64,000 bases of DNA, taken from assembly GCA_028150825.1 (NCBI GenBank), contig JAOGIM010000002.1, positions 1 through 64,000 on the forward strand. Reading direction: 5' to 3'. Position numbers and translations under genes: made by a program. The notes beneath the pieces were generated by a model that saw only the letters and a list, made by a program, of their open reading frames with translations, was not told where the DNA came from and did no database searches. Origin of the DNA: Paracoccaceae bacterium. GTDB taxonomy: Bacteria > Pseudomonadota > Alphaproteobacteria > Rhodobacterales > Rhodobacteraceae. Positions within the stretch are counted from its first letter, which is position 1. Each line of letters opens with the position of its first letter. This document shows, one piece after another, positions 1 through 64,000 of the stretch.

Positions 1-588
1 AGGGTTCTTTAAGTCTAGGGCATATTCGGAGATGGCGAAGTTAAAGACTGCTCTAATAGAACTCATTACTCGACTGACACTAGAGCCAACCATTCCCTTG
101 GCTATGAGGTAGTCCCTGTACTTCAAAGCATCAGACCTAGAGTATACATCCAAGTCTTTGGTGCCACAAGCCTCTACTAGATAAGTACAGGCTCTTTGAG
201 CAGCCATATGGAAGGTTTTGCCTCTATTGGCACCCTTCTGAACTAGATATGTTTCCAAAGCCTGAGACAGCGTGAGGTTGGCTCTGCAAGGGCTCGACAA
301 ACTAGGCTGAGTATTTCGAGAATACTGCTCATACTCCAGCTTTAACAAATTCCTGCCGATTAAATCAGGATCAGGCATTTGCAGATAAGACCAGTATTCG
401 TCTAGTTTAGCCGCAGCCACCAAAGCCCTCGTCTTTGCAGTCTGTGCAGACCTCGTCTTCAAGCCCTGAACTATTCGGGGATAGGAATAAAGCTGAATAA
501 GATCAGCCGGAACACGCCTTGAGAAGTAGTAATACCCAGCGCGGTTAAATGTATAAGGGACTTTCTTGGTCAGTAATCTGGTCAACAT
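1..588 (-). CDS. Tyrosine-type site-specific integrase, N-terminal part (DUF6538-like N-terminus), truncated by window edge
   Basis: Open frame of 196 codons from ATG at 588 to the window edge: MLTRLLTKKVPYTFNRAGYYYFSRRVPADLIQLYSYPRIVQGLKTRSAQTAKTRALVAAAKLDEYW...; phage-type integrase N-terminus; absent from the ORF track because it has no stop in the window. Confidence 0.8.
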   Translation of the reverse strand, partial: MLTRLLTKKVPYTFNRAGYYYFSRRVPADLIQLYSYPRIVQGLKTRSAQTAKTRALVAAAKLDEYWSYLQMPDPDLIGRNLLKLEYEQYSRNTQPSLSSPCRANLTLSQALETYLVQKGANRGKTFHMAAQRACTYLVEACGTKDLDVYSRSDALKYRDYLIAKGMVGSSVSRVMSSIRAVFNFAISEYALDLKNP

Positions 589-677
589 TCTCTCCAGCCC
601 AATACTAAGGCAATATTATTTATAAGAATGTTATCAGTGGGTTATTTATCATCAGACTAAGCCAGTCTGAGATTAAG

Positions 678-764
678 TGGTGCGGTCGAGAAGACTCGAA
701 CTTCCACTCCGGTTAAAGAACAGCGACCTCAACGCTGCGCGTCTACCAATTCCGCCACGACCGC
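678..764 (-). tRNA. tRNA-Leu (anticodon GAG)
   Basis: Reverse complement GCGGTCGTGGCGGAATTGGTAGACGCGCAGCGTTGAGGTCGCTG...GGAAGTTCGAGTCTTCTCGACCGCACCA; pairing acceptor, GAG anticodon loop, variable arm, encoded CCA. Confidence 0.95.
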
Positions 765-993
765 ACGATCAGATGACAGTGCATTAACCAAATCAATCAC
801 CGATGTGAAGGGGTAATTTTAACTTTCTTTTCAGACGACTGGTAATTTATCTGCCGATGTTTAAAAACGGCACAGAAATCAGAAGACTACGATAATCTGG
901 AGACGAGTGAACTATTTACATCCCAATCTTGATTATCGTTTACTCAGCATCAATTCAGGGTGATCTGTGATCTATAAAAATGAAGTGACGCAA

Positions 994-2109
994 ATGAATG
1001 CAACAATACAACCGGTTTTGATAGGTTCGGAAATTTACAGGCAGTCTAGTTTTGGCATAGATCATCCGCTTTCAATTCCGCGCGTATCGACTGTGCTTGA
1101 TATGATCAAAGCTCTGGGGTGGTGTGGTCCGGGCGAGTATAGAACGGCGCCGTGTGCAAAGCCCAAGCTTTTACAACAATTTCACAGTCATAGTTATATT
1201 AGCGCGTTGCAAAGCATTGAGCTTTCCCAAAAGGTTAACGCCGTTGAGCGTAAAACTTACAATATAGGGACGCTGAGCAACCCAGTCTTCAGCGAGATGT
1301 TCCAACGGCCGGCAACTTCAGTTGGAAGCTCTATCCTTGCCGCCGAGCTTGTGGCAGGTGGTGGGTGTGCCTATGCCTTGGGCGGTGGACTACACCACGG
1401 CATGGCAACGTATGCCAATGGGTTTTGTTTCCTCAACGATTTGGTGTTTGCTATCAGACGACTACGCTCTTTGGGCATAAAGCGCATTTCTTATGTTGAT
1501 TTGGATGCGCACCATTGTGACGGTGTCGAGGCAGCGTTTGAGAATGATGATAATTTGCTGATCGTGTCGACCCACGAAGAAGTGCGCTGGCCATTTACAG
1601 GCCAGCTCAAGGGTAATGTCCTAGATCGGTGGGTCAATATCCCACTTCCTAAAGCTTGCAACGACGATGAATTTTTGTCAGTAGTGAATAAGATTGTACT
1701 ACCCGTGATACAGCGATTTTCCCCTGAGGCGCTGATCATCCAAGGAGGTGCGGATGCGTTGCGTGATGACCCTTTGTCACGGTTGTGTTTATCCAACACT
1801 GCGTTGTGGCAGACCTTTTCCAATTTACTTGAGCTAAGCGACAGGGTTATCCTTACAGGTGGAGGGGGATATAATCCATGGGCAGTGGCCCGACTCTGGA
1901 CTGGTTTCTGGGCAATCATGAGTGGACGCCAAGTGCCTTGTGAGCTTGATGCATCAGCCTCTTCAATTCTGCGAGACCTTCACTGGGCACGCAAAAGTGA
2001 GCCTGACGAAAGTGTTTTTCATTATTTTCACGATTTGCCGAATAAAGGTATCATTCGGCCAGAAATACAGGACTTATCAGAACATCTCAAACGAGTTCAT
2101 TTCCTTTGA
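994..2109 (+). CDS. Histone deacetylase family protein (AcuC/acetylpolyamine amidohydrolase-like)
   Basis: YVDLDAHHCDGVEAAF, ALGGGLHHG and QGGADALRDDPLSRL motifs; internal ATG at 994 preferred over GTG at 967. Confidence 0.85.
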   Translation: MNATIQPVLIGSEIYRQSSFGIDHPLSIPRVSTVLDMIKALGWCGPGEYRTAPCAKPKLLQQFHSHSYISALQSIELSQKVNAVERKTYNIGTLSNPVFSEMFQRPATSVGSSILAAELVAGGGCAYALGGGLHHGMATYANGFCFLNDLVFAIRRLRSLGIKRISYVDLDAHHCDGVEAAFENDDNLLIVSTHEEVRWPFTGQLKGNVLDRWVNIPLPKACNDDEFLSVVNKIVLPVIQRFSPEALIIQGGADALRDDPLSRLCLSNTALWQTFSNLLELSDRVILTGGGGYNPWAVARLWTGFWAIMSGRQVPCELDASASSILRDLHWARKSEPDESVFHYFHDLPNKGIIRPEIQDLSEHLKRVHFL

Positions 2110-2224
2110 ACTTGCGTTCTATAAGATATTTGTAATACATTTTAAATGTTGACGCTCTACAGGGTGGTTTTGTTATAAACCAGTTCTAACCGATCCAAAG
2201 TGACTTAATAGTGTAAGTCTAAAA

Positions 2225-2995
2225 ATGCTAAAATTATGCGCAAACCTAACAATGATGTTTCAGGAATATCATTTTTTAGATCGATTCTCTGCGGCAGCGG
2301 ATACTGGATTTTCTGGAGTTGAAATCCTGTTTCCCTATGCATTTAACGCTGATGAAATGGCTTCTTTACTTGATAGGCATCAGCTTGAATTATGTCTGAT
2401 AAATCTCTTTCCAGGCGTTTGGGAGAAGGGAGAACGGGGCTTTGCGGCGTTGCCTGATAAACGGCAGTCGTTTTATCATTCTGTTGATCTGGCTCTTAAA
2501 TATGCACGTGATATGAATGCCGGGGCTGTGCATGTAATGGCTGGGATTGCGGCGCCAAATGACCAGAATAGACAATGCTATATTGACAATGTCAGATACG
2601 CAGCTGATCTATTGATAGATGCAGGCAAAGCCCTATGCATAGAGCCAATAAGTAAGCTGACAATTCCTGGCTACTTTCTCCATAACACTTGGCAAGCGAC
2701 TGACCTCATGGATGAGATTGCGCATCCTGCTGTAAAGCTCCAGCTTGATATTTTTCACCACCAGACAATCCATGGCGACGTATCTGGCGCGATAGCCACT
2801 TTGTTTGATAGAATAGGTCATATGCAAATTGCTGGCGTGCCGGATCGTCACGAGCCAGATATAGGAAATCTGAATTACCGAGCTATATTAAGCCATTTGG
2901 ATGCTTTGGGATATAAGGGATGGTTAGGTTGCGAATATTCACCCAAAGCTGGAACCAAAGAAGGCCTAAGTTGGACCACGCCCTATCAGTCCTGA
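2225..2995 (+). CDS. hyi: Hydroxypyruvate isomerase family TIM-barrel protein
   Basis: CANLTMMFQEYHFLDRFSAAADTGFSGVEILFPY...LQLDIFHHQ...HMQIAGVPDRHEPDIGNLNYRAIL typical of Hyi. Confidence 0.85.
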   Translation: MLKLCANLTMMFQEYHFLDRFSAAADTGFSGVEILFPYAFNADEMASLLDRHQLELCLINLFPGVWEKGERGFAALPDKRQSFYHSVDLALKYARDMNAGAVHVMAGIAAPNDQNRQCYIDNVRYAADLLIDAGKALCIEPISKLTIPGYFLHNTWQATDLMDEIAHPAVKLQLDIFHHQTIHGDVSGAIATLFDRIGHMQIAGVPDRHEPDIGNLNYRAILSHLDALGYKGWLGCEYSPKAGTKEGLSWTTPYQS

Positions 2996-4023
2996 GGTGT
3001 TTGCAAAGTTGCATTCTCCCAAGCCTTGATGAAGTTTTCTCGTTTTAATCTATCCAGATAGACCATAAGCCCAGGTCCCAGCCTAATTGGGCGCAGGGAT
3101 GTTTCCTGTTGTAAGGCATCCAATTCAAGTGCTGGAAACGGGAATTGTTTAGCCAGATTGGCGTCCAGACTAAATGAAATGAGATGATCGATGAATTCAC
3201 CGGCAATCTGTGGGGATTGTGACTTAGTAGATATAAGCGCAGAGCGCAGCATCAGTGTGGTAAAATCTTTCGGGTTTACAATAATGATGTCTTCTTGAAG
3301 GTGTGCTTGGGCATTGGCGTAGCTGCCAAGCACATTGTACGCAACCGCCAAATCACCTGAAATCACGTCGTTGATCATTTTACTTGAACAACAGTAAAGT
3401 TTTGTACCAGTAATGCCCATGACCTCGGCTAAGCGCCAGTAAGTCTCTGAGGTGCGCGCATCTTGCGTGGCAAAGAGGTATCCTAACCCGCTTGTTCTGA
3501 CATCATAGGTGCCGATGCGCCCCGAGAAACGTTCTGGATACGCACGAATTGTTGCGATAAGCTCTTGGCGTGACTGAGGGATAGGGAGATCGGCAAAATC
3601 TTTCGCTGACAAAGCGATCGAGGCAGGCTCTTGTGTAAAAGCAAAAACATAGTTTTGCCAGTGGGCCCATTCTGGAAGTTTTTCGGTGAACTCCGAGGAA
3701 TAGGCCAAGGCTAGTCCGTCGTTTGCGATTTTTGTCTGAAGGTCCATTGCGCTTGAAAGGGCGAGATCAAAAGATGTAGTGTCATCATTGAGTGCTTTGA
3801 ATAATTCGCTTGAAGAGACTTCAAAATAATCAATGGAAATTGTTTTGTTTTTTTCTTGAAACCGAGTGATGACGTCTGAAAATAAGTCTAGATCAGTGGT
3901 TGACAGAATGGTGAGTACGACACGCTCATTTTTTGCTATAAATTTTCGTTTTGCCTCAATTTCAAAACTCATGCCTGCGGAGGTAAAGAGCATCAAGAAG
4001 ATGGAAAACACAAGGTGACGCAT
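2986..4023 (-). CDS. Periplasmic extracellular solute-binding protein linked to the two-component system
   Basis: Signal peptide; FSDVITRFQEKNKTISIDYFEVSSSELFKAL; overlaps the histidine kinase gene. Confidence 0.75.
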   Translation of the reverse strand: MRHLVFSIFLMLFTSAGMSFEIEAKRKFIAKNERVVLTILSTTDLDLFSDVITRFQEKNKTISIDYFEVSSSELFKALNDDTTSFDLALSSAMDLQTKIANDGLALAYSSEFTEKLPEWAHWQNYVFAFTQEPASIALSAKDFADLPIPQSRQELIATIRAYPERFSGRIGTYDVRTSGLGYLFATQDARTSETYWRLAEVMGITGTKLYCCSSKMINDVISGDLAVAYNVLGSYANAQAHLQEDIIIVNPKDFTTLMLRSALISTKSQSPQIAGEFIDHLISFSLDANLAKQFPFPALELDALQQETSLRPIRLGPGLMVYLDRLKRENFIKAWENATLQTPQD

Positions 4024-5378
4024 GCGCCGTTTCCTTTCGCATTATTTTCAATACTGAGACTTCCGCCATGTGCCCCTACAACATCGTCGACGATGGTCAA
4101 CCCAAGCCCGGAGCCGATCCTTCCTCCGACATTTGAGCCGCGCACAAATCGTTTTGTCAGATCGGATCTGTCCTCCTTAGGGAAACCAATCCCTTCATCC
4201 TGAATGATAAGACCAATCTTGCGAGGGCCTTGGAGAAACCTAAGCTTTACCAGGCTTTCCACTGGAGAGTATTTGATTGCATTATCGATGAGGTTGCGAA
4301 CTGCATTCTGGATCAAAATACTATCGCCCATTATACTGAGTGGAGAGCTGTTTTCAAGGTTGAGAACGATGTCCTTTAAATCTGCAACTGGGCGCATGTT
4401 TTCGACCAAATCAAAAACCATTTCCCGTAGATCAAGTTTTTGCACTTCGAGGTAATCTGTACGGAAAGTCACCATCGCGTGGTCTAATAATTGCCCCGCC
4501 GCTCGCGAGCTTTCGTCGATTGCACGGATCATTTCGCGCAAAGCTACCCGATTTTCATCCTGTTCAACCCTATGCAGAGCGACTTCGGCCTGTGTCCTGA
4601 CTGTTGCCAAAGGTGTGCGCACCCGATGTGCGGCTTCTGCGATGAACTCCTCGGATTGCCCAAGTGATTTCTTTAAACGACCCATAAATTTGTTGAGGGC
4701 ATCTACCAAGGGGACCATTTCGCGTGGGATAGGTGCCGCAACGGGACGCAAATCTTGGGGACCACGACGGGATACGGAAACAGCCAGTTGCTGCAAAGGG
4801 CGGACAGTGGATTGGGCCGAATAAACCGTCAGGATGGCTGCAATCGCAAAAAAACCAAAACCTAACATCGAGACGCGTCGTGAAATAAATGCCAGTGTCT
4901 GCTTTTGGCCGTTACGGGTCTGCGCTATCGTGACTGAAATAAGAACTGGTACACCTGCGTTTGACAAAAGTCTGGTTGACGTGACAAGCCTCACTTCCTC
5001 ACCTAGGTAATTGGCTGTTGATACCCGTGGCTGAGAAAGAGATTTGGCTGGCTTTGCGTCTGGAAGGCTATCGTAGCCCGTTAAAAATATATTATTTTGT
5101 GTGATTTTGTAAAAGACGCGGTCATCGCTGACGTTTCCAAGCATCGAAAATGCGGAGTATGGGATGTCAATGGTAATTTGGCCATTTTGCACAGCGGCCA
5201 CGTCAAGAATGGACGTCACTGAGGCTCTGAGAATATTATCCTGATTTTCTTCGGCCAATTGTTTGGTAAAATTTTGTACAACAAAAAACAAAATCAACGC
5301 CAAGATACCTGCGCCACTCAGTAACTGTATAAGTAACCTGCCACGGATGGATCCGCTTGCTCTTACACGATCTGTCAT
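3993..5378 (-). CDS. tctE: Sensor histidine kinase, TctE-like
   Basis: H-box EEFIAEAAHRVRTPLATVRTQAEVAL; N box NLIDNAIKYSP; GSGLGLTIV. Confidence 0.85.
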   Translation of the reverse strand: MTDRVRASGSIRGRLLIQLLSGAGILALILFFVVQNFTKQLAEENQDNILRASVTSILDVAAVQNGQITIDIPYSAFSMLGNVSDDRVFYKITQNNIFLTGYDSLPDAKPAKSLSQPRVSTANYLGEEVRLVTSTRLLSNAGVPVLISVTIAQTRNGQKQTLAFISRRVSMLGFGFFAIAAILTVYSAQSTVRPLQQLAVSVSRRGPQDLRPVAAPIPREMVPLVDALNKFMGRLKKSLGQSEEFIAEAAHRVRTPLATVRTQAEVALHRVEQDENRVALREMIRAIDESSRAAGQLLDHAMVTFRTDYLEVQKLDLREMVFDLVENMRPVADLKDIVLNLENSSPLSIMGDSILIQNAVRNLIDNAIKYSPVESLVKLRFLQGPRKIGLIIQDEGIGFPKEDRSDLTKRFVRGSNVGGRIGSGLGLTIVDDVVGAHGGSLSIENNAKGNGACVTLCFPSS

Positions 5379-6040
5379 AACAAGCTTAGCCGATAGCCCA
5401 TACCACGCTCGGTTATGATTTTAAGATCTGAACTTTCGAGCTTTTTGCGCAACCTCGCTACGTAAACTTCGATCGCATTTTCGGCAACGTCGTCTTCGTA
5501 TGAAAATAGTCGATCTACTAGTTTGGATTTGGAAAATAGCTGACCTGGCGCATTGATGAAGATCTCTAGGAGACGCAGCTCACGATTCCTCAGTCGGATG
5601 GGTATATCATCGACGCGAAGCTTGCCTGACACCCCATCATATACTGTATTTCCGAATCGCTTTATATTTTCTGCCGCCCCCCCTTGACGGCGTATAACAG
5701 CTCTACATCGTGCCTCAAGTTCGGAAAAATCGAAGGGCTTAGTTAAATAATCATCTGCTCCCAGATCTAGGACGCCAACCCTGTCAGAGACTTGAGATCG
5801 CGCGGTTAATGCAATAATCGGGGTCTTTCCTGAATTCGCCCGGTATTCTTTCAAAAGCTGCCTTCCATCACCATCAGGCAACATAATATCCAATAAAATC
5901 AAGTCATAATCGGAAACCTTCAAATAATCATTCGCTGTCCCAATACGGGCCGCATGGTCTGCAACATGTCCATTTAGCGACATGCGATCCAGAATCGCTT
6001 TTGCAAGGGCTAGATTGTCTTCCACTAATAGGTATCGCAT
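5375..6040 (-). CDS. tctD: OmpR-family response regulator, TctD-like
   Basis: MRYLLVEDNLALAKAI...LILLDIMLPDGDG...winged-helix C-terminus VYVARLRKKLESSDLKIITERGMGYRL. Confidence 0.9.
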   Translation of the reverse strand: MRYLLVEDNLALAKAILDRMSLNGHVADHAARIGTANDYLKVSDYDLILLDIMLPDGDGRQLLKEYRANSGKTPIIALTARSQVSDRVGVLDLGADDYLTKPFDFSELEARCRAVIRRQGGAAENIKRFGNTVYDGVSGKLRVDDIPIRLRNRELRLLEIFINAPGQLFSKSKLVDRLFSYEDDVAENAIEVYVARLRKKLESSDLKIITERGMGYRLSLL

Positions 6041-6145
6041 CGAGTTCCCACAATTTTAAGATGCATGTCAGGTTTGTGTCAGCTTGATCTGCATAATAAC
6101 CATTCATGATCTGGATCGTAGGGTCATGTCAAATAGGAGGACATA

Positions 6146-7132
6146 ATGTCTAAATTGAAATTTACACGCCGGGTGCTTGTCACTACGGCGGCAACTGCAA
6201 TGTCTATAGCTATACCCGTGTTCGCTGGCGGCCATCAAGTGTTGGACAGTGTGCATTTTATCATTCCTGGTGGTGCCGGTGGCGGCTGGGATGGAACTGC
6301 GCGCGGAACAGGTGAGGCTCTTACTAAATCGGGTCTGGTCGGATCTGCATCTTATGAAAACATGTCTGGTGGTGGCGGTGGTAAAGCCATTGGCTTTATG
6401 ATTGAAAATGCTGATAGCCAGCACGGCACTATGATGGTGAATTCAACACCTATCGTTATCCGGTCCCTGACAGGCGTATTTCCCCATAATTTCCGCGATC
6501 TCACATTGGTAGCGGGTACAATTGGGGATTATGCGGCTATTGTCGTCAATAAAGACAGCAGCCTGAACACAATGACTGATTTGATTGCCGCATATGACGC
6601 AAATCCCAATAGCACAGCAATTGGGGGTGGTTCGGTTCCAGGCGGAATGGATCATCTGGTTGCAGCCATGGTGATGGAGGCAGCAGGCAAAGATGCCCTC
6701 AACGTTAAATACATTGCCTATGACGCTGGTGGCAAAGCAATGGCAGCACTTTTGTCAGGTGAGATCGCAGCCTTATCAACAGGGTTCTCAGAAGCTGTCG
6801 CACTTGCGCAAGCGGGTGAAGTAAAAATTCTTGGCGTTACATCTGATGCAAGGGTAGATGCTTTTGCGGATGCACCCACGATGAAAGAGCAGGGCATTGA
6901 CACGAATTTTGTGAACTGGCGTGGTTTTTTTGCGGCTCCTGGTCTTCCGGTAGACAAGCTGGCTGCGTATCAAGATGCACTTGCAAAAATGTATGATACA
7001 CCCGAATGGGAAGAAGTTCGCAGCCGTAATGGTTGGGTAAATATTCATAATTCTGGTGACGCATTCCGCACTTTCTTAGAAGGTCAGGAAAAGGTTATCG
7101 GTGATCTCATGAAGAAACTTGGGTTTCTCTAG
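6146..7132 (+). CDS. tctC: Tripartite tricarboxylate transporter substrate-binding protein TctC
   Basis: Signal peptide; VHFIIPGGAGGGWDGTARGTGEALTKSGL; upstream of TctB and TctA. Confidence 0.9.
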   Translation: MSKLKFTRRVLVTTAATAMSIAIPVFAGGHQVLDSVHFIIPGGAGGGWDGTARGTGEALTKSGLVGSASYENMSGGGGGKAIGFMIENADSQHGTMMVNSTPIVIRSLTGVFPHNFRDLTLVAGTIGDYAAIVVNKDSSLNTMTDLIAAYDANPNSTAIGGGSVPGGMDHLVAAMVMEAAGKDALNVKYIAYDAGGKAMAALLSGEIAALSTGFSEAVALAQAGEVKILGVTSDARVDAFADAPTMKEQGIDTNFVNWRGFFAAPGLPVDKLAAYQDALAKMYDTPEWEEVRSRNGWVNIHNSGDAFRTFLEGQEKVIGDLMKKLGFL

Positions 7133-7150
7133 GGAAGACAATCTGAACAG

Positions 7151-7177
7151 CGTTGGTCCCTCATATTGGGGCCAGCG
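7151..7177 (+). promoter_or_regulatory. Intercistronic stem-loop between tctC and tctB
   Basis: CGTTGGTCCC-TCATATT-GGGGCCAGCG: 10-bp stem with two G-U pairs and a 7-nt loop. Confidence 0.6.
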
Positions 7178-7194
7178 GCAATTGGAGGGATTAC

Positions 7195-7680
7195 ATGGCA
7201 CTTGACCGATGGATCGCATTAATCATTTTACTGATTTGCTTCGCATATGGTTATACCGCCTTTTTCATGATGGATGCAGGTATGCCTCCGTTCATGCGCC
7301 GTAGCCCAATATGGCCAAGCACTTTTCCCAAAGCTCTTGCGATTTTAGGCATTATTATCTCTTTATCGATAGTTTTAAGGATGGAGAAAAGTGATATAAA
7401 TTTCAAAGAAGGCGATATCAATTACCGCAATTTAGGGCAGTATAAAATCGGCCAAGCATTTTTGTTGCTTTCGTTCATGGTTGCTTATGCATTATTTTTG
7501 CGCCCGATGGGTTTTCTAGCCTCTACAACTGCCTTTTTGGTTTTCTCAGGCGCGCTGCTTGGCGAGCGTAAATTGCTTCGCCTATTTTTGATATCGGGTC
7601 TTTCAACTGGTGTTATTTGGTATCTTGTACAAGAAGTTTTGGGTATTTTCCTGAGGCCGTTTCCATTTTTTCTAGTCTAG
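7195..7680 (+). CDS. tctB: Tripartite tricarboxylate transporter TctB family protein
   Basis: Small 4-TM protein between TctC and TctA; ATG at 7195 preceded by GGAGG. Confidence 0.85.
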   Translation: MALDRWIALIILLICFAYGYTAFFMMDAGMPPFMRRSPIWPSTFPKALAILGIIISLSIVLRMEKSDINFKEGDINYRNLGQYKIGQAFLLLSFMVAYALFLRPMGFLASTTAFLVFSGALLGERKLLRLFLISGLSTGVIWYLVQEVLGIFLRPFPFFLV

Positions 7681-7689
7681 GAGAAGGCC

Positions 7690-9207
7690 ATGATTGAAGG
7701 ACTAATGATTGGCTTGGGGACTGCATTTTCAGTCACAAATTTGTTGATGGTAGTTGGTGGCTGTCTGATTGGAACATTCATTGGCATGCTTCCCGGGCTA
7801 GGTCCTATGTCAATTATTGCAATTATGATACCAATTGCGATTACAATTGGAGATCCCTCGGCGGCTATTATTTTGCTGGCCGGCGTTTATTATGGCGCAA
7901 TATTTGGTGGATCGACCTCTTCTATTCTAATAAATGCGCCCGGTGTTGCGTCCACTGTTGCCACAAGTTTTGATGGCTATCCTCTGGCCCGACAGGGCAA
8001 AGCGGGAAAAGCCCTGACTGTGGCGGCTATTTCATCCTTTTCAGGTGGCACCATTGGTGCTGTTCTTTTGATGATATTTGCACCTGCTCTGGCAACTGTT
8101 GCCCTGTTGTTTCATTCGGCGGAATATTTTGCTCTTATGGTGGTGGGCCTTTCAGCGATCTCAACATTTGCTGGATCTGGGCAGGTTAGCAAAGCATTGC
8201 TAATGACTGTGTTAGGTTTGATTATGGCCACAGTAGGTGAGGGCGCTTTATACAATTTGCCGCGCTTTACTATGGGGATAATGGATCTTCAATCCGGATT
8301 TGGCTTTATAACGCTTGCAATGGCGATGTTTGCCTTGCCAGAAGCAATTTACCTGGTTCTTGATCCATCGCGTTCTAATCCCGGTGAGGGCAATGCCGAA
8401 ATCAGGGAATTGCGCATTACGCAGGAAGAGGCCCGTGCAATTGCGCCAGTCATCGGGCGTCAATCCATTCAGGGTTTTTTTATTGGTGTATTGCCGGGTG
8501 CGGGTGCAACAATCGCTAGCTTTCTTGGTTATGCGGTCGAGCGCAACATCGCCCCAAAAGAAGAACAAGATCAATTTGGCAAAGGTTCGATCAAAGGCCT
8601 TGCCGCACCTGAAAGTGCCAACAATGCCGCCTGTACAGGCTCTTTTGTACCCCTTTTAACACTAGGTATTCCTGGGTCTGGGACAACTGCTATTTTGTTG
8701 GGTGCGCTGATTGCTCTGAATGTTTCGCCTGGACCGCGGCTGATGGTGGATCAACCTGAGATATTCTGGTCCGTTATTGTCTCGATGTATCTGGGCAATT
8801 TGATCCTGCTGATCCTAAATTTGCCCCTCATTCCGTATATTGCCAAAATTCTGATCGTACCGCGCACTTACCTTATCCCATTTATTTTATTCTTTACGCT
8901 AATGGGGGCCTACATAGGTCAGAATAATGCAACTGAACTTTTAATTCTCATCGGCTTTGGCGTTTGCGCCACAATTTTACGGTTTGCCGATTACCCTCTT
9001 GCCCCTTTGCTTATTGGTTTCATTTTGGGCAGCATGCTGGAAGACAATTTTTCCCGTTCTATGCAGCTTTATGATGGCTTTGGCTTTATCCTAGAGCGTC
9101 CGATGACCCTGAGCCTACTGACACTTGCTCTTATTTTAATCGCCTTTCCAACATACAGAGCGCGTCGGACGAGATTGCGAGCAAAAGGCGTGGCAGATGG
9201 TGATTGA
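7690..9207 (+). CDS. tctA: Tripartite tricarboxylate transporter permease TctA
   Basis: GTFIGMLPGLGPMSIIAIMIP, YYGAIFGGSTSSILINAPG, KGLAAPESANNAACTGSFVPLLTLGIPGSGTTAILLGAL. Confidence 0.95.
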   Translation: MIEGLMIGLGTAFSVTNLLMVVGGCLIGTFIGMLPGLGPMSIIAIMIPIAITIGDPSAAIILLAGVYYGAIFGGSTSSILINAPGVASTVATSFDGYPLARQGKAGKALTVAAISSFSGGTIGAVLLMIFAPALATVALLFHSAEYFALMVVGLSAISTFAGSGQVSKALLMTVLGLIMATVGEGALYNLPRFTMGIMDLQSGFGFITLAMAMFALPEAIYLVLDPSRSNPGEGNAEIRELRITQEEARAIAPVIGRQSIQGFFIGVLPGAGATIASFLGYAVERNIAPKEEQDQFGKGSIKGLAAPESANNAACTGSFVPLLTLGIPGSGTTAILLGALIALNVSPGPRLMVDQPEIFWSVIVSMYLGNLILLILNLPLIPYIAKILIVPRTYLIPFILFFTLMGAYIGQNNATELLILIGFGVCATILRFADYPLAPLLIGFILGSMLEDNFSRSMQLYDGFGFILERPMTLSLLTLALILIAFPTYRARRTRLRAKGVADGD

Positions 9208-10292
9208 GCCTTACCTGTTGTAAAGAACGCCAAAAGTTTTTGAGGCTCCTAAGCATGAAAAAGAATGAATTGATGAAAACACTCTGGACCGTTGTTATAG
9301 GATCTTTTGGGGCCATACTTTTCTATTGGATCGGCTTTCCAGTGCCCATGCTAACTGGCGCGGCAGTGGCGGTTACCTATGCTGGTCTGGCAGGTATAAA
9401 GGTCCATATCCCTCCAATTTTACGCAGTATATGCTTTGTAATTTTGGGCATTGGTATTGGATCTTCTGTGACATTTGACGTGGTGTGGGCCGTTGTAACG
9501 TGGCCGATCAGTTTTGTAATCCTAACGCTTAGCCTTATATTAATAGTGTTTTTGTGTCGCTTTATCATGGAACAATATTTTGGGTTTGATCGCCCTACCG
9601 CCGGTCTTGCATCGGCACCGGGGCATCTTTCGTTTGTTTTGGCTCTCAGTGAAGACAAGAATGCCGATGTTCGCAAAGTTGCGATTATCCAGAGTATTCG
9701 TGTTTTATTTCTGAGCTTATGTGTACCGTTACTTCTTATCGCATTGTTTGGTGATCTTGGTGCGGCACTTATGCCCGAGGCTAGATTGAGTTTTTTGGAA
9801 CTAGGATTTTTATCTTTGGGATCAGTACTTTTGGGACTAGTTTTTATCAAATGGCGTGTTCCGGCGGCACTGTTGATCGCAGGGATGTGCGTTTCAAGTG
9901 TGGCACATTTAACAGAACTCACACCAGGAAGCCTGCCCGATGGTTTTCTATTCCTTGCCTTGGTTATCATGGGCTCTTTGATTGGCACCCGCTTTGATGG
10001 TGTCAGTAGAAAAGAGCTTTTGCGATCACTCTGGGCAGGTCTTGCAGTGACCACGGTAGGAGGGATTGGAGCTTTTCTTGGAGCGATGTTTGTTCTGCTT
10101 GTGCTCGGTCTAGATCCGGCGCTCTTAATTGTCTCCTTTGCGCCAGGTGGCGTGGAGGCAATGGTGGCGATTGCCACCGAGCTTGGTCTTAGTCCGGCCT
10201 TTGTTGCAGGCCATCATGTTTGGCGATTGATTGTATTAGGCTTTCTCATTCCCTTTTTAAGCCGAGACAGACCAAATGATGCCAAAGGTTAA
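9204..10292 (+). CDS. AbrB family transporter (membrane AbrB duplication)
   Basis: Polytopic; SAPGHLSFVLALSEDKNADVRKVAIIQSIRVL and SFAPGGVEAMVAIATELGLSPAFVAGHHVWRL repeats. Confidence 0.85.
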   Translation: MSLTCCKERQKFLRLLSMKKNELMKTLWTVVIGSFGAILFYWIGFPVPMLTGAAVAVTYAGLAGIKVHIPPILRSICFVILGIGIGSSVTFDVVWAVVTWPISFVILTLSLILIVFLCRFIMEQYFGFDRPTAGLASAPGHLSFVLALSEDKNADVRKVAIIQSIRVLFLSLCVPLLLIALFGDLGAALMPEARLSFLELGFLSLGSVLLGLVFIKWRVPAALLIAGMCVSSVAHLTELTPGSLPDGFLFLALVIMGSLIGTRFDGVSRKELLRSLWAGLAVTTVGGIGAFLGAMFVLLVLGLDPALLIVSFAPGGVEAMVAIATELGLSPAFVAGHHVWRLIVLGFLIPFLSRDRPNDAKG

Positions 10293-11464
10293 CTCCCGTG
10301 GGATAAGGGTAACCGCTTCTCCACAACACGCGCCATGATGGATGCGCCGATCGGCAAAATTTCTTGGCCAAGTACAAAAGCGGGGTTATGCAAGCCGATC
10401 GTCCCTGTATGACCGACTCTACAGTAGGCCCCGGGTACAATCCGGAGCATGTCGGCAAAATCTTCGGAGCCAGTCGCAGGTACCGAAATATGAGAGACAT
10501 TCTCAGGTCCTAAAATATCTTCTGCTGCGGCAAGATAGGCATCAGAAAGGGCGTCATCATTGACTAGAACATCAAAAACATTTCTCATTTTTAAATCAAT
10601 CTCTATCTCATAAGCGGAAGCAATCCCATCGCAGATCGCTTGCAACCGGTTTTGGACTAAAGTACAGACCTCGCCTCTGAAATAGCGTACCGTCCCAGCA
10701 ATATGACCTGTTTCGGGAACTACATTGTACGCACTTCCTGCATGTATTTTCGTCACTGAGAGTACACATGAATCCAACGGCGCGACATTGCGACTAACGA
10801 TAGATTGCAGCTGACTTACGAGGGTAGATGCTATTACAATCGTATCTTTGGACTGCTGCGGCATGGCGGCGTGGCTCCCCTGTCCGCGGATATTAATATC
10901 AAAAAATGAGGCCCCTGCCATTGCCACACCCTTGCAAATGTCAAAAGTGCCTGGCCTTCCGGTGGGTGAATTATGCATGCCAAAAATTTCATCGCAGGGA
11001 AACTGTTGAAAAAGCCCTTCCTCTATCATTTTTCTTGCCCCGCCTAAGCCTTCTTCGGCGGGTTGAAAAATGAGAACGGCAGTGCCTTCGAACTGGCGTG
11101 TTTGGGCAAGGTATTTGGCGGCCCCCAACAGCATTGTTGTATGCCCATCGTGGCCGCAGGCATGCATCGAACCCGGTGTTTGTGATGAGTAATCTAACCC
11201 GCTGATCTCATCTATGGGCAAGGCATCCATATCTGCGCGCACTGCGACGCGCCTATTACCGCGCAATTTACCATGTATAAGCCCTACAACGCCTGTCTTG
11301 CCAATACCTGTGTGAACTTCGTCCACTCCATAGTCTCTTAGTTTATCAGCAACAATTGTACTTGTGCGGGTCTCTTCGAATCCAATTTCCGGATGGATAT
11401 GCAAATCCTCATAAATTGTTTTCAGTTCGGCTTCAGCCGCTTTAATGATTGGCATAATATTCAT
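10289..11464 (-). CDS. M20 family amidohydrolase (hippurate hydrolase/HipO-like)
   Basis: HIHPEIGFEETRTS, ADMDALPI, MHACGHDGHTTMLLGAAKYLA, FQPAEEGLGGA. Confidence 0.9.
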   Translation of the reverse strand: MNIMPIIKAAEAELKTIYEDLHIHPEIGFEETRTSTIVADKLRDYGVDEVHTGIGKTGVVGLIHGKLRGNRRVAVRADMDALPIDEISGLDYSSQTPGSMHACGHDGHTTMLLGAAKYLAQTRQFEGTAVLIFQPAEEGLGGARKMIEEGLFQQFPCDEIFGMHNSPTGRPGTFDICKGVAMAGASFFDINIRGQGSHAAMPQQSKDTIVIASTLVSQLQSIVSRNVAPLDSCVLSVTKIHAGSAYNVVPETGHIAGTVRYFRGEVCTLVQNRLQAICDGIASAYEIEIDLKMRNVFDVLVNDDALSDAYLAAAEDILGPENVSHISVPATGSEDFADMLRIVPGAYCRVGHTGTIGLHNPAFVLGQEILPIGASIMARVVEKRLPLSHGS

Positions 11465-11651
11465 TACATCATCCTTTTTTGAATGTGTTTTACTGAGTTG
11501 TAAGCAAAATTTGTTAAAGTCACTCTAAGCATTTTAGGATTAATTTCTATATCTTGTTTCACAAATAGAGTGACAAATTTTTCTGGTTCAGGGAGTGGGG
11601 AGTGGTTAGTATAAGATCAAGGCATAATCTAAGCAATCAGGACAATTTCTC

Positions 11652-13049
11652 ATGCATGATAAAAATCTGCAAAACTCCACTTTATTGTTGGCCAGGCTGG
11701 ACAATATGAAAGTGAGTGGTTTTGCCAAAGACTGGCTGGCGCGGTTGGTAGCGATGCCCACACAAAGTCAGTTGCCTGATCAAGATGAAGTACTGAGGGA
11801 TTATTTGAGCAAAGGCATTGCTCCTTTGCTTGACGAGATTGGCTTTGACCAGAAGATTTATGCCAATCCAATAAAAAACGCTCCGCCACTATTGGTTGCG
11901 CACAGGCATGAGAATGATGTGCTACCGACAATTTTAATCTATGGCCATGGAGATGTGATCCATGCCCAATATGAAGGATGGCATGAAGGCTTGCAGCCTT
12001 TTGAGACTGTAGCGCGCGATGGGCTGATCTACGGCCGTGGAACGGCTGACAACAAGGGGCAACACTTGATCAACCTGTTAGCGCTTAAGGCAGTTTTAGA
12101 CGTGCAAGGCCGGTTGGGATTTAATGTCAAATTTCTTTTGGAAATGGGCGAAGAGACTGGGTCGCCTGGCCTCTTTGGGTTTTGCCAGGCACACAAAGAC
12201 ACTCTGAAAGCCGATGTGCTGATATCTTCGGACGGTCCGCGGCTAGATATCGACACACCGACGGTTTTTCTTGGATCACGCGGGGCATTAAATTTTGGTC
12301 TTTCGGTCGATCTGCGCCCACAAGCTCTGCATTCAGGAAACTGGGGGGGATTGATAGCTGATCCTGCTATCCGGCTTACTCAGGCTTTGGCGACGCTGAC
12401 CGATGCGCGTGGCCAATTACAAATAGTCTCTTGGCGTCCAACCAGTCTTACTCCAGAAGTCCGAGCAATGATTGATCTTCTGCCAGATGCAGACACGCAG
12501 GAAAGCATTATTGATGTGAATTGGGGGGAACGTGACCTAAGCCCCAATGAGCGGGTGTTTGGATGGAACTCCTTTGCCATTCTGGCAATGAACTCAGGAG
12601 TTCCCGAGGCACCAGTCAACGCAATTTCAGGATCTGCGCAGGCAACATGCCAGTTACGGTATGTTGTCGGTACTGATACTGATGCGATATTGCCCGACCT
12701 TCGCCAGCATCTTGACCATCTTGGTTTTGAGGATGTCATCATTTTCCAAGAGAATCAGGTTGCGTTTAAAGCCACGCGTCAAGACGCTAATAATATTTGG
12801 GTACAAAAGGTCGTGAGCTCTCTGGAAAAAGGTGCTGGTCGGCCCGTACATCTTTTACCTAACTTGGCAGGGTCATTGCCAAACGAATGTTTTACACAAG
12901 CGCTTGGCTTGACCACAATCTGGATTCCACACAGCTATAGGCAATGTTCTCAGCATGCGCCAAACGAACATATGCCGGAACGACTTTTTTTCAGTGCTTT
13001 GACACTGATGGCCAAGCTTTTCAGTGATCTGGGATCGGAAAATAGTTAG
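11652..13049 (+). CDS. M20 family metallopeptidase (ArgE/DapE/dipeptidase-like)
   Basis: YGHGDVI, YGRGTADNKGQHLINLLAL, FLLEMGEETGSPGL. Confidence 0.85.
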   Translation: MHDKNLQNSTLLLARLDNMKVSGFAKDWLARLVAMPTQSQLPDQDEVLRDYLSKGIAPLLDEIGFDQKIYANPIKNAPPLLVAHRHENDVLPTILIYGHGDVIHAQYEGWHEGLQPFETVARDGLIYGRGTADNKGQHLINLLALKAVLDVQGRLGFNVKFLLEMGEETGSPGLFGFCQAHKDTLKADVLISSDGPRLDIDTPTVFLGSRGALNFGLSVDLRPQALHSGNWGGLIADPAIRLTQALATLTDARGQLQIVSWRPTSLTPEVRAMIDLLPDADTQESIIDVNWGERDLSPNERVFGWNSFAILAMNSGVPEAPVNAISGSAQATCQLRYVVGTDTDAILPDLRQHLDHLGFEDVIIFQENQVAFKATRQDANNIWVQKVVSSLEKGAGRPVHLLPNLAGSLPNECFTQALGLTTIWIPHSYRQCSQHAPNEHMPERLFFSALTLMAKLFSDLGSENS

Positions 13050-13160
13050 ATCTTTTATGTACAGTCACTTTGATACTTTGATTTCCGAAATGTTTTTCAG
13101 TACACCTTCCCAAAAGTTTACCTTTAAAAAGTTCTAAAGGGTGGCCATGAAAGGTTTGCA

Positions 13161-13334
13161 GTGAAAAAAGCATTTACAACAATCATCGCTATTGCAGGTT
13201 TAGGGTTGGGTTTATTTTACGTAATGCCGCTCTTGAAAACCAACACCAAACCCAACAATTGGGCCGAGGGACAAAAATCCTATGTCCCAAAGAGGCTGAA
13301 AAATACAATGAAGGGCATGTCGACAGGCTTTTAA
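13161..13334 (+). CDS. Small membrane/secreted peptide (57 aa)
   Basis: GTG-start frame VKKAFTTIIAIAGLGLGLFYVMPLLKTNTKPNNWAEGQKSYVPKRLKNTMKGMSTGF; hydrophobic N-terminus; not in ORF track. Confidence 0.35.
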   Translation: MKKAFTTIIAIAGLGLGLFYVMPLLKTNTKPNNWAEGQKSYVPKRLKNTMKGMSTGF

Positions 13335-13389
13335 CTGGCATTGCATCGAAAGCTCATAAACTCCACTATCAGTTTGATTTTATTGCTTA

Positions 13390-14583
13390 CTATTTTGGCG
13401 TATCGAGATCATTATTGATGGAAATAATTGTCCAGCCGTCGGTAAACCGCTTTGTGGCCTCGTCCTGCAATCTGTCAAACCAGATTAATCCACCACCAAT
13501 CATGTAGCCTTTTCTCCCGAGTTTGGTACACTCAGGTTCAATCGATAAAACGGTACTGGCCCATTTATCGCTAAAAAATTGATCGAAACCCTTATCGGAA
13601 GCTTGCTCTTTTGATGGGCCGTTTATGAGTTTGGTTCTGACATTGTCGTAGAGGGATGCAAGGTCTTTGGTCCGGATCAGTTCTTGCAGATATAGTCCAA
13701 ACTCATAAGCCTGCTCAGGAAGCTTTGCACCTTCGCCATACATTGGGCAGCCAGAAATAAATTCACCAAGCTGATAGGCTTCGTAGGGGAAGACAGGTCC
13801 ATCAACAAAACGTTGCCACCCTCCTACTCTGCTGCACCCAACCCATTTTTCACCTTTTTTATCCCAACATAATCCAGCAGTTTCCAGCAAGTCAGATGCC
13901 TCTTGAATATTGGAATTAATGCTGTCTTGGTCGCACTGCATAGCGGCGATAATTTTGTCGGATCGGATCACATCAATTCCGCCTGTCAACGATGGCTCTT
14001 GGATGGATCGGTCAATGCTGGAATAGACCCGATATGTTATGTCATCATCCATCATGCTGAGATCATCATTCACATAACGGCCCAATCCCATCCAAGGGAC
14101 ATATGTTTGTGTCAGCATGCTTTGTAATCTGACTTTTGGGATTTCGCCTGTTGTGCCAAATGTATATCGAACCTGATCTATGGCGGCACAGACCGAGACC
14201 CTCTGTTTACTGGCGTTCATTTTGCACGAAAACAACTTTGTCCAATTTGCGGACGGGCATTGGTATCCGGTTTTTATATAGGTCTGCAAAAGTGCACAGC
14301 CCCCAGTCAGCTTTTGCGCGCTTGCAATTTGGTATGCTTCCGTAACAAAAGATCTTGCGGTCTTCGAGATATCCCCAGTTTCGGCCAGACCAACGCAGGC
14401 TTGTAGCGAAGAAATTGCATTCTCGGTTTTTAGACCGAAAATTCCATCTGGCTCGCCTGCAGGAAATCCAAAATAGGTCAAAGCGAGTTGCAGCGCAGCC
14501 ACTTCTTCTCGATTTTCCTCAGCTATCGCTGGTGAGGCACCAAGAAAAAGAAAAAAAATCAGGCCCTTTATCCAATTTGACAT
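13390..14583 (-). CDS. Secreted protein with peptidoglycan-binding-like domain
   Basis: Signal peptide (MSNWIKGLIFFLFLGASPAIAEE) then ALQLALTYFGFPAGEPDGIFGLKTENAI. Confidence 0.65.
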   Translation of the reverse strand: MSNWIKGLIFFLFLGASPAIAEENREEVAALQLALTYFGFPAGEPDGIFGLKTENAISSLQACVGLAETGDISKTARSFVTEAYQIASAQKLTGGCALLQTYIKTGYQCPSANWTKLFSCKMNASKQRVSVCAAIDQVRYTFGTTGEIPKVRLQSMLTQTYVPWMGLGRYVNDDLSMMDDDITYRVYSSIDRSIQEPSLTGGIDVIRSDKIIAAMQCDQDSINSNIQEASDLLETAGLCWDKKGEKWVGCSRVGGWQRFVDGPVFPYEAYQLGEFISGCPMYGEGAKLPEQAYEFGLYLQELIRTKDLASLYDNVRTKLINGPSKEQASDKGFDQFFSDKWASTVLSIEPECTKLGRKGYMIGGGLIWFDRLQDEATKRFTDGWTIISINNDLDTPK

Positions 14584-15062
14584 CCCGCTAAAAGTCCTTC
14601 CCAATGCCCAAACCAACAACTAACCCATAAATTTAAAATCGCTTGGAATTCACCTTGACTGTAATTTAAGACGATTCTCTAATCAATCTACAAAGTTTTT
14701 TTGTTAAAAGTGAACTGCCCAAATTGGTTTGTAAAATATCTAAGGTGATTTGGGCCACATAAAAACATTCTGGGCCAGTTCACAAACTGGTCGTTTGACA
14801 AACAAAGATGCTTACCTGTTACATTTGTTTTTGATTACCTGGGAAACCGCAGATAACTGTGGTCAATTCTACATCATGGGCACAAACGGAATATCACAAG
14901 CAGTTAGGAATATCAGAGCAACTAATAAAAGGTTCAACCGCATATCATTTCTCCTTTTTTCCTATCATACCAGATGCTTTCGAAATGTTGAATTAAAAAC
15001 GTGTCAGGGTTTGCCTGTCTAACGCATTAAATCTGCCTGTCATAGATGATGATTAATCGTAA

Positions 15063-15662
15063 TTAGTCGGTTTCTTCCAATTCATTTGAGGGAATAATTG
15101 GAAAGAACTCGCCTAAAGAAACAATGCCAAACCAGCTTTGATCTTTGACCTTCTTATGCGTTCCAAGATCCACCAAACGATAAAAGCTTTTGCGATCGAT
15201 CAACGCTTCCAGCCCCGCGCGGATATGGACATAGGGTGCTGGTTCGCCACTCGCAGGATCGCGCACAACGCGTATTGGGTTCTCTGCACTGGCGTGAGAG
15301 AAATCGCCAACATGCGTTTCAAAGCGGAGCTCTTGCTCTGCTCCTTCACCTGTCACGGTGAAATCCACAGCTACAAAAGGGACATCCTCGACGATGATGC
15401 CAACTTTTTCAACAGGCGTAACAAGGAAATACTTGTCCCCATCCTTGCGTAGAATTGACGAGAAGAGCTTGACGAGTTCGAACCTCCCAATGGGTGTGCC
15501 GAGGTAAAACCACGTCCCATCGCGAGCGATCCGCATGTCTAAATCGCCACAAAATGTAGGATCCCAAAGGTGAACTGGAGGCAGTTGGCTCCCTTTAGAT
15601 GCAGCTCGCGCTGCACTTGCAATACCGTCTGCCGACGAAGTTGTTATTTTTTCTGCGCTCAT
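15063..15662 (-). CDS. DUF1285 domain-containing protein
   Basis: VHLWDPTFCGDLDMRIARDGTWFYLGTPIGRFELVKLFSSILRKDGDKYFLVTPVEKVGI. Confidence 0.9.
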   Translation of the reverse strand: MSAEKITTSSADGIASAARAASKGSQLPPVHLWDPTFCGDLDMRIARDGTWFYLGTPIGRFELVKLFSSILRKDGDKYFLVTPVEKVGIIVEDVPFVAVDFTVTGEGAEQELRFETHVGDFSHASAENPIRVVRDPASGEPAPYVHIRAGLEALIDRKSFYRLVDLGTHKKVKDQSWFGIVSLGEFFPIIPSNELEETD

Positions 15663-15732
15663 TATGTTTTGCCATTTCCAATCAGAGCAATACTCTCTTA
15701 TGTGTAAAGCTAATTTACAAGGGAGAGTTTGA

Positions 15733-16740
15733 ATGTCATCCGATACATCTTTGTCTGTTTATGCAGATAGTGTGATGATCGGCCTTGAGAAGGCCAAAAC
15801 AGCAATTTCCACACGATTTATTGGGCAACCTGATGTTGTTGACCTCGCGCTTGGGGCGCTTCTTTCTGGAGGGCATGCTCTTTTGGTTGGAGTTCCCGGA
15901 TTGGGAAAGACGCGGCTTGTAGAAACACTCGGGGCGGTGATGGGCCTTGCCACGAACAGAGTTCAATTTACGCCAGACCTGATGCCGGCCGATATTTTGG
16001 GGTCAGAAGTGTTAGAGACAGGATCTGACGGATCACGGCAGTTTAAGTTTATTCAAGGTCCAATCTTCTGCCAGCTTTTAATGGCCGATGAGATCAACCG
16101 GGCCAGTCCGCGTACTCAGTCCGCGCTTCTACAGGCAATGCAGGAAAAGCAAGTTAGTATCGCTGGGCAAACGCGTGTTCTTTCGCCCCCCTTTCATGTC
16201 TTGGCGACGCAAAATCCGATCGAGCAGGAAGGCACATATCCTTTACCCGAAGCTCAGTTAGATCGTTTTTTAGTTCAGATTCAGATTGGCTATCCTGATA
16301 GAGCGACAGAAGAAGATATCCTGATTGCCACGACCGGGGTGCATGAAGGCGAGGCCGTCCAGGTCTTTGATACTGACATGCTGATCGATGCACAGACACT
16401 GATCCGGCGGATGCCTGTTGGCGAGAGCGTAGTTACTTTTATTTTAGAACTTGTAAGGGCATTGCGCCCAGAAGATGAAACATCATCTGATCAAGTGTGC
16501 TCGGCCGTAGCTTGGGGGCCCGGAACACGGGCTGCACAGGCATTGATGCTGATGTGCCGGGCCAATGCGCTGCTGGCAGGCCGCCTATCTCCATCCATTA
16601 GCGACGTCTTAGAGGTTTCTGCGCCCGTATTGACTCATCGAATGTCATTACGGTTTTCTGCCGAGGCCCAAGGCGTGTCTTTGGAACAAATCATCTCAGA
16701 GACAGCTAAGGGTATTGATGATCGGGGCGTTGCTGCATGA
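15733..16740 (+). CDS. MoxR family AAA ATPase
   Basis: GVPGLGKTRLVE, MADEINRASPRTQSALLQAMQE, ATQNPIEQEGTYPLPEAQLDRF. Confidence 0.95.
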   Translation: MSSDTSLSVYADSVMIGLEKAKTAISTRFIGQPDVVDLALGALLSGGHALLVGVPGLGKTRLVETLGAVMGLATNRVQFTPDLMPADILGSEVLETGSDGSRQFKFIQGPIFCQLLMADEINRASPRTQSALLQAMQEKQVSIAGQTRVLSPPFHVLATQNPIEQEGTYPLPEAQLDRFLVQIQIGYPDRATEEDILIATTGVHEGEAVQVFDTDMLIDAQTLIRRMPVGESVVTFILELVRALRPEDETSSDQVCSAVAWGPGTRAAQALMLMCRANALLAGRLSPSISDVLEVSAPVLTHRMSLRFSAEAQGVSLEQIISETAKGIDDRGVAA

Positions 16741-17615
16741 GTGATGCGCTCACATTACGCGCCCAGGCTGCTGAATTAGCCGATTCTGGCGGAGACCTCC
16801 TGCTCGAGGCTGAACGCTTGTCACGATCTTTGATCATGGGCGAACACGGCCGCAGAAAGGCAGGTCTGGGGGATCATTTTTGGCAATATCGCCCGTTTGA
16901 AAACGGGGTTGATAGCCCACGCTCGATAGATCATCGTCGCTCTGCGCAACAAGACCAGTATTTCGTTCGTCAATTAGAGTGGAAAACACCGCAAGCCCTG
17001 CATGTTTGGGTTGACCAATCGGCCTCAATGCGATTTGCCTCAAAAGGCAATGCTGGTAAAAATAATAGAGCCGCGATCCTTGTCTTAGCTATAGCAATTG
17101 CAGCTGAAAAGGCTGGAGAGCGGGTTGGCCTATGTGACAGTACTTTGGCGCCCAGTCGTGGTCGCAAACAGATTTTACAATTAGCTAAACAGTTGAACTT
17201 GCAAATGGATACAGATTACAGCTTGACAGGTCCAGCAGAATTTTTGACCAGTGCCACTGCTCTTATCGCGTCTGATTTTCTTAGCAAAAGTACCGACGTT
17301 GAGAGTATTTTGTCGATTGCTGCCGACCGAGGTGTCCGGGGTGTTTTACTGCAAGTTCTTGATCCTTTAGAATGCAGTTTTCCTTTTCAAGGTAGGGCAC
17401 TTTTTCAAAGTGTCCTTGGCAGTGTCGAACATGATACTCTGCAAGCTGCGGATTTAAAAAGTGAGTACCTAAAGCGTTTGGCAGATAGGCAACAAAGACT
17501 TGGCGAACTTGCCGATATGGCGCGCTGGGATTTTCTGGTTGATGACGGATCATTTGCGCTGATAATTACGTTGTCTAAAATCTATCAATCTTTGTCAAAA
17601 GGGCGTACTGGGTAA
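16737..17615 (+). CDS. DUF58 domain-containing protein
   Basis: GLGDHFWQYRPFENGVDSPRSIDHRRSAQQDQYFVRQLEWKTPQALHVWVDQSASM. Confidence 0.9.
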   Translation: MSDALTLRAQAAELADSGGDLLLEAERLSRSLIMGEHGRRKAGLGDHFWQYRPFENGVDSPRSIDHRRSAQQDQYFVRQLEWKTPQALHVWVDQSASMRFASKGNAGKNNRAAILVLAIAIAAEKAGERVGLCDSTLAPSRGRKQILQLAKQLNLQMDTDYSLTGPAEFLTSATALIASDFLSKSTDVESILSIAADRGVRGVLLQVLDPLECSFPFQGRALFQSVLGSVEHDTLQAADLKSEYLKRLADRQQRLGELADMARWDFLVDDGSFALIITLSKIYQSLSKGRTG

Positions 17616-20356
17616 TGGCATTTTTTGCTACTTTGGGGTTTGCAGTACCGTGGATATTATTGGGTCTTTTGGTCCTACCGGTACTTTGGATCATTCTAAG
17701 AGCTATTCCCCCAGCCCCAATCAGACGGATTTTTCCAGCTGTGGTTTTATTGCATGGCCTATTAGATAAAAGTCACGCCAGCGACCGCACTCCTTGGTGG
17801 TTGCTTCTATTGCGCTCATTTGCGATGGCTAGTGTTATCATTGGCATGGCTGGACCGATATTGAACAGACAAGAGAACGTTCAGACTAGGGGGGATCTTC
17901 TTATCTTACTGGATGGATCTTGGGCATCGGGTCGGGACTGGTCACAAAAAATTGAACAGATTGAGAATGAGCTAAAAGATGCTGAGCGGGCGTCTCGAAA
18001 TGTGGCATTCATGTTGTTGACTGCGCCTAGTACACTCGAGTTCCGCCCAGTGAATATGTTAAAAGGACGTATAGCGTCTTTGAAACCCCGCGCCCATGAT
18101 CCCGATTGGTCACAAGCAACGGCAGTCCTACAGGCTGTAATATCAAAGAAATTTGATACAATATGGTTTTCGGATGGCCTTGCACATGGGGGCCAGAAAA
18201 GTCGCTTCCTATCCGATTTACAGGATCGTGGTGAAGTCTCTGTTTATAACAGTCAAGCGCCTCTTTTTACGCTTTCTGGCGTGAGCTTGCTTGAAGACAG
18301 CTTTGCGGTTGACGTGCATCGCTTGTCCGATGTGGGTCAGGCTGACTTTACTCTGCTGGCCGAAGGTGTCGATCCTGCAGGAAACCCCGAGGTAATAGCA
18401 AGGCTCGAGCAAGCTTTTAAAGCAGGTAAAAATGATGTGCGTGTTGAAATCTCACTGCCACCTGAGTTGCGAAACCGGATCACCCGTTTTTCGATAGAAG
18501 CCCAACGCTATGCTGGAGCTAGATTTATTCTTGCAAATGAATTGCGCCGGGTTGAAGCGGCCATCTTTGCAGGGAGTGGTGACAGCGAAGTGACCGAGCT
18601 TTTAAAGTCCTCTCACTATGCTAAGAGGGCTCTTGGCCAAAACGCTGACATCTTGAGTGGTCAGATGGCGGATATTCTACTGGCCAATCCAGACATAATT
18701 TTGCTCGCAGATGTTGTGACAGTTGAGGCGGCTGAAGATGTTGAAGCGTGGGTCAAAGGCGGAGGCACTCTGCTTCGGTTCGCTGGCCCAAGGCTAGCAG
18801 GGGCCAAACGAGATATTTTCCTGAGAGATCCGCTGATGCCAGTTGCTCTCAGACATGGCGGTCGGCGGCTTGATGGTGCGATGAGTTGGGGGTTGCCCAA
18901 GGAAGTAGCTCCGTTCGAGGAAGATAGCCCTTTTGCAGGTTTGGAAATTCCTCCAGATTTGCGGGTATATGCGCAGGTTTTGGCCCAACCGGGACCGGAG
19001 CTTTCTGGTAAAGTGATTGCGAGTTTGCAGGATGGGACGCCTCTTGTGACGCGCACTCAACTGGGATTGGGTCAAATCGTGCTCGTACATGTGACGGCCA
19101 ATGCCGAGTGGTCTAATCTTCCCCTCACTGGATTATTTCCAAAACTGCTTCAACGGTTGGCAAGTCGTGATAATCTAAGTGTTGATATTCAAGATTTAGC
19201 CGGTCAAACTTGGACTCCGATAAAAACTCTTGATGGTTTTGGACTGCTTTCCGCTAGTCAAAGCCTGGTTGGAGTTAAGGGCAGTGTTCTAGAAGAGGGC
19301 AAATTTAATGCAAAAATGCCCCCGGGTATTTATCAATCTGACGCACGCGTTATTTCACGAAATTTGGCGCTTAATTCGGACGCACTTGAGGCAATGGAGT
19401 GGCCAGGTGATGTGGTTTTAAAACAATCCTCAATTGCAGAAAACGATTTGGCCGGTTTTTTCTTAAGTTTGGCCGTTTTAGCAATGGTCATAGATATTTT
19501 GGCCAGTCTTTCGATCAGTGGCCGTCTGCGCACCAGTGCTGCGCTCTGTTTGGCAATATTGTTTGTGCATCCTGCCCTTCCAGTAGGTGCAGAAAGCAAT
19601 TTCTCACCTGAAATTGCGCTTACGCAAGAGGTGGTTTTGGGACATATCCTGAGTGGTGATAAGGCCGTCGACCAGATTGCAAACGAAGGCCTTTATGGCT
19701 TGTCAAAAGTTATTGGTGAACGGACCTCCGTTGAGCCTGGGCAACCAGTAGGTATTTTTCTAGAAAGTGATGAACTAGCCTTTTTTCCACTTATTTACTG
19801 GCCTGTGTCGGCGTCCCAACCCCTGCCAAGTCGACAGGCTTATGAAAAACTAAACATATATCTCAATACGGGAGGCGTTATCTTATTTGATACGCGGGAC
19901 GGAGATTTGGCAGGCGCAAGAGGGCAAGGTCAGGTCAATCGAGCACTTCAAAAATTGACCCAATCGCTTGATATTCCAAGATTGGAAACGGTGCCTGATA
20001 ATCATGTGCTAACACGTTCTTTCTATCTTTTGCAGGATTTCCCCGGACGCTATCGGGGCAGTCAACTTTGGGTGCAGGCGTCAAACATGCAAAGTGGGAC
20101 AAGTGAGGAATTGCCCTTTAGGATGCTCAACGATGGAGTGACGCCAGTTCTGATCGGTGGTAATGATTGGGCGTCCGCTTGGGCTTTGGATGATGCTGGC
20201 GTTGCGAACTATCCCGTTGGTCGGGGCTATGCGGGTGAACGACAGCGGGAAATGGCATTTCGCTTTGGTGTCAATTTGATCATGCATGTTCTGACGGGAA
20301 ACTATAAATCGGATCAAGTGCATGTGCCGGCATTGTTGGAAAGGCTGGGTAAATGA
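17615..20356 (+). CDS. DUF4159 domain-containing protein with BatA-like N-terminus
   Basis: N-terminal two-TM BatA-like region; C-terminal VGIFLESDELAFFPLIYWPV...GGVILFDTRDGD; overlapping-stop operon position. Confidence 0.85.
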   Translation: MAFFATLGFAVPWILLGLLVLPVLWIILRAIPPAPIRRIFPAVVLLHGLLDKSHASDRTPWWLLLLRSFAMASVIIGMAGPILNRQENVQTRGDLLILLDGSWASGRDWSQKIEQIENELKDAERASRNVAFMLLTAPSTLEFRPVNMLKGRIASLKPRAHDPDWSQATAVLQAVISKKFDTIWFSDGLAHGGQKSRFLSDLQDRGEVSVYNSQAPLFTLSGVSLLEDSFAVDVHRLSDVGQADFTLLAEGVDPAGNPEVIARLEQAFKAGKNDVRVEISLPPELRNRITRFSIEAQRYAGARFILANELRRVEAAIFAGSGDSEVTELLKSSHYAKRALGQNADILSGQMADILLANPDIILLADVVTVEAAEDVEAWVKGGGTLLRFAGPRLAGAKRDIFLRDPLMPVALRHGGRRLDGAMSWGLPKEVAPFEEDSPFAGLEIPPDLRVYAQVLAQPGPELSGKVIASLQDGTPLVTRTQLGLGQIVLVHVTANAEWSNLPLTGLFPKLLQRLASRDNLSVDIQDLAGQTWTPIKTLDGFGLLSASQSLVGVKGSVLEEGKFNAKMPPGIYQSDARVISRNLALNSDALEAMEWPGDVVLKQSSIAENDLAGFFLSLAVLAMVIDILASLSISGRLRTSAALCLAILFVHPALPVGAESNFSPEIALTQEVVLGHILSGDKAVDQIANEGLYGLSKVIGERTSVEPGQPVGIFLESDELAFFPLIYWPVSASQPLPSRQAYEKLNIYLNTGGVILFDTRDGDLAGARGQGQVNRALQKLTQSLDIPRLETVPDNHVLTRSFYLLQDFPGRYRGSQLWVQASNMQSGTSEELPFRMLNDGVTPVLIGGNDWASAWALDDAGVANYPVGRGYAGERQREMAFRFGVNLIMHVLTGNYKSDQVHVPALLERLGK

Positions 20357-22407
20357 TGGCCAGCCTGCAGTTGGACCCTCTGGTCCCGTGGATCTTTTGG
20401 TTTGCTCTATCTGGTCTTTGTTTTGTTGGAGTTTCAGTTGGTGTAATACGTCATTTGCGCGGGTGGTATTGGCGCATGGTTTCTCTTGTGATTCTGCTAC
20501 TTGCATTGCTTCAACCTAGTTTAATGCAGCAAGAGCGGGAGTATTTGAAAGATATTGTAATTATTTTAGAGGATAAAAGCAGTTCACAAGCAATCATGGA
20601 CCGATCTGAGCAGTCAAATACCACAGTGCAGGCGCTTGAAGAGAAGCTCACTAATCTCGGTGGCGTCAAAATTCGCCGTGTTCTAGTTACGGACGGTGAA
20701 GATAATTCTGGAACGCGCATGATTCGAACACTAAAGGACGTGCTGGCCGAAGAACCTGGAGCACAGATTGCTGGTATTATTGCCATTACGGATGGCCAAA
20801 TTCATGACTTCAATGAGTTGCCGACGTTGCCTGCACCTTTCCATGTTTTTCTAAGTGGCAAAAAAAATGGGTATGATCGTCGTTTGATTGTGAAAAACGC
20901 ACCGGCCTTCGCGATTGTAGGAGAGGCGGTTACAATCGCGCTGCGCATCGAAGAACTGGGTGATGTACCCCAAGGTTCGGCGCAGAGCGGGGTGACAGTC
21001 TCGATCGGCGGGCAAACACCACAACGATTTGCTCTTCCGATCGGAGAGGACATTGAGGTTAAGTTGACTTTGCAGCATTCCGGTGCGAACATATTTCAGT
21101 TTAACCTAGATCCGCTCGAGGGAGAACTCACGGAAAAAAACAATGTCGCCTTGCTTTCTATTAATGGAATCCGAGATCGTTTAAGGGTTTTGTTGGTTTC
21201 AGGAGAACCACATGCAGGTGGGCGCACTTGGCGTAATTTGCTTAAATCGGACAGTTCGGTTGATCTGGTGCATTTCACCATTTTGCGACCTCCTGGAAAA
21301 CAGGATGGCGTTCCGGTTGACGAATTATCACTAATAGCCTTCCCTACGCGCGAGCTGTTTATGGAAAAGATTGACGGTTTTGATCTTATTATTTTTGACC
21401 GCTACAAAAGGCGCGGTATTCTACCAATGTCATATTTAGAAAATGTCTCGGGGTATGTAGAGGATGGCGGCGCAGTACTTGTGGTGGCTGGACCAGATTT
21501 TGCCTCCGCCAATTCGCTGTTTAGATCGCCGCTCGGCCGTATTCTGCCCGCAGAGCCAACTTCGCGCGTTTTAAGCACTGGCTATGTTCCCAAAATCACT
21601 GGCCTTGGAGAACGACACCCGGTTACATCTGGATTAACTCACCAGAGTGACTGGGGCCGCTGGTTCCGCCAGGTTGAGATAAAACCGCGTTCAGGCCATG
21701 TGCTTATGACCGGTGCACAAGAGCAGCCTCTTTTGGTTTTAGATCGTGTGAAACAGGGACGTATTGCTTTGCTGGCATCTGATCATGCTTGGCTTTGGGA
21801 TCGCAAATTCGAAGGCGGTGGTCCGCAGCTGGAGTTGCTGCGCAGATTAGCCCACTGGATGATGTCTGAGCCCGATTTGGAAGAAGAGACATTGATTACA
21901 GAGCACGTTGGTCCAAAGGTGCGGATCATCAGGCGAACCTTGGGAGCCGCGCCCAAAGAAGTTATTGTGACCTCGCCTAGTGGTCAAAAAAGTAAAGTTG
22001 CGTTATTGCCAACTGTGGATAATCTGGGATTTGAAGCCCTCTTAGAAAGTACTGAACAGGGACTTTTCGCGATACAGGAAGGTGAAGTTAACGGTATTTT
22101 TGCGTTGGGTCCTTCTGCTCCGCGAGAGTTTGAAAACCCGGTGGTCTCAGGCAATATTTTGGCTCCGCTTGCTGCATCAAGTAGAGGCGGTGTATTTTGG
22201 ATCAGTGATGGGCTGCCCCGCCTAAGAACTGTTTTGCCAAGACGCCGCGCTGCTGGACGGGGTTGGTTCGCCATTTCACCGCGCGAGGCGTTCGATACGG
22301 TTAGCGTTACAAAAACACCGCTGCTGCCTAAATGGCTCGTCGTTGTGTTGGTGAGCCTCTTTATTGTTTTGGGCTGGCTGAGAGAGGGCCGCGATCAAAA
22401 AGCGTAG
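20353..22407 (+). CDS. Membrane glutamine-amidotransferase-like/VWA-like protein of the MoxR operon
   Basis: Two N-terminal TMs, VWA-like and GATase-like regions, C-terminal TM; 3' end of MoxR-DUF58-DUF4159 operon. Confidence 0.8.
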   Translation: MMASLQLDPLVPWIFWFALSGLCFVGVSVGVIRHLRGWYWRMVSLVILLLALLQPSLMQQEREYLKDIVIILEDKSSSQAIMDRSEQSNTTVQALEEKLTNLGGVKIRRVLVTDGEDNSGTRMIRTLKDVLAEEPGAQIAGIIAITDGQIHDFNELPTLPAPFHVFLSGKKNGYDRRLIVKNAPAFAIVGEAVTIALRIEELGDVPQGSAQSGVTVSIGGQTPQRFALPIGEDIEVKLTLQHSGANIFQFNLDPLEGELTEKNNVALLSINGIRDRLRVLLVSGEPHAGGRTWRNLLKSDSSVDLVHFTILRPPGKQDGVPVDELSLIAFPTRELFMEKIDGFDLIIFDRYKRRGILPMSYLENVSGYVEDGGAVLVVAGPDFASANSLFRSPLGRILPAEPTSRVLSTGYVPKITGLGERHPVTSGLTHQSDWGRWFRQVEIKPRSGHVLMTGAQEQPLLVLDRVKQGRIALLASDHAWLWDRKFEGGGPQLELLRRLAHWMMSEPDLEEETLITEHVGPKVRIIRRTLGAAPKEVIVTSPSGQKSKVALLPTVDNLGFEALLESTEQGLFAIQEGEVNGIFALGPSAPREFENPVVSGNILAPLAASSRGGVFWISDGLPRLRTVLPRRRAAGRGWFAISPREAFDTVSVTKTPLLPKWLVVVLVSLFIVLGWLREGRDQKA

Positions 22408-23509
22408 ACACAAAAACTTTTTATCCCCCCAAAACTGGCCCATTGGGCTGTTAAAAGAACGAAAAGTTTTTTTGTATCTAGCATTTTAAATATTATGTGT
22501 AGCCAGAATTGCAATATGAGACTTTAGCCTAAGTTTGGCCTAAGTTCGCTGTTAAATCCGAACAAGTTTAAATTGAGAGTGGGAACCTAAATTTGCGTGT
22601 CTTGACTTTTTTTACAACCTTTATGCTTTAATCTTTTGAAATATGGGCCGAAAAAGTTGTATTAAAGAGCGTGTAAACGAACAAAGCTCGGCGTTCATGG
22701 GCCGCCGTTGATCGTATGTCGCTGGACAATGGGCTAGGCTTTTGTAAGCCATAGTTAGTTGCCCCGATACTACTTTGCCAGCGGCACATTGCCTTTTTGA
22801 TAAGTATACGGGGTAGAAATTCCTCCTTGATAAATTCGAGCTTCAAGTTGTTTGCGATCTTGTCATGCTGACGCCTACAAAAGGCTAAAATATGCTCTGA
22901 CGCATCCCAAATATAAGTTTGACAACATAAAAGATGTCAAAAAAGTCAGTGGAGATGTTGCCATGGTCCTGTTGGGTCACCCAATTCAGAATGGACGAAT
23001 TGATTCCATTGTTGTGGCGCCTTTGCAAAGTAAGGCAAAGATGTTGCTGTCGCACCCCATATGCGCGGGCGCAAGTAATCCCATCTTTAATGACCAGATT
23101 TACAGTTGCTGCGCTTCAGGAGTGTATTTTGGATATGCATTGTGATATGTACTACAGAGCCTTTGGGTCGCCAATCCTTTAAATTACATCTCAGGGGGTC
23201 GGGATTGTTTCAGTCTTTTCGGCAATGGCCAACTTAAAAGAGCAAAAAGCATCTTTGGGAGTTTCATTAGAGATAGCTCTGGTAGATCTCAATTACTTTG
23301 TCCAACAATGGGGTATGCTGCCTTTGAGGTCTGGTCAAAACTTGCAAAGGCGTTAAATAGCGGTTAAATTTTTTAGATCCAAGCCGAGTCTCTTGAAGCG
23401 TAAACCTGAATTCCATCATTGGTGCTTTAGGCTTCAATGATGGGCTCATAAACATAAGTCTGGTCCATGGGACAGACGAAACCGTTATCGCTGAAAGAAG
23501 GATGACACT

Positions 23510-23970
23510 ATGAGACCTTTTGATTTTGCGCCACTTTACCGTGCCACTGTTGGCTTTGATTAGATCGCGGACTTAATAGAACGCGCTTTAACGAGTGAAA
23601 GCTCAAAAACAACATTCCCTAATTATAATATCGAGAAAAAAAGCGGATGAGACCCATCGTATACTTGTTGCAGTTGCTGGGTTTTTTAACAAATGATATT
23701 TTTGTGGAGGTCAAAGAAAACGCGCACTTTTTAGCAGAAAATAAACCTGAGATTGGTGACACAGGCAGCTATCTGCATAGCGGAATCGCCATGCGATCTT
23801 GTGAACGCCACTTCCAATTGGCCGACCAGGTCCAAGTGGTCTCAGCCAGTCACATTGACGGCATGGTGCACGTCGATCTCAAAAGTGAAGTAACTGAAGC
23901 GCTCAAGGCGCGGCGGATTGACATTTTACAATCGCAGGGCAACGGGATTGCAGAGACAGCAGTCAATTAA
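23510..23970 (+). pseudogene. Hsp20/IbpA small heat-shock protein pseudogene
   Basis: MRPFDFAPLYRATVGFD*IADLIERALTSESSKTTFPNYNIEKKSG / (frameshift) DETHRILVAVAGFF / (frameshift) NDIFVEVKENAHFL...GSYLHSGIAMRSCERHFQLADQVQVVSASHIDGMVHVDLKSEVTEALKARRIDI. Confidence 0.85.
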
Positions 23971-23977
23971 TAATATG

Positions 23978-24736
23978 TTATTTAAGCCTGGCGCGGTTGT
24001 TATTTTTTTTTACTGAGCCAACCACGCCAATCATCGGACCTAATTTGCGGCCAAAGTCACGACGATTGATCACAGGCGCATAAAGATGTGAAACGTTCCC
24101 ATCAAGGTATAAAGCAGACTTCAGGTTTAGGTGATCTTTGAAGTAGCGTCCAAACATATGAAGCGTAAGTGGAGCGTTGCTAATGACGAAAAATGCTTTT
24201 TGGCCATCTGATGTTGTCCCTACGCCGTTCCGAATGAATTTTGATTTTGACGTTGTAGTAAATTTAGGATGAAGCGTGCCATCAATCACAAGCATTGGTC
24301 CGGATTGGGTTGCAAATCTGCAGCTTGGGGAGCGACGTAAAAATGCCTGTGTCTCGTAGACGTCTACTCTATTTTCGGTAATGCAAAGAATCCCATTTGG
24401 CAAAAGGCCAAAATTTCCTGGCCCTGGACGTGTCATTACGTGCCGTATCTCTTGGCCTTCTTCGACAAAATAACCTGCTGGACTATAATCTGGCCGGTAC
24501 ATTCCAGCATTCATCGCAAATAAAAGATTTAAGTTCTGATTGGCAAGGTACTCACGCAGAGTTGGAAAATGCCCCAGCATGGCACCTGTGTCATCCCGAA
24601 GGAACAAGCGAATGTCATCTTGATGAAGTGTTACTTCGCATTGTGAAAAAGATATACCTTTAAAGGAGTTGTTTTGACATTTTAGGGCAAAAGCTGGGCC
24701 AGCCAAAAAGCACACAATGACCGCAAGGCGGATCAT
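23978..24736 (-). CDS. Phosphodiester glycosidase family protein (DUF2233)
   Basis: Signal peptide; [28 protein letters not shown]...[22 protein letters not shown]. Confidence 0.85.
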
Positions 24737-25131
24737 TTGGTGCCAAGATCGCGTCGGACCTTCTCATCAGAAAAAAGTCGACGTGTTTCATCCATCCGAT
24801 CAAAGGTCTCGTCGAGGCGAAACCGAAGGTCAGGCGCATATTTTAATGCCAGATTTTTTGACATTGCGCGCCGCAGTTCGTTTTTGTTTTTGCTCAGTAA
24901 GGAGATGAGGTCTTCATTCTGTTCCCCGCCCAGAGCACAGACATAGGCCGTCGCAATTTTGAGGTCAGAAGAGGTTGTCACTTCTCCCACAGTGATAGAT
25001 ATCTGGTTGAGAACTGGGTCGTGTACTTCTCCCCGTGTTAAAACATCTGACAGGGTTCGCCGGATAAGTTCGCCGACCCGGAGTTGCCGCTGGGATGGTC
25101 CAGGACCTTCATGAAAATTATTCTTTGCCAT
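24733..25131 (-). CDS. rbfA: Ribosome-binding factor A
   Basis: [29 protein letters not shown]...[13 protein letters not shown]...[16 protein letters not shown]. Confidence 0.95.
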
Positions 25132-25214
25132 AAATGACTTCTAAGCTCTTGCATTCGCTTTGCCAAGACGCTGTTGTCCCTTAAGAAGAATATATACGTA
25201 AAAAGGAAGTTAAT

Positions 25215-26027
25215 ATGGCTGACACTATTGGCATTGTAATAACTGGAGCGTCTGGTCGGATGGGGCAGATGTTAATCAAAACGGTTATGCACAGCGCTAC
25301 CATGCACTTGGTGGGCGCCATCGAGCAAAAAGGTCATGATTGGGTTGGACGTGAAGTTGGAGGTGCAATGGGCAGCGCATCCATGGGTGTGATTGTCACT
25401 GATGACGCCGCAACTGCAATCTCTGGCGCAGATGCTGTCATAGATTTTACGATCCCTCAGGCCACAGTAGCTTTTGCTGATATGGCCGCGGCGGCAGGCG
25501 TCGCGCATATTATTGGGACGACGGGATTTGACGCAAAACATTTGGCCCAGATTGCCAATTCGGCAAAAAAAATCCCAATTGTGCGAGCTGGGAACATGTC
25601 ACTTGGCGTAAACCTCCTGGTCAATTTGACCAAACAAGTAGCTGCTGCTTTGGACTCAGATTTTGATATTGAGATCATTGAGGCCCATCATAACAAAAAG
25701 ATTGATGCTCCGTCTGGTACTGCTCTTATGCTTGGGGAGGCGGCAGCAGAGGGGCGCAACGTGCGTCTAGAAGATGTGCGCGATACTAAGCGTAATGGAA
25801 TAGTGGGCGCGCGTAAACAAGGCGACATTGGGTTTGTTGCAATTCGGGGAGGTGATATTGTTGGAGAGCACGATGTTATGTTTGCTTCACCCACTGAGCG
25901 TATCACGCTGCGCCACGTTGCCTCGGATCGGAAAGTTTTTACCAGCGGCGCTTTGAAAGCGGCTCTTTGGGCGCAGAGCCAAATGCCAGGAGAATACGAT
26001 ATGCTTGATGTTCTGGGCTTGAATTGA
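25215..26027 (+). CDS. dapB: 4-hydroxy-tetrahydrodipicolinate reductase
   Basis: [49 protein letters not shown]. Confidence 0.97.
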
Positions 26028-26079
26028 CATTTTTAACTAGTAATTTAAAGCTCCATTTTGTTAAGGAAAATGTATTTTT

Positions 26080-26433
26080 ATGTTCAAGAAAACAGCTCTT
26101 ATAGCGACATTAGCCTGGGTAAATGCGCCGGTCTTTGCTGATTTTGCAATTATAACTGACAGGTCGGAATTTGTTGCAGTCGTGGAGGACAAATATCTTC
26201 AACGTATTTTTATTAAGTTGAACATTTCGCTTGATGGTCAAATTTCGGGTAGCGCAGTCACAAGGCCGGTAACAGGGGATTGGCAATGGAAAGAGGGCTA
26301 TTTTTGTCGCTCTCTTTTCTGGGACCAGCGTGATTTAGGTTACAATTGCCAAGAAGTGTCCGTGGCTGGAAAGAAAATTCGTTTTACCTCTGATGAGGGT
26401 GAAGGAGATCATGCAGACTTTACTCTAAGATGA
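26080..26433 (+). CDS. Small secreted conserved protein downstream of dapB
   Basis: Signal peptide; SGSAVTRPVTGDWQWKEGYFCRSLFWDQRDLGYNCQEVSVAG. Confidence 0.75.
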   Translation: MFKKTALIATLAWVNAPVFADFAIITDRSEFVAVVEDKYLQRIFIKLNISLDGQISGSAVTRPVTGDWQWKEGYFCRSLFWDQRDLGYNCQEVSVAGKKIRFTSDEGEGDHADFTLR

Positions 26434-26902
26434 TTTTTATACCATTAGAAATTTATTAGATTGTTTAAAGGCACTCTTTTTGTAGTCTTTGTTATTATAA
26501 TTAACGAAGCCTAGGAGGGTAAGAATAATTGTATGTAATCAAAATAATGTGCTTTTCATGGTCCTTATGGCAGTTCACAGCGAACAATAAATTTATTGCT
26601 CAAATTTAGCCTTAATTGCGCCGAGCGAAGCCTCGCATGTTTGATTTCTGATGGCTTTCAATTTCAAAGAAAAATTTTTGTTTGATTATTTATGCCGTGT
26701 GTAGAATAATAACGCGAGGAAGCTAATACCGATCAAAGACGGAAACGAAATTGCCCGTAACAAGGGCAAGGTTTTGGTATATTTGCGTCATAATTATAAG
26801 TCAAATTGCATTATAATGCTCTTTCGCGGCCGGAGCAGCGCTATAAAGTCTAGAAAGTAAAGGGAGCTGTGGGTTTCAACAAATCGGCTTCTCAGGTTAT
26901 TG

Positions 26903-27364
26903 TCAGCCGGATTTGAACTGTTCCATACCTTGCCTGGCTAATTTATCAGCACGTTCATTTTCGGGGTGTCCTGCGTGCCCTTTGACCCATTCCCATGTCA
27001 CAGAGTGACGTTCCTGAGCAGCATCAAGCCTTTGCCAAAGCTCAACATTTTTGACGGGTTTTTTGTTTGTGGTACGCCATCCATTACGTTTCCAACCGTG
27101 TACCCAGCTCGTTATCCCATTTTTGACATAAATGCTGTCGGTAATGACGGTGATTTTACTGGCACGGTCCAATGCTTCTAAAGCACAAATGGCAGCCATC
27201 AGTTCCATTTGGTTATTGGTCGTATTTGCCGCACCACCATTCAACTGGCGTTCTTTGACTATCCCTAGGTCATTGCGGGCCTGAAGGACTACTCCCCAGC
27301 CTCCTGGCCCGGGATTGCCAGAACATGCGCCATCAGTAATTGCAAATAACTTAGGCATGGGCAA
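26903..27364 (-). CDS. rnhA: Ribonuclease HI
   Basis: [22 protein letters not shown]...[17 protein letters not shown]...[26 protein letters not shown]. Confidence 0.97.
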
Positions 27365-27944
27365 GGACTGAGATCCAATCGGTTACTGTTCCATCCAGAC
27401 CTTCACTAGCTCCAGTGATATGAGTATCCCAAGTGAACTCTGCAGTTTTCAAAACGGCTTTTAATTCCTCTTCTTCGTAATAAGTGTATAGACGTCCCAA
27501 GGCATCTCGGGTTTGGCCAGTGCCGAGCTTTAAGCCTAAAAATAACTTGCCCTTAACTTTAAGCGCACTGTGGATTTTTTTGAGCAGATTTGGCATGTCT
27601 TCCCGCGGCGCATGAAGCAAAGAGAAGCTGGCCCAAATACCGTCATAGGTATCATGGGCCGAAAAACTCTCAAAACTCCCTTGCCAGACTTTGACTCCAG
27701 CATACATTTTGGCGAGTTTGACCATTTCGATTGATGCGTCAAAGGCGTGCGTTTGAAGGCCAATTTCTGCAAAATACCCTGCGCTTCTACCTGGTCCACA
27801 GCCATAATCAAGAACACATCCCCCAACTGGAATGCTGGAGGCGAAACTCTTTTCCACTGACAATTCTGCCGAGCTCTTTATCATTTTCCTATAGTCGGCA
27901 GTTTTTTCGTTATAGACTTTAATGGTTGTTTCGTCGGGCTTCAT
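27351..27944 (-). CDS. Class I SAM-dependent methyltransferase
   Basis: [34 protein letters not shown] at 27944 gives a normal N-terminus ([20 protein letters not shown]). Confidence 0.85.
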
Positions 27945-28393
27945 CAAAATAATCCCATACTTAGAAATAAAACTACAATTCCTGTCAGCATTATGCGTAG
28001 CTTCAACCACCACTTGGGGGCAAGCCCATTTTTCCAAAAATACCAATCCAAAAACAACAAACCCAAAAAACCAATGATTAGGTTTGTACCGGCCTCAGCA
28101 GGACCTCCACCCGTTGTAAAGAAAGCCCATAAAGCTGGAAGGACGGATAAACTGTATCCTATAGTGGATGATCGACCCGTTTGTTTGCTTGCAAACCCCC
28201 AAAGAACTCCGGACATAAACGATAAAATGATAGCACCGTAAAACAGCTGGACAAAGGGACCGGCAAAACGTGGTCCAATCATTGAGATTGTCCATAGCGC
28301 TAAATCTCCGTTGAAAAGGGTTAAGACTCCCCAAAGAAAAGGCAGAAGACCGGCCAGTCCAAGATAAAGTGGTGCTTTGGGAATTGTTTGCAT
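27944..28393 (-). CDS. DUF3429 domain-containing membrane protein
   Basis: MQTIPKAPLYLGLAGLLPFLWGVLTL...FVQLFYGAIILSFMSGVLWGFA. Confidence 0.85.
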   Translation of the reverse strand: MQTIPKAPLYLGLAGLLPFLWGVLTLFNGDLALWTISMIGPRFAGPFVQLFYGAIILSFMSGVLWGFASKQTGRSSTIGYSLSVLPALWAFFTTGGGPAEAGTNLIIGFLGLLFLDWYFWKNGLAPKWWLKLRIMLTGIVVLFLSMGLF

Positions 28394-28471
28394 AGCATAT
28401 ATCTCTGTATCAGGTTGGCTTGGGACGCCACGCATAAACTTTTGGAAATTGAATGGGCGAAGACTGGATTA

Positions 28472-29422
28472 CTAACTTGCGACTCTCAGTATTCTTGGAA
28501 CTTTGAAACTTACGTTTTCCTGAGCCGTTTCTACGAGTTCTACTGAAACGTCAAAGCGTTCTCGAAATGAATCAATCACTTCGTTTACCAAAAGCTCGGG
28601 CGCAGACGCTCCTGCCGTTATTCCGATGGAACTCGCACTTACAAGCGATCGCCAGTCAATTTCAGAGGCTCTTTGCACCAATTGGGCATAATTGCAGCCT
28701 GCCTTTGAGGCAACCTCAACCAATCGTTTGGAATTAGATGAATTTGGCGCGCCAACAACCAATAGCGCATCAACTTTAGGAGCTATTTTTTTTACCGCTA
28801 CTTGCCGGTTGGTAGTCGCATAGCAAATGTCTTCCTTGTGTGGGCCAATAACGGCTGGAAATTTTTCGTGGAGAGCCGCAACAATATCTGCTGTATCATC
28901 AATTGAAAGGGTTGTCTGAGTTACAAAGGCTAGTTTGTTGGGGTTTCTGGGTTGGATTATATTCACGTCTCCCACTGTCTCAACCAATAATACTTCACCC
29001 CTGGGCAATTGCCCAATTGTTCCAATAGTTTCGGGGTGCCCTTCATGGCCGATCATGATGATTTGTAATCCAGCGGCATGGTGGCGCTCGGCTTCAATAT
29101 GCACTTTGCTCACAAGTGGGCATGTTGCGTCAACAAAAACTAAGTTGCGGGCACTTGCCGCTTTGGGCACGGCCTTGGGCACGCCGTGTGCTGAAAAAAT
29201 GACTGGGCGATCATCGGGGCATTCCTCAAGCTCTTCAACAAAAATGGCCCCTTTTTCCTTTAGACCATCGACGACAAATTTGTTGTGTACGATCTCATGG
29301 CGCACATAAACAGGTGGCCCCCATTTTTGTAATGCCATTTCAACGATCTGTATGGCTCTGTCGACCCCAGCACAGAATCCACGCGGGGCTGCTAGGTATA
29401 TTTTCAGAGGATGCAAGGACAT
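28472..29422 (-). CDS. ispH: 4-hydroxy-3-methylbut-2-enyl diphosphate reductase
   Basis: [54 protein letters not shown]. Confidence 0.97.
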
Positions 29423-29846
29423 CGGTCCTCCTTGAAAAAAGTTTAATGCGCTACTTATTTGTACAGCCTAGTTTAGCTATAAAGTATGGTAAACTAAAAA
29501 TTTTATTTTTATTCGCGCCAATTTACACAATCGCAATTTAAGTTGCTTTGGAATAGACTAAGTATCAATTTACGATAATATATGGGTTGTGCCGAGCTTA
29601 ATGGAATACGGTTGTTTAGTGCACAAAATTAAAAGTCAAACTAAGAGCTTGAAGTCGAGGAAACCTCGCTTAGTTTCCGTTTTGGAATAGCACATTTAGC
29701 ACGAAATATTATTATTTTAATCGTGACAATCTGGTGGTCATAGTTTTTATCTGTCCTGTCTATCCATAATTTCTATTGTAAGTTTTCAGGCGTGACCTCT
29801 GCAATCAAGAATTATGAAAAAAAGCAAAGGCACGATTGTCTAGAAC

Positions 29847-30038
29847 GTATTTTTTGATGATAATCCGGTCAATTAAAAAGTGTTCGACGCTCAACTGAGC
29901 ACATTTTCTTATAAACATTCTTTAATGCCAAATGGCGCAGACGACCTTGAGCCTTGGCAGGCTGGGTCTTTTAATATCATCCTATGTGATGGTCGAATGT
30001 CCATACTCAGTTGGTTAGAAGAGGCACCAAGAGCCTAA
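29847..30038 (+). pseudogene. Response-regulator receiver domain remnant
   Basis: In-frame read-through: VFFDDNPVN*KVFDAQLSTFSYKHSLMPNGADDLEPWQAGSFNIILCDGRMSILSWLEEAPRA*; matches receiver layout (DDNPVN...NGAEAL...FDIILMD.QMP.MSGLEA) with internal stop. Confidence 0.7.
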
Positions 30039-30258
30039 AAGTTTGTATTGCTCAAACGTCTGCCGTAAACATCTATAGAACCTATAATGGAAATTTTATT
30101 TATAGATGATAAAATTCAATACCTTCCGCCTCTACGGATATATTTTTAAGCAAACCCAATAAAATTTCCGTACTAGGAGATATTGTGGCCAAATTGTATT
30201 TCATTACAAAAGCCAAAAGTTTAATTTTTTAAGATTAAGCTCCTACTTTTAAAAATCC

Positions 30259-30834
30259 CTAGACGTCGTGTGGTAACGGATAGCCGTCTTCTATGTCAGT
30301 ATCGTCACGTGCAGGACGTCCAATCACATCTCTGAGACCATCAAGCTCTATAAAGTTATCGGCCTGTCGACGAAGCTCATCCGCGATCATGGGTGGTTGG
30401 CTTCGGATCGTAGATACCACTGATACCCGCACACCCTGTCTTTGCAGGCTTTCAATCAACGGACGAAAATCTCCGTCTCCTGAAAATATTACGATGTGAT
30501 CAACATGTGGCGCTAACTCCATAGCATTTACTGTTAACTCAATGTCCATGTTGCCTTTGACTTTGCGGCGACCCTGGCTGTCAGTATATTCTTTCGCCGT
30601 CTTTGTAACCATGGTAAAACCATTATAGTTAAGCCAGTCAACGAGGGGGCGGATCGGTGAATACTCTTCATTGTCAAGCAATGCAGTATAGTAAAAAGCG
30701 CGTAGCATCTTACCACGACGAATAAATTCAGTTCGGAGAAGCTTATAGTCAATGTCAAAACCTAAGGATTTCGCAGCGGCATATAAATTTGAGCCATCGA
30801 TAAACAGAGCAAGACGCTCATCTTTATAAAACAT
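30259..30834 (-). CDS. NYN domain (LabA/DUF88-like) protein
   Basis: RLALFIDGSNLYAAAKSLGFDIDY...HVDHIVIFSGDGDFRPLIESLQRQGVRVSVVS. Confidence 0.9.
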   Translation of the reverse strand: MFYKDERLALFIDGSNLYAAAKSLGFDIDYKLLRTEFIRRGKMLRAFYYTALLDNEEYSPIRPLVDWLNYNGFTMVTKTAKEYTDSQGRRKVKGNMDIELTVNAMELAPHVDHIVIFSGDGDFRPLIESLQRQGVRVSVVSTIRSQPPMIADELRRQADNFIELDGLRDVIGRPARDDTDIEDGYPLPHDV

Positions 30835-30960
30835 TCAGTTCCCTTTCAAATGCAGTTTCGTATTTTAAATGTCGAGAAATTCTATTAGGTTAATAAAGAT
30901 ACCTCGTAAACTCACTTTCGCTTTGCATCAAGGCATGGAAAAGTATCAATAGGATGTATT

Positions 30961-31530
30961 ATGTCACAAAAGAGTACTTTGTGTCTGATTGGTTTGGGAA
31001 GCAACGAGCCGTGGGGTCATCATAACTCTTCCGAAATACTTATATCATCTATTTACTCCTTGCGTCAGAACAATATTGCAGTTTTGAAAATTAGCAGATT
31101 TTACAAGACTCCCTGCTTTCCAAAAGGTTTGGGTCCTGACTACGTGAATGCGGCTGTGATGGTCAGCAGTCAACTGGATGCATACTCTCTTTTAGCAGTT
31201 TTACACTTGATCGAAGAAGAAAAAGATCGAACGAGGCCCAAACGCTGGGGGAAACGCACGTTGGATTTGGACCTATTGGCTTTTGGGAGTCACATTCTTC
31301 CGAATTTACAAGCTTATAATAAGTGGCGATATCTGTCACTAGACCTGCAAAAGAAAGTTGTGCCAGACCGATTAATTGTTCCGCATCCAAGATTGCATGA
31401 GAGATCTTTTGTTCTAGGGCCACTCATGGATATTGCGCCAGACTGGCACCATCCAGTGCTGAGTCAAAGCGTCGAGCAAATGTTTTCCGCCCTAGGGTCA
31501 CAATTGCTCGAGGAATTGCTGCCATTATAG
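30961..31530 (+). CDS. folK: 2-amino-4-hydroxy-6-hydroxymethyldihydropteridine diphosphokinase
   Basis: LIGLGSNEPWG, FYKTPCFPKGLGPDYVNAAV, RPKRWGKRTLDLDLLAFG, VPHPRLHERSFVLGPL. Confidence 0.93.
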   Translation: MSQKSTLCLIGLGSNEPWGHHNSSEILISSIYSLRQNNIAVLKISRFYKTPCFPKGLGPDYVNAAVMVSSQLDAYSLLAVLHLIEEEKDRTRPKRWGKRTLDLDLLAFGSHILPNLQAYNKWRYLSLDLQKKVVPDRLIVPHPRLHERSFVLGPLMDIAPDWHHPVLSQSVEQMFSALGSQLLEELLPL

Positions 31531-31604
31531 TTTTCTGCTTGTGTTTTAAGTTGCCTGCAGATAAACCATGGTTTTGATGAAACTTAGTGGCTCCGGAGAA
31601 AACC

Positions 31605-31958
31605 ATGGCGCGCGTTACTGTAGAAGATTGTGTTGATAAAGTTCCGAACCGTTTCGAGTTAGTTATGCTGGCAGCGCATCGTGCAAGAGAGATTTCATCT
31701 GGTTCCTCACTTACAGTTGATCGTGACGATGATAAAAATCCCGTTGTGTCTTTGCGGGAAATTGCAGATGAAACTCAGTCTGCGGGCTCCCTTAGAGAGC
31801 GCTTAATTGAGTCAAACCAGACCCAGATTGAAATTGATGAACCTGAAGACGATTCAATGTCGCTTTTAATGAGTGGCGAAGCAGACAAGCCGGCAGAAGA
31901 TGATATGTCAGAGGAAAAACTGCTAAGAGCTTTGATGGCGGCGCAAGGTCAGGGCTAG
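31605..31958 (+). CDS. rpoZ: DNA-directed RNA polymerase omega subunit
   Basis: [36 protein letters not shown] at 31605. Confidence 0.97.
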
Positions 31959-31984
31959 TTTACAGAAAGTAAATTTTTTAGCGT

Positions 31985-34123
31985 ATGATTGATGCCCAAG
32001 AACTTATTGATTGCATAGCTAGTTATAACCCAAAATCTAGTCGAGCGTTGCTTCTTTCGGCCTTCAATTACGGCCAGGAAAAGCATGATGGCCAATTTCG
32101 TCGTTCCGGTGAGCCTTATTTCTCGCACCCGTTATCGGTGGCTATGATATTGGCGGAGCAAAAACTTGATGATGCAAGCATCGTCACCGCGTTATTGCAT
32201 GATACCCTGGAAGACACCCGATCCACCAAAAAAGAAATTGCCGCTCAGTTTTCGCCTGAGATAGCAGATTTGGTGGATGGGGTCACAAAGCTCACCAATA
32301 TGCAACTTACGTCCAGTGAAACGAAAGAAGCCGAGAATATCCGAAAATTGCTCATCGCTATGGCCCAGGACGTGCGCGTGATTCTGGTCAAGCTGGCCGA
32401 CCGACTGCACAATATGCGCACGATCAAATCCATGCCAGTTTTAAAGCAAATGGAAAAAGCAAAAGAAACCATGGATATTTTTGCACCTCTTGCTGGGCGT
32501 ATGGGAATGCAGTCTATCCGAGAAGATCTTGAGGATTTATCGTTCAAAGTACTTAATCCAGAAGGTCGGGCTTCGATTATTCGCAGGTTCATCAAGCTGC
32601 AAAAAGAGACAGGCGATGTTGTTGAGCGCATTTCAAATGATATGATGCAAGAACTGGAGGCTGATGGCATCCAGGCCCAGGTTTTTGGCCGGGCAAAAAA
32701 ACCCTATTCAATCTGGCGCAAAATGCAGGAAAAGGAACTGGCGTTTTCGCGCCTATCAGATATTTATGGGTTCCGGATTATTACTGAAAACGAAGCTAAC
32801 TGTTATAGAGTTCTGGGTGTGATACACCGGCGCTGGCGAGCTGTTCCAGGGCGTTTTAAAGATTACATCAGCCAACCCAAATCTAACGGCTACCGTTCTA
32901 TTCATACCAGTGTGTCTGGGCGTGATGGAAAAAGGGTTGAGGTGCAGGTGCGAACTCAACAGATGCATGATGTTGCAGAAAGTGGCGTGGCCGCCCACTG
33001 GGCCTATAGAGACGGCGAAAGAAGTGAAAACCCCTTCACAGTGGATCCCTACAAATGGATCCATTCCCTTATTGAGCAATTCGAGAGTGAAGAAGACCAC
33101 GATGCATTTCTGGAAGCAGTAAAGCTGGAAATGTATTCTGACAAAGTCTTTTGTTTCTCGCCTAAAGGGGATGTCATCAAATTACCCAAAGGGGCAACAC
33201 CTATTGATTTTGCGTATATGATCCACACGCGAATTGGAAATCGTTGTGTTGGAGCTAAGGTTGACGGACTTAGAGTCCCTCTATGGACGCGTCTGCGCAA
33301 TGGGCAGTCGGTGGAAATTATTACGGCGCAGGGACAAAACCCACAAGGCACATGGCTACAGATGGCCGAAACTGGCAAAGCCAAAGCCGCTATTAGGCGT
33401 GCTCTGCGCGAAGAAAATCGCCAAAAGCATATTGTCATGGGACAGGAACTTGCGAGGGCTGCTTTTGAACATGTTGGTAAAAAGGCAACTGACAAAGTGC
33501 TCGAGACGGCAGCCAAAAAGCTCAGGATACCCGACACGGGCGAACTGCTTGCAAGATTAGGTAATGCTGAACTAAGGGCGCGAGATGTTGTACATTCTGT
33601 CTACACGGAGCTTGCTGCGGAGCAACAGCCTGAAGTTGACAGCCGGCGTGCAGTAATTGGGTTACAGCCAGGTCAGTCCTTTAGACGTTCTCAGTGTTGT
33701 CAGGCGCTTCCCGGTGAGCGCATCATTGGGATTGTTTCGCAGGGTCAAGGCGTATCTGTCCATGCGATCGATTGTCAGGGCTTAGTACGTTACGAGGAAA
33801 CGCCTGAACTTTGGCTGGATCTACATTGGCATTCTGGAACGCATGGGGCAATTTATTCAGTCACTCTAGATATGACAATTTCAAACGATGCGGGAGTTCT
33901 GGGTCGCATCTGTACGTTAATTGGCGAGTTGCAAAGTAATATTGCCGATTTGGAGTTTATCGAAAGAAACCCTGATTTTTATCGTTTGAATATAATTGTT
34001 GAATTGCGAGATATTGAACATCTGCACGCTCTTACAACAGTTCTGGAAGCCGAAGTCCAAGTGACGACACTTAGGCGTTTACGCCAAGAACAACCTAGCG
34101 TAAATGAGAATATGACCTTTTAG
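31985..34123 (+). CDS. Bifunctional (p)ppGpp synthetase/hydrolase (RelA/SpoT)
   Basis: HD domain HPLSVAMILAEQKLDDASIVTALLHDTLEDT; synthetase YRVLGVIHRRWRAVPGRFKDYISQPKSNGYRSIHT; TGS and ACT domains. Confidence 0.97.
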   Translation: MIDAQELIDCIASYNPKSSRALLLSAFNYGQEKHDGQFRRSGEPYFSHPLSVAMILAEQKLDDASIVTALLHDTLEDTRSTKKEIAAQFSPEIADLVDGVTKLTNMQLTSSETKEAENIRKLLIAMAQDVRVILVKLADRLHNMRTIKSMPVLKQMEKAKETMDIFAPLAGRMGMQSIREDLEDLSFKVLNPEGRASIIRRFIKLQKETGDVVERISNDMMQELEADGIQAQVFGRAKKPYSIWRKMQEKELAFSRLSDIYGFRIITENEANCYRVLGVIHRRWRAVPGRFKDYISQPKSNGYRSIHTSVSGRDGKRVEVQVRTQQMHDVAESGVAAHWAYRDGERSENPFTVDPYKWIHSLIEQFESEEDHDAFLEAVKLEMYSDKVFCFSPKGDVIKLPKGATPIDFAYMIHTRIGNRCVGAKVDGLRVPLWTRLRNGQSVEIITAQGQNPQGTWLQMAETGKAKAAIRRALREENRQKHIVMGQELARAAFEHVGKKATDKVLETAAKKLRIPDTGELLARLGNAELRARDVVHSVYTELAAEQQPEVDSRRAVIGLQPGQSFRRSQCCQALPGERIIGIVSQGQGVSVHAIDCQGLVRYEETPELWLDLHWHSGTHGAIYSVTLDMTISNDAGVLGRICTLIGELQSNIADLEFIERNPDFYRLNIIVELRDIEHLHALTTVLEAEVQVTTLRRLRQEQPSVNENMTF

Positions 34124-34140
34124 AGAGATAAGAGAAGCCC

Positions 34141-34788
34141 GTGTTTAAACGTCGTGATAGACGCCCAATTTTGAAAATTGCGCTGGACTTTCTTTGGCCC
34201 AAGGGTGGATGGACGCGCGCATTTCAATATATCCAACACAGGCTTCAGAGGCTCCCAGATACACCAGTGAGAATTGCGCGCGGTATACTCATTGGTGTTT
34301 TTTGTACATTTACGCCGTTTTATGGTCTGCATTTTGTATTTGCTGCTTTGTTTGCGAAATTGTTGAATGCAAACGTTTTGGCCGCCCTTCTGGGAACTTT
34401 TTTTGGTAATCCGCTTACGTATTTCCCGATTGGCGTTGTCTCTCTGCAGATGGGTAATTTTCTCCTTGGAAGGTCGCTAAGCGTAGACCCGTATGGTCGC
34501 TCGTTTGGTGGCAAATTTCTAGATGCCTGGTCCGATCTTAAACATAATCTGCACGCTCTTTTTAATGAGGATATTGCTGACTGGAGCAACCTTTATGTTT
34601 TTTATCATGAGTTTTTCTTTCCCTATATGATTGGTGGTGTTTTGCCAGGTCTTTTGGCAGGCACCATATTTTATTATATCAGTCTTCCAATCATTATCGC
34701 CTATCAAAAAAGACGAAAAGGCGCACTGAAAGAGAAGTTGCTTTTCCTGAAGAAAAAGAAGTCTAGAGTAAATAGAGAAAGACGATAG
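34141..34788 (+). CDS. DUF2062 domain-containing protein
   Basis: PVRIARGILIGVFCTFTPFYGLHFVFAALFAKLLNANVLAALLGTFFGNPLTYFPIG. Confidence 0.9.
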   Translation: MFKRRDRRPILKIALDFLWPKGGWTRAFQYIQHRLQRLPDTPVRIARGILIGVFCTFTPFYGLHFVFAALFAKLLNANVLAALLGTFFGNPLTYFPIGVVSLQMGNFLLGRSLSVDPYGRSFGGKFLDAWSDLKHNLHALFNEDIADWSNLYVFYHEFFFPYMIGGVLPGLLAGTIFYYISLPIIIAYQKRRKGALKEKLLFLKKKKSRVNRERR

Positions 34789-34828
34789 GCCATTGGAACT
34801 CGACACTTTGTGCGGAAGGAATTTTAGA

Positions 34829-35581
34829 ATGGAAACTTTAGAAAAATTGCGTTTAGGCGTAAATATTGACCATGTAGCAACAGTAAGAAATGCGCGTGGA
34901 TCTGAATATCCTGATCCAATACGGGCTGCTAAAATTGCCGAGAAGGCTGGAGCAGACGGTATCACGGCGCATTTGCGGGAAGATCGCCGTCATATCTCGG
35001 ATCAAGATATCGAGCGATTGGTAGAGATATTGACGGTGCCGCTAAATTTCGAAATGGCGGCCACACAGGAAATGCAAAAAATCGCACTTCGCCATAAACC
35101 CCACGCGGTTTGCATTGTTCCAGAAAAGCGGGAGGAAAGAACCACTGAAGGTGGTCTTGAAGTGGCTAGAGAAGAGAACCGTTTAGCGCATTTTATTGCG
35201 CCTTTGCGCGAATCTGGAAGCAGAGTATCGATTTTTATAGCGGCAGATCAAAAACAGATTGATGCGGCCAATCGGATTGGAGCACAGGTCATCGAACTCC
35301 ACACAGGAGCTTATTGTGATCTCCACGCAGAAGGTCGCTTTGAAGAGCGCGACGTCGAGCTCGAGCGGTTGTGCGAAATGACCGCTTATGCAAGTTCGCT
35401 TGGGCTTGAGGCGCATGCGGGACATGGATTGACCTATGATTGTGTTCAACCGGTAGCGGCATTTCCCGAATTGGTGGAGTTGAACATAGGTCATTTTTTG
35501 ATTAGCGAGGCGGTCTTTCGGGGATTGGGGCCCGCGATTGAAGAGATGCGCCGCCTTATGGATGAGGCGCGCGTTGCTTGA
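34829..35581 (+). CDS. pdxJ: Pyridoxine 5'-phosphate synthase
   Basis: [53 protein letters not shown] at 34829. Confidence 0.97.
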
Positions 35582-35982
35582 TGATACTGGGCGTGGGAAC
35601 GGATTTAGCAAACATTGACCGAATTTCTGGTGTACTTGAGCGTCATGGTGATCGTTTCCGCAACCGCGTGTTTACCAAAACAGAACAGCGAAAATCAGAG
35701 CGGCGCAAAGATGTCGCTGGAACGTACGCTAAGCGATGGGCGGCCAAAGAGGCCTGCTCGAAGGCTTTGGGCACGGGACTGCGCATGGGGATAAGCTGGA
35801 AAGATATGTCTGTAAGTAACCTTAGTACGGGCCAGCCTGTCATGTCAGTTACCGGTTGGGCAAAAGAGCGCCTTAATTCGATGACGCCTGATGGATATAC
35901 TGCAACAATACATGTGTCTTTGACTGATGATCATCCTTGGGCACAGGCGTTCGTGTTGATAGAGGCTCAGCCGCTGCCTTGA
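35578..35982 (+). CDS. acpS: Holo-[acyl-carrier-protein] synthase
   Basis: [36 protein letters not shown]...[19 protein letters not shown]. Confidence 0.97.
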
Positions 35983-36034
35983 CAGCAAGAGCACAAAAGA
36001 CCATCTACCCTTAAAATCCCAACAGGAGAGACAC

Positions 36035-36880
36035 ATGATGCGCGAAACAACAAAAAATGAAAATTCGCTTTATGAATTCGTAAAGACAATTGTTGTTGCG
36101 CTTTTGCTTGCTGGTTTTTTTCGCTCTTTGTTTTTTCAGCCTTTCTGGATTCCGTCTGGATCTATGAAGCAAACGCTTATGATTGGTGACTTTATCTTTG
36201 TAAATAAAATGGCCTATGGCTATTCTTATGCATCCTGTCCCAGCATACCATTTACATCCATAACGTCTGAAAAATTGTGTGGATTTATTAAAGGTGATAA
36301 TACTCGTATTTTTGGTGGGTCGCCCGAAAGAGGTGATGTTGTCGTGTTTCGCCATCCAGTTACAGGGGCAGATTATATCAAAAGACTGGTAGGTCTGCCT
36401 GGCGATAAGTTACAAATGAAAGATGGTAATTTGATCCTGAATGGCGTGCTATTGGAAACCCAAAACGATGGTGTATTCCGTGAAAAAATGGAACCGCAAG
36501 GGTCCCTTGGACGTCGCCCAAGATGCTCTAATGGAGCCGTCGGAAATGGCGGTATTTGTGAAAAAGAACGCTCTATTGAAACTCTTCCCAGTGGACAGAG
36601 TTACGCTACTTTGAACATTGTTAATGGAGCGAGAGGCGACAATACAAGCATATTTAGCGTGCCCGACGGCCATTATTTTTTTATGGGTGACAATCGAGAT
36701 AATTCAACCGATAGCCGCTTTCCGCAGGTTTTTGACCGGAGCCGGCAAACTGGTGTTGGGTTTGTAAAATACGAAAATATTGTTGGTCGAGCGGATCGCA
36801 TTATGTTTTCCTCAGCGGGTCGATCAATGTTTTATTTCTGGACATGGCGTTCGGACCGCTTTTTTGAGGCTGTTGAGTGA
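36035..36880 (+). CDS. lepB: Signal peptidase I
   Basis: [52 protein letters not shown]. Confidence 0.97.
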
Positions 36881-37563
36881 AACTTTCTGTTGACCTGGTC
36901 CACTTTCAAGAACGTCTTGGATATCACTTTGATGACGCAGAGCTTCTTGTTGAAGCGGTAACGCATCCCTCGGCGAGTACTCAGACACGTCGAGATAACC
37001 AACGGCTAGAGTTCTTGGGGGACCGTGTGCTGGGTTTAGTTGTAGCTGGCGCTCTCTTAGCGGCCGACAAAGACGCTAGTGAAGGTATGTTAGCGCCTAG
37101 ATACAATTCGTTAGTGCGCAAAGAATGCTGCGCTGAAGTTGCCCAAGACATTGAACTTGGGGCAGTGTTAAAGCTCGGTCGCTCGGAAATGTTGTCTGGT
37201 GGCCGACGGAAAACGGCTTTGTTAGGTGATGCTATAGAGGCCGTGATTGCTGCTGTTTTTCTGGATGGCGGGTTTGAAAAATCAAGGAATGTGGTTATAA
37301 AGCTTTGGGAAAGTCGTATTAAGAAGGTAAACCTACTTGAGCAAGATCCTAAAACAGAACTGCAAGAATTGGCACAAAGTTCTGGGTATCCCCTCCCACT
37401 TTATACGCTCATTTCGCGGGGTGGGCCGGATCATGAACCAGTGTTCGAAATAGAGGTGCAGCTGGAAAATGGTTGGACCAGTTCTGCCATCGCTGGAAGT
37501 AAGAGGTTGGCTGAAAAAGGCGCTGCGACTGGGCTTTTGAAAAAGATAAAGGATACCAAATGA
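36877..37563 (+). CDS. rnc: Ribonuclease III
   Basis: [35 protein letters not shown]; dsRBD. Confidence 0.97.
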
Positions 37564-38465
37564 CCCGTTGCGGATTCGTAGCACTTATCGGTGAACCTAA
37601 TGCGGGTAAATCTACCCTGTTGAACCGAATGGTCGGAGCTAAAGTATCGATTGTGACGCACAAAGTTCAAACCACGCGCACCAGGGTTCGCGGAGTGGCG
37701 CTACAGGATGATACTCAGCTTGTATTTGTTGATACACCTGGCGTGTTCAAACCCAGACGCCGACTGGACCGGGCCATGGTTGCCGCAGCATGGGGTGGTG
37801 CCGCTGATGCGGATATCGTGGTCTTAGTCATTGAAGCCCATCGAGGTATAACTGTTGGTGTAAAAGAAATAGTCCAAGAATTAACCAACCTAGATAAGTC
37901 ACGGCCAGTTGTTCTAGCAATCAACAAGATTGATCGGGTTCAGAGTGAGGCGTTGCTATCTCTGACGCAAGAAATGAATGCGCTTTATGAATTTGCAAAC
38001 ACATTTATGATTTCTGCAGAGCGTGGACACGGTGTGTCAGATTTGAAATTGTGGCTATCTATGGAACTACCGACTGGCCCTTGGCTTTATCCCGAAGATC
38101 AGATTTCTGATGTGCCAATGCGCATGATTGCTGCTGAGATAACACGTGAAAAGCTCACGCTGCGTCTGCATCAAGAACTTCCTTATCAATTGACAGTTGA
38201 GACAGAAGACTGGCAAGAACGCAAAGACGGCAGTGCTCGGATTGAGCAGTTCATTTATGTGATGCGAGACGGACATAAAGGGATTGTGCTGGGAAATAAG
38301 GGTGAAACAATCAAAGCGATTTCAATGGCAGCACGGATAGATCTTGAAGAGTTTCTAGGTCGCAAAGTACATTTGTTCTTGAAGATTAAAGTGCGAGAAG
38401 GCTGGTTGGAAGATGCCCAGCGATACTCTGCCATCGGCCTTGATTTCAAAGATGGAAGTACATGA
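37560..38465 (+). CDS. era: GTPase Era
   Basis: [45 protein letters not shown] domain. Confidence 0.97.
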
Positions 38466-38785
38466 GAAATCTGAAGAGTGAGTTTTGGGTCAAAGCCTAT
38501 CTTAAGAGGCTAAGCCTCGAGGGTATTTGTGGGTTTGTTGTGCATCATGGTGATGATGATGCAGGTGATTTGTTGATAAAAATATCTACTCTTGATGGGG
38601 CAGCTCAGCTGTTTCAGCGCGAATATAATCTGCAGATGGGACAACGGGTCTGGAATTGTACTTTTTTTGGTAGCGAAGAAGATATAGATTTCTCGGTCAA
38701 AAAGAAATTGGGATTTGATCCAGACCTCTGGGTTTTAGAAGTTGAAGATGTGCAAGGCCGCAATTTCTTAGATAGCACGCTTTAG
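38462..38785 (+). CDS. DUF1491 family protein
   Basis: SEFWVKAYLKRLSLEGICGFVVHHGDDDAGDLLIKI...DPDLWVLEVEDVQGRNFLD, between era and recO. Confidence 0.9.
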   Translation: MRNLKSEFWVKAYLKRLSLEGICGFVVHHGDDDAGDLLIKISTLDGAAQLFQREYNLQMGQRVWNCTFFGSEEDIDFSVKKKLGFDPDLWVLEVEDVQGRNFLDSTL

Positions 38786-38881
38786 AGCGCAGTGAACAGG
38801 GAAGGATGGCCCGTATTACCCGGTGTTTATGTGCTGGAAATACTTGCTGACAGAGCGCGTTCACAGCTATAGCCTACTCTT

Positions 38882-39610
38882 ATGGAATGGCGAGACCAGG
38901 GTATTTTACTTTCAGCTCAACAGCATGGTGAAACATCTGTCATCATTGATGTTTTAACTCCGTCTTTGGGGCGCCACAGCGGTGTTGTACGCGGTGGAAA
39001 ATCGCGCAAGCTCGCCCCAGCCTTACAGCCGGGCGCACAGCTCGATTTAATGTGGAAAGCACGCCTGCAAGAGCATATCGGAACATTCCAAGTGGACCTT
39101 ATACGGAGTCGCAGCGCTATGGTTATGTCGGACCGGAGTGCTTTGTTCGGCTTGGGTGCTGTCACTGGGATGTTGCTGGCGTTTCTGGCAGAGAGAGAAA
39201 CTAATGAACCCCTCTTTTATGCGACTGAACAGCTATTAGATTTGTTAGAGCACCCGGAGGTATGGCCAGTGGCCTATTTGCGTTGGGAGCTGGGTCTTTT
39301 GGAAATCTTGGGTTTTGGTTTAGATCTATCGACGTGTGCCGTGACAGGACAAGCTTATGACCTTGTGTTTATTTCGCCTAAAACTGGCCGTGCTGTTTCA
39401 CAAAATGCGGCTGGAAAATGGGCTGACAGGCTTTTACCGCTGCTTCCAGTTATGCTTGGACACGATACTGAAGATCTAACTGAAATAGTACAGTCTTTCG
39501 AAGTTTTGGGATATTTTTTTGAAAATTACGCCTGTCAGAGTCTTGGATTAAAACAACTACCCCTAGCCAGATCAAGGTTTTTGGATACATTGACAAAAAC
39601 CAATCGGTAG
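38882..39610 (+). CDS. recO: DNA repair protein RecO
   Basis: MEWRDQGILLSAQQHGETSVIIDVLTPSLGRHSGVVRGGKSRKLAPALQPGAQLDL. Confidence 0.95.
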   Translation: MEWRDQGILLSAQQHGETSVIIDVLTPSLGRHSGVVRGGKSRKLAPALQPGAQLDLMWKARLQEHIGTFQVDLIRSRSAMVMSDRSALFGLGAVTGMLLAFLAERETNEPLFYATEQLLDLLEHPEVWPVAYLRWELGLLEILGFGLDLSTCAVTGQAYDLVFISPKTGRAVSQNAAGKWADRLLPLLPVMLGHDTEDLTEIVQSFEVLGYFFENYACQSLGLKQLPLARSRFLDTLTKTNR

Positions 39611-39701
39611 CTGTTTTAAATCACAGATTTCTTGAAAATCCTCTGGACAGTCAGAGCACCAAGCCCTAGATACCGTTTACTAGGCCATCTTTCGTCTGGA
39701 C

Positions 39702-39776
39702 GCCCGGGTAGCTCAGGGGTAGAGCAGTGGACTGAAAATCCTCGTGTCGGTGGTTCAAATCCGCCCCCGGGCACCA
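39702..39776 (+). tRNA. tRNA-Phe (anticodon GAA)
   Basis: GCCCGGGTAGCTCAGGGGTAGAGCAGTGGACTGAAAATCCTCGTGTCGGTGGTTCAAATCCGCCCCCGGGCACCA; full cloverleaf with encoded CCA. Confidence 0.97.
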
Positions 39777-39891
39777 TCTTTCAAAACGATATCAATGACT
39801 TATTTTTTTGCTATTAACGTTATGCGTGTGTATTTCAAAAACACACCTAACACACACTTTTTTGCGTGTTTGTGGGGCACGTTTTCAGGCT

Positions 39892-39924
39892 CAAACACTG
39901 TGTCTTAACCCTATTGGGAGAACA
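39892..39924 (+). repeat. 33-nt imperfect direct repeat, copy 1
   Basis: CAAACACTGTGTCTTAACCCTATTGGGAGAACA; about three-quarters identical to 41280..41312 by eye. Confidence 0.4.
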
Positions 39925-40070
39925 TACTTGTGGAACTTTAAATAGAGTCCTAGCCATAAGAGCAAGATCTACAGATACACCAAAAACTTACATTACAAGT
40001 ACTAGTTCACTAGGCATAGATAGTTTAGCGTATCATCGGAAAGTTTCTGACATTAATGTAGACATTTTTT

Positions 40071-41222
40071 ATGGCTGATCGCATACATAGTCTCGATTTT
40101 TTACGTGCCTTTGCACTTTTGATGGGCGTACTATTGCATGTGCTCATGCTCTTTTTAGAACCATTTGATGGCTCTGAACCAAGGCTTGGCGCTTCTATCA
40201 TCTTTATTTGGATTCATACGTGGCGCATGCCGTTATTCATGCTTTTGGCAGGGTTTTTTACAGCCCTTAGCTTATCTAAGAGAGACGTTGGCAACTACGC
40301 ATTAAACAGGTTGATCAGATTGGGTGTCCCTATCTTACTTTTATGGGCTGTCATTCCTGCAGTAGATGAAACAACGAGCGATATCTTTAAACTTCCTGAG
40401 CTTATATCGTGGGTCTTATATGATGTTCCTTTCACATTGCGTTTAGATCATCTCTGGTTCCTGTATTACTTGTTGATATTTTATGGCGTGTTGTTGCTGC
40501 TTAAGCGCATTACCCCAAAGGCTTTGAATTTTATCACAGATTATGAGCTGAGTTTTTCCCGCATTTTCGTTTTGTGGCTACCGATACTGATATTACTTTC
40601 TCCAATGAACAAACCAACAAGCGGTATCTTTGGAGATATTCCAACTACCTTCGGTGAAGTGAAACTTGGTTCAATGTTATTCATGGCTTCATTCTTTTTG
40701 ATTGGACTGCAGATTCAAAAGAGTGCGCGTTTCCTCGAGCAGTTACAACAGAAACGCTTTTGGCTACCCAGCTTGATAATAGTAAGTTTGGTGCCGATTG
40801 GCTTACTGGGCTGGGGCGGAATGAAGGATGAACCTTTCGTCTTTTCCAGCGTATTTGAGATGTGGATTGCCAATGGATTATCTGGCAGTGCAGCTTTGTT
40901 ACTTGTACTGTCGATAATGGGTGTTGCTATGCAGAAAATCTCATCGAGCGGCCCAATTCTGAACTGGCTGATAAAGCTTTCATATCCAATTTACGTATTC
41001 CATTTAATGTTTGTTATTAGTGTGAGTGGGACTTTGATGTTTTTGGGCGTCAATGATTTGCTTGTCGTTCTACTGGGAGTCACGTCAGGTATTCTTGGTC
41101 CTGTGATAATCTACTATGCGATAGTTTTTTGGACGCCGCTTGATTGGGTGTTTAATGGTTACAAAAACTCGAAGCATCGATCAAACTCAGCAGTTATGAA
41201 TCGGCTTGCAAGATACTTTTAG
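40071..41222 (+). CDS. Acyltransferase family membrane protein (acyltransferase_3/OpgC-like)
   Basis: MADRIHSLDFLRAFALLMGVLLHVLMLFLEPF...WRMPLFMLLAGFFTALSLSKR...LDHLWFLYYLLIFYG. Confidence 0.9.
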   Translation: MADRIHSLDFLRAFALLMGVLLHVLMLFLEPFDGSEPRLGASIIFIWIHTWRMPLFMLLAGFFTALSLSKRDVGNYALNRLIRLGVPILLLWAVIPAVDETTSDIFKLPELISWVLYDVPFTLRLDHLWFLYYLLIFYGVLLLLKRITPKALNFITDYELSFSRIFVLWLPILILLSPMNKPTSGIFGDIPTTFGEVKLGSMLFMASFFLIGLQIQKSARFLEQLQQKRFWLPSLIIVSLVPIGLLGWGGMKDEPFVFSSVFEMWIANGLSGSAALLLVLSIMGVAMQKISSSGPILNWLIKLSYPIYVFHLMFVISVSGTLMFLGVNDLLVVLLGVTSGILGPVIIYYAIVFWTPLDWVFNGYKNSKHRSNSAVMNRLARYF

Positions 41223-41279
41223 TTAAATGCGCTTTGTTGTGCTCAATCTGACCGCAGTCTTAAGACGTAATTCCAACAT

Positions 41280-41312
41280 CAACTACTGTGTCTAAACCAT
41301 AGTGAAAGAACA
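41280..41312 (+). repeat. 33-nt imperfect direct repeat, copy 2
   Basis: CAACTACTGTGTCTAAACCATAGTGAAAGAACA; upstream of the integrase gene. Confidence 0.4.
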
Positions 41313-41400
41313 CAGTCTCCAGAAAAAATCCTAAGATCAAAAACACACTTTGGTAGACTTGTCGGTGCTGTGAGCCATATAAATTGGCAAGGAGATTGGC

Positions 41401-42627
41401 GTGCGACACTTGCGAGATGATACTGTTTTGATTTTGGACGGTGAAGTTCGTGTGTATCGCCGCGAACGCAGCCGTAGATGGCAGGCTGCATTCGGCATTG
41501 ATGGCAAAGCTATTAGGATCAGCACTGGGAAAAAAGATCTCAATGAGGCCAAAGAAATCGCCCGCGATACCTATCTAGAATACAAGTTCCGACACAAGAA
41601 CGACCTTCCTGTGATCACCAAGAAATTCTCAGATGTAGCGCGACTTGCAATTGCTGATATGCGCAAACAGTTGGACGCTGGGTTAGGCAAGAAAGTCTAT
41701 GCAGATTACATCGTGTGCATCGAGCGCTACCTCATTCCCTATTTTGGCTCACAGTACGTAACCTCCGTTGATTATGAGAAGGTGCAAAGCTTCTATGAGT
41801 GGCGCAGAGCAAAGATGGGTAGGGAGCCCAAGGCAAGTACGCTCAACACACATAACTCTGCAATGAACCGCGTGTTTGATGAAGCTGTGGCAAGGGGCTT
41901 TCTGGCACATAAGAACGTGCCAATGCTTGTGAACAAAGGTGAGAAGAGCGAACGGCGTCCAGACTTTACACGTGAAGAATATGCCACAATGATCCGCAAA
42001 CTACCGCACTGGATCAAACAGGGCAAAGTGGGCAAACCCACCGATATGCGTCATTTGATGCGGGACTATGTATTGATCATGGCAAATACGGGCATGAGAC
42101 ACGGGACAGAGGCGCTAAACCTCAAGTGGAAGCATGTGACTCTATTTGAGGAAAAGGATCTGCAGTATCTAGAGATGAGCGTCTCAGGCAAAACTGGGCG
42201 CAGGGATATCATCTGCAGGTCAGGCACGATCAACTATCTCAAGCGCATACACGAGAGATCAGAAGACATCCGGCACATACCGTTTGAGGACCTGCTCAAG
42301 CAGCGTGTTGATCTGCCCGTGTTCAGATTGCCCGATGGTACTGTCTCAAAGAACATCCACCAGACGTTCCGCAAGTTCCTTACCGACACGGGGCTGATCA
42401 CATGCCCACGTACAGGGCAGAACAGGACGCTGTATAGCCTGCGTCACACCTACGCGACCTTTGCCCTGCTCAACGATGGGATGGATATACACGCTCTGGC
42501 TGTGCAGATGGGCACAAGCATTGGCATGATTGAGCGGCACTACAGTCACCTCACGCCGCGCTTGAAGAAGGACATGCTCACGGGCAGAAGGTATGAGTTG
42601 TCGCGGGATGAGTTTGAAGATCGCTAG
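41401..42627 (+). CDS. Tyrosine-type recombinase/integrase
   Basis: Catalytic motifs ANTGMRHGTEALNLKW (R), YSLRHTYATFALLNDGMDIHALAVQMGTSIGMIERHYSHL (HxxR...Y). Confidence 0.93.
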   Translation: MRHLRDDTVLILDGEVRVYRRERSRRWQAAFGIDGKAIRISTGKKDLNEAKEIARDTYLEYKFRHKNDLPVITKKFSDVARLAIADMRKQLDAGLGKKVYADYIVCIERYLIPYFGSQYVTSVDYEKVQSFYEWRRAKMGREPKASTLNTHNSAMNRVFDEAVARGFLAHKNVPMLVNKGEKSERRPDFTREEYATMIRKLPHWIKQGKVGKPTDMRHLMRDYVLIMANTGMRHGTEALNLKWKHVTLFEEKDLQYLEMSVSGKTGRRDIICRSGTINYLKRIHERSEDIRHIPFEDLLKQRVDLPVFRLPDGTVSKNIHQTFRKFLTDTGLITCPRTGQNRTLYSLRHTYATFALLNDGMDIHALAVQMGTSIGMIERHYSHLTPRLKKDMLTGRRYELSRDEFEDR

Positions 42628-42972
42628 AGTGAGGACAACTGATCAGGATCAACGTAAAGGGCGGATTGCGGACTTTCGCCGCGCCCGAAAATCAAAATAG
42701 GCAACCCGAAGAAAGCGGACGCTCGAGGCCGCGCCCAAGTACGTTTCAGGGTGCATCCGGAGAGATGGTCGACAGTGAGCCGTATCATATACATGTTGCG
42801 ACGTCGCGAATGTCGGCTTCTGTGTGGCTTGGACAGGGTTCATGAGAGCTCAATCAGCTAAGATGGCGTCGGTGTGGATTAATCATATAGATATACCGCA
42901 TATCATACGCGTCCCTCGATGATTGACGTCGCTTTTCTTGAAAGAACATACCAGTTTCAGCGCTGTTTATGT

Positions 42973-43851
42973 TTAAGGATCTTGTGCATTATGCCCCTGT
43001 TTAAGCCCCGCATTCAAGGCACGCAGGCCTGCCACAGCCACGTTGATCTCATGAGGATTTCTGGGATGCTTGGAATGAACCAAGTAGGAAGGCCGGTTGA
43101 GGACAGGGGCGTCCTTTACGATATGCAGCCGGTTTTCCGCGAGATCATCGGAAACATAGGCACGCGGCATGTAGGAATAACACTCGCTGGCATAGAGATA
43201 CTCCAAGGCGATCTCTCCGTATCCGACGTTAATAGTCGAGGTCGCGAACTCTGGTAGCTTTTCCTGATGTTCTTCGCGGTATCCATAGCTCCAATCGACA
43301 AATATGTAGTCGGCTGGATCACACGATCCGAAATCACGCGCGATGCGTGAGACCATAATCAACTCGTCTTCCATAAAAGGCTCAACGACCAGTCCGGGTA
43401 ACCCTGACGGCATGTGTGTTATCGCAAGATCTAGGACACCTTGAGAGACGTAATCAACCAGACGTTCAGAATAATCCGCCTCAACTTGAAGGGCAAAGTG
43501 GGGATGATGTTCTTGCATCCAGACCAGCCAATCAGGCATAAACCGACGCCACATCGTCATATGCAATCCGACGCCAATCGTTTGTTTGGGGCTGGAGGAT
43601 CGCGCCATTTCTTGACGCCCTTGCTGCCATGTCTGGCGCATCGAGGCAGCGTACTTATAGAATTTCTTACCTGCATCGGTTAGCAGAACACCTGAAGAGG
43701 TACGCTCAAATAGCTTTACGTTTAGCGTGTCTTCCAATACTTTAATGCGCGAGCTGACGGTTGACTGTGTGAGGTTGGATCTCTCGGCGACGCGGCTGAA
43801 ATTACCTGTCTCAGATAGCAGTAAGAACGTGTTTATGGCATCGATATTCAT
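42973..43851 (-). CDS. LysR family transcriptional regulator
   Basis: MNIDAINTFLLLSETGNFSRVAERSNLTQSTVSSRIKVLEDTLNVKLFERTSSGVLLTDAGKKF. Confidence 0.95.
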   Translation of the reverse strand: MNIDAINTFLLLSETGNFSRVAERSNLTQSTVSSRIKVLEDTLNVKLFERTSSGVLLTDAGKKFYKYAASMRQTWQQGRQEMARSSSPKQTIGVGLHMTMWRRFMPDWLVWMQEHHPHFALQVEADYSERLVDYVSQGVLDLAITHMPSGLPGLVVEPFMEDELIMVSRIARDFGSCDPADYIFVDWSYGYREEHQEKLPEFATSTINVGYGEIALEYLYASECYSYMPRAYVSDDLAENRLHIVKDAPVLNRPSYLVHSKHPRNPHEINVAVAGLRALNAGLKQGHNAQDP

Positions 43852-43898
43852 AGGTGCTCCAAACCGAAATAGGGGCGGTTGACCGCAACCTTAGGGAT

Positions 43899-44357
43899 TT
43901 ATGAAATCTGAGCAATCATTTCCACTTCGACAGCGGCATTTCCTGGTAACGAACTTGCTCCCACGGCCGATCGCGCATGGATCCCCGCATCACCAAACAC
44001 ATCATGAAGTAAGTCAGAGGCACCGTTTGCCACCTGCGGGTGATTTGTAAAACCCTTTGCTGTGTTAACAAAGACAGTCAATTTTAAGATACGTTCGACA
44101 TGGTCCAACCCATCCGCCGCGGCGTGCAAAACGCTCAGCAGACGGAGTGCGCAAAGCTGTGCGGCCTTGTATCCTTGCTCAACTGTCAGATCCGTTCCAA
44201 GCTGCCCTTGGTATTTCAGAACTGTCCCATCCTTAGGCGTTTGACCCGCAAGATAGATTGTTCCATTTCTAACAACCCAAGGTACATAATGCGCAGCGGG
44301 CGTCGGTGTTGGAGGCAAGATCAAGCCCAACGAATCTAGGCGGTCTGCGATGCTCAT
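43899..44357 (-). CDS. RidA family protein
   Basis: PAAHYVPWVVRNGTIYLAGQTPKDG...ARSAVGASSLPGNAAVEVEMIAQI. Confidence 0.9.
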   Translation of the reverse strand: MSIADRLDSLGLILPPTPTPAAHYVPWVVRNGTIYLAGQTPKDGTVLKYQGQLGTDLTVEQGYKAAQLCALRLLSVLHAAADGLDHVERILKLTVFVNTAKGFTNHPQVANGASDLLHDVFGDAGIHARSAVGASSLPGNAAVEVEMIAQIS

Positions 44358-45118
44358 GCCAGCGCCTTTGTGGCGGTAAACAAGCGCCCCCCTGCGGCCA
44401 TATCCCGATACGGCAGATTGAGGCGGGTGAGACATGCGAACATCAGCGCCTGATTACTGGTGATAACAGGTTTTCCCAACGCTTTTTCAATCGCAGGCAC
44501 GGCCTCCAATGCCCGGTAATCCGTGCACGAAATGACAATCGCTTGGGCATCACTGTGGTCTGCTTTCAAAGCCATCTCATAGGCGTCTTGCGGGGTCAGC
44601 GCGTTCTGCTCAAGGCTGCTCAACTCGCGCTCAAATCCAATTTCGTTCACGACATTAATCCCACTATCGCTCAGGAATTTCACGGATTCCGCGCTCAGCT
44701 TTCTGACATAGGGCGATGTAAACGCTACTTGTTTGGCACCGATATGCTGAATGGCCTCTACAAGTGCACCAGCCGTTGTGACCGCAGGGCGGCCCGTTAT
44801 TTTGGTAAGTTTAGCGCAAAATGCGGTATCAAATGCAGGATCATCCGCCAGAGTGGCCGATGTGCAGCCGTAAGCGATCAGGTCAACGCGGGCGTCCATC
44901 AGATCCTTGCAGCTTTGATCTAGAGACTGACGCACAAATTTCCGCATTTGCGTGGAATCAGGAATGGCATTGACATCATATCCGCCACTGCGTGCAGAGT
45001 GGATTGTAACGCCTGTGGGGCATAGCATCAGGCAGTCGGGCTCAACATTGGTGTTGGAGGACGGCACTATAAGGCCAATGCGCGTTGATCTGGGGGCGTA
45101 GTGAATATGGTCAGGCAT
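44354..45118 (-). CDS. Maleate isomerase/arylmalonate decarboxylase/hydantoin racemase-like (Asp/Glu racemase superfamily)
   Basis: STRIGLIVPSSNTNVEPDCLMLCP; two conserved-Cys contexts AYGCTSATL and VISCTDYRALE. Confidence 0.85.
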   Translation of the reverse strand: MPDHIHYAPRSTRIGLIVPSSNTNVEPDCLMLCPTGVTIHSARSGGYDVNAIPDSTQMRKFVRQSLDQSCKDLMDARVDLIAYGCTSATLADDPAFDTAFCAKLTKITGRPAVTTAGALVEAIQHIGAKQVAFTSPYVRKLSAESVKFLSDSGINVVNEIGFERELSSLEQNALTPQDAYEMALKADHSDAQAIVISCTDYRALEAVPAIEKALGKPVITSNQALMFACLTRLNLPYRDMAAGGRLFTATKALA

Positions 45119-46289
45119 TTCTGTGTCCTGTCGAAATTTCGCGTTGCACTGCATCAATGGCTTGCCGCAAATCCGCAATTAAATCGTCGGTATTTTCAAG
45201 CCCGACAGAAACGCGCAGCATGTCGCGCGGTGTGGGTGAATCTGGTTTCTCCATACCTGCGCGATGCTCGATGACGGACTCAGTGCTGCCAAAGGAGATT
45301 GCCTGCCGGAACACTTGGACTTCGCTGGCGATCAGTTTTGCTGCGTCCTCGCCGCCCTTCACGCGAAAAGACAACATACCACCAAACCCGCCCTGCATCT
45401 GCCGTGCTGCGACGTTATGATTAGGATGCGTTTCCAATCCTGCGTAGAGGACTTGATCTACCAGATCGCAGCCGTCCAGAAATTGCGCAATCCTGAGCGC
45501 GCTTGTGGAAGCGGTTTTGACGCGAACCGCCAACGTGCGCATGCCGCGCAACAGCAACCATGCCTCAAAGCTGCCGAGCACCCCCCCATATTCATTCCGG
45601 ATGTTCTGGATATCGACCAACACATCCTCATGACCCTCGGCGACGACAACCGCGCCGCCGATCAGGTCACCATGACCGTTCATGTACTTTGAGCAGGAAT
45701 GTAAGATGATGTCTGCGCCATGTTCGAAGGGGCGCGTCAGAATTGGGGTGGCTACGGTATTATCGATCGCTACCAAGGCACCGGCAGCATGGGCAACGGC
45801 AGACACTTCCGCTATATCGGTGATTGCCCAAGTCGGATTGCTGGGAGTTTCCAGCCAGATGACTTTGGTTTTACCCTGCTGGATCGCTGCGCCGACACCC
45901 GCAGCTGTGCATGCGTCAACATAGGTGACCTCAAGCCCCCAACGCAGCCCGTGGGTGTTCATCCAGTCGCGCAGGCCTGAGTAGACGAGTTTCGGCAGAA
46001 TCACATGATCGCCGGGAGCGAGTCGTTGAAAAACAGACGTGATCGATGCCATGCCTGACGCGAACAGCAGGCAACCTGCACCGCCTTCCAGTGCATTTAT
46101 CAAGGCCTCCGGTTGCGCAAAGGTAGGGTCGTCGTCACGCGTGAACATGCGGCCTGTACGGTCCAAATCTGTTGGGTCGCGCAAGAATGATGTGGATGGA
46201 CGCAGGGGGGCCGCCATTGCATCGGTTTCGGGATCGATCCATCCTAACCCAGTCGCTGCGAGGGTTTCAGGGTGCAGTTTCTTGTTCAT
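45111..46289 (-). CDS. Trans-sulfuration family PLP-dependent enzyme (Cys/Met metabolism)
   Basis: RPSTSFLRDPTDLDRTGRMFTRDDDPTFAQPEALINALEGGAGCLLFASGMASI; PLP lysine context ILHSCSKYMNGHGDLIGG. Confidence 0.9.
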   Translation of the reverse strand: MNKKLHPETLAATGLGWIDPETDAMAAPLRPSTSFLRDPTDLDRTGRMFTRDDDPTFAQPEALINALEGGAGCLLFASGMASITSVFQRLAPGDHVILPKLVYSGLRDWMNTHGLRWGLEVTYVDACTAAGVGAAIQQGKTKVIWLETPSNPTWAITDIAEVSAVAHAAGALVAIDNTVATPILTRPFEHGADIILHSCSKYMNGHGDLIGGAVVVAEGHEDVLVDIQNIRNEYGGVLGSFEAWLLLRGMRTLAVRVKTASTSALRIAQFLDGCDLVDQVLYAGLETHPNHNVAARQMQGGFGGMLSFRVKGGEDAAKLIASEVQVFRQAISFGSTESVIEHRAGMEKPDSPTPRDMLRVSVGLENTDDLIADLRQAIDAVQREISTGHRNA

Positions 46290-47962
46290 TTTTGTTCCTC
46301 CTCGCCTGGTCGGTGACCATAATCTGAAGCCGCAGCATCGGCGCTGATGAGGCCAAAGTCGATATCTTGTGCAATGCGTTCGGGCGTTCTGTCCTTTGGA
46401 TCGCCGTAGCCTGCGCCGCCTGGGGTTAAGACTGTCAATCGTTGTCCTGCGGGAATTATCTGCTCACCTTTGGGGCGCAGTTTTGTCCCGTTACTCAGTG
46501 TTAAAGATCCAAGTTCGCCATTTTTGCCGCCCTCTCGACCACGAGGGGCGTGATTGATGCGGTCTAACGCCGCAAACAGTGAAATCGGAGCATCCTCGCT
46601 GCTCGATATTTCCAAAACTTGCCCCAAGCCTCCGCGAAACTCGCCAGCCCCGGCGGAATCTTGGCGGTATTCGCGCCGCCAAATAATCAGGGGAGAGACA
46701 CTTTCCGTGATCTCGACCAGAGACCCCATGACCCCGCTGGGGAATGCGGTGGCTGACAACCCATCCTTGCTCGGGCGCCCTCCCGTGCCACCGTTGTGGA
46801 CGAGTTCGGTTGCGAATTTTGTTTTGCTGGCATCTGTGTTGACGGAGTACCCGCCGCGCATCGGCAGGTCCCACAAACAACAGGTGCCCTCAGCTGGAAC
46901 AAGGCCCGGCACCGCTTGGTGCAAGCATCCGAACACCACATCGGGCAAAAGCTGTCCGACCACATGCCGCATCGCCACAGGGGCGGGATACTGCGCGTTT
47001 GTGATGCTGTTTTCAGGGGCTTTTATGACCAATGGTGCTAGCGCGCCTTCGTTATTTGGAATATCGGGGGCAAGTGCGCATTTCAGAGCAAAACACGCAT
47101 AGGCACTGGCATAGTTCAAAGGACAGTTAATGCCCTTGGCCGAGCGGCCAGAGGAGCCTGCGAAATCAACTATAACTTCACCGTCCGAAATGGTCATTGC
47201 CGCAACCAGATCAAGCGGTTCGTCGTAGCCATCGACGCGCATCTCGTAATGGTAGGTTCCTCTGGGCAGTTTATTGATCAGATCACGGGTACGCTCGCGG
47301 GAGGTGTCGATGATGTAGTCGGATATCTGGACAAGATCGGTGATCCCGATGTCGGCCAAGCATTCGGATGTGCGCCTGCTGCCACATTCAACGCAGGTCA
47401 TCAGGGCATATGTATCGCCCTCCACCTCGATGGGCACGCGACTGTTTGCTTTGAGGATGGTCATGAAGGTCTCGTCCAGCTTACCTGCATTGACCAGTTT
47501 AAAAATGGGAACAAACAACCCTTCGTCGAGCACGTCAGAACCGTCAGGGCCAAAGCCAAGCCCGCCAAGGTCAGCAAGGTGGCTGGTGCACGAAGTGAAC
47601 CCAATCAAAACACCTTGATGGAAACAGGGGCGCACCAGCATGAAATCGTTCAGATGACCCGCTGCTTTCCACGGATCATTGGTCAGATAGATGTCCTCGG
47701 GGTGCATATCCTCTAATGGGTATTTATCTAGAAAGTACCGTACAGAATTTGCCATGGTATTCACGTGCCCCGGCGTACCTGTGACAGCCTGCGCAATCAT
47801 ACGTCCCTTTAGATCGAACAGACCCGCAGACAGATCACCGGACTCGCGTACAATAGGATTGAAGGCTGTGCGCATGAGTGTCTGCGCCTGTTCTTCCACA
47901 ATCGCTATGAGCCTGTTCCAAAGAATTTGCAGCTCGATCACGCTCAGTTGCCGGTCGGTCAT
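46286..47962 (-). CDS. Hydantoinase B/oxoprolinase family protein
   Basis: LQILWNRLIAIVEEQAQTLMRTAFNPIVRESGDLSAGLFD...AQAVTGTPGHVNTM...DIYLTNDPWKAAGHLNDFMLVRP. Confidence 0.95.
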   Translation of the reverse strand: MTDRQLSVIELQILWNRLIAIVEEQAQTLMRTAFNPIVRESGDLSAGLFDLKGRMIAQAVTGTPGHVNTMANSVRYFLDKYPLEDMHPEDIYLTNDPWKAAGHLNDFMLVRPCFHQGVLIGFTSCTSHLADLGGLGFGPDGSDVLDEGLFVPIFKLVNAGKLDETFMTILKANSRVPIEVEGDTYALMTCVECGSRRTSECLADIGITDLVQISDYIIDTSRERTRDLINKLPRGTYHYEMRVDGYDEPLDLVAAMTISDGEVIVDFAGSSGRSAKGINCPLNYASAYACFALKCALAPDIPNNEGALAPLVIKAPENSITNAQYPAPVAMRHVVGQLLPDVVFGCLHQAVPGLVPAEGTCCLWDLPMRGGYSVNTDASKTKFATELVHNGGTGGRPSKDGLSATAFPSGVMGSLVEITESVSPLIIWRREYRQDSAGAGEFRGGLGQVLEISSSEDAPISLFAALDRINHAPRGREGGKNGELGSLTLSNGTKLRPKGEQIIPAGQRLTVLTPGGAGYGDPKDRTPERIAQDIDFGLISADAAASDYGHRPGEEEQK

Positions 47963-50046
47963 GGTGCGATCCTATCCAATATCAAATTCATTTTTCCATC
48001 CAAGTGGCCCGAAAAATGTCCGGTGACGAATGTTGTGGTTTGCGGTTCTTCAACAAGGACAGGTCCGCGCAGGGTGTCTCCTGATTTCAGGTCAGGACGC
48101 CAGAATGTGGGCACTGTTTGGAAACCTGTTTGCCTAGGTACGGACACAGCACGTACCCCTGAAGGTACTGCGGTGTTGGGTTCAGGTGCCTCCGATAAAG
48201 CCAAAGGTGCCTCGACATGTGTTGAAACCACCACCGACCATGACAGGACTTCAATGTCCCTGCCAGGGATCAAACGCCCATAAAGCTGACGGTAGCACCT
48301 ATCGTAAGTAGATTTGATCGCTGCGATATCTGCCGCTGTCAGCCCGCGTGCTGGGATTGGCACCTGAATCTCATGGCCCTGCCCAACATAGCGCATAAAG
48401 GCGGTGCGGCTTTCAACTAACTCGGTATCCTTTGCCCCTGCAACAACGATCTCATGCGCCTGCGCTGAAATACTGCTCAGCACATCATTCACCCGCGCCA
48501 GATTAAAATCCGTCAGCGTGGTATACAGGCTTTGCACCACCTCATAAGAAATCGGAGCGCTCAGAAACCCCAAAGCGGACCCGACACTGGAGTTCGCCGG
48601 CACGATAACACGGTTCATTCCCAGTTTCTCGGCCAACCGAACGGCATGCAGCGGCCCGCCACCGCCAAAGGCAATCATGCTGAAATGCGACAGATCAACA
48701 CCGTGTTCAACGCTGTGGATGCGCGCAGCATTCGCCATGTTTTCTTCGACCATTTCGGTAACGCCGAACGCGGCTTGATGTGCGGAAATGCCAAGTGGCT
48801 GGCCGACATCTTGGGTCATCGCGTCCTCAGCGGCCTTGGTGTTCAACCTCATCTTTCCTTCGGCAAAAGCGTCCGGATCGACGCGTCCAAGCAGCAGATT
48901 CGCATCTGTGACTGTCGCCTTTGTCCCACCTTTGCCATAGCAAGCCGCACCCGGCAAAGCGCCAGCACTTTCCGGCCCGATATTGAGGCGACCAACTTGG
49001 TCCACATGCGCAATTGATCCTCCGCCTGCGCCGATCTCAATCATCTCGATCACCGGAATACGCACCGGCATGCCGCTGCCTTTTTGGAAACGGGCCGAGC
49101 GGGCAATCTCGAAATTTCTGGCCGTCTTTGGCTTAAAGTCTTCGATCAACGAGATCTTTGCAGTTGTTCCGCCCATATCAAACGACAGCACTTTCGATTC
49201 ATCTAATTGCTGTGCGATCCGCGCAGCCAAAATGGCACCCCCGCTAGGACCAGATTCCACCAGCCGGATCGGAAATTTAATGGCGCTCTCTAATGTGGTC
49301 ATGCCACCGCCAGAGGTCATCAGGAAGATCGGGCAGGTAAAGTTTTTGTCATGAAACGCGACCTCTAGCGCGCGCAGATACCGCGCCATGATCGGTTGAA
49401 CATAAGCATTGCAGGCCGTTGTCATCAGACGTTCATACTCGCGGACTTCGGGGCAGACATCGCTGGAAAGTGTGATCTCGGCTTTGCACCCTTGTGCGAT
49501 CAAAAGGTCGCGCACCCGTTGTTCGTGCTTTGAGTTGGCGTAAGAGTGGAGAAAACCGATAGCAACCGCGCCTATGCCCTTTGCATTCAACTTATCACTT
49601 AGGGCAACAACAGCCGCTTCATCCAAGTCAATCAGGACGTTCCCACGCACATCCATGCGCTCTTTGACTGTGAAACGCAGGTTGCGCGGAATCAGTTGTT
49701 CAGGCTTGTCGATCATCAAATCGAACTGGTCGAACCGGCTCTCATAGGCAATCTCCAAACTGTCGCGGAACCCTTCTGTGGTGATCAGGGCCGTCTTTTC
49801 GCCTTTCCGCTCAATCAGCGCGTTGGTCGCCAAAGTTGTGCCGTGAATGAAGATATCGACGTCAGCTGAAGTGATTCCAGCATCGCTCAAAACGACTTCA
49901 ACGCCAGCCAAAACGCCCAGTTCTGGCTGCACCGTGTCTGTCGGCACTTTTGCCGTAAAAAGGCCCGTTGGAGTTTCAAGTACGATATCCGTAAACGTCC
50001 CGCCGATATCTGCGGCCAAGCGCGTTGAAGTTATATATTTCTTCAT
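47959..50046 (-). CDS. Hydantoinase/oxoprolinase A family protein
   Basis: TRLAADIGGTFTDIVLETP; FIHGTTLATNALIERKGEKTALITTEGFRD; SFDMGGTTAKISLIED; FGGGGPLHAVRLAEKLG. Confidence 0.95.
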   Translation of the reverse strand: MKKYITSTRLAADIGGTFTDIVLETPTGLFTAKVPTDTVQPELGVLAGVEVVLSDAGITSADVDIFIHGTTLATNALIERKGEKTALITTEGFRDSLEIAYESRFDQFDLMIDKPEQLIPRNLRFTVKERMDVRGNVLIDLDEAAVVALSDKLNAKGIGAVAIGFLHSYANSKHEQRVRDLLIAQGCKAEITLSSDVCPEVREYERLMTTACNAYVQPIMARYLRALEVAFHDKNFTCPIFLMTSGGGMTTLESAIKFPIRLVESGPSGGAILAARIAQQLDESKVLSFDMGGTTAKISLIEDFKPKTARNFEIARSARFQKGSGMPVRIPVIEMIEIGAGGGSIAHVDQVGRLNIGPESAGALPGAACYGKGGTKATVTDANLLLGRVDPDAFAEGKMRLNTKAAEDAMTQDVGQPLGISAHQAAFGVTEMVEENMANAARIHSVEHGVDLSHFSMIAFGGGGPLHAVRLAEKLGMNRVIVPANSSVGSALGFLSAPISYEVVQSLYTTLTDFNLARVNDVLSSISAQAHEIVVAGAKDTELVESRTAFMRYVGQGHEIQVPIPARGLTAADIAAIKSTYDRCYRQLYGRLIPGRDIEVLSWSVVVSTHVEAPLALSEAPEPNTAVPSGVRAVSVPRQTGFQTVPTFWRPDLKSGDTLRGPVLVEEPQTTTFVTGHFSGHLDGKMNLILDRIAP

Positions 50047-50262
50047 TTTTGTTTCCTCTGAAAGGCCAGTCACCAATGGAGGTATTGGATTGATTTAAAT
50101 CAAGGAAACGAATTGTTTTTATGGAGGTATCGAATTTTTCGATTTCCCGAATATACTATTGATTTCAAGAAGTCTGACAGAGAGCGGCTGTCCGTCGTCA
50201 GGGTTTTTGGAACCAAAGGCGGCCTAACCTAAGAGAGAGTTTGGCTCATCTGGTTGATTTGA

Positions 50263-50600
50263 TTATGCGGCTCGCAGGCGGTGATGCAAGCGTCGCGTTT
50301 CAAGCGTCTTTTGTTTGATCCTTTCACGTTGTTTTAGAATGGCTTTGTCACGTCCGAAGTAGACGTCCGCGGGTGTGACGTTGTTGATGCTCTCGTGATA
50401 GCGCTGATGATTGTAGTGGTCGACGAAGGCTTCGATCTGGGCTTCGAGATCACCTGGTAAGAAGTAGTTCTCCAGCAGGATTCGGTTCTTCAATGTCTGA
50501 TGCCAGCGTTCGATCTTGCCCTGGGTTTGCGGGTGATACGGCGCACCGCGAGAGTGCTTCATGCCTTTGTCCTGCAGCCATGCGGCCAGATCGCCAGGCT
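50263..50600 (-). mobile_element. IS3/IS481-type transposase 3' fragment (truncated)
   Basis: KPGDLAAWLQDKGMKHSRGAPYHPQTQGKIERWHQTLKNRILLENYFLPGDLEAQIEAFVDHYNHQRYHESINNVTPADVYFGR: C-terminal rve-type region only. Confidence 0.85.
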
Positions 50601-50763
50601 TTGTAGCTGCCCGTTTTAAGCGTGGCCCGCATAAGGCCTTTGACCTGCTTCTCACTCAGCCCATACTGCTCTTTAATATCACCAAAACTCACATGATCAG
50701 ATAGAGCCATTTGCACGATATCGCTTATGTGTTCTGGCGGCATATCATCAGTTTCAATCATAC
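50595..50763 (-). pseudogene. DUF2805 (TIGR03643-like) gene, 3'-truncated by the IS fragment
   Basis: MIETDDMPPEHISDIVQMALSDHVSFGDIKEQYGLSEKQVKGLMRATLKTGSYKAWR then transposase-derived sequence in another frame. Confidence 0.7.
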
Positions 50764-50924
50764 TGTATGAAATAAGCCCCTGCGCGGTGAACGCAAGCAT
50801 GCAAAGAAAGCCCTAATTGCGTCATCAATGCTGCTATATGCGGATAAAGCTAAGTTTTCGTTTGATCTGAACAAGTTTTACTGCAATCTCGCCGCAATCG
50901 TTTTCCAACTATGGCAGAAATCAA

Positions 50925-51131
50925 ATGGAAGTCAGTGTCCGCGACAACAATGTCGATCAAGCCCTTCGTGCGCTTAAGAAAAAACTACAACGCGAGGGTG
51001 TGTTTCGCGAGATGAGATTGAAAGAGCATTTTGAAAAGCCATCTGTGCGCAAAGCTCGTGAGAAAAAAGAAGCTGTTAGCCGTCAACGCAAGCTTGCTCG
51101 CAAGAAGGCTGAACGCGAAGGCATGCTGTAA
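50925..51131 (+). CDS. rpsU: 30S ribosomal protein S21
   Basis: [68 protein letters not shown]. Confidence 0.97.
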
Positions 51132-51132
51132 A

Positions 51133-51699
51133 TTACAGCAACTCCACCGCCTCACTCAGCTGCTCAGAATTTACATCAATGTAGCGCTGTGTCGTCGATA
51201 TATGCGAATGCCCTGCCAATTCAGCCAGCAACCGCACTCCTACACCCTTGTTCGCAAGCCGCGTAATGTAAGTGCGTCTCCCCGAATGGCTTGATGCATC
51301 CTTGAGCCCCACAGCCTTGTAGATATCCAAAAACAGCTGACACATGGTGTTGGCTGAGAAGTGCCCGCCTTTTTGGCTCTTAAACAGCGGATGCTGTGGA
51401 TTGCCCAAGTATTTAATCGCACCATAGTCTCCAAGCGCCTTACGAAGCCGCTGATTGAGATACACAGTTCTGCGCTGCCTGCCTTTGCTTTGGTCCACGC
51501 CCAGAATGAACTGTTCCCGCACAGCGCCGGTGTCATCAAATACGTCTCCTAGTTTAAGCGCCGCAATTTCTTTGGCGCGTAGGCCTGCATAAAAGCTAAC
51601 CATGAATATTGTCGTGTCACGAACTGGATGACGGCGACTGCGGCAGTAGTGTAATACTCTGCGGAACTGTGCTTCGTTTAGTGTTTGTGCCTGCCGCAT
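51133..51699 (-). CDS. Minimal tyrosine recombinase (catalytic domain only, 188 aa)
   Basis: SFYAGLRAKEIAALKLGDVF (R), SSHSGRRTYITRLANKGV (HxxR), LAGHSHISTTQRYIDVNSEQL (H...Y); no N-terminal core-binding domain. Confidence 0.88.
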   Translation of the reverse strand: MRQAQTLNEAQFRRVLHYCRSRRHPVRDTTIFMVSFYAGLRAKEIAALKLGDVFDDTGAVREQFILGVDQSKGRQRRTVYLNQRLRKALGDYGAIKYLGNPQHPLFKSQKGGHFSANTMCQLFLDIYKAVGLKDASSHSGRRTYITRLANKGVGVRLLAELAGHSHISTTQRYIDVNSEQLSEAVELL

Positions 51700-51971
51700 C
51701 TCAAAGCTCCTTAAACATAATGTTTTGTTAGCTCTGAGTATAAAGTCTGAGGTTTAGGTTGGGCGACCGAAATCTGCCAATAAATATCTCCAATGATCTC
51801 AATGAGATCAGCTATAATCTCATGCAATGCATGTTCTATGAGGTTTTATGTTGATGAGCGTTTTACCGCCTTTTACAGTTTCTAACGTGAAACGGTGCAA
51901 ACAAAAATTCCATTGATTTTTTTATACTGTTTGGAAGTTTAAATATCTATTTTATGGACAACGAGTCACAG

Positions 51972-52853
51972 CTACTCATTCCTCTGGCGTTGTTCTCTCC
52001 AGAGGATAGTCAGGCCAGAAAATATTATTAAGAAAATGCCAGGGAATAGGGTGTCGATTGGAAATTCATCAAAAATGAACCATCCAAAGCAAAAGGCAGT
52101 GATGATGCCAAAATAACTAAAGGGCGCAAGAACTGCTGCTGGCGCATTACGGAAAGCATACATTAAGAAAATAACGCCAAAGCCGCCACATATAGCCATA
52201 CTAAAAATTAACAATCCGTCTTTAAATGATTGAATTGGACTGAAATCAACAGTTGCAGTAGCCAATAAAATGGCCCCGAATGCTGCTGCTGAAGCGGAGT
52301 ACAAATATAAAATGGCGCTTGAAACTGATTTATCGAAACTTCTTAAAGTGACCATAGAAGCCGCGTAACAAAATGCTGCTCCAATGGGCATTAAGGCAGT
52401 CCAAGTGAATACGTCGGAGCCGGGCCGAACAATGAAAAGAGCGCCAGTAAAACCGAGTGCAATAGCACCCCACCTCCAAGCGCCAACTTTCTCTCTGTAA
52501 AAAAATATCGCAATTAATACGACAAATACTGCATTTGTTTGACCCAATGCGGATACTGTTGCTAATTCTAGATTAGCCAAGGCTGTGTAAAAAAGGAGTT
52601 GCGCTACGGCGACAAAAAAGCCCCTTCCAAACGCTAGTTTCCATTGTTTAATTCTGTAGGCACCAAGAGAAAAACTGAGCTCACGCGTGTATGCCAAAAG
52701 AACGACAGTAGGCAGAACTCCTAAAACATTGCGGTATACTGAGAGCTCTTGTGGAGAATAACGTGCTGATAAAAAACGTACATGTACAGCCATCAAATCG
52801 AAACAAACATAAGCCAATAAACAAACGAGAATTGCGCGAATATTAGATGGCAC
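51972..52853 (-). CDS. EamA/DMT superfamily transporter
   Basis: 10-TM pattern; RFLSARYSPQELSVYRNVLGVLPTVVLLAYTRE...ALGQTNAVFVVLIAIFFYREKVGAWRWGAIALGFTGALFIVRPG. Confidence 0.92.
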   Translation of the reverse strand: MPSNIRAILVCLLAYVCFDLMAVHVRFLSARYSPQELSVYRNVLGVLPTVVLLAYTRELSFSLGAYRIKQWKLAFGRGFFVAVAQLLFYTALANLELATVSALGQTNAVFVVLIAIFFYREKVGAWRWGAIALGFTGALFIVRPGSDVFTWTALMPIGAAFCYAASMVTLRSFDKSVSSAILYLYSASAAAFGAILLATATVDFSPIQSFKDGLLIFSMAICGGFGVIFLMYAFRNAPAAVLAPFSYFGIITAFCFGWFIFDEFPIDTLFPGIFLIIFSGLTILWREQRQRNE

Positions 52854-53230
52854 TATACCTCAATTCCAAAAACAAAAGAGCCTTTGTCGCATCAGCAGTC
52901 TCCCTCAAACTGCACAAAGTCAAGTGTGTCACATTTTGCTTTGTAAAGAGAGTAAGAAGATCCATTCAAGCGAACCACGTTTGAGACGGTTTTCTGCGAA
53001 AGTTGATAAATAAACATATAGGCAAAAACACAGGCTGAATAAGGCAAAGTAAACGAGATCAAGATTGGCGCGTCGATTATAATTGCGCTGTGGTGATGTA
53101 CTTTGAAAACGTCAGCATAAATCGAACTGCCCGTTGTTCGTCTTTTTTGCACTACCCTGCTGCTAGCAGGATGCCTTAAACGCAATCCCACTGGAGAGAC
53201 ATCCTTTTATCCTGAAAAATCGGAAGTGAT

Positions 53231-53500
53231 ATGACGTTTGCAAAGTCGTAATGGTTGAGAAGGAACGCCTTCTACAAGTGAGACGGAAGACAACCCCGCA
53301 AGGGATCCGTCACTGCACAGGGTTGCCTGACCGTATGGGTCCTGTGTATGCGTGTGATACGCCAGTAAAAGAGATGATCGCAAAACCTGCTCTTCCCTGC
53401 AAAGGGTTTGGTGATACGGGCTGACAAGCGATGTGCAATAAACGCATTGAGCAGTTTTAGATCGACGCCTTTGCAGGCGTTGATCTGACTGCTCTTTGCA
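53231..53500. ncRNA. Candidate structured RNA / structured leader with tandem hairpins (strand unknown)
   Basis: Hairpins: AGAAGG-AACG-CCTTCT (53258-53273); GACGGA...TCCGTC (53282-53311); CACAGG...CCTGTG (53315-53346); GCGT-GTGAT-ACGC (53350-53362); ACC...CCC-TGCAAA-GGG...GGT (53385-53412); GAGCAGT/AGATCGACGCC-TTTGCA-GGCGTTGATCT/ACTGCTC (53449-53494). Confidence 0.4.
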
Positions 53501-53637
53501 ATCTCGAATAAAAGAAACCAAATCAATTCAACTTAATCAGTTAAGACGAAGTATCTGAGTTCGGCGATAGCTGAACACTCGTAGATGCGTAGCAGATGCG
53601 ATTGACGATAAAGATATTAAAGCAGTTCCTACTAAGC

Positions 53638-53979
53638 CTAATACTCTTCTCCAAGCATTATTGTGAGCACACGTCTGGTTACATGTGGATCACTTGGATC
53701 AGGGCTGTGGTTCATCAGATCAAGGTCGTAGTAATCGATCTTCCAGAAGACAGTATTGCCTTCATACTCAATGGCCCCAAAGTCATGTTCACCAAATGGA
53801 TCATTGCGTTCAGAGAAGTCATCAAAACTCTTCACCAAGTTTAAGATGCAATCCACAGCGTCGTTACCCAGTAAATCTATGCCTTGTGTGATGATGATTT
53901 TGCAATTGGTGAGGGTGGTGCGGGCTTGATCGTTTAGAAGTGCAATTGATTGGGTTGTTCTGTCAACGTTGTGCTGCAA
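53638..53979 (-). CDS. DUF3768 domain-containing protein
   Basis: NDPFGEHDFGAIEYEGNTVFWKIDYYDLDLMNHSPDPSDPHVTRRVLTIMLGEEY. Confidence 0.9.
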   Translation of the reverse strand: MQHNVDRTTQSIALLNDQARTTLTNCKIIITQGIDLLGNDAVDCILNLVKSFDDFSERNDPFGEHDFGAIEYEGNTVFWKIDYYDLDLMNHSPDPSDPHVTRRVLTIMLGEEY

Positions 53980-54000
53980 GCCTAGCTCCTTTTACGGAAG

Positions 54001-54340
54001 CATATGCTCAACGATATGATTGGACGACCGGAGATTTGGTGTGAGTTTATATGCGCAAGCCTTTGGTCCTAGGTTGCCTAGAACCAAAAAATAAGCGGCG
54101 TTGTGAAGCAAGTGTTTTGATACTCGGCTTTACAACAGTAATTCTACTATGGGGCAAACACAGTCGGGTGACCCACTATGGGCCAACATTGTGTTCCCAC
54201 AGTCTTCGCCGGTTTTGGTGTGCCCACAGTCTCCCGTTGTGCGCAGCGCAATGAGATAAATAACTGTGTAAGTTATTAAGGGAGATATTTATGAGCGTAA
54301 AATTATTAGAGCACATACGCGATGAATTGAGAGGTTCTGG
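54001..54340 (+). repeat. Long direct repeat, copy 1 (identical core 54080-54277)
   Basis: Aligned to 57319 onward at a constant 3318-bp offset with no indel over the compared stretch; core 198 bp identical by eye. Confidence 0.92.
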
Positions 54341-54497
54341 TGCAATTCAAAACACACCAGAGTTTTGTACTGGCTGGCTGGGAAGAAGTGAGGGTTACAT
54401 AAGAACACTGCGTTTCCATGAATTAGAACCCAGTGTGGAAGCGCTAAGTGTGTGTTCCCACAAACTTGGACATTATACTAGCAGATTGAGATCATAG
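54291..54497 (+). CDS. Small DUF6626-like protein
   Basis: MSVKLLEHIRDELRGSGAIQNTPEFCTGWLGRSEGYIRTLRFHELEPSVEALSVCSHKLGHYTSRLRS; AGGGAG upstream of ATG. Confidence 0.65.
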   Translation: MSVKLLEHIRDELRGSGAIQNTPEFCTGWLGRSEGYIRTLRFHELEPSVEALSVCSHKLGHYTSRLRS

Positions 54498-54656
54498 GAT
54501 TGGGCTTCTTGGGGTTAATGGCAAGCGATGACCGTCACCGCTAATATCATCTGATGATGGCCCTCTAGCAAGACTGGTCCACGCATTAAAGACTGCGACT
54601 GGATGTACCAGGGCTTGCGGCTTGCAACCATCCACATATTTAATGTACTGTGAAGT

Positions 54657-54992
54657 ATGAATATGCTTCGGAACATTGTGATCGTTATGTTCACACTTTC
54701 CGCTTCGCTCTCTGAAGCGATAGCGTCTAGCCATGTTGCCGGCGTTGGACATAACCACGCGGCGATGGTCCAAATGCTGTACGATCAGCCAAGCTACAGC
54801 TTGGAAACTACCCAACACACTCAAACCTGTGCCGAACACATTCAAATCTGTCATGCCCTTCTTGCGCTGCTTCCCGGTGAGGTCCTATCTGAAGCCTCAC
54901 CGAAGACCTGTGAGGGTGTGATTATGTGCCTAGGCCTGCTTATGACGGGTATCAAGCCCTCCACTCCTCTCGATCCCCCCCGCTTAGTGTGA
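54657..54992 (+). CDS. Small secreted protein upstream of the copper module, function unknown
   Basis: Signal-peptide-like MNMLRNIVIVMFTLSASLSEAIASS, HNHAAM and several Cys; C-terminal PLDPPRLV. Confidence 0.5.
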   Translation: MNMLRNIVIVMFTLSASLSEAIASSHVAGVGHNHAAMVQMLYDQPSYSLETTQHTQTCAEHIQICHALLALLPGEVLSEASPKTCEGVIMCLGLLMTGIKPSTPLDPPRLV

Positions 54993-55083
54993 TGCGGCCC
55001 GCGTCCTTTTGGACGTAGAATATTCATTGAAATCACAACTAAGTGGGCTTTGCCCTTGATTATTCCTTTTGAGAGGAACAGAT

Positions 55084-55578
55084 ATGAAACCGTTCAAGAC
55101 ACTACTCGCGTTCGCCCCTGCCGTAGCACTTTCGCTTGGGCTCGCTTTCTTTGGCGCGGTGGGCATGGCACATGCCGACAATCATTCCAATATGGCCGAT
55201 CACGGCATGATGCACGTGGTGAAAAGTCCAACCTGCGGCTGTTGTGGTGCATGGGTCGCGCTTGCCCGTGAGGAAGGCTACGACATCGAGGTTAAGGACA
55301 CCAGCGATGTGACCAGCGTAAAGCTGGACAACGATGTGCCCGACACGATGTGGGCATGCCACACCGCCATAATCGACGGCTACGTGGTCGAAGGTCATGT
55401 GCCATTCGCGGCGATCGCCAAACTACTTAAGGAACGCCCGGACATCACCGGGATTGCGGTCCCTGGAATGCCTGGCGGCTCCCCCGGCATGGGGAACGAC
55501 CCGACCGCGCAGTATGACGTGCTTGCCTTCGGTGGCGATGCCGGTGAGAGTGAGGTTTTCTATAAGGCCGGTCTGTGA
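55084..55578 (+). CDS. DUF411 domain-containing (metal-binding) protein
   Basis: MHVVKSPTCGCCGAWVALAREEGYDIEVKDTSDV...MWACHTAIIDGYVVEGHVPFAAIAKLL. Confidence 0.92.
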   Translation: MKPFKTLLAFAPAVALSLGLAFFGAVGMAHADNHSNMADHGMMHVVKSPTCGCCGAWVALAREEGYDIEVKDTSDVTSVKLDNDVPDTMWACHTAIIDGYVVEGHVPFAAIAKLLKERPDITGIAVPGMPGGSPGMGNDPTAQYDVLAFGGDAGESEVFYKAGL

Positions 55579-56039
55579 ACCGGATCGTGGCATTCAGCCT
55601 CGGGGCAGTGGTTATGGCTGGAGCCGCTGCGCTGTCATTCGGGTGGGTGACCTCCGCACCGGCCCAAACCGTGCTGATGCCTTCGGACCCAGAGGTGGTA
55701 GCGCTTGGGCAAGCGATCTACTCTGAGAGCTGTGCGTCTTGCCACGGTGCGAACCTCGAAGGTCAGTCAAACTGGCGGTCGCCCGGCCAAGACGGGCAGC
55801 TACCCGCGCCGCCGCACGACTCGACCGGTCATACGTGGCACCATGACGGGGATACGCTGTTCCGTCTGACCAAATACGGGACTGGCGCGCTGATCGGCGA
55901 TCCCAACTACGAATCCAACATGCCCATTTACGGAGGGCTTCTGACGGATGATGAGATCATCGCCGCCCTCAGCTACATCAAATCGACCTGGCCGCAGGAA
56001 ATTCGCGAAAGCCATGACGAAATGGAGAATAGACAATGA
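55575..56039 (+). CDS. c-type cytochrome
   Basis: Heme motif CASCHG in EAIYSESCASCHGANLEGQ-like context; distal Met in SNMPIYGGLLTDDEIIAALSYIKSTWP. Confidence 0.9.
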   Translation: MNRIVAFSLGAVVMAGAAALSFGWVTSAPAQTVLMPSDPEVVALGQAIYSESCASCHGANLEGQSNWRSPGQDGQLPAPPHDSTGHTWHHDGDTLFRLTKYGTGALIGDPNYESNMPIYGGLLTDDEIIAALSYIKSTWPQEIRESHDEMENRQ

Positions 56040-56380
56040 AGCAGATTATTCTGGCCCTCGCGGCTATAATAGCGACGGCGACAGCCGCGCTGGCTCACTC
56101 GAAAGCTGAAGATACTACACCTGCTAACGGGGCTACCGTCGAAAGCGTTGAGGCCATCGAATTGCGCTTTGATGATCCGATGCGCGTCACCGCGATTGCG
56201 CTGATCGGCCCTGATGGGGAATTGGAAATCACCCGCGAAATCGGCCTCGATCCGGTGACAGCGTTTTGGGCTATTCCGCCCGAAAATATGCCTGCCGGGG
56301 CCTACACCGTGGATTGGCGCGGTCTGTCTTCTGATGGCCACCCGATGCAGGGTACATTCGAGTTCACGGTTGCGGATTGA
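56036..56380 (+). CDS. copC: Copper resistance protein CopC
   Basis: AHSKAEDTTPANGATVESVEAIELRFDDPMRVTAIAL...YTVDWRGLSSDGHPMQGTFEFTV. Confidence 0.93.
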   Translation: MKQIILALAAIIATATAALAHSKAEDTTPANGATVESVEAIELRFDDPMRVTAIALIGPDGELEITREIGLDPVTAFWAIPPENMPAGAYTVDWRGLSSDGHPMQGTFEFTVAD

Positions 56381-56383
56381 CCA

Positions 56384-57262
56384 GTGGAAGGATTGGCACC
56401 CATAGACGTTTGGGCGCTTCTTGCGATCTTCGTTAAAGCCGCTGGATATGCGGCGGCGCTGGTCGCAATGGGTGGGCCGCTCTTCGTTTTGGTCTTTCGA
56501 TCTGCACTGGATAACGTGCTTCGCCTCGTACGAAAACTCGCTGTCAGCGCGGCGCTTCTCGGTCTCTTCGTGCTGGCGCTCCAGTTTGGAATCCGGTCTG
56601 CACGTATTTCCGGCATGGGTCTTGAAGGCGCTATCGATCCCATGATGCTCGGTCTTCTCTGGGACAGCCCACTTGGCATGGCGGCGCTCTGGCGCGGGGC
56701 GGGTCAATTGCTGATCTTCGCAGTTTTGATCAAAGGTAAAATCGGTCTGGCGGTAAGTCTTCTGGGTGCTCTACTGGTGGCAGTTTCTTACACGCTGGTT
56801 GGCCATTCTCTTGGTGATCCGCGCTGGCTTCTTGCAGCTCTTGTAACCGTGCATTTGCTGGCTGGGGCATTCTGGGTTGGCGCTCTTGTACCCTTACATT
56901 GCGCTGTGGGACTGACCGGTGGCGCTCTTCTGCTACACCGCTTCGGCATCATTGCCAGCGGAACAGTAGCGGTACTCGTTCTTGCTGGCCTCACATTTGC
57001 CTGGCTGATGATCGGTTCCCTAGCTGAGCTGTTTGGAACGGCCTATGGCTGGTTGTTCATGACCAAGCTCGCCTTAGTTACCGGTCTTCTGGGGTTAGCC
57101 GCAAAGAACAAGCTTCGGCTGGTGCCCTCTCTTGCCTCCGGCGATTCCTCAGCGCCCGGCAGGTTGCGGCGCTCGATCTGCTTGGAAATCATCGCTGTCG
57201 CCTTGATCCTACTAGCGACGTCCACTCTGACCTCGATCACCACACCCCCGGTGAATCTTTAA
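56384..57262 (+). CDS. copD: Copper resistance protein CopD family
   Basis: Multi-TM; YTLVGHSLGDPRWLLAALVTVHLLAGAFWVGALVPL; adjacent to CopC. Confidence 0.92.
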   Translation: MEGLAPIDVWALLAIFVKAAGYAAALVAMGGPLFVLVFRSALDNVLRLVRKLAVSAALLGLFVLALQFGIRSARISGMGLEGAIDPMMLGLLWDSPLGMAALWRGAGQLLIFAVLIKGKIGLAVSLLGALLVAVSYTLVGHSLGDPRWLLAALVTVHLLAGAFWVGALVPLHCAVGLTGGALLLHRFGIIASGTVAVLVLAGLTFAWLMIGSLAELFGTAYGWLFMTKLALVTGLLGLAAKNKLRLVPSLASGDSSAPGRLRRSICLEIIAVALILLATSTLTSITTPPVNL

Positions 57263-57318
57263 TTAGCAAAACGAAGATGACACACACCTGTCGACGCACA
57301 TTCCTGATTTTATAAAAG

Positions 57319-57655
57319 CATATGCTCAACGATATATTTGGACGACCGAAGATTTGGTGTGAGCTTCTTTGCTCAAGCCTATGGCCACATATTGCACAGA
57401 ACCAAAAAATAAGCGGCGTTGTGAAGCAAGTGTTTTGATACTCGGCTTTACAACAGTAATTCTACTATGGGGCAAACACAGTCGGGTGACCCACTATGGG
57501 CCAACATTGTGTTCCCACAGTCTTCGCCGGTTTTGGTGTGCCCACAGTCTCCCGTTGTGCGCAGCGCAATGAGATAAATAACTGTGTAAGTTATTTAGGG
57601 AGATAATAATGAGCATAAGATTATTGGAACATATACGCGATGAGTTGAGAGGCAG
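57319..57655 (+). repeat. Long direct repeat, copy 2 (identical core 57398-57595)
   Basis: See copy 1. Confidence 0.92.
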
Positions 57656-57776
57656 CGATAAGGACACTCATAAAACCTGGGTGGAAAGCTTTGATGGTCT
57701 TAAAGATTTGTGTGATCAAGCAATCGCCAAACAAGCCCATCAAATATGGCGAGAACCAGATAGGATGAGAGCGTGA
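57609..57776 (+). CDS. Short ORF sharing its N-terminus with the 54291 gene (55 aa)
   Basis: MSIRLLEHIRDELRGSDKDTHKTWVESFDGLKDLCDQAIAKQAHQIWREPDRMRA; not in ORF track; same RBS context as copy 1. Confidence 0.45.
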   Translation: MSIRLLEHIRDELRGSDKDTHKTWVESFDGLKDLCDQAIAKQAHQIWREPDRMRA

Positions 57777-57899
57777 AGGCTGCGTCCGAAATGGGTCTTG
57801 CAGCTCAAAAATTAGTACTACGGTTTTTTCTAGGCCAGTACTTACAGAAGTTGGGTGGTGATTTTGCATCCCCCCATCCTTGCACATTAGGTTGTTACT

Positions 57900-58238
57900 A
57901 TGGATAACCGAGAGCAAATGCGCCGACTGATTGACGTAATTGAAAAGAGCGCGAACAATTCGTCTCTTACTCAAGCTATTGATGATATTAGACTATTCTC
58001 TAATACTGCAAGTTTCTTGGCAAATAAGCTGGACACAAGGTTAAGAAATAAAGACGTGGCAATGAAAAGAGCCGCACCCAAAACCACAAAGACTGTGGGG
58101 CTATCAAAACCACCAATGCCCAAAACACTCAACGTGCCCAACAACGCTGAACCAAATTCACAGGCGCCCACAGTTACAGCTGTGTCACAAGCAGATTTTG
58201 ATCGGTTAAAGCCACAGAAACCACAAAGCACATTATAG
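57900..58238 (+). CDS. Hypothetical protein, Pro/Lys-rich C-terminus
   Basis: MDNREQMRRLIDVIEKSANNSSLTQAIDDIRLFSNTASFLANKLD... Confidence 0.45.
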   Translation: MDNREQMRRLIDVIEKSANNSSLTQAIDDIRLFSNTASFLANKLDTRLRNKDVAMKRAAPKTTKTVGLSKPPMPKTLNVPNNAEPNSQAPTVTAVSQADFDRLKPQKPQSTL

Positions 58239-58481
58239 CCTTATGTTTGGCATCAACGAGCGTCTGTGAGCCAGCTGTAGGACGCAACCAAACTGCATCA
58301 GTGGTGCGTGTAGGGAGCAACAAGGGTTGGTGCTTTACGCTGCTATTTTAATAAATCTCTACAGATAGCTGTTCAGTAGTAGTCTAAATTTATGTCTTTC
58401 GTAAGAGAGGCAGGCATAGTTCAAATACTTTACCGTTCATTCAATACATTTAGGCACCCCGATGCCACTTCTGCTTTATTT

Positions 58482-58531
58482 ACTGATTTGTAATCAGTAG
58501 GTCCGCGGTTCGAGTCCGTGTGGGGGCACCA
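58482..58531 (+). other. tRNA-Thr(TGT) 3' remnant, possible att site
   Basis: ACTGATTTGTAATCAGTAGGTCCGCGGTTCGAGTCCGTGTGGGGGCACCA: intact anticodon arm, T-arm, 3' acceptor and CCA; upstream sequence cannot form a D-arm. Confidence 0.75.
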
Positions 58532-58934
58532 CAAAATCAAATACTTACATGAAATTAGTTACTAGCGCTGTCAACTGGGGAAACTCAGGGGAAACTTCCC
58601 CTCAATGCTTTTGCATGGAAAATTGTGTCATGTGATACTGTTGCACAGTGACTGTTCTTGTTCGCTGGTTCATGTAGCTTGGCCATGAAACTTCAACCCT
58701 TATCAGGATTGTCCAGTGTTCAAAGCATTTACTCTGCGAATAATAGAGTCCTTTTAGCCTAAATATTATCGACTACAGCACAGGTGTTGTTGAGGGCATT
58801 GCGTGATGAATCTAACCGTCGTTCGCCGTTTAGTTGACAAGAATTTAGTCCATGTTTTGAGCAAGTAGCTTTTTTCATTATAGTGCGTACTATTGATCTG
58901 AATCCGAATTAAAAACACAAAGGAATTGCTATCG

Positions 58935-59126
58935 ATGACGGTTATTGAAACCTACACGGCTGAGTGCGTGAAGTGTGGCTATTCAGAATTGAGAATGGGG
59001 CTGATGAGTTTCAATACGATGGTTGGGGTTCCTGACGATCTTGTTGAAGAGTACCCTGTTGGTTGCCCCGAGTGCGGCGATGTAGGCTTTGATGTTTATG
59101 ATGAGGATGACGATGAAGATGGTTGA
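58935..59126 (+). CDS. Small zinc-ribbon-like acidic protein
   Basis: CVKCGYSELRMG...VGCPECGDVGFDVYDEDDDEDG: two CxxC pairs, acidic tail. Confidence 0.55.
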   Translation: MTVIETYTAECVKCGYSELRMGLMSFNTMVGVPDDLVEEYPVGCPECGDVGFDVYDEDDDEDG

Positions 59127-59673
59127 GCGATTCATGATATTATTAACGTTCCAGCTGATGTTTTCCTCACAAGCAGCCGCAGCCTCAAACGAGGAAACAC
59201 TCCAATACATAATGGCCGATTACCAAGACCAATGCTTGAAAGCGCAGGAAGACTTTCGTGACATAAACTACGAAGAAGGTGACCCGGTCGTTGCTGAGCT
59301 TGGGCTATCAGAGGACAATATCTACGAGATCACCATCGACCAAGATGGTAAAACCGCCACTGTTCTCCACGCTTACTTTAGTTGTACGAATATAGGCTAC
59401 TCATGGTGCGGTACGAGCGGATGCGACTCCTATGTGATTGTGGATGGGGTGAGCTACACTTCTCGCGGGTGGAAGCCAATGTCGGTTGATATAGGTGGAG
59501 GATATGTCGTGCTGATCCCTAAGAGTGGGGGCGCTTGTCACAATAGTTTAGAAATTGGCATATCTAACGCTGATCCATGCTACATAGCGGCTGTGTGGGA
59601 TAGCTCACGCAATACCTTCAATAGCGCATCCAGTAGTCAGTACGTGCTTACGATTAGCGAGTTTGAGCCATGA
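59089..59673 (+). CDS. Secreted hypothetical protein, Cys-rich
   Basis: Hydrophobic leader FMILLTFQLMFSSQAAAAS; 194-aa frame; start uncertain. Confidence 0.5.
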   Translation: MMFMMRMTMKMVERFMILLTFQLMFSSQAAAASNEETLQYIMADYQDQCLKAQEDFRDINYEEGDPVVAELGLSEDNIYEITIDQDGKTATVLHAYFSCTNIGYSWCGTSGCDSYVIVDGVSYTSRGWKPMSVDIGGGYVVLIPKSGGACHNSLEIGISNADPCYIAAVWDSSRNTFNSASSSQYVLTISEFEP

Positions 59674-59676
59674 TCA

Positions 59677-59814
59677 ATGAATAGGATGAAAATGTCCCTG
59701 AAGCCCTGCGTAGCTTGTGACAAAGATTATGACGCAAAACTCTTGCATGATGGTGTTTGTGAGAAGTGCTTGGCTGCTGTGGTGATTCAGAAATGGTTAA
59801 GAGCAGATGGATAA
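59677..59814 (+). CDS. 45-aa putative zinc-finger peptide
   Basis: MNRMKMSLKPCVACDKDYDAKLLHDGVCEKCLAAVVIQKWLRADG; CxxC...CxxC; below ORF-track length. Confidence 0.4.
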   Translation: MNRMKMSLKPCVACDKDYDAKLLHDGVCEKCLAAVVIQKWLRADG

Positions 59815-60225
59815 CCTCTTAAACCCAGCCAACGCAAACCAGCACCACCTTCGGCCTATTCAAGCATCAAACGATGTTAGAGGTAGCAAACCTGATTGCT
59901 GTCGTTGGAAGCGACGCCACAGCCCACTAGGTGCGTCAGAGAGCTAGATGCTATAACTGGCGGCGTGAAGGGTAACAACACGTATCAGATCGTCCACAAA
60001 GGCGCTTTAGGCGTTGCTATGGATGGCGCTGGTATTCGCCAGGAAAAGTCAATTTGTTTGGGTCTCAATAGGAGAGGGGGGGGACAAAAAACAGCCGCCC
60101 TTTAATAGTGCTATGTCCCGCTCTCACATTTTACCGCAATGAGGTTGGATCGAGATGCACACAGAAAGGTGTAGGTATTTTTTTTAAAACAAAATATATT
60201 AAAATTAATTATTCAAGCGCTCTAA

Positions 60226-63200
60226 GTGGAGGCCGTTTGTGTGATCTTAAACCGACCAGGCGGACTTGAATGTTTTTTGAAAGACCCGTTTAATCTTGAA
60301 GGAACTAAATGCAAACTGAGGCCAAGCTTGAAAATTATAAATAATATTAATGATCTGCTCGGTGATGATCTGAAACATGCGTTAAAGGATAAAACAAAAC
60401 TGCGTATAGCAGCGTCTTGCTTTTCTATTTATGCTTTTGAGGCGTTGAAGTCAGAGCTTTCGAAGATAACAGAGCTAGAGTTTATTTTTACTGCGCCCAC
60501 ATTCACTGCGAATGAAGCGGTAGGGCGGGTAAAAAAGGAGCGTCGTGAGTTTTTCATTCCAAAATTGGCTAGGGAGTCTAGCGTCCATGGAAGTGCATTT
60601 GAAATTCACTTGAGAAACAAACTTACACAGCGAGCTATCGCCCGAGAGTGTGCCGAGTGGATAAGAAAAAAAGCACGTTTCAAATCGAACACATCGCAAT
60701 CAGCAATGCAGCAGTTTATTCACGCTGAGGCGCTGGATAAAAGCACAGCATACTCGCCCATTAGCGGGTTCACAGCAGTAGATTTAGGTTACCAGCAGGG
60801 AGATGCTGTCTCGAGTCTCACTCATGCATTTGAAGAGCCTGAATTGACCAACACTTATCTTAGCCTTTTTGATCAGATTTGGACTGATCCTGAAAAGGTT
60901 AGGGATATTACCGCTGATATCCTTGATCATATTGAGGCCGTGTATCAAGAAAATTCGCCAGAACGCGTTTATTTTCTGATGCTATATAATATCTTCCATG
61001 ACTTCTTGGAAGACATGGACGATGACGTTTTACCCAATGATTTGACGGGGTATCAAGATAGTCTGGTATGGAACAAATTATATAACTTTCAGCGAGATGC
61101 TGCTACGGGAATAATCAATAAGCTTGAGACCTACAATGGTTGTATATTGGCTGATAGTGTAGGACTGGGTAAAACGTTTACTGCACTTGCAGTTGTGAAA
61201 TACTACGAGTTGCGTAACAAAACCGTGTTGGTTCTCTGTCCCAAAAAGCTTGCTGATAATTGGAAGAATTTTAATACAAATCTAAAGACCAATCTCTTTG
61301 CTCGAGACCGGTTTAATTACGATGTACTTTGCCATACTGATCTCTCACGGACTTCAGGAGAGTCTCTGGGTATTCCACTCGATAGAGTAAATTGGGGAAA
61401 CTATGACCTCGTAGTGATCGACGAATCTCATAACTTTAGAAACAATGACGTTTATAATGACCGCGAGACTCGTTATCAGAAGTTGATGAACAAGGTTATT
61501 AAAGAGGGCGTAAAGACGAAGGTGCTGATGCTTTCTGCAACACCCGTTAATAACCGCTTCAATGACCTTAGAAATCAACTCGCTCTTGCCTACGAAGGTC
61601 ATTCTGATGAACTTAGTAAGAATTTAAAAACTAAAACTAGCGTTGAAGAAATTTTTCGCCGTGCGCAAACAGCTTTTAATAGTTGGTCGGATTTGCCACC
61701 GGAACAACGCACCGCGGCAACGATTCTTAAGCGGTTAGATTTTGATTTTTTTGAGTTGCTCGATGCCGTAACGATTGCTCGATCCCGCAAACACATTGAA
61801 ACATTTTATGACACGAAAGACATTGGCGAGTTTCCTGAGCGTCTAAAGCCTATCTCATACCATTTGCCTATCACTGATCGCGATGACGTACTTGGATTTA
61901 ACGAGATTTTTGCACAGCTCTCTATCCTCAATCTCGCAGTTTATGCTCCTGTTACTTACATACAGCCTAGCCGTAAAAAGAAGTATGAGGAACTTTACGA
62001 TACCAAAACGGAAGGCGGGAAGGGCACCTTTAAGCAAGCAGACCGAGAACAAAGTCTTCAGGCATTGATGACAACAAATCTGCTAAAGCGGCTTGAAAGC
62101 TCAGTTGAGGCGTTCCGGCTGACCTTGGGCTCGCTTTCACGGAACATTCAATTGACATTGGATGCTATAGAACGATTTGAACAAGCTGGAGGCGATGCTT
62201 CAATCGCTGATTTGCAAAATGATTTGGATCAGCTCGGCATAGAAGACGAGGATCTTTCTGGAATCGACGAGTTTACTGTTGGTAAAAAAATCCAAATCAG
62301 CCTCGCCGACATGGATATACCATCTTGGAAACACGACCTTTCTGCTGATCATATTATTATTAACAGTCTAATTGCCTCTATGGAGATTGTTGAGCCCAAG
62401 GATGATGCCAAACTTCAACATTTGATCCGCACTATCCAGAATAAGATGAAGTCACCCATCAACTCCGGTAATAAAAAGGTCATTGTTTTTACTGCTTATG
62501 CCGATACAGCCAACTATCTTTTCAAGCATTTGGCCCCTCACTTTTCTGCCACCGAAGCTTGCCACACAGGAATTGTAACTGGCTCCAGCGGTCCAAGGAC
62601 TACACTTAAGAAATCTTATGACTTTCAATCGCTCCTGACGCTTTTTGCACCAAAAGCAAAAGATAAAGCGCTGATCATGGCGGACGAGTTGGAAGAATTG
62701 GATATCCTTATTGGTACTGATTGCATTTCAGAAGGCCAAAACCTCCAGGATTGTGACTACCTGATTAATTACGACATTCACTGGAATCCTGTTCGCATCG
62801 TGCAACGTTTTGGCCGGATCGATCGGATCGGCTCACCTAATACTAAGATCCAACTGGTCAACTACTGGCCAGATATCTCGTTGGATGAGTACATTAACCT
62901 TAAAGAGCGCGTTGAAAATCGAATGCATATCGTGGACATGGTGGGTACCGGAGAAGACAACGTTCTGACAGCCAAGAGCAGTGATGTTGCCTACCGGAAG
63001 GATCAGCTGAAGCGATTGCAGGAGGAGGTTATCGAGCTTGAAGATGTCAAAACCGGCATATCAATAACCGACTTGGGTCTTAATGATTTTAGAATGGACC
63101 TACTTAACTACATCAAAGAGAATGGTGAGCTGAGTGGTGTTCCAAACGGCCTTCATGCGATCGTGCCAGCGCAACCAGAGCGTGGTCTTGTGCCCGGCGC

Positions 63201-63600
63201 AATCTTTGCGCTGCGCAATGTTCACGACAGCGTTAATCTCAACCAACAAAACCGACTGCATCCCTACTACTTAGTTTACATTTCAGACGACGCGCGCATT
63301 ATAGCTGACCATACAGAAGTTAAACGGTTACTGGATCTGGTTCGTAGCTCCTGCAAAGGCCAAGCGGTTCCATTATCGGATCTGTGTCATTCCTTCAATG
63401 CAGAGACTCGAGATGGGCGGCATATGGGTAAATACTCCGAACTTTTAAACGACGCGATACGCTCAATGATTGAAGTGAAAGAAGAGGGCGATATTGATAG
63501 CCTGTTTTCTGGTGGGCGTACCACCGCACTTACCCATACAATTGCTGGGATTGATGATTTCGAGTTAATTGCTTTTATTGTGGTTCGTGAAAGCGCATGA
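60226..63600 (+). CDS. SNF2/HepA-type helicase with N-terminal PLD-like region, defence-type
   Basis: Walker A ILADSVGLGKTFTALAV; DEAH-like VVIDESHNFRN; LSATPVNNR; motif VI QRFGRIDRIGS. Confidence 0.9.
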   Translation: MEAVCVILNRPGGLECFLKDPFNLEGTKCKLRPSLKIINNINDLLGDDLKHALKDKTKLRIAASCFSIYAFEALKSELSKITELEFIFTAPTFTANEAVGRVKKERREFFIPKLARESSVHGSAFEIHLRNKLTQRAIARECAEWIRKKARFKSNTSQSAMQQFIHAEALDKSTAYSPISGFTAVDLGYQQGDAVSSLTHAFEEPELTNTYLSLFDQIWTDPEKVRDITADILDHIEAVYQENSPERVYFLMLYNIFHDFLEDMDDDVLPNDLTGYQDSLVWNKLYNFQRDAATGIINKLETYNGCILADSVGLGKTFTALAVVKYYELRNKTVLVLCPKKLADNWKNFNTNLKTNLFARDRFNYDVLCHTDLSRTSGESLGIPLDRVNWGNYDLVVIDESHNFRNNDVYNDRETRYQKLMNKVIKEGVKTKVLMLSATPVNNRFNDLRNQLALAYEGHSDELSKNLKTKTSVEEIFRRAQTAFNSWSDLPPEQRTAATILKRLDFDFFELLDAVTIARSRKHIETFYDTKDIGEFPERLKPISYHLPITDRDDVLGFNEIFAQLSILNLAVYAPVTYIQPSRKKKYEELYDTKTEGGKGTFKQADREQSLQALMTTNLLKRLESSVEAFRLTLGSLSRNIQLTLDAIERFEQAGGDASIADLQNDLDQLGIEDEDLSGIDEFTVGKKIQISLADMDIPSWKHDLSADHIIINSLIASMEIVEPKDDAKLQHLIRTIQNKMKSPINSGNKKVIVFTAYADTANYLFKHLAPHFSATEACHTGIVTGSSGPRTTLKKSYDFQSLLTLFAPKAKDKALIMADELEELDILIGTDCISEGQNLQDCDYLINYDIHWNPVRIVQRFGRIDRIGSPNTKIQLVNYWPDISLDEYINLKERVENRMHIVDMVGTGEDNVLTAKSSDVAYRKDQLKRLQEEVIELEDVKTGISITDLGLNDFRMDLLNYIKENGELSGVPNGLHAIVPAQPERGLVPGAIFALRNVHDSVNLNQQNRLHPYYLVYISDDARIIADHTEVKRLLDLVRSSCKGQAVPLSDLCHSFNAETRDGRHMGKYSELLNDAIRSMIEVKEEGDIDSLFSGGRTTALTHTIAGIDDFELIAFIVVRESA

Positions 63601-64000
63601 CTGCTATGTTCATCTACCCTAAATCTACTGTTCTAAAGAGGGCCATTTCCAAGTCTCGGATCTATTCCGAAATTGGAAGCACTACAGCGCTGAAGGATCG
63701 CTTCGTACGTGAGGTGGAGCAAATCACCTGGGCATACAAATTGGCCCCTGAGACGATCAATATCCCTGCAACAAAATCAGTCACAGAGATCCAAGTCTTT
63801 CAGGTGAAGGCGAAGGAAGACAAAATTTCAGACGAAGTCTTGCGAGCTATAGACCGAGCAATCCCTTTCCCTGTAATTTTTGAGCTTTTAAGTTATGAAC
63901 TCATTCAGATAGCTGCTGCCCATAAAAGGGTGTCTGAAGCCGATAGTAGTAAATGGGTGGCATCTGATCATTTGCGTAGTGATTGGGTGTCTCAAAGCAC
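63597..64000 (+). CDS. DUF4391 domain-containing protein, truncated by window end
   Basis: ATGA overlap with helicase stop; MTAMFIYPKSTVLKRAISKSRIYSEIGSTTALKDRFVREVEQITWAYKLAPETINIPATKSVTEIQVFQVKAKE...; missing from ORF track because it has no stop. Confidence 0.85.
   Translation, partial: MTAMFIYPKSTVLKRAISKSRIYSEIGSTTALKDRFVREVEQITWAYKLAPETINIPATKSVTEIQVFQVKAKEDKISDEVLRAIDRAIPFPVIFELLSYELIQIAAAHKRVSEADSSKWVASDHLRSDWVSQS

Follow-up and report, generated by a model that had tools for sequence, protein, structure and literature searches.

A structured RNA of about 480 nt, related to Polynucleobacter-1, in satellite-like islands of Rhodobacteraceae and in phage contigs

The window, which is the whole 64,000-nt stretch of Paracoccaceae DNA that was analyzed, carries a small island with a tyrosine recombinase gene, a structured noncoding region, a DUF3768 gene, and a truncated DUF6626 gene (Table 1). 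The original prediction had placed a series of tandem hairpins at 53231-53500 and read them as a candidate structured RNA. All of these are present at those positions, including CCC-TGCAAA-GGG (53395-53406), ACGCC-TTTGCA-GGCGT (53465-53480), and the outer arms GAGCAGT (53449) and ACTGCTC (53488), along with GACGTTTGCAAAGTC at 53234-53248 and a further TTTGCA at 53495. They form the 3' part of a longer RNA of ~480 nt on the + strand, at about 53015-53507. Aligned conservation reaches ~220 nt further 5' than the region first described, to GATAAATA at 53005-53012, and its 3' limit is the terminal hairpin, at about 53500. The start of the RNA would lie at about 53015-53025.

Folding of both strands, which had been suggested as a check, gave an energy for 53200-53530 far below that of dinucleotide shuffles (z = -4.3; 0 of 100 shuffles), and the minus strand of the same region also folds low (z = -3.6). 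Folding alone thus leaves the strand undecided; two other features, where the promoter-like element lies and the G-U pairs of the homologues, place the RNA on the + strand. Rfam searches of this region of the window gave no match at gathering or relaxed thresholds (up to E = 5). A minus-strand open reading frame (ORF) at 53207-53521 was considered as a gene and rejected; its frame is open in the window, but homologues differ by numerous indels whose lengths are not divisible by three. With a structure that covaries among homologues and a reading frame that is not conserved, the region is a structured noncoding RNA, as had been proposed.

Table 1. Parts of the RNA and neighboring island genes, in window coordinates
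Feature	Position	Strand	Evidence or remark
Tyrosine recombinase of island, 188 aa	51133..51699	-	PF00589 E=2e-28, phrog_216
GATAAATA, T4-late-promoter-like -10 element	53005..53012	+	Upstream of RNA in 12/13 island homologues
PK1 5' strand AACGAG	53052..53057	+	Pairs with P3 loop 53130-53135; one mismatch in window
5' domain P1-P5	53059..53180	+	Model R1 E=1.2e-14; homologous to RF01718-modeled domain of phages
P4 5' strand TTTGCA	53146..53151	+	Partner TGCAAA 53239-53244
P4 3' strand TGCAAA, originally described as GAC-GTTTGCAAA-GTC	53239..53244	+	Partner-swap test and covariation
P7 hairpin AGAAGG-AACG-CCTTCT	53258..53273	+	Double changes in 5/6 pairs
3' domain core P8, P9, P10, P11	53277..53401	+	Model R2 E=2.6e-24
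PK2 5' strand CCGTAT, P9 apical loop	53331..53336	+	Partner ATACGG 53414-53419
P11, covarying AGAG/CTCT stem, conserved loop AUGAUNGCAAAACCUG	53370..53393	+	Covariation
P12 hairpin CCC-TGCAAA-GGG	53395..53406	+	Loop sequence varies among homologues
PK2 3' strand ATACGG	53414..53419	+	Covariation
Direct repeat copy 1, TGCAAT	53434..53439	+	Precedes terminal hairpin
P13 terminal hairpin GAGCAGT...GATCGACGCC-TTTGCA-GGCGTTGATC...ACTGCTC	53449..53494	+	9/10 inner pairs with double changes
Direct repeat copy 2, TGCAAT	53497..53502	+	After terminal hairpin
DUF3768 gene, convergent with RNA	53638..53979	-	PF12599 E=1.2e-33
DUF6626 gene, truncated, island marker gene	54291..54497	+	Intact relative in L113: PF20331 E=4.5e-40

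A search of genomes of the family found homologues at 80% (L003) and 72% (L004) identity and shorter matches (L005, L006, and L007). Contigs were scanned with the conserved strings GATGATNGNAAAACCTGC (3' domain) and CCGTTCTGATGTGNGACGG (5' domain) and then filtered by profile; the matches to the GATGATNGNAAAACCTGC pattern in genome contigs were mostly chance and were removed by the profile. Apart from the homologues, matches with E of 0.0005 to 1, L002 and L010 among them, seem to be chance or coding sequence with no relation to the RNA. Homologues occur in the Rhodobacteraceae genera Marivivens, Shimia, Pseudorhodobacter, Nereida, Tropicimonas, Aliiroseovarius, Yoonia, and Roseicyclus and in isolates SB2, XHP0102, and IMCC1909, the last of which has two different copies. 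They are also found in Limnohabitans and in more than 100 IMG/VR contigs of uncultured aquatic phages; the bacterial copies are in small mobile islands of Rhodobacteraceae and other Proteobacteria. Occurrence in genomes is sporadic (7 of 298 genomes of the family and 6 of 399 of the phylum), and the 5' hairpin string is present in at least 120 stretches of phage contigs, with 105 distinct sequences over about 110 nt among the retrieved loci.

Two models were built with the window and its nearest relatives left out, R1 for the 5' domain (36 sequences) and R2 for the 3' domain (17 sequences), and both match the window (Table 1), although shortened calibration makes their E values rough. R2 also matches L384, L315, L292, L341, L313, and G569 (L432), none of which was in its training set, immediately 3' of the 5' domain. 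In other phage lineages, the 5' domain is retained but is followed by a different 3' part. Six phage contigs (L218, L307, L308, L314, L338, and L380), some of which adjoin terminase genes, have only the core hairpin CCGTTCTGATGTGTGACGG in common with the RNA, and this hairpin may be a portable module. A locus from Magnetovibrio (L070) has no R1 match and a modest R2 score and is a doubtful member. BLASTN against the INPHARED phages and the PLSDB plasmids gave short chance matches only, and at the sensitivity used the 5' domain was not found in 12 records of cultured or isolate phages, including T4, S-PM2, HTVC008M, and PA5oct.

Covariation among the homologues, which had been put forward as a check on the RNA, is strong. 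On an alignment of 21 full-length sequences (A1), 82.5% of the pairings in the 78-pair structure are standard, and 62 of the 78 pairs have changed on both sides. Shuffles give 95 double-change cells where the alignment has 259, and the covariation score of 0.44 compares with 0.20 for shuffled and about 0.1 for slid alignments; the structure was drawn on L166, partly by eye, and since the sequences are related, the shuffle counts are not P values. For the 5' domain (36 sequences), the score is 0.54 versus 0.19. In the predicted fold, P4 would close a 5' domain (P1 to P5) that contains a pseudoknot (PK1), a 3' domain (P7 to P12) would contain a second pseudoknot (PK2), and at the end of the RNA a strong hairpin would stand with an identical short repeat on each side. 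The window copy has a variant P2 (GATGT-ACTTTGAAA-ACGTC).

The two predicted long-range pseudoknots are supported by comparison of the homologues. In a test that needs no alignment, the 5' tail and the P3 loop (PK1) of the same RNA are complementary over at least 6 bp in 36 of 46 representatives, versus 13% with partners swapped; for P4, the corresponding values are 21 of 26 and 5%. For both, 0 of 500 permutations reached the observed sums. On A1, all seven pairs of P4 have changed on both sides and 97.8% are paired, while PK2, in which the P9 loop pairs with sequence 3' of P11, has double changes in six of six pairs and is 78.6% paired.

The original prediction had linked the loops CTGCAAAGG and CCTTTGCAG (TGCAAA at 53398 and TTTGCA at 53470) in a kissing interaction. 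They are complementary in the window, but the match is absent from 20 of 20 aligned homologues: the two closest (L113 and L129) have TTTACA as the second loop, so that the pair is lost, and the other 18 have no matching pair. This interaction was rejected as peculiar to the window copy. However, the broader idea of long-range contacts mediated by loops holds through other contacts that covary (53052-53057 with 53130-53135, 53146-53151 with 53239-53244, and 53331-53336 with 53414-53419). The recurrence of the hexamer, which had also been pointed out, is present and is due largely to the conserved long-range helix and the direct repeat flanking the terminal hairpin; two of the copies are the P4 strands (53146 and 53239), and the copy at 53495 overlaps the repeat.

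In many members, two copies of a string of 6 to 11 nt flank the terminal hairpin. The copies are identical within an RNA and different between phages, for example, AGCAAAGTC in L138, ACACAAT in L365, CAGATAATGTG in L298, and AGGGTCCAA in L374; the repeat is also present in L062 and in the window (53434 and 53497). They covary by identity, with a mean longest match to the own partner of 6.41 versus 4.82 (standard deviation, 0.16) when permuted (0 of 200). For most members, no complement of the repeat is present elsewhere in the RNA. GTGCAA/TTGCAA had been considered as a 3' closing helix and proved to be a direct repeat. One guess is that the twin repeats are two binding sites for one partner.

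Island neighbors of the RNA in Rhodobacteraceae include a tyrosine recombinase of ~190 aa and DUF6626 and often a phage-type clamp loader and DUF6641 or DUF3768. The same type of recombinase adjoins the RNA in most island homologues, and the gene cluster with the DUF6626 marker was found in 19 loci. Two islands were examined in full at the level of annotation, that of Marivivens donghaensis (~4.5 kb, with two porin genes on either side) and that of XHP0102 (~8 kb, flanked by methyltransferase and glycosyltransferase genes). Both contain a recombinase or clamp-loader homologue and DUF6626 or DUF6641, and neither has capsid, portal, or terminase genes or other recognized structural genes; at the annotation level, this is the gene content of a phage satellite, with an integrase or replication gene present and structural genes absent. 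At L433 (G148:C6, about 211300-215500), the RNA shares a ~4.5-kb mobile island between two porin genes with DUF6626 and two different tyrosine recombinases. Small phage-type clamp-loader homologues (L436:957-1586 in G321, L003:178-900, L057, and L113) occur in islands that have no other recognized replication genes.

In 12 of 13 islands, the 100 nt upstream of the RNA contain GATAAATA, an element that we take to resemble the late promoters of T4 and cyanophages; any NATAAATA would be expected in 2.7% per 100 nt. GATAAATA also precedes the DUF6626 gene in one island group. Together with the clamp-loader homologue, it hints that the islands might be mobilized by a helper phage. Upstream of phage copies, NATAAATA is rare (9 of 123), so the argument for a late promoter rests on the islands.

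In T4-like contigs, the RNA is located between genes for gp46/47-like (SbcCD) exonucleases and structural genes (baseplate hub, tape measure, and portal), and in other phage contigs it is near terminase genes; most of these contigs are fragments. A tRNA scan of 26 loci found one tRNA in total and none in 25 of them. The first downstream gene in many T4-like contigs (L331, L361, L357, and L377) encodes a protein that starts with MKxxEIIxE, presumably similar to the capsid-targeting N terminus of T4 internal proteins, and these products may form a family of capsid proteins that are internal or injected.

The claim of novelty was correct in that no Rfam family fits this region of the window, but the RNA is not wholly new, as its 5' domain belongs with RF01718 (Polynucleobacter-1). 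RF01718, the only Rfam family found in searches of the region and its homologues, matches the phage homologue L331 at 70 bits (gathering cutoff, 37) over the 5' domain, where R1 also matches, and the two models overlap again in G569. R1 joins L331 (E = 2e-10), G569 (E = 1e-12), and the window (E = 1.2e-14) by the 5' domain around the hairpin CCGTTCTGATGTGNGACGG. RF01718 has no match in this region of the window up to E = 5 and none above its cutoff of 37 bits in the window's own genome. Furthermore, R1 scores weakly or not at all on two RF01718 loci (L430 and L431), which makes the edge of the family fuzzy. For both reasons, we treat the window RNA as a relative, within a wider family, and not as a member. 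The RF01718 loci L430 to L432 adjoin DUF6641-like genes, as judged by reading the sequence, as do some islands.

The 2010 description of Polynucleobacter-1 (Weinberg et al.) listed it for Burkholderiales and fresh water and judged it probably an RNA and probably cis regulatory, with its status as a riboswitch ambiguous (PMC2864571, Table 1). That motif has 141 nt, whereas the RNA reported here has ~480 nt and includes a second domain, and its range takes in Rhodobacteraceae, phages, and satellite-like islands. The comparison indicates that the RF01718 motif makes up a single domain of a larger RNA, which is carried by phages and satellites and varies in its 3' part. The earlier catalogue held only a fragment of the phage relatives, as this orphan motif.

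With roughly even confidence, we propose a structural role in trans for the RNA, which phages and satellites would make late in infection and which would work like GOLLD and ROOL. Under this proposal, 53015-53507 would encode the ~480-nt RNA of a small integrative island resembling a phage satellite, transcription would start from a promoter of the phage late type upon infection by a (T4-like) helper, and the product would serve in the lytic program as a compact RNA or RNA-protein scaffold common to phages and satellites. Late transcription, the satellite lifestyle, the relation to a helper, and scaffold action in trans are all predicted from sequence. GOLLD and ROOL are large phage RNAs of unknown function, and the RNA described here shares with them a large size, pseudoknots, and occurrence in phages or prophages (PMC12286853). 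Like GOLLD, it has one conserved and one variable part, the conserved part here being 5'. However, it is shorter than either, the GOLLD and ROOL Rfam models have no match in the window or in the homologues searched, and the two are often near tRNA islands, in contrast to the loci scanned here. A homo-oligomeric RNA nanocage would be a further mark of the GOLLD and ROOL kind. ICP1 phage and the PLE satellites also each make an abundant noncoding transcript (PMC7567579); the likeness, by description, is that phage and satellite both have a noncoding RNA, and the host, phage, and island genes differ.

A role in packaging or assembly, either as an RNA or as a packaging site that satellites share with helpers to enter their capsids, is unlikely but deserves the most weight among the alternatives. 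The RNA is common to phages and islands that are otherwise little alike, several phage copies adjoin terminase genes (L045 and L307), and phage records searched whole have one copy each. The model for such an RNA is the pRNA of phi29, which serves packaging and is much smaller; the likeness is an RNA encoded by a phage near packaging or structural genes, as in part of the loci here, although no Rfam match to it was found and a position next to terminase is not general. T4-like contigs place the RNA near gp46/47 and the baseplate hub instead, we know of no packaging RNA in T4, and RNA covariation argues against a bare DNA site. Less probable again is an antisense, sponge, or anti-defense RNA whose twin repeats bind one target specific to the host or phage. 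Repeats that vary between phages yet agree inside each RNA, mostly without an internal complement, would suit such a function, but they have only 6 to 11 nt, and the large conserved 5' domain would be left unexplained.

We regard as improbable, and below both of these, a cis-regulatory leader or riboswitch for the downstream gene, which was the judgment made for Polynucleobacter-1 in 2010 (PMC2864571, Table 1). The first downstream ORF is co-oriented in 66 of 76 phage loci, but the downstream gene is convergent in the other 10 and also in the window (DUF3768, - strand), L113, L129, and L057. Downstream genes vary between lineages, the median distance from the core to a gene on the same strand is 473 nt, and the RNA has a strong hairpin at its end. 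No homologous gene keeps a constant place downstream of the RNA in the same orientation. It is very improbable that the hairpins are merely RNA-like and belong to a DNA site for recombination or replication of the island; the adjoining recombinase and the inverted and direct repeats are set against G-U pairs and long-range pseudoknots that covary and against copies in phage contigs with no adjoining recombinase. The displaced rRNA leader or internal transcribed spacer with boxA, named originally as the main alternative from the resemblance of TGCTCTTT at 53490 to a boxA core, is refuted by the lack of an Rfam rRNA match, of any nearby rRNA or tRNA gene, and of constancy in the boxA-like string (the outer P13 strand plus the repeat, which varies between homologues) and by the presence of homologues in phages and mobile islands.

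Large structured phage RNAs are among the least understood RNAs, and one of ~480 nt with two pseudoknots in more than 100 aquatic phage contigs and in small chromosomal islands would rank among the more widespread of them. More tentatively than the proposed mode of action, we suggest that it represents a major new class of large phage RNA that is common among aquatic phages and that includes Polynucleobacter-1 as no more than a domain; that satellites carry their own copy because a helper-dependent lytic program needs the RNA; and that the twin 3' repeats are a specificity element of an undescribed kind. This would recast the orphan RF01718 from a supposed leader to a domain of a phage RNA. 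The islands are in named, sequenced host strains (Marivivens, Shimia, Pseudorhodobacter, Nereida, and Limnohabitans), which makes the function testable, and the RNA provides a marker by which satellites of T4-like aquatic phages can be found.

The island in the window looks partly decayed, with a truncated DUF6626 gene and one mismatch in PK1, while the main helices of the RNA are intact. A 300-bp direct repeat (93%) is found at 53990-54289 and 57308-57607 and flanks a copper-type gene set inserted in the island, in which DUF411-like, cytochrome c, and CopC- and CopD-like ORFs were recognized by reading. The DUF6626 gene is split, with one fragment after each copy of the repeat. Near the island end, at 50925-51131, there is also a short ORF whose basic product reads like ribosomal protein S21.
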